A stretch of 9,418 nucleotides of DNA from a bacterium (GTDB taxonomy: Bacteria; UBA9089; CG2-30-40-21; SBAY01), in contig JBFLYA010000146.1 of the NCBI GenBank assembly GCA_040757115.1, positions 1 through 9,418 of the forward strand. Direction: 5' to 3'. A program made the position numbers and the translations under genes. The stretch's first letter is position 1; every line of letters starts with the position of its first letter. The notes beneath the pieces were generated by a model, which saw nothing but the letters and a program-made list of their open reading frames with translations, was not told where the DNA came from and did not search any database. Shown here piece after piece: positions 1 to 9,418 of this stretch.

Positions 1-125
1 AATTTGGATATTTAAAAAATTCACTTGTATCCGAACATACTATTTTTGTGCCTTTTTAGGGATATAAGTCAAGAAAAATATTTTTAAAAAAACTTAATTT
101 TTTACTTGACATTTCACCATAAGAC

Positions 126-173
126 TTGAAAAAGATGTCCACTTCTTCGGTTATGCCTACGATTATGATAAAC
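126..173 (-). pseudogene. Relic of REP-associated tyrosine (Y1, IS200-like) transposase
   Basis: Read on the minus strand, this stretch encodes VYHNRRHNRRSGHLFQ. It matches the conserved block of REP-associated Y1 transposases (typically YFNRRYxRxGHLFQGRYK), which lies after the catalytic HUH region. The same frame can be followed upstream to an ATG at 224 (MKRYVNTH...) but is broken by a stop at 180-182, and it stops again two codons after the Q-V-L-W end of the block. No HUH motif and no downstream LxRYIHLNPVRA block can be read, so this is a short decayed fragment, not a working gene. The family call rests on one motif recognised from memory. The fragment lies inside a 10-bp inverted repeat (AATTCACTTG at 18-27, CAAGTGAATT at 181-190), which may or may not mark its former boundaries. 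Confidence 0.5.
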
Positions 174-256
174 AGTTGTTCAAGTGAATTCTATAATCAA
201 GTGAGTGTTGACATATCTTTTCATCTATATAATTTGATGAATATTGCATAATATCA

Positions 257-285
257 ATTCTATAAAGTTTTTGCCTTTTTGTCAA
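257..285 (-). promoter_or_regulatory. Sigma-70 type promoter, minus strand
   Basis: On the minus strand TTGACA (285-280) is followed by a 17-bp spacer and TAGAAT (262-257), matching the consensus in 11 of 12 positions. Transcription would start near 250 and run leftward through the transposase relic toward position 1. No intact gene is visible in 1-250 on this strand, so the promoter either served the decayed gene or reads out of the window. The rest of 1-300 shows nothing else that is supportable, apart from an 8-bp direct repeat TCAAGTGA at 180-187 and 197-204. Confidence 0.5.
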
Positions 286-333
286 CACGAATGCACACGA
301 ATAAGAAGCAAATATTCCCCCTTAATAAAGGGG
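286..333. repeat. Dispersed intergenic words: CACGAATGNACACGAATAA and a CCCCTT/AAGGGG hairpin
   Basis: ACACGAATGCACACGAATAAG at 285-305 resembles CCACGAATGAACACGAATAAT at about 9218-9238, near the other end of the window. Directly after it, CCCCTT (318-323), loop AATA and AAGGGG (328-333) form a 6-bp hairpin. The stem is not followed by a T-run, so this looks like a repeat word and not an intrinsic terminator. From 334 to 537 I see no gene, promoter or clear repeat that I can support. Confidence 0.45.
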
Positions 334-537
334 CTTAGGGAGTTGTTGACCCATAGGCGTTAAGATATAAGGCTTATTAAAGAGGCAGAAATTAACTAAA
401 ATTGATATAATCCATTGAAAAAGAATAGATTGGATATAGATGTAAAGATACTCCAATTTTTCATTTATGATCAAAATCTTATGATATGAATTAGTGAATA
501 CTCCATGTAACTGGTGTTTCGTGAATTTTTTATGATT

Positions 538-626
538 CCTTTTGCCTTTAATCTTTGCGTTCTTTGCGGTTAAAAAAGGATAAACCACAAAGGGCACAAA
601 GTAGTAACGCAAAGGAGACAAAGGGA
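538..626. repeat. Inverted array of the CGCAAAG / CACAAAGG word
   Basis: The left arm (about 538-571) carries repeated CTTTG-type words (CCTTTTGCC, TCTTTGCG, TCTTTGCGG). After a short A-rich centre (572-581) the right arm (about 582-626) carries the complementary words CCACAAAGG, GCACAAAG, ACGCAAAGG and ACAAAGGG. The two arms could fold into a long imperfect hairpin. The words are the same family as CGCAGAGACGCAAAGG at 2198-2213 and CGCACAGACGCAGAGAA at 9084-9100. The minus-strand open frame across this region is just repeat sequence and is not called a gene. Confidence 0.5.
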
Positions 627-649
627 AGAAAATAGGTGAAGCATTTTTT

Positions 650-866
650 ATCAACTCAACTTCAAAGGATAAGTTGCAAAAAAATCATCAGGCTTTTGAG
701 CCTAATTTTGCCCTCTTTGAGCAAAATAAACAGATTGATAAGGATTCAAGATAGCCTCAATGGCTCCTTAAATTAACGAAACTCCAGGGAAAGATTTTGG
801 TAAAATATTCCCATCATGGGCAAACCCCGTTAGAAATGTTGCGAAGCAAAAAATGCCCAAAAAAGT
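650..866 (+). pseudogene. Possible decayed coding remnant, family unknown
   Basis: One plus frame reads with protein-like composition: KDKLQKNHQAFEPNFALFEQ, then NKQIDKDSR, an in-frame stop, then PQWLLKLTKLQGKILVKYSH, HGQTPLEMLRSKKCPKK and a second stop. Apart from the single stop near 754, about 65 codons stay open and have no low-complexity repeat character, unlike the neighbouring intergenic DNA. I do not recognise the family and no start codon or ribosome site is apparent. It may be a transposon relic or chance. From 867 to 949 nothing further can be supported. Confidence 0.22.
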
Positions 867-949
867 AAATTCCTATCAGTTAAAAAAGGGATAAGAGGGT
901 TTTTGATAATTATGTTTCACCGAGAATTGCTGAAAATAATAAAAAATTG

Positions 950-978
950 TTGACAGAAATAATATATTGTGATATGCT
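950..978 (+). promoter_or_regulatory. Sigma-70 promoter for the coiled-coil protein gene
   Basis: TTGACA (950-955), a 17-bp spacer and TATGCT (973-978) lie upstream of the gene that starts at 1090. The predicted start near 985 gives a leader of about 105 nt. Early in the leader is GGGGTAGGTTCTCTAAA (986-1002), similar to a segment downstream of the promoter at 9109. The 15 nt ending in this -35 box, AAAAAATTGTTGACA, also recur at 9100-9114. Confidence 0.65.
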
Positions 979-1089
979 TAACAAAGGGGTAGGTTCTCTA
1001 AAAGATACCTAACTAATTTTGTAGATTGTAATTCTAAACAACAAACCAAAATCGTTGAGGATGGGATTTGAAGGAGGATTTCTGACCAA

Positions 1090-1536
1090 ATGAAGAAAAT
1101 AGTTAGTTTAGTAGTTTTTGGTATAGTTTGGGGGATGATGTGGACATCTGTTGCCTATGCTGATTTAACCAAACAGGATATTGAGGAGATAAGGAAGATT
1201 GTAAGGGAGGAAATTCAAAGAGAGATTGTTTATGTAAATCAGCGGATAGATAATCTTGAGACCAGTTTAAACAAGCGGATAGATGATATAAACAAACGGA
1301 TAGATGATACAAACAAGCGGATAGATGATTTGAAGGATTTGCTTTATGTCATTTTAGCAGGTATGTTTGCATTAGCAGGCTTTGTTATCTGGGATAGGAG
1401 GACAGCCCTTGCCCCTGCGGTTAAAAAAGCAAAGGAACTTGAGGAGAGAGAAGAAAGGATAGAAAAGGCGCTCAAGGAATATGCGATTCAACAACCTAAA
1501 TTAGCAGCGGTTTTAAGAGAAGTTGGAATTTTGTAA
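1090..1536 (+). CDS. Small exported membrane-anchored coiled-coil protein
   Basis: The product has 148 residues. Residues 1-24 are a typical signal peptide: MKK, a hydrophobic core, then a likely cleavage site after AYA. Next comes a charged helical region rich in E, R, I and D (about 27-95). It contains the tandem heptad NKRIDD-x three times in a row, plus a weaker NQRIDN copy, with I/L at the core positions expected of a coiled coil. A hydrophobic segment (about 84-101, LLYVILAGMFALAGFVIW) is followed by a positive, charged C-terminus (WDRRTALAPAVKKAKELEER...). The likely arrangement is a periplasmic coiled coil tethered to the inner membrane, with the tail in the cytoplasm. The start is fixed by a strong AAGGAGG at 1071-1077, 12 nt before the ATG. 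No enzyme motif is present and no specific function can be named. Similar signal peptide-coiled coil-TM proteins recur in uncultured bacteria, from memory. It appears monocistronic, and an inverted-repeat element begins 9 bp after its stop. Confidence 0.85.
   Translation: MKKIVSLVVFGIVWGMMWTSVAYADLTKQDIEEIRKIVREEIQREIVYVNQRIDNLETSLNKRIDDINKRIDDTNKRIDDLKDLLYVILAGMFALAGFVIWDRRTALAPAVKKAKELEEREERIEKALKEYAIQQPKLAAVLREVGIL
1270..1332 (+). repeat. Three 21-bp tandem repeats encoding the NKRIDD-x heptad
   Basis: Units start at 1270, 1291 and 1312, each reading AACAARCGGATAGATGAT plus one variable codon (ATA, ACA, TTG). A diverged copy, AATCAGCGGATAGATAAT, sits at 1237-1254. Each unit adds exactly one coiled-coil heptad, so unit gain or loss would change coil length without breaking the frame. 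Confidence 0.85.
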
Positions 1537-1585
1537 AAATTTGAGGTAACTATTCACCACGAAGAGCACGAAGGACATAAAGATG

Positions 1586-1675
1586 TTACAGAACAAATCC
1601 CTTTATGCCTTCTTTTAATCTTTCCACATTGAAATTTATCAATAGACCAACCTTGATATTTGCCAATTTCATATA
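1586..1675 (-). pseudogene. C-terminal remnant of a GxxExxY family protein
   Basis: On the minus strand the frame reads YMKLANIKVGLLINFN then VERLKEGIKGFVL and a stop. The K-V-G-L-L-I-N-F-N-V segment near the C-terminus is characteristic of GxxExxY proteins (TIGR04256-type, related to PD-(D/E)XK nucleases). The upstream frame (IPHFTDPLP...) keeps only a hint of the family and then runs into the AGTAGG repeat array. The GxxExxY motif itself and about three quarters of the gene (usual length about 120-140 residues) are missing. The fragment lies within the 1546-1974 element. My recollection is that GxxExxY genes in other genomes are often bordered by CCACGAAG-type words like these. Confidence 0.7.
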
Positions 1676-1710
1676 TGGTAATGGGTCAGTGAAATGGGGG
1701 ATTCTCCTGA

Positions 1711-1825
1711 AAGTAGGAAGTAGGAGAGTAGGAAAGTAGGAAAGGGGGAGACATTGCCCCCAGAAGAGGAATACCGTGCACATCCTTTATCCCTTTCCTA
1801 CTTACCTACTACCTACTTGCCTACT
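1711..1825. repeat. Inverted array of the AAGTAGG word inside the 1546-1974 element
   Basis: The left arm (1711-1746) repeats AGTAGGAAGTAGGAGAGTAGG-like words, and the right arm (1791-1825) repeats the complement (CCTACTT, CCTACT, CCTACTTGCC). AAGTAGGAAAGGG at 1734-1746 is exactly complementary to CCCTTTCCTACTT at 1791-1803. Just inside, GGGGG (1744-1748) can pair with CCCCC (1757-1761), an alternative inner stem. Confidence 0.7.
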
Positions 1826-2036
1826 ATTTTCATTGCTTTGTCCTCCGCAGGTTAATGTTCATTTCCCCAAATAACTGATTTATTACCATATATGTCAATA
1901 TTTGAGCTTCATGAATTCGATAATTCATCAAATTTCACTTCGTGCTCTCCGTGCCCTTCGTGGTGAATAGTTACAATTTTAGTAGGTTTTACCAAAATAG
2001 TAGAAGATATTTTTAAAAAAATTCTCGGTCAGCCTC

Positions 2037-2065
2037 TTGACAAAAGTTAAAAAATATGCTATTGT
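2037..2065 (+). promoter_or_regulatory. Probable promoter of the pilT-sppA operon
   Basis: TTGACA (2037-2042), a 17-bp spacer and TATTGT (2060-2065, 4 of 6 matches) lie upstream of pilT. The predicted start near 2072 gives a leader of about 365 nt, which contains an inserted 183-bp element. Without the insertion and one target copy the leader would be about 174 nt. The -10 box is weak, so confidence is moderate. Confidence 0.45.
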
Positions 2066-2104
2066 TAGAAATATAGTAGATACAGGTTGGATAAAAAGGT
2101 TAAA

Positions 2105-2162
2105 GGAGCGAGGGTAAAAGACCTTCCTCCGTGTTTCTTTCTCCTTCACTATGGAGGGGAAG
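2105..2162 (+). promoter_or_regulatory. Two mutually exclusive stems in the pilT leader
   Basis: CTTCCTCC (2123-2130) can pair upstream with GGAGCGAGGGT (2105-2115) or downstream with GGAGGGGAAG (2153-2162). Such alternatives are the shape of an attenuator or leader switch. No known riboswitch consensus is recognised, and no terminator stem with a T-run follows. Treat this as a weak structural observation. Confidence 0.22.
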
Positions 2163-2170
2163 AAAATTTG

Positions 2171-2353
2171 CCACCTGTGCGATTAGACTAATTCATCGCA
2201 GAGACGCAAAGGAAAAATAAATGTAAAATGTAAAATAGGAAATGAAAAATGGGAAATTTTAGGACTTCGCAAGACTCATTACCTTTCAGTTATACATTTT
2301 CATTTTACATTTCTCATTTTGCATTATCCATTTTACATTTAACCGCACAGGTC
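2171..2353. mobile_element. 183-bp MITE-like element flanked by 9-bp direct repeat GAAAATTTG
   Basis: The terminal inverted repeats are ACCTGTGCGATTAGA (2173-2187) and TTTAACCGCACAGGT (2338-2352), 13 of 15 positions complementary. The flanks are exact 9-bp direct repeats GAAAATTTG at 2162-2170 and 2354-2362, as expected from a target-site duplication. Inside are a CGCAGAGACGCAAAGG word (2198-2213), then an inverted array. Its left arm (2219-2260) is built of AAATGTAAAATG words and its right arm (about 2293-2340) of CATTTTACATTT words. No coding capacity is present. It lies in the pilT leader, downstream of the predicted promoter. Confidence 0.65.
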
Positions 2354-2437
2354 GAAAATTTGTCTGTTGGAGAAGACCAATAAAATCAACACTCAGTTTT
2401 ATCCGAGAGCGTTCTACTAAAAAAAAGGGGGTTAAAA

Positions 2438-3502
2438 ATGGTAAATATTAATGAATTACTTAAAAAAATGATAGAAAAGGAGGCTTCTGATTTACATATG
2501 AAAGTCGGCAGTCCACCTTCATTACGAATTTATGGGAAACTGTATCCTATTGAAGGATATAGTGTTCTGACTAAAGATGACACAAAAGCAATGGTAAATG
2601 CAATAACGACGGATGAACTAAAAAGGAGATTTGAGGAGGAGTCAGAGTTAGATACGGCATATACGGCAGAAGGGATAGGTCGATTTCGAGTGAATTTATT
2701 TCAGCAACAACGGACTTTTGGAGCGGTATTTCGCCATATCCCACTTAAAATAAGGAATTTTGAGGAGTTGGTGCTACCGGCACCAGTTTTAGGGACATTG
2801 TCTAATTTACAGCGTGGATTAGTTATTGTTACAGGTCCTACTGGCAGTGGTAAATCGACAACATTAGCCGCGATAATGAATAATATCAATTTAACTCAAC
2901 GCAAACATATCGTTACGATTGAAGACCCAATTGAATATGTTTTTGAGGATAAGATGTCAATTATTAATCAACGGGAGTTAGGCGTAGATACTAAATCTTT
3001 TAGTAATGCTTTACGCCGGGTATTACGGCAGGACCCTGATGTGATTATGGTTGGTGAGATGCGTGATTTAGAAACGATGAGTTTGACACTTTTAGCGGCT
3101 GAAACCGGTCATCTGGTTCTGGCAACGATGCATACCAGTGGTGTGGTTTTAGCTATTGATAGGCTTATTGATTCTTTTCCATCAGAACAACAACCTCAGG
3201 TTCGGATGCAATTATCACTGATATTAGAAGGTGTGATTTCTCAGGTATTGATTCCTCGAGCTGATGGAAAAGGTAGAGTTGTTGCCGTAGAAATCCTTAT
3301 GGGCACACCGGCGATTAGAAACTTGATTCGTGAAGGAAAAACTCACCAGATGACTACTCTTATCCATACGGGCGGACAATTTGGAATGCAGACAGTAGAA
3401 CAGGCATTAAAAGTTCTATATCAAAAAAATTTAGTTTCCTTTGAAGAGGCCTATGCCGCCTCTCATGATGCAGAAACCTTTAGAAAATTAGTTGGAAGAT
3501 AA
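2438..3502 (+). CDS. pilT: PilT, type IV pilus retraction ATPase
   Basis: Hexameric secretion ATPase that powers pilus retraction (twitching motility, adhesion, DNA uptake) at the cytoplasmic base of the type IV pilus. The 354 residues match the usual PilT length. Visible motifs are: N-terminal PAS-like region (1-110) with ASDLHMKVGSPPSLRI; Walker A GPTGSGKST (133-141); Asp box VTIEDPIEYV (159-168); Walker B with catalytic Glu, DPDVIMVGEMRD (199-210); His box GHLVLATMHTS (224-234). The C-terminal AIRNLIRE (292-299) is diagnostic for PilT against PilB/GspE. After the His box, GVVLAIDRLIDSFP differs from the common HTxSAxxTIDRIIDxFP by lacking the usual Ser/Ala-rich segment. The start follows AAGGGGG (2425-2431), 6 nt upstream. 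No pilB, pilC or pilin gene is nearby. sppA begins 3 bp after the stop, so the two are co-transcribed. Confidence 0.96.
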   Translation: MVNINELLKKMIEKEASDLHMKVGSPPSLRIYGKLYPIEGYSVLTKDDTKAMVNAITTDELKRRFEEESELDTAYTAEGIGRFRVNLFQQQRTFGAVFRHIPLKIRNFEELVLPAPVLGTLSNLQRGLVIVTGPTGSGKSTTLAAIMNNINLTQRKHIVTIEDPIEYVFEDKMSIINQRELGVDTKSFSNALRRVLRQDPDVIMVGEMRDLETMSLTLLAAETGHLVLATMHTSGVVLAIDRLIDSFPSEQQPQVRMQLSLILEGVISQVLIPRADGKGRVVAVEILMGTPAIRNLIREGKTHQMTTLIHTGGQFGMQTVEQALKVLYQKNLVSFEEAYAASHDAETFRKLVGR

Positions 3503-3505
3503 ACA

Positions 3506-4456
3506 ATGAAAAAAGAAAGCTTAGTTGTTACAGCTATTTTACTTTTGTGTATAATTTCAATTGGTCTGGGAGTCTATTCGATTTTCCTTCGCCAGGAACA
3601 GATTGTAGAAGAGGCATTATTCCCAAAGGGATTATTGCCAGAAAAAAAGAAGATAGCAGTAGTTCATATTTATGGAGCGATTACTCTTTCAGATGATGTT
3701 GGGGGGTTGTATAAACCATTTCGTGGCACACAATATATCATTGACCAACTTAAAAAATTTAAGAAAGAACCAAATATTGCCGCAGTAATATTAAGAATAA
3801 ATAGCCCCGGCGGAACAGTTGCCGCAGTTCAAGAGATATATCAGCAAATACAAGAACTTAAAAAGGCAAAGAAAAAAGTAGTTGTTTCCATTGGAGACAT
3901 ATCCGCCTCAGGGGCATATTATATTGCCTGTGGTGCAGATAAAATTGTGGCTAATCAGGGTTCTTTAATCGGTAGTATTGGTGTCATTATGACTCTGCCC
4001 AGTATCCATGGATTTCTTGAAAAGGTAGGGGTAAAATTTAATATCATTAAAAGTGGGAAATATAAAGATATTGGTTCTGCTTTTAAAGAAATGAATGAAG
4101 AAGAAAAAGTAATCCTTCAAGGAGTAATTGATAATGCCTATAACCAATTTTTTAATGTTGTGGCTGAAAACAGACCAGAGATTAAGAAAGAAAAACTAAT
4201 GAGCCTTGCTGATGGTCGGATATTCACCGGTGAGCAGGCAAAGGAAGTTGGATTAATCGATGAATTAGGAACTTATGAAGATGTAATAAAATTCACGGCT
4301 AAATTGGCAAATATTGAAGGTGAACCAGTAGTTGTTGAGGAAGAAAAGTCACTTAAACGCCTATTAGACTTTATGGAAATCAAAAACCCATTTGAAAAAA
4401 TCCAGCAAGATTCTACAAAAGCCCTTCTCGAATATAGATATATTCCAGGAATATGA
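3506..4456 (+). CDS. sppA: SppA, signal peptide peptidase (S49 family)
   Basis: Membrane-bound serine protease that degrades cleaved signal peptides. The 316 residues match the short single-domain SppA of Gram-positive and many other bacteria, not the tandem 67-kDa E. coli form. An N-terminal membrane anchor spans about residues 7-27. The S49 domain begins at KIAVVHIYGAI (49-59), followed by NSPGGTVAA (99-107). The nucleophile motif SASGAYYIACGADKIV puts the catalytic Ser at 135, and IKSGKYKDIGS puts the catalytic Lys at 187. The Ser-Lys spacing of 52 equals that of B. subtilis SppA (S147/K199). FTGEQAKEVGLIDELG (240-255) is also typical. The start has GGAAG at 3494-3498 inside the end of pilT, with 3 bp between stop and start, so translation is probably coupled. 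An inverted-repeat element begins 16 bp after the stop. Confidence 0.95.
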   Translation: MKKESLVVTAILLLCIISIGLGVYSIFLRQEQIVEEALFPKGLLPEKKKIAVVHIYGAITLSDDVGGLYKPFRGTQYIIDQLKKFKKEPNIAAVILRINSPGGTVAAVQEIYQQIQELKKAKKKVVVSIGDISASGAYYIACGADKIVANQGSLIGSIGVIMTLPSIHGFLEKVGVKFNIIKSGKYKDIGSAFKEMNEEEKVILQGVIDNAYNQFFNVVAENRPEIKKEKLMSLADGRIFTGEQAKEVGLIDELGTYEDVIKFTAKLANIEGEPVVVEEEKSLKRLLDFMEIKNPFEKIQQDSTKALLEYRYIPGI

Positions 4457-4472
4457 TAGGGTTTCACGAAAG

Positions 4473-4713
4473 GTAACTATTCAGCCACTGATTAACACGG
4501 ATTAGCACGGATAAATACAGAGGTCAGAAGATAGAAGGCAGAGAGCAGAAGGCAGAGGGCAGAGGAGAAAGGGGGAAACAGGAGAAACGGAGAAAGGGAG
4601 AAATCTGTGTCCTCTGCGGTAAAATCTTGCGAAAATCTGTGTAATCTGCGGATTATTTTCAGGTCACGAATTTTCAGTGTTTCATCCGTGTCCATCTGTG
4701 GCTGAATAGTTAC
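4473..4713. mobile_element. 241-bp inverted-repeat element, GTAACTATTCA cap, between convergent genes
   Basis: GTAACTATTCAGCCAC (4473-4488) is exactly complementary to 4698-4713. Inward, the similarity continues at about 11 of 15 positions through an ACACGGAT word (left GATTAACACGGATT, right the complement of CATCCGTGTCCATC). The interior has AGAAGGCAGAG-type direct repeats (about 4521-4566), then GGAGAAA repeats (about 4565-4602), then CTGTGTAATCTGCGG-type words. No target duplication is seen (flanks CACGAAAG and TTTACTTT). It fills the gap between sppA and the convergent helicase gene, so its arms may act as a bidirectional 3'-end structure, although no classical T-tailed terminator is seen. 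Confidence 0.6.
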
Positions 4714-4722
4714 TTTACTTTT

Positions 4723-6582
4723 TCAAATCTGTCCTTTTCCCTCAAGCAGAAATCTTGAGGGTTTTCTAAATCCACTGCCATATAATCTTCTATTCATCGC
4801 ATAACTCAAGAATAATTGCTCTTTGGCTCGAGTCATTCCCACATAGCAAAGTCGTCTTTCTTCTTCTTCATCGTCAGCATTGAAATGCGGCAGTAACCCC
4901 TCTTCTACCCCAGTAATAAATACATAAGGGAATTCTAATCCTTTGGCTGAATGTAAGGTCATTAGACTGACTTTGTTTGATTCATTATCCCAACGGTCAA
5001 TATTAGTGTATAACGAGATATTAGACAAAAATGCCTCTAAAGTTTTATCCTCATTTGTTGCCTCAAATTCCTCGATACTGATAAGAAACTCTTTTATATT
5101 CTCAATTCTGTCGGTTTCTTCTAATTCCTGTAAGTCTTCCATATATCCTGTTTTAACAATAACCTCATTTGTCAATTCAAGCACACTTTTGGAGTCTTTA
5201 AGTTTTGTGAAATTTTCCATTAATTCTACAAATTTTATAATCGAAGTGGTTGTAGTTTTAGATAAGAGGTCAGCACTATCTATTTGTTTTAGTGCCTGGT
5301 AGAGAGGAATGCCTTTTTGAAAGCCAAATTCCTCTATTTTTTGGATAGTTGTTTTGCCAATCTTGCGTGCGGGGACATTGATGATTCGTTTTAAACTTAA
5401 AGTATCCTGTGGGTTAGCAATGATATTCAGGTAAGCTAATACATCCTTGATTTCCTTTCTGCCATAAAAACTAATGCCACCGATAAGCGAGTAAGGAATA
5501 TTTGCCCGTCGAAATGCCTCTTCTAAGACACGCGATTGGGCATTAACTCGATATAACACGGCAAAATCGTTTAATTTAATTCCTTGATTACTCATTTCTG
5601 TAACCTTTCTGGCAACAAAAGACGCCTCAGCGTGTTCATCAGAGGCAATATAAGTTATTACGGGACTACCACCTTTCTTTTTTGTCCAGAGTGTTTTTCC
5701 TTTGCGACTGAGATTATGATTTATCACCCGATTGGCAATGGTCAAAATTACCTCAGTCGAGCGATAATTTTCCTCTAAACGGATAATTTTCACATTATCA
5801 TAGTCCTTCTCAAATTCTAATATATTGCTAATATCTGCCCCTCTAAAAGAATAGATTGATTGGTCATCATCTCCGACACAACAGATATTCTTATGTTTTT
5901 GGGCTAACATTTTGGTAAAGAGATATTGAATATAGTTTGTATCCTGATATTCATCAACTAAGATATACTTAAATCTATTCTGATAAAGTTGTAAAATTTC
6001 TGGAGATTCTTGCCACAAAAGAATGGTTTTCATCAAAATATCATCAAAATCTAAGGCATTATTTTCGTCTAATTTAGTTTGATATAATTCATATACCTGT
6101 TTAATCTTTTCTTCAAAGTAATTAGCCGTTTGGTATTCTTGAGGTTTGATTAAATTTTCTTTTGCCTTGGATATGTTTGATAAGACAGTCTTTGGTTGGA
6201 GGGCAAGATTTATTTCTTTCAAGCATTCTTTGACCAGGCTAAGTTGGTTTTCTTCGTCATAGATAGTAAAATTATAGTTTTTAAGGTGAGCGCGGAGGAT
6301 TCTCACGCAGGCAGAATGAAATGTGCTAATCCAGAATCTTGGGCGACTAAAGAAGTTTCCTAAAAGAAGTTCTACACGCTTTTTCATCTCATCTGCGGCT
6401 TTATTTGTAAATGTTACGCCAAGGATATTCTCTGGTTTTACACCTTGAGTAAGTAAATGAGCAATTCGATAGGTAATTACACGGGTTTTGCCCGAACCAG
6501 CCCCGGCTAAAACCAATAAAGGTCCATTGGTATGTAACACTGCTTCTTTTTGTTGTGGATTCAGGTCTTTTAAAATATCCAT
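4723..6582 (-). CDS. pcrA: UvrD/PcrA-type ATP-dependent DNA helicase
   Basis: Superfamily 1A 3'-5' helicase acting in repair and replication-fork maintenance. Counting from the ATG at 6582 there are 619 residues. Motifs in order: Q motif LNPQQKEAV (7-15); Walker A AGAGSGKTR (26-34); Ia TFTNKAA (57-63); Ib ISTFHS (85-90); II LVDEYQDTN (208-216); III CVGDDDQSIYSFRGAD (235-250); IV LEENYRS (269-275); V VSLMTLHSAKGLEFPYV (538-554); VI CYVGMTRAKEQL (579-590). The start is chosen because MDILKDLNPQQKEAVLH aligns with PcrA N-termini. The in-frame TTG at 6618 is the -35 box of its promoter. The protein stops right after the SRFL motif, so the roughly 100-residue C-terminal tail of typical PcrA/UvrD, which contacts RNA polymerase, is absent. 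The stop lies 9 bp from the neighbouring element. The exact paralogue (PcrA, UvrD or Rep) cannot be settled from sequence alone. Confidence 0.95.
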   Translation of the reverse strand: MDILKDLNPQQKEAVLHTNGPLLVLAGAGSGKTRVITYRIAHLLTQGVKPENILGVTFTNKAADEMKKRVELLLGNFFSRPRFWISTFHSACVRILRAHLKNYNFTIYDEENQLSLVKECLKEINLALQPKTVLSNISKAKENLIKPQEYQTANYFEEKIKQVYELYQTKLDENNALDFDDILMKTILLWQESPEILQLYQNRFKYILVDEYQDTNYIQYLFTKMLAQKHKNICCVGDDDQSIYSFRGADISNILEFEKDYDNVKIIRLEENYRSTEVILTIANRVINHNLSRKGKTLWTKKKGGSPVITYIASDEHAEASFVARKVTEMSNQGIKLNDFAVLYRVNAQSRVLEEAFRRANIPYSLIGGISFYGRKEIKDVLAYLNIIANPQDTLSLKRIINVPARKIGKTTIQKIEEFGFQKGIPLYQALKQIDSADLLSKTTTTSIIKFVELMENFTKLKDSKSVLELTNEVIVKTGYMEDLQELEETDRIENIKEFLISIEEFEATNEDKTLEAFLSNISLYTNIDRWDNESNKVSLMTLHSAKGLEFPYVFITGVEEGLLPHFNADDEEEERRLCYVGMTRAKEQLFLSYAMNRRLYGSGFRKPSRFLLEGKGQI

Positions 6583-6589
6583 CAAGGTA

Positions 6590-6618
6590 ATTATACCATA
6601 GATTTGATAAGAAGTCAA
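6590..6618 (-). promoter_or_regulatory. Helicase promoter giving a near-leaderless mRNA
   Basis: On the minus strand TTGACT (6618-6613), a 17-bp spacer and TATAAT (6595-6590) match the consensus in 11 of 12 positions. The -10 is preceded by TGG, an extended -10 (TGnTATAAT). The standard start point falls at 6583, one base before the ATG at 6582. No Shine-Dalgarno lies between -10 and ATG (the seven bases are TACCTTG). The leader is therefore 0-2 nt. Confidence 0.8.
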
Positions 6619-6633
6619 GAAAACTGTGTATTA

Positions 6634-7038
6634 GGGTGTATGTAAAATTTGTGGGTAACTTTTAACACCTCTATTTTTATCAATTTCCTCCAAAGAGCAA
6701 AATGCAAAACTCGTTTATAGTTTATAGTTTATAGTTTATGGTTTATAGTTTATGGTTTATGGTTTATAGTTTATGGTTTATGGTTTATAGTTTATAGTTT
6801 ATGGTTTATAGTTTATAGTTTATGGTTTATAGTTTATAGTTTATGGTTTATAGTTTATGGTTTATAGTCCTTCAACTATAAACTATCAACTATAAACTAT
6901 CAACTATCTACTACATTTCAGCGTTAAAATACTTGAAGTCCTTTTTGAAATTTGATTTGTAATTTTGCATTTTGATATTTGATTTAATTTCAGGTCTAAC
7001 TCTCAGAATATTTTTACCCATAAATTTTACACGCACCC
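6634..7038. mobile_element. 405-bp MITE-like element with 25-bp terminal inverted repeats and 8-bp target duplication
   Basis: The left terminus (6634-6658) begins GGGTGTATGTAAAATTT and continues GTGGGTAA. The right terminus (7014-7038) is its reverse complement with 3 mismatches in 25. The element is flanked by GTGTATTA at 6626-6633 and again at 7039-7046, an exact 8-bp duplication (9 if the shared G is included). The interior lacks any gene. It contains a 22-unit heptanucleotide array with an inverted partner (6713-6908), and an inner inverted word, GCAAAATGCAAAA (about 6697-6709) against TTTTGCATTTTGA (6963-6975). It is inserted between two divergent promoters without altering either. With the element and one target copy removed, the -35 boxes would be 34 bp apart. 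Confidence 0.8.
6713..6866 (+). repeat. 22 tandem copies of the heptamer GTTTATR
   Basis: The array is exactly 154 nt with no interruptions: every unit is GTTTATA or GTTTATG. The order of last bases is AAAGAGGAGGAAGAAGAAGAGA. Just downstream (about 6873-6908) is an inverted partner made of complementary heptamers, TATAAAC alternating with TATCAAC, so the strand can form a long hairpin. An uninterrupted heptamer array this long is expected to vary in copy number by replication slippage. Confidence 0.92.
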
Positions 7039-7065
7039 GTGTATTAGGTTCTTTGCAAATAGCGG

Positions 7066-7094
7066 TTGACAAAATGCCTTAAATCACATATAAT
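7066..7094 (+). promoter_or_regulatory. Perfect consensus promoter of the RACo-like gene
   Basis: TTGACA (7066-7071), a 17-bp spacer and TATAAT (7089-7094) match the consensus in all 12 positions. The predicted start is about 7101-7103, at most 4 nt before the ATG at 7105, with no ribosome site between. The mRNA should be leaderless or nearly so. The TTG of the -35 box is in frame with the gene and can be mistaken for an upstream start. Confidence 0.88.
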
Positions 7095-7104
7095 TATCTA
7101 TGGT

Positions 7105-9021
7105 ATGGAACAACATAAGGTTATCTTTTATCCAGGTGGAGAAATAGGTAATGCGGCTGATGGTGAGAGTTTGCTTCGTGTGGCGGCGGCGGCTGGGCTT
7201 TATATTACCGCCTCTTGCGGTGGAAATCACACCTGTGGGAAATGCAAGGTTATCATTGAATCAGGCACAATCGAAGGCGGAATATCAGAAAAACTCACGG
7301 CTGAAGAAATAAAAAAGGGCTACAGATTAGCCTGTGTTTCTAAGATAAAGAGTAACCTAACTGTCCGAATTCCGGCAGAATCCCAATTTTCAGATAAACG
7401 CTTGCTGGAAGAATCTGTTTCAAAACGACTCCTTATCCCGGAATCCCTGAAAGACATAAGACCAGATTATAAACTCGACCCCCTATTGAATAAATACTAT
7501 CTTGAATTACCCCCACCAACTAAAGAGGATAATATCGATGATTTCTCCCGTGTTAAAAGAGCAATTAAGTCAACATATAAAGATTGTTCAATTAACCTTT
7601 TTTCTTTAAACAAACTGCCACAGACCTTGAGAGAATCAAACTTTAAGATTACTCTAACCTTACTTGAAGAGGAGAAAAATAAACCAAAGATAGTAAATAT
7701 CGAAGAGGGGAATACACAGGATAGACATTTTGCCCTTGCCATTGATGTTGGGACAACCTCAATTTATGTTCGATTAATTAACCTTTCGTCAGGAGAGATT
7801 CTCGCCACGGTCTCAGACTACAATGCTCAGATTGGCTACGGAGAAGATGTGATTACGCGGATAGTGTATTCGTTAAAGGGTGATGGGCTTAAAATATTGC
7901 AAGAGGCGGTGGTCAAAACCATAGAATTACTCATCACTCAAATACTTAACGAGAAAAATATCACCCGCCAGGAAATATCCTATCTTGTTGCCGCAGGAAA
8001 TACGACAATGGTGCATTTATTAGCCGGAATTACACCTAAATATCTGCGTGAGGCACCTTATGTTCCGGTAACAAATTCATCTATTGAGATTCAAGCCTCC
8101 AAAATTGGGCTTGAATTTCCTGAATATGTCCATCTTTATATTTTGCCCGGAGTGGCAAGTTATGTTGGTGGGGATATTACCGCCGGTGTGCTTGGAACAG
8201 GGCTTTTTCAATCTGATGAATTAACCCTGTTCATAGATATTGGCACTAATGGTGAGGTAGTTCTGGGAAATAAAGATTGGTTAATCACAACCTCATGTTC
8301 AGCCGGACCTGCCTTTGAAGGAGGCACAATAAAACATGGAATGCGAGCAACCATTGGCGCTATCGAGCAGGTAGAAATAGGTAATGATTATGAACCAATG
8401 CTTATTACGATTGGTCATAAATCTCCAAAGGGAATATGTGGTGCAGGATTGATTAGTTTAGTCGCCGAGTTATTGGAGACGGGAATAATATCTCAAAAGG
8501 GTAAGTTTAATACCAATATCGATACCCCACGAATTAGAACGACGCAGGGGATAAAGGAATATGTTCTTTGTTACGCAGACCAGACTGACATCGCCAGCGA
8601 TATAGTTATTACCGAACCTGACATTGATGACCTTATTCGTGCCAAAGGCGCTATGTATGCTGGTATTTGCACATTACTTAATAGTGTCCGTCTTAGTATT
8701 ATGGATATTTCTAAGATAATCGTTGCGGGGAATCTGGGATTTCACCTTGAGATAGAAAAGGCAATTACAATCGGTCTTTTACCAGAGGTCTCATCTTCAA
8801 AATTTATATTTATCGGAAATGGCTCTTTACCTGGAACAACACTTTGTGCCCTATCAAAAGAGATGTTCGAGCAGGTAAAACAGATTGCTAATTCAATGAC
8901 AAATATTGAGCTTTCAGATAATTCTGAATTTATGAATGAATACATCGCCGCCCTTTTTCTACCTCATACCGAAGAAAAAAGATTCCCAAATATATTTAAA
9001 ATGCTCTCTTCGTTGAACTAA
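7105..9021 (+). CDS. RACo-like corrinoid protein reductive activator (2Fe-2S ferredoxin domain plus ASKHA ATPase, DUF4445)
   Basis: ATP-dependent activator that passes an electron from its [2Fe-2S] cluster to the Co(II) centre of a corrinoid protein, returning it to active Co(I). Known partners are the corrinoid iron-sulfur protein of the Wood-Ljungdahl pathway and methyltransferase corrinoid proteins. There are 638 residues from the ATG at 7105. The N-terminal ferredoxin domain (1-95) has C38, C44, C47 and C77 in the plant-type CX5CX2CXnC pattern. A linker and middle domain (about 96-205) follows. The ASKHA core has LAIDVGTTSIYVRL (211-224), AAGNTTMVHLLAG (296-308), FIDIGTNGEVVLG (376-388) and CSAGPAFEGG (398-407). 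The C-terminal DUF4445 part has GICGAGLISLVAELL (443-457), IRAKGAMYAGI (511-521) and VAGNLGFHL (540-548). The start is chosen from ferredoxin-domain alignment and the promoter. No acs or methyltransferase genes lie in the window, so the substrate is unknown. Confidence 0.92.
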   Translation: MEQHKVIFYPGGEIGNAADGESLLRVAAAAGLYITASCGGNHTCGKCKVIIESGTIEGGISEKLTAEEIKKGYRLACVSKIKSNLTVRIPAESQFSDKRLLEESVSKRLLIPESLKDIRPDYKLDPLLNKYYLELPPPTKEDNIDDFSRVKRAIKSTYKDCSINLFSLNKLPQTLRESNFKITLTLLEEEKNKPKIVNIEEGNTQDRHFALAIDVGTTSIYVRLINLSSGEILATVSDYNAQIGYGEDVITRIVYSLKGDGLKILQEAVVKTIELLITQILNEKNITRQEISYLVAAGNTTMVHLLAGITPKYLREAPYVPVTNSSIEIQASKIGLEFPEYVHLYILPGVASYVGGDITAGVLGTGLFQSDELTLFIDIGTNGEVVLGNKDWLITTSCSAGPAFEGGTIKHGMRATIGAIEQVEIGNDYEPMLITIGHKSPKGICGAGLISLVAELLETGIISQKGKFNTNIDTPRIRTTQGIKEYVLCYADQTDIASDIVITEPDIDDLIRAKGAMYAGICTLLNSVRLSIMDISKIIVAGNLGFHLEIEKAITIGLLPEVSSSKFIFIGNGSLPGTTLCALSKEMFEQVKQIANSMTNIELSDNSEFMNEYIAALFLPHTEEKRFPNIFKMLSSLN

Positions 9022-9032
9022 CATTCCCGGTA

Positions 9033-9055
9033 ACACTTTAGCCGTCTGAAGGTGT
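9033..9055 (+). terminator. Weak hairpin after the RACo-like gene
   Basis: ACACTTT (9033-9039) and AAGGTGT (9049-9055) form a 7-bp stem with one G-U pair and a 9-nt loop, 11 bp after the stop codon. No T-run follows, so it may not be a true intrinsic terminator. Confidence 0.25.
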
Positions 9056-9070
9056 AAATAATGGAAAATG

Positions 9071-9100
9071 GGTAACCGTTCACCGCACAGACGCAGAGAA
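9071..9100 (+). repeat. Solo element end: GGTAACCGTTCA cap plus CGCACAGACGCAGAG word
   Basis: GGTAACCGTTCA (9071-9082) is a variant of the GGTAACTATTCA cap seen at the left end of the elements at 1546 and 4473. It is followed by CCGCACAGACGCAGAGAA (9083-9100). ACCGCACAG is also found at the right end of the 2171-2353 element (2342-2350). No matching inverted partner is found between here and the end of the window. Confidence 0.45.
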
Positions 9101-9108
9101 AAAAATTG

Positions 9109-9138
9109 TTGACAAAATTTGAAGTTAAATGGTATTCT
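9109..9138 (+). promoter_or_regulatory. Probable promoter reading out of the window
   Basis: TTGACA (9109-9114), an 18-bp spacer and TATTCT (9133-9138) form a good plus-strand promoter, with start expected near 9145. No gene begins before the window end. About 50 nt downstream, another element end begins (9197), so the served gene probably lies past 9418, beyond that insertion. The leader contains AGGGTAGCGTTCTCTAA (9175-9191), similar to the leader of the gene at 1090. Confidence 0.5.
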
Positions 9139-9196
9139 ATTAAAGAGATAAAATTGTTACCACAAAAACACAGTAGGGTAGCGTTCTCTAATTGAA

Positions 9197-9418
9197 GGTA
9201 ACCGTTCATGGATATAGCCACGAATGAACACGAATAATAAAAAGATTTGTAGTGCGAGGCTTTAGCCTCGCTTCTGGCAAGCAGGAAAGCAAACCTAATT
9301 GCTTTTTCATAAATAGGTTCCTCTTTTGGGGAGAGCGATAGCAAGAAGAACTTTAATGTAAATATCAAAATGCAAATATCAAAATTACAATGCAAAATGC
9401 AAAAATACTTGTAAATTA
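9197..9418. mobile_element. Left part of a further capped mosaic element, running off the window
   Basis: It opens with GGTAACCGTTCA (9197-9208), in the same orientation as the cap at 9071, then the word CCACGAATGAACACGAATAA (9218-9237). A perfect hairpin GCGAGGCTTTAGCCTCGC (9254-9271, 8-bp stem, TT loop) comes next. From 9353 there is an array of AAATATCAAAATGCAAA-type words. AAATATCAAAATGCAAA at 9360-9376 is an exact 17-nt reverse-complement match to 6964-6980 inside the 405-bp element. No right end is visible. The minus-strand frame across this region is composed of these words and is not a gene. Confidence 0.45.

What the first reader, a model, noticed from the sequence alone, without database searches (positions are those of the whole stretch)
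1546..4713. A shared terminal cap GTAACTATTCA on otherwise different elements
All four ends of the elements at 1546-1974 and 4473-4713 start with GTAACTATTCA, but the next sequence differs (CCACGAAG versus GCCACTGATT/GCCACAGATGG). Variants GGTAACCGTTCA begin two further segments at 9071 and 9197, again followed by different words. A constant cap joined to interchangeable word modules suggests a recognition site for an enzyme that does not care about the cargo. I know of no described element class with this layout.
Basis: partly seen in the sequence, partly recalled or inferred. Interest (0 to 1): 0.62.

Follow-up and report, generated by a model that had tools for sequence, protein, structure and literature searches.

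The report
IS66-type MITE families sharing one end
The shared GTAACTATTCA "cap" is the end recognised by an IS66-family transposase, and the capped segments are several families of small non-autonomous transposons (MITEs) that have spread to hundreds of sites in this uncultured bacterium's genome, which is unusually abundant but of a known kind.

Summary
GTAA[C/G]YRTTCA occurs 1,328 times in the 4.32-Mb host genome against 24 for the reversed pattern. In a 1.09-Mb sample it bounds 118 inverted pairs of mostly 90-500 bp, and 42 of these have an exact 8-bp target duplication (shuffled expectation 0.4; none at 9-12 bp). In a sister genome 98% identical in genes, 16 capped elements have a clean empty site that differs by exactly one 8-bp copy.

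The same cap bounds IS66 transposase genes, including an intact 468-aa single-ORF element, in this phylum. A published IS66-family element of the ISBst12 group has nearly the same ends (GTAACTGCTCAGCA) and an 8-bp duplication (PMC12898284). These are therefore MITEs mobilised by IS66 (ISBst12-type) transposase.

Copies at 9072 and 9198 are truncated solo ends. Loose end: about 60% of pairs lack a duplication, and in at least four sister-genome cases the element replaced 80-241 bp of unique DNA exactly between its ends; adjacent deletion or recombination would explain this.

The parts
1546..1974 (.). MITE of the CCACGAAG family (B), 429 bp; its 268-bp relatives match only the two ends (1546-1611 and 1915-1974), and the middle carries an AGTAGG heptamer-repeat segment
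   Evidence: caps and 37-nt 84% inverted repeat; family members; flanks AATTTGAG/AATTTTAG, 7 of 8 identical
1546..1556 (+). left cap GTAACTATTCA (IS66-type end)
1964..1974 (-). right cap GTAACTATTCA
1704..1829 (.). AGTAGG heptamer-repeat segment inside element 1, shared with the H family and with other loci
   Evidence: BLAST to H-family element L076 5766-6235; the same junction context recurs elsewhere
4473..4713 (.). MITE of the GCCACTGAT/GCCACAGATGG family (A), 241 bp, folds into a long hairpin; no target duplication (CACGAAAG/TTTACTTT); absent from the orthologous site of the sister genome
   Evidence: fold z-score -5.75
4473..4483 (+). left cap GTAACTATTCA
4703..4713 (-). right cap GTAACTATTCA
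9072..9107 (+). solo end of the CCGCAGAGACGCAGAG family (C): cap GTAACCGTTCA plus about 25 nt, no partner
   Evidence: 93% over 28 nt to a full-length C element
9198..9298 (+). truncated copy of the GGATATAGCCACAGAG family (D): cap end plus interior with an internal deletion of about 26 nt, right end missing
   Evidence: 96% over 24 nt and 95% over 87 nt to D element L095 19645-19886
2165..2360 (.). unrelated second MITE family (ACCTGTGCRGTTA ends) between two GAAAATTT copies; the sister genome has a capped D-family MITE at exactly this site

Best explanation
GTAA[C/G]YRTTCA is the terminal inverted repeat of IS66-family elements, apparently of the single-ORF ISBst12 kind. The capped segments are non-autonomous MITEs, about ten families with unrelated cores, moved in trans by IS66 transposase. 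The transposase recognises the ends, inserts the element at A/T-rich sites and duplicates 8 bp. Shown: caps, inverted pairing, 8-bp duplication, insertion polymorphism between sister genomes, and IS66 genes bounded by the same caps. Inferred: that IS66 transposase acts on these ends, and that the roughly 60% of pairs without a duplication lost it through adjacent deletion or through recombination between copies.
For: Exact 8-bp duplications in 42 of 118 pairs, against 0.4 in shuffled pairings and 0 at 9-12 bp. Sixteen elements with an exact -8 empty site in the sister genome, e.g. L076 17570-17863 and L085 397-633. The own-genome IS66 gene (PF03050, E 1.9e-39) lies between inverted GTAACCGTTCAGG caps 1,563 bp apart. 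Other capped IS66 copies: G004 C299, 1,505 bp, perfect GTAACCGTTCA at both ends, intact 468-aa ORF with DDE_Tnp_IS66 and zf-IS66, in a genome with only 7 GGTAACYRTTCA sites; G014 C31, GTAACTATTCA at both ends; G005 C86, GTAACTACTCA at both ends; a decayed Spartobacteria IS66 copy with GTAACCGTTCA at both ends. Published IS66 ends and duplications agree: ISDge4, 5'-GTAACTGCTCAGCA with DR CCTCGATG (PMC12898284); GTAACCGTCCGGGCA and GTAAGCGTCCGG in Pseudomonas IS66 elements (PMC12888890); 8-bp DR for Paracoccus IS66 elements (PMC3281130).
Against: The only near-complete IS66 copy in the window's own assembly has stop codons, and four further copies are fragments, three of them at contig ends. An intact driver in this genome is therefore not demonstrated. 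Of 118 pairs, 76 have no duplication, including 16 of 19 in the window's A family and all 5 pairs joining the two common B-family ends.
Confidence: 0.93

Rival explanations
1. A cap-and-cargo modular system in which one enzyme joins a constant cap to interchangeable word modules.
For: One cap is followed by at least ten different sequences. The CCACGAAGGG end occurs opposite two different partner ends (clusters 6-7 and 7-13).
Against: Cargo ends pair with fixed partners: 100 of 118 pairs fall in recurrent combinations, and only four join different major families. Word modules of the CCGCAGAG type are capped in 91 of 99 cases, so they are not independent modules in this genome.
Confidence: 0.04
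2. The driver is another transposase family that makes 8-bp duplications (IS1, IS256 or IS1595 type) and IS66 genes happen to lie nearby.
For: Such families can also make 8-bp duplications (general knowledge). An IS1-like gene and an IS256 gene exist in this genome.
Against: The IS1-like element has different ends, GGTGGTGTCTG. No cap pair bounds the IS256 gene, which lies on C232. No IS1595 gene was found in either genome. IS66 copies in several genomes are bounded exactly by the cap.
Confidence: 0.03
3. Non-mobile structural repeats (hairpins, terminators or REP-like sequences) conserved for a function in transcripts.
For: Elements are intergenic in the window, and the 241-bp element folds into a long hairpin (z -5.75).
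Against: Insertion polymorphism with 8-bp duplications between near-identical genomes, and bounded transposases. No Rfam match in the window.
Confidence: 0.02

Closest known systems
IS66 family, ISBst12 group (e.g. ISDge4 of Deinococcus geothermalis)
   Same: Ends GTAACTGCTCAGCA/GTGACTACTCAGCA against GTAACTATTCAGC[C/A] here; 8-bp target duplication; single transposase ORF in the capped 1,505-bp relative (PMC12898284).
   Different: The window elements have no transposase, are 241 and 429 bp long, and have unrelated cores.
Bacterial IS-derived MITEs (e.g. MITECca01 from an IS982-family element, MITEPsy1)
   Same: Short non-autonomous elements that keep terminal repeats like those of a parent IS; MITEPsy1 also duplicates its target (PMC9769881, PMC3189936).
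   Different: Here the parent is IS66-type, at least ten core families share one end type, and the genome holds about 1,300 cap ends.

Membership tests
MITE of an IS66-family element | terminal inverted repeats matching the parent IS | tested here: met
   identical caps on MITEs and on IS66-gene-bearing elements
MITE of an IS66-family element | 8-bp target site duplication | tested here: met
   42 of 118 exact, shuffled 0.4; 16 empty sites. Not met for window element 2; 7 of 8 for window element 1
MITE of an IS66-family element | no transposase gene, short (under about 600 bp) | tested here: met
   no ORF of 80 aa or more in the two window elements; length distribution mostly 90-500 bp
MITE of an IS66-family element | mobilised in trans by IS66 transposase | not testable with these tools
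   needs a transposition assay
IS66 family, ISBst12 group (autonomous partner) | single ORF with DDE_Tnp_IS66 and zf-IS66 domains and GTAA ends | tested here: met
   G004 C299 element, 468 aa, PF03050 E 4.5e-39, PF13005; membership in the ISBst12 group itself was inferred from the single ORF, not from a tree

The most novel reading that the evidence does not exclude
One IS66 end has repeatedly been acquired by many unrelated cores, and insertion follows two modes. One is ordinary, with an 8-bp duplication. The other is a replacement mode that removes about 80-240 bp of host DNA precisely between the element ends. If this is an intrinsic activity of the ISBst12-type transposase rather than later deletion, it would be a new transposition outcome.
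Probability: 0.1. Interest if true: 0.55.

Novelty: new member of a known kind. Interest (0 to 1): 0.33.

Why it matters
It identifies an IS66-driven MITE expansion of about 1,300 ends in one 4.3-Mb genome. I found no described IS66-derived MITE family in the open literature held here. It also explains recurrent intergenic "word" repeats (CCGCAGAGACGCAGAG, CCACGAAG, GCCACAGATG) in this lineage as transposon interiors.

Tried and rejected
Rfam: no match in the window. TSD-swap test for recombination between copies: only 2 matches, both AAAATTTG, uninformative because only a quarter of the genome was sampled. Words as independent modules under other caps: few, mostly decayed caps. Other transposase families with 8-bp duplications: IS256 without cap, IS1595 absent, IS1-like with different ends. 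Exact-sequence literature search for caps and words: no relevant paper. Organism name not established: the genome-contig scan returned only unnamed "bacterium" MAGs (Yes70-11, Yes70-31) as the near-identical matches.

Full report
Observation. The four inverted copies of GTAACTATTCA and the two copies of GGTAACCGTTCA are present where stated. The window count far exceeds chance (6 against 0.12). In the host genome (4,317,218 bases, 462 contigs) GGTAACYRTTCA occurs 310 times against 11 for the reversed pattern. Without the leading G, and allowing C or G at position 5, the count is 1,328 against 24. The leading G is not part of the element.

Anatomy. I read 1.09 Mb of the host genome. Caps (at most 1 mismatch) form 118 convergent pairs of 49-659 bp, most of them 150-300 bp, against 29 divergent neighbours within the same distance. 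Comparing the flanks, an exact direct repeat abutting both ends occurs in 42 of 118 pairs at length 8. Shuffled pairings give 0.4, and there are none at lengths 9-12. That is the signature of transposition with an 8-bp target duplication. Target sites are A/T-rich.

Sister genome. The relative G001 is about 98% identical to the window in its genes. Taking each capped element's flanks to the other genome, 16 elements with a perfect duplication have an empty site that differs by exactly one 8-bp copy. The elements have therefore moved since the two lineages split. Window element 2 is absent from the G001 site, which carries other repeats instead.

The transposase. In the own genome a decayed IS66 transposase (PF03050) lies between inverted GTAACCGTTCAGG caps 1,563 bp apart. 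In the phylum, IS66 copies are bounded by the same cap. In G004 C299 the ends are perfect, the element is 1,505 bp and it has one intact 468-aa ORF with IS66 DDE and zinc-finger domains. In G014 C31 both ends are GTAACTATTCA. In G005 C86 both ends are GTAACTACTCA. A decayed Spartobacteria IS66 copy also has GTAACCGTTCA at both ends. G004 has only 7 GGTAACYRTTCA sites in 2.6 Mb, so two perfect caps around its transposase are not chance. Published IS66-family ends and duplications match: ISDge4 of the ISBst12 group has 5'-GTAACTGCTCAGCA and DR CCTCGATG (PMC12898284); Pseudomonas IS66 elements have GTAACCGTCCGGGCA or GTAAGCGTCCGG (PMC12888890); Paracoccus IS66 elements have 8-bp DR (PMC3281130).

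Families, not modules. Clustering 40 nt after each cap gives fourteen clusters of three or more ends. The left-right matrix is nearly block-diagonal: 30, 19, 18, 12, 5, 3 and 3 pairs in the commonest combinations and four pairs across major families. Cap subtype follows family: GTAACTATTCA with the CCACGAAG and GCCACAGAT families, GTAACCGTTCA (often opposite GTAAGCGTTCA) with most others. The word CCGCAGAGACGCAGAG carries an adjacent or near cap in 91 of 99 cases. So these are discrete MITE families sharing an end, not interchangeable modules. Window 9072-9107 and 9198-9298 are truncated copies of the C and D families. Element 1 is longer than its 268-bp relatives, which match only its two ends, because of internal sequence that includes an AGTAGG heptamer-repeat segment.

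Loose end. Seventy-six pairs have no duplication. In the sister comparison no such element has a clean -8 empty site. In four cases the other genome has 80-241 bp of DNA with no second copy in the two samples exactly where the element sits; in one of these that DNA is part of an open reading frame that the element has truncated (L059, L062 3509, G001 L154 15659, G001 L163 8316). Transposase-mediated adjacent deletion, or recombination between two nearby copies, would produce this (inference). Short-read misassembly cannot be excluded for other copies.

Verdict. An ordinary mechanism (IS66-type MITEs) with unusual abundance and diversity of cores. The functional link between IS66 transposase and these ends is strongly supported by anatomy but was not tested experimentally.

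Noticed in passing
window 2165-2360; L111 (G001 C95): The same GAAAATTT target duplication flanks a different MITE in each sister genome: the ACCTGTGCRGTTA family in the window, a capped D-family IS66 MITE in G001. Both families favour AAATTTT-like sites, so a shared hot spot is likelier than element exchange.
   Followed up: partly
window 6636-7048: A segment of about 413 bp with TTTATAG/TTTATGG heptamer repeats and inverted ends (GTGTATGTAAAATTTGTGGGTAA / ACCCATAAATTTTACACGCACC), flanked by GTGTATTAGG on both sides; absent from the sister genome, which has a single TATGTATCAGG. Another mobile repeat with STRR-like words inside.
   Followed up: no
L056 1-960, L057 2840-3800; L076 5057-5416: An IS1-like transposase with GGTGGTGTCTGAAA ends, and MITEs of about 360-450 bp with the same ends (GGTGGTGTCTGAAAATAAC...AAGACACCACC), suggest a second, IS1-driven MITE system in this genome.
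   Followed up: partly
L062 3509-3748 against L139: A capped element replaces 241 bp near the 3' end of an ORF that is intact in the sister genome (protein ending ...NNPEIRKKIIKIINNLVER), with no target duplication.
   Followed up: partly
window 7105-9021: A corrinoid activation/regeneration protein (best match AcsV, 695 bits, below the curated cut-off of 800), a hint of Wood-Ljungdahl or methyl-corrinoid metabolism in this uncultured lineage.
   Followed up: no
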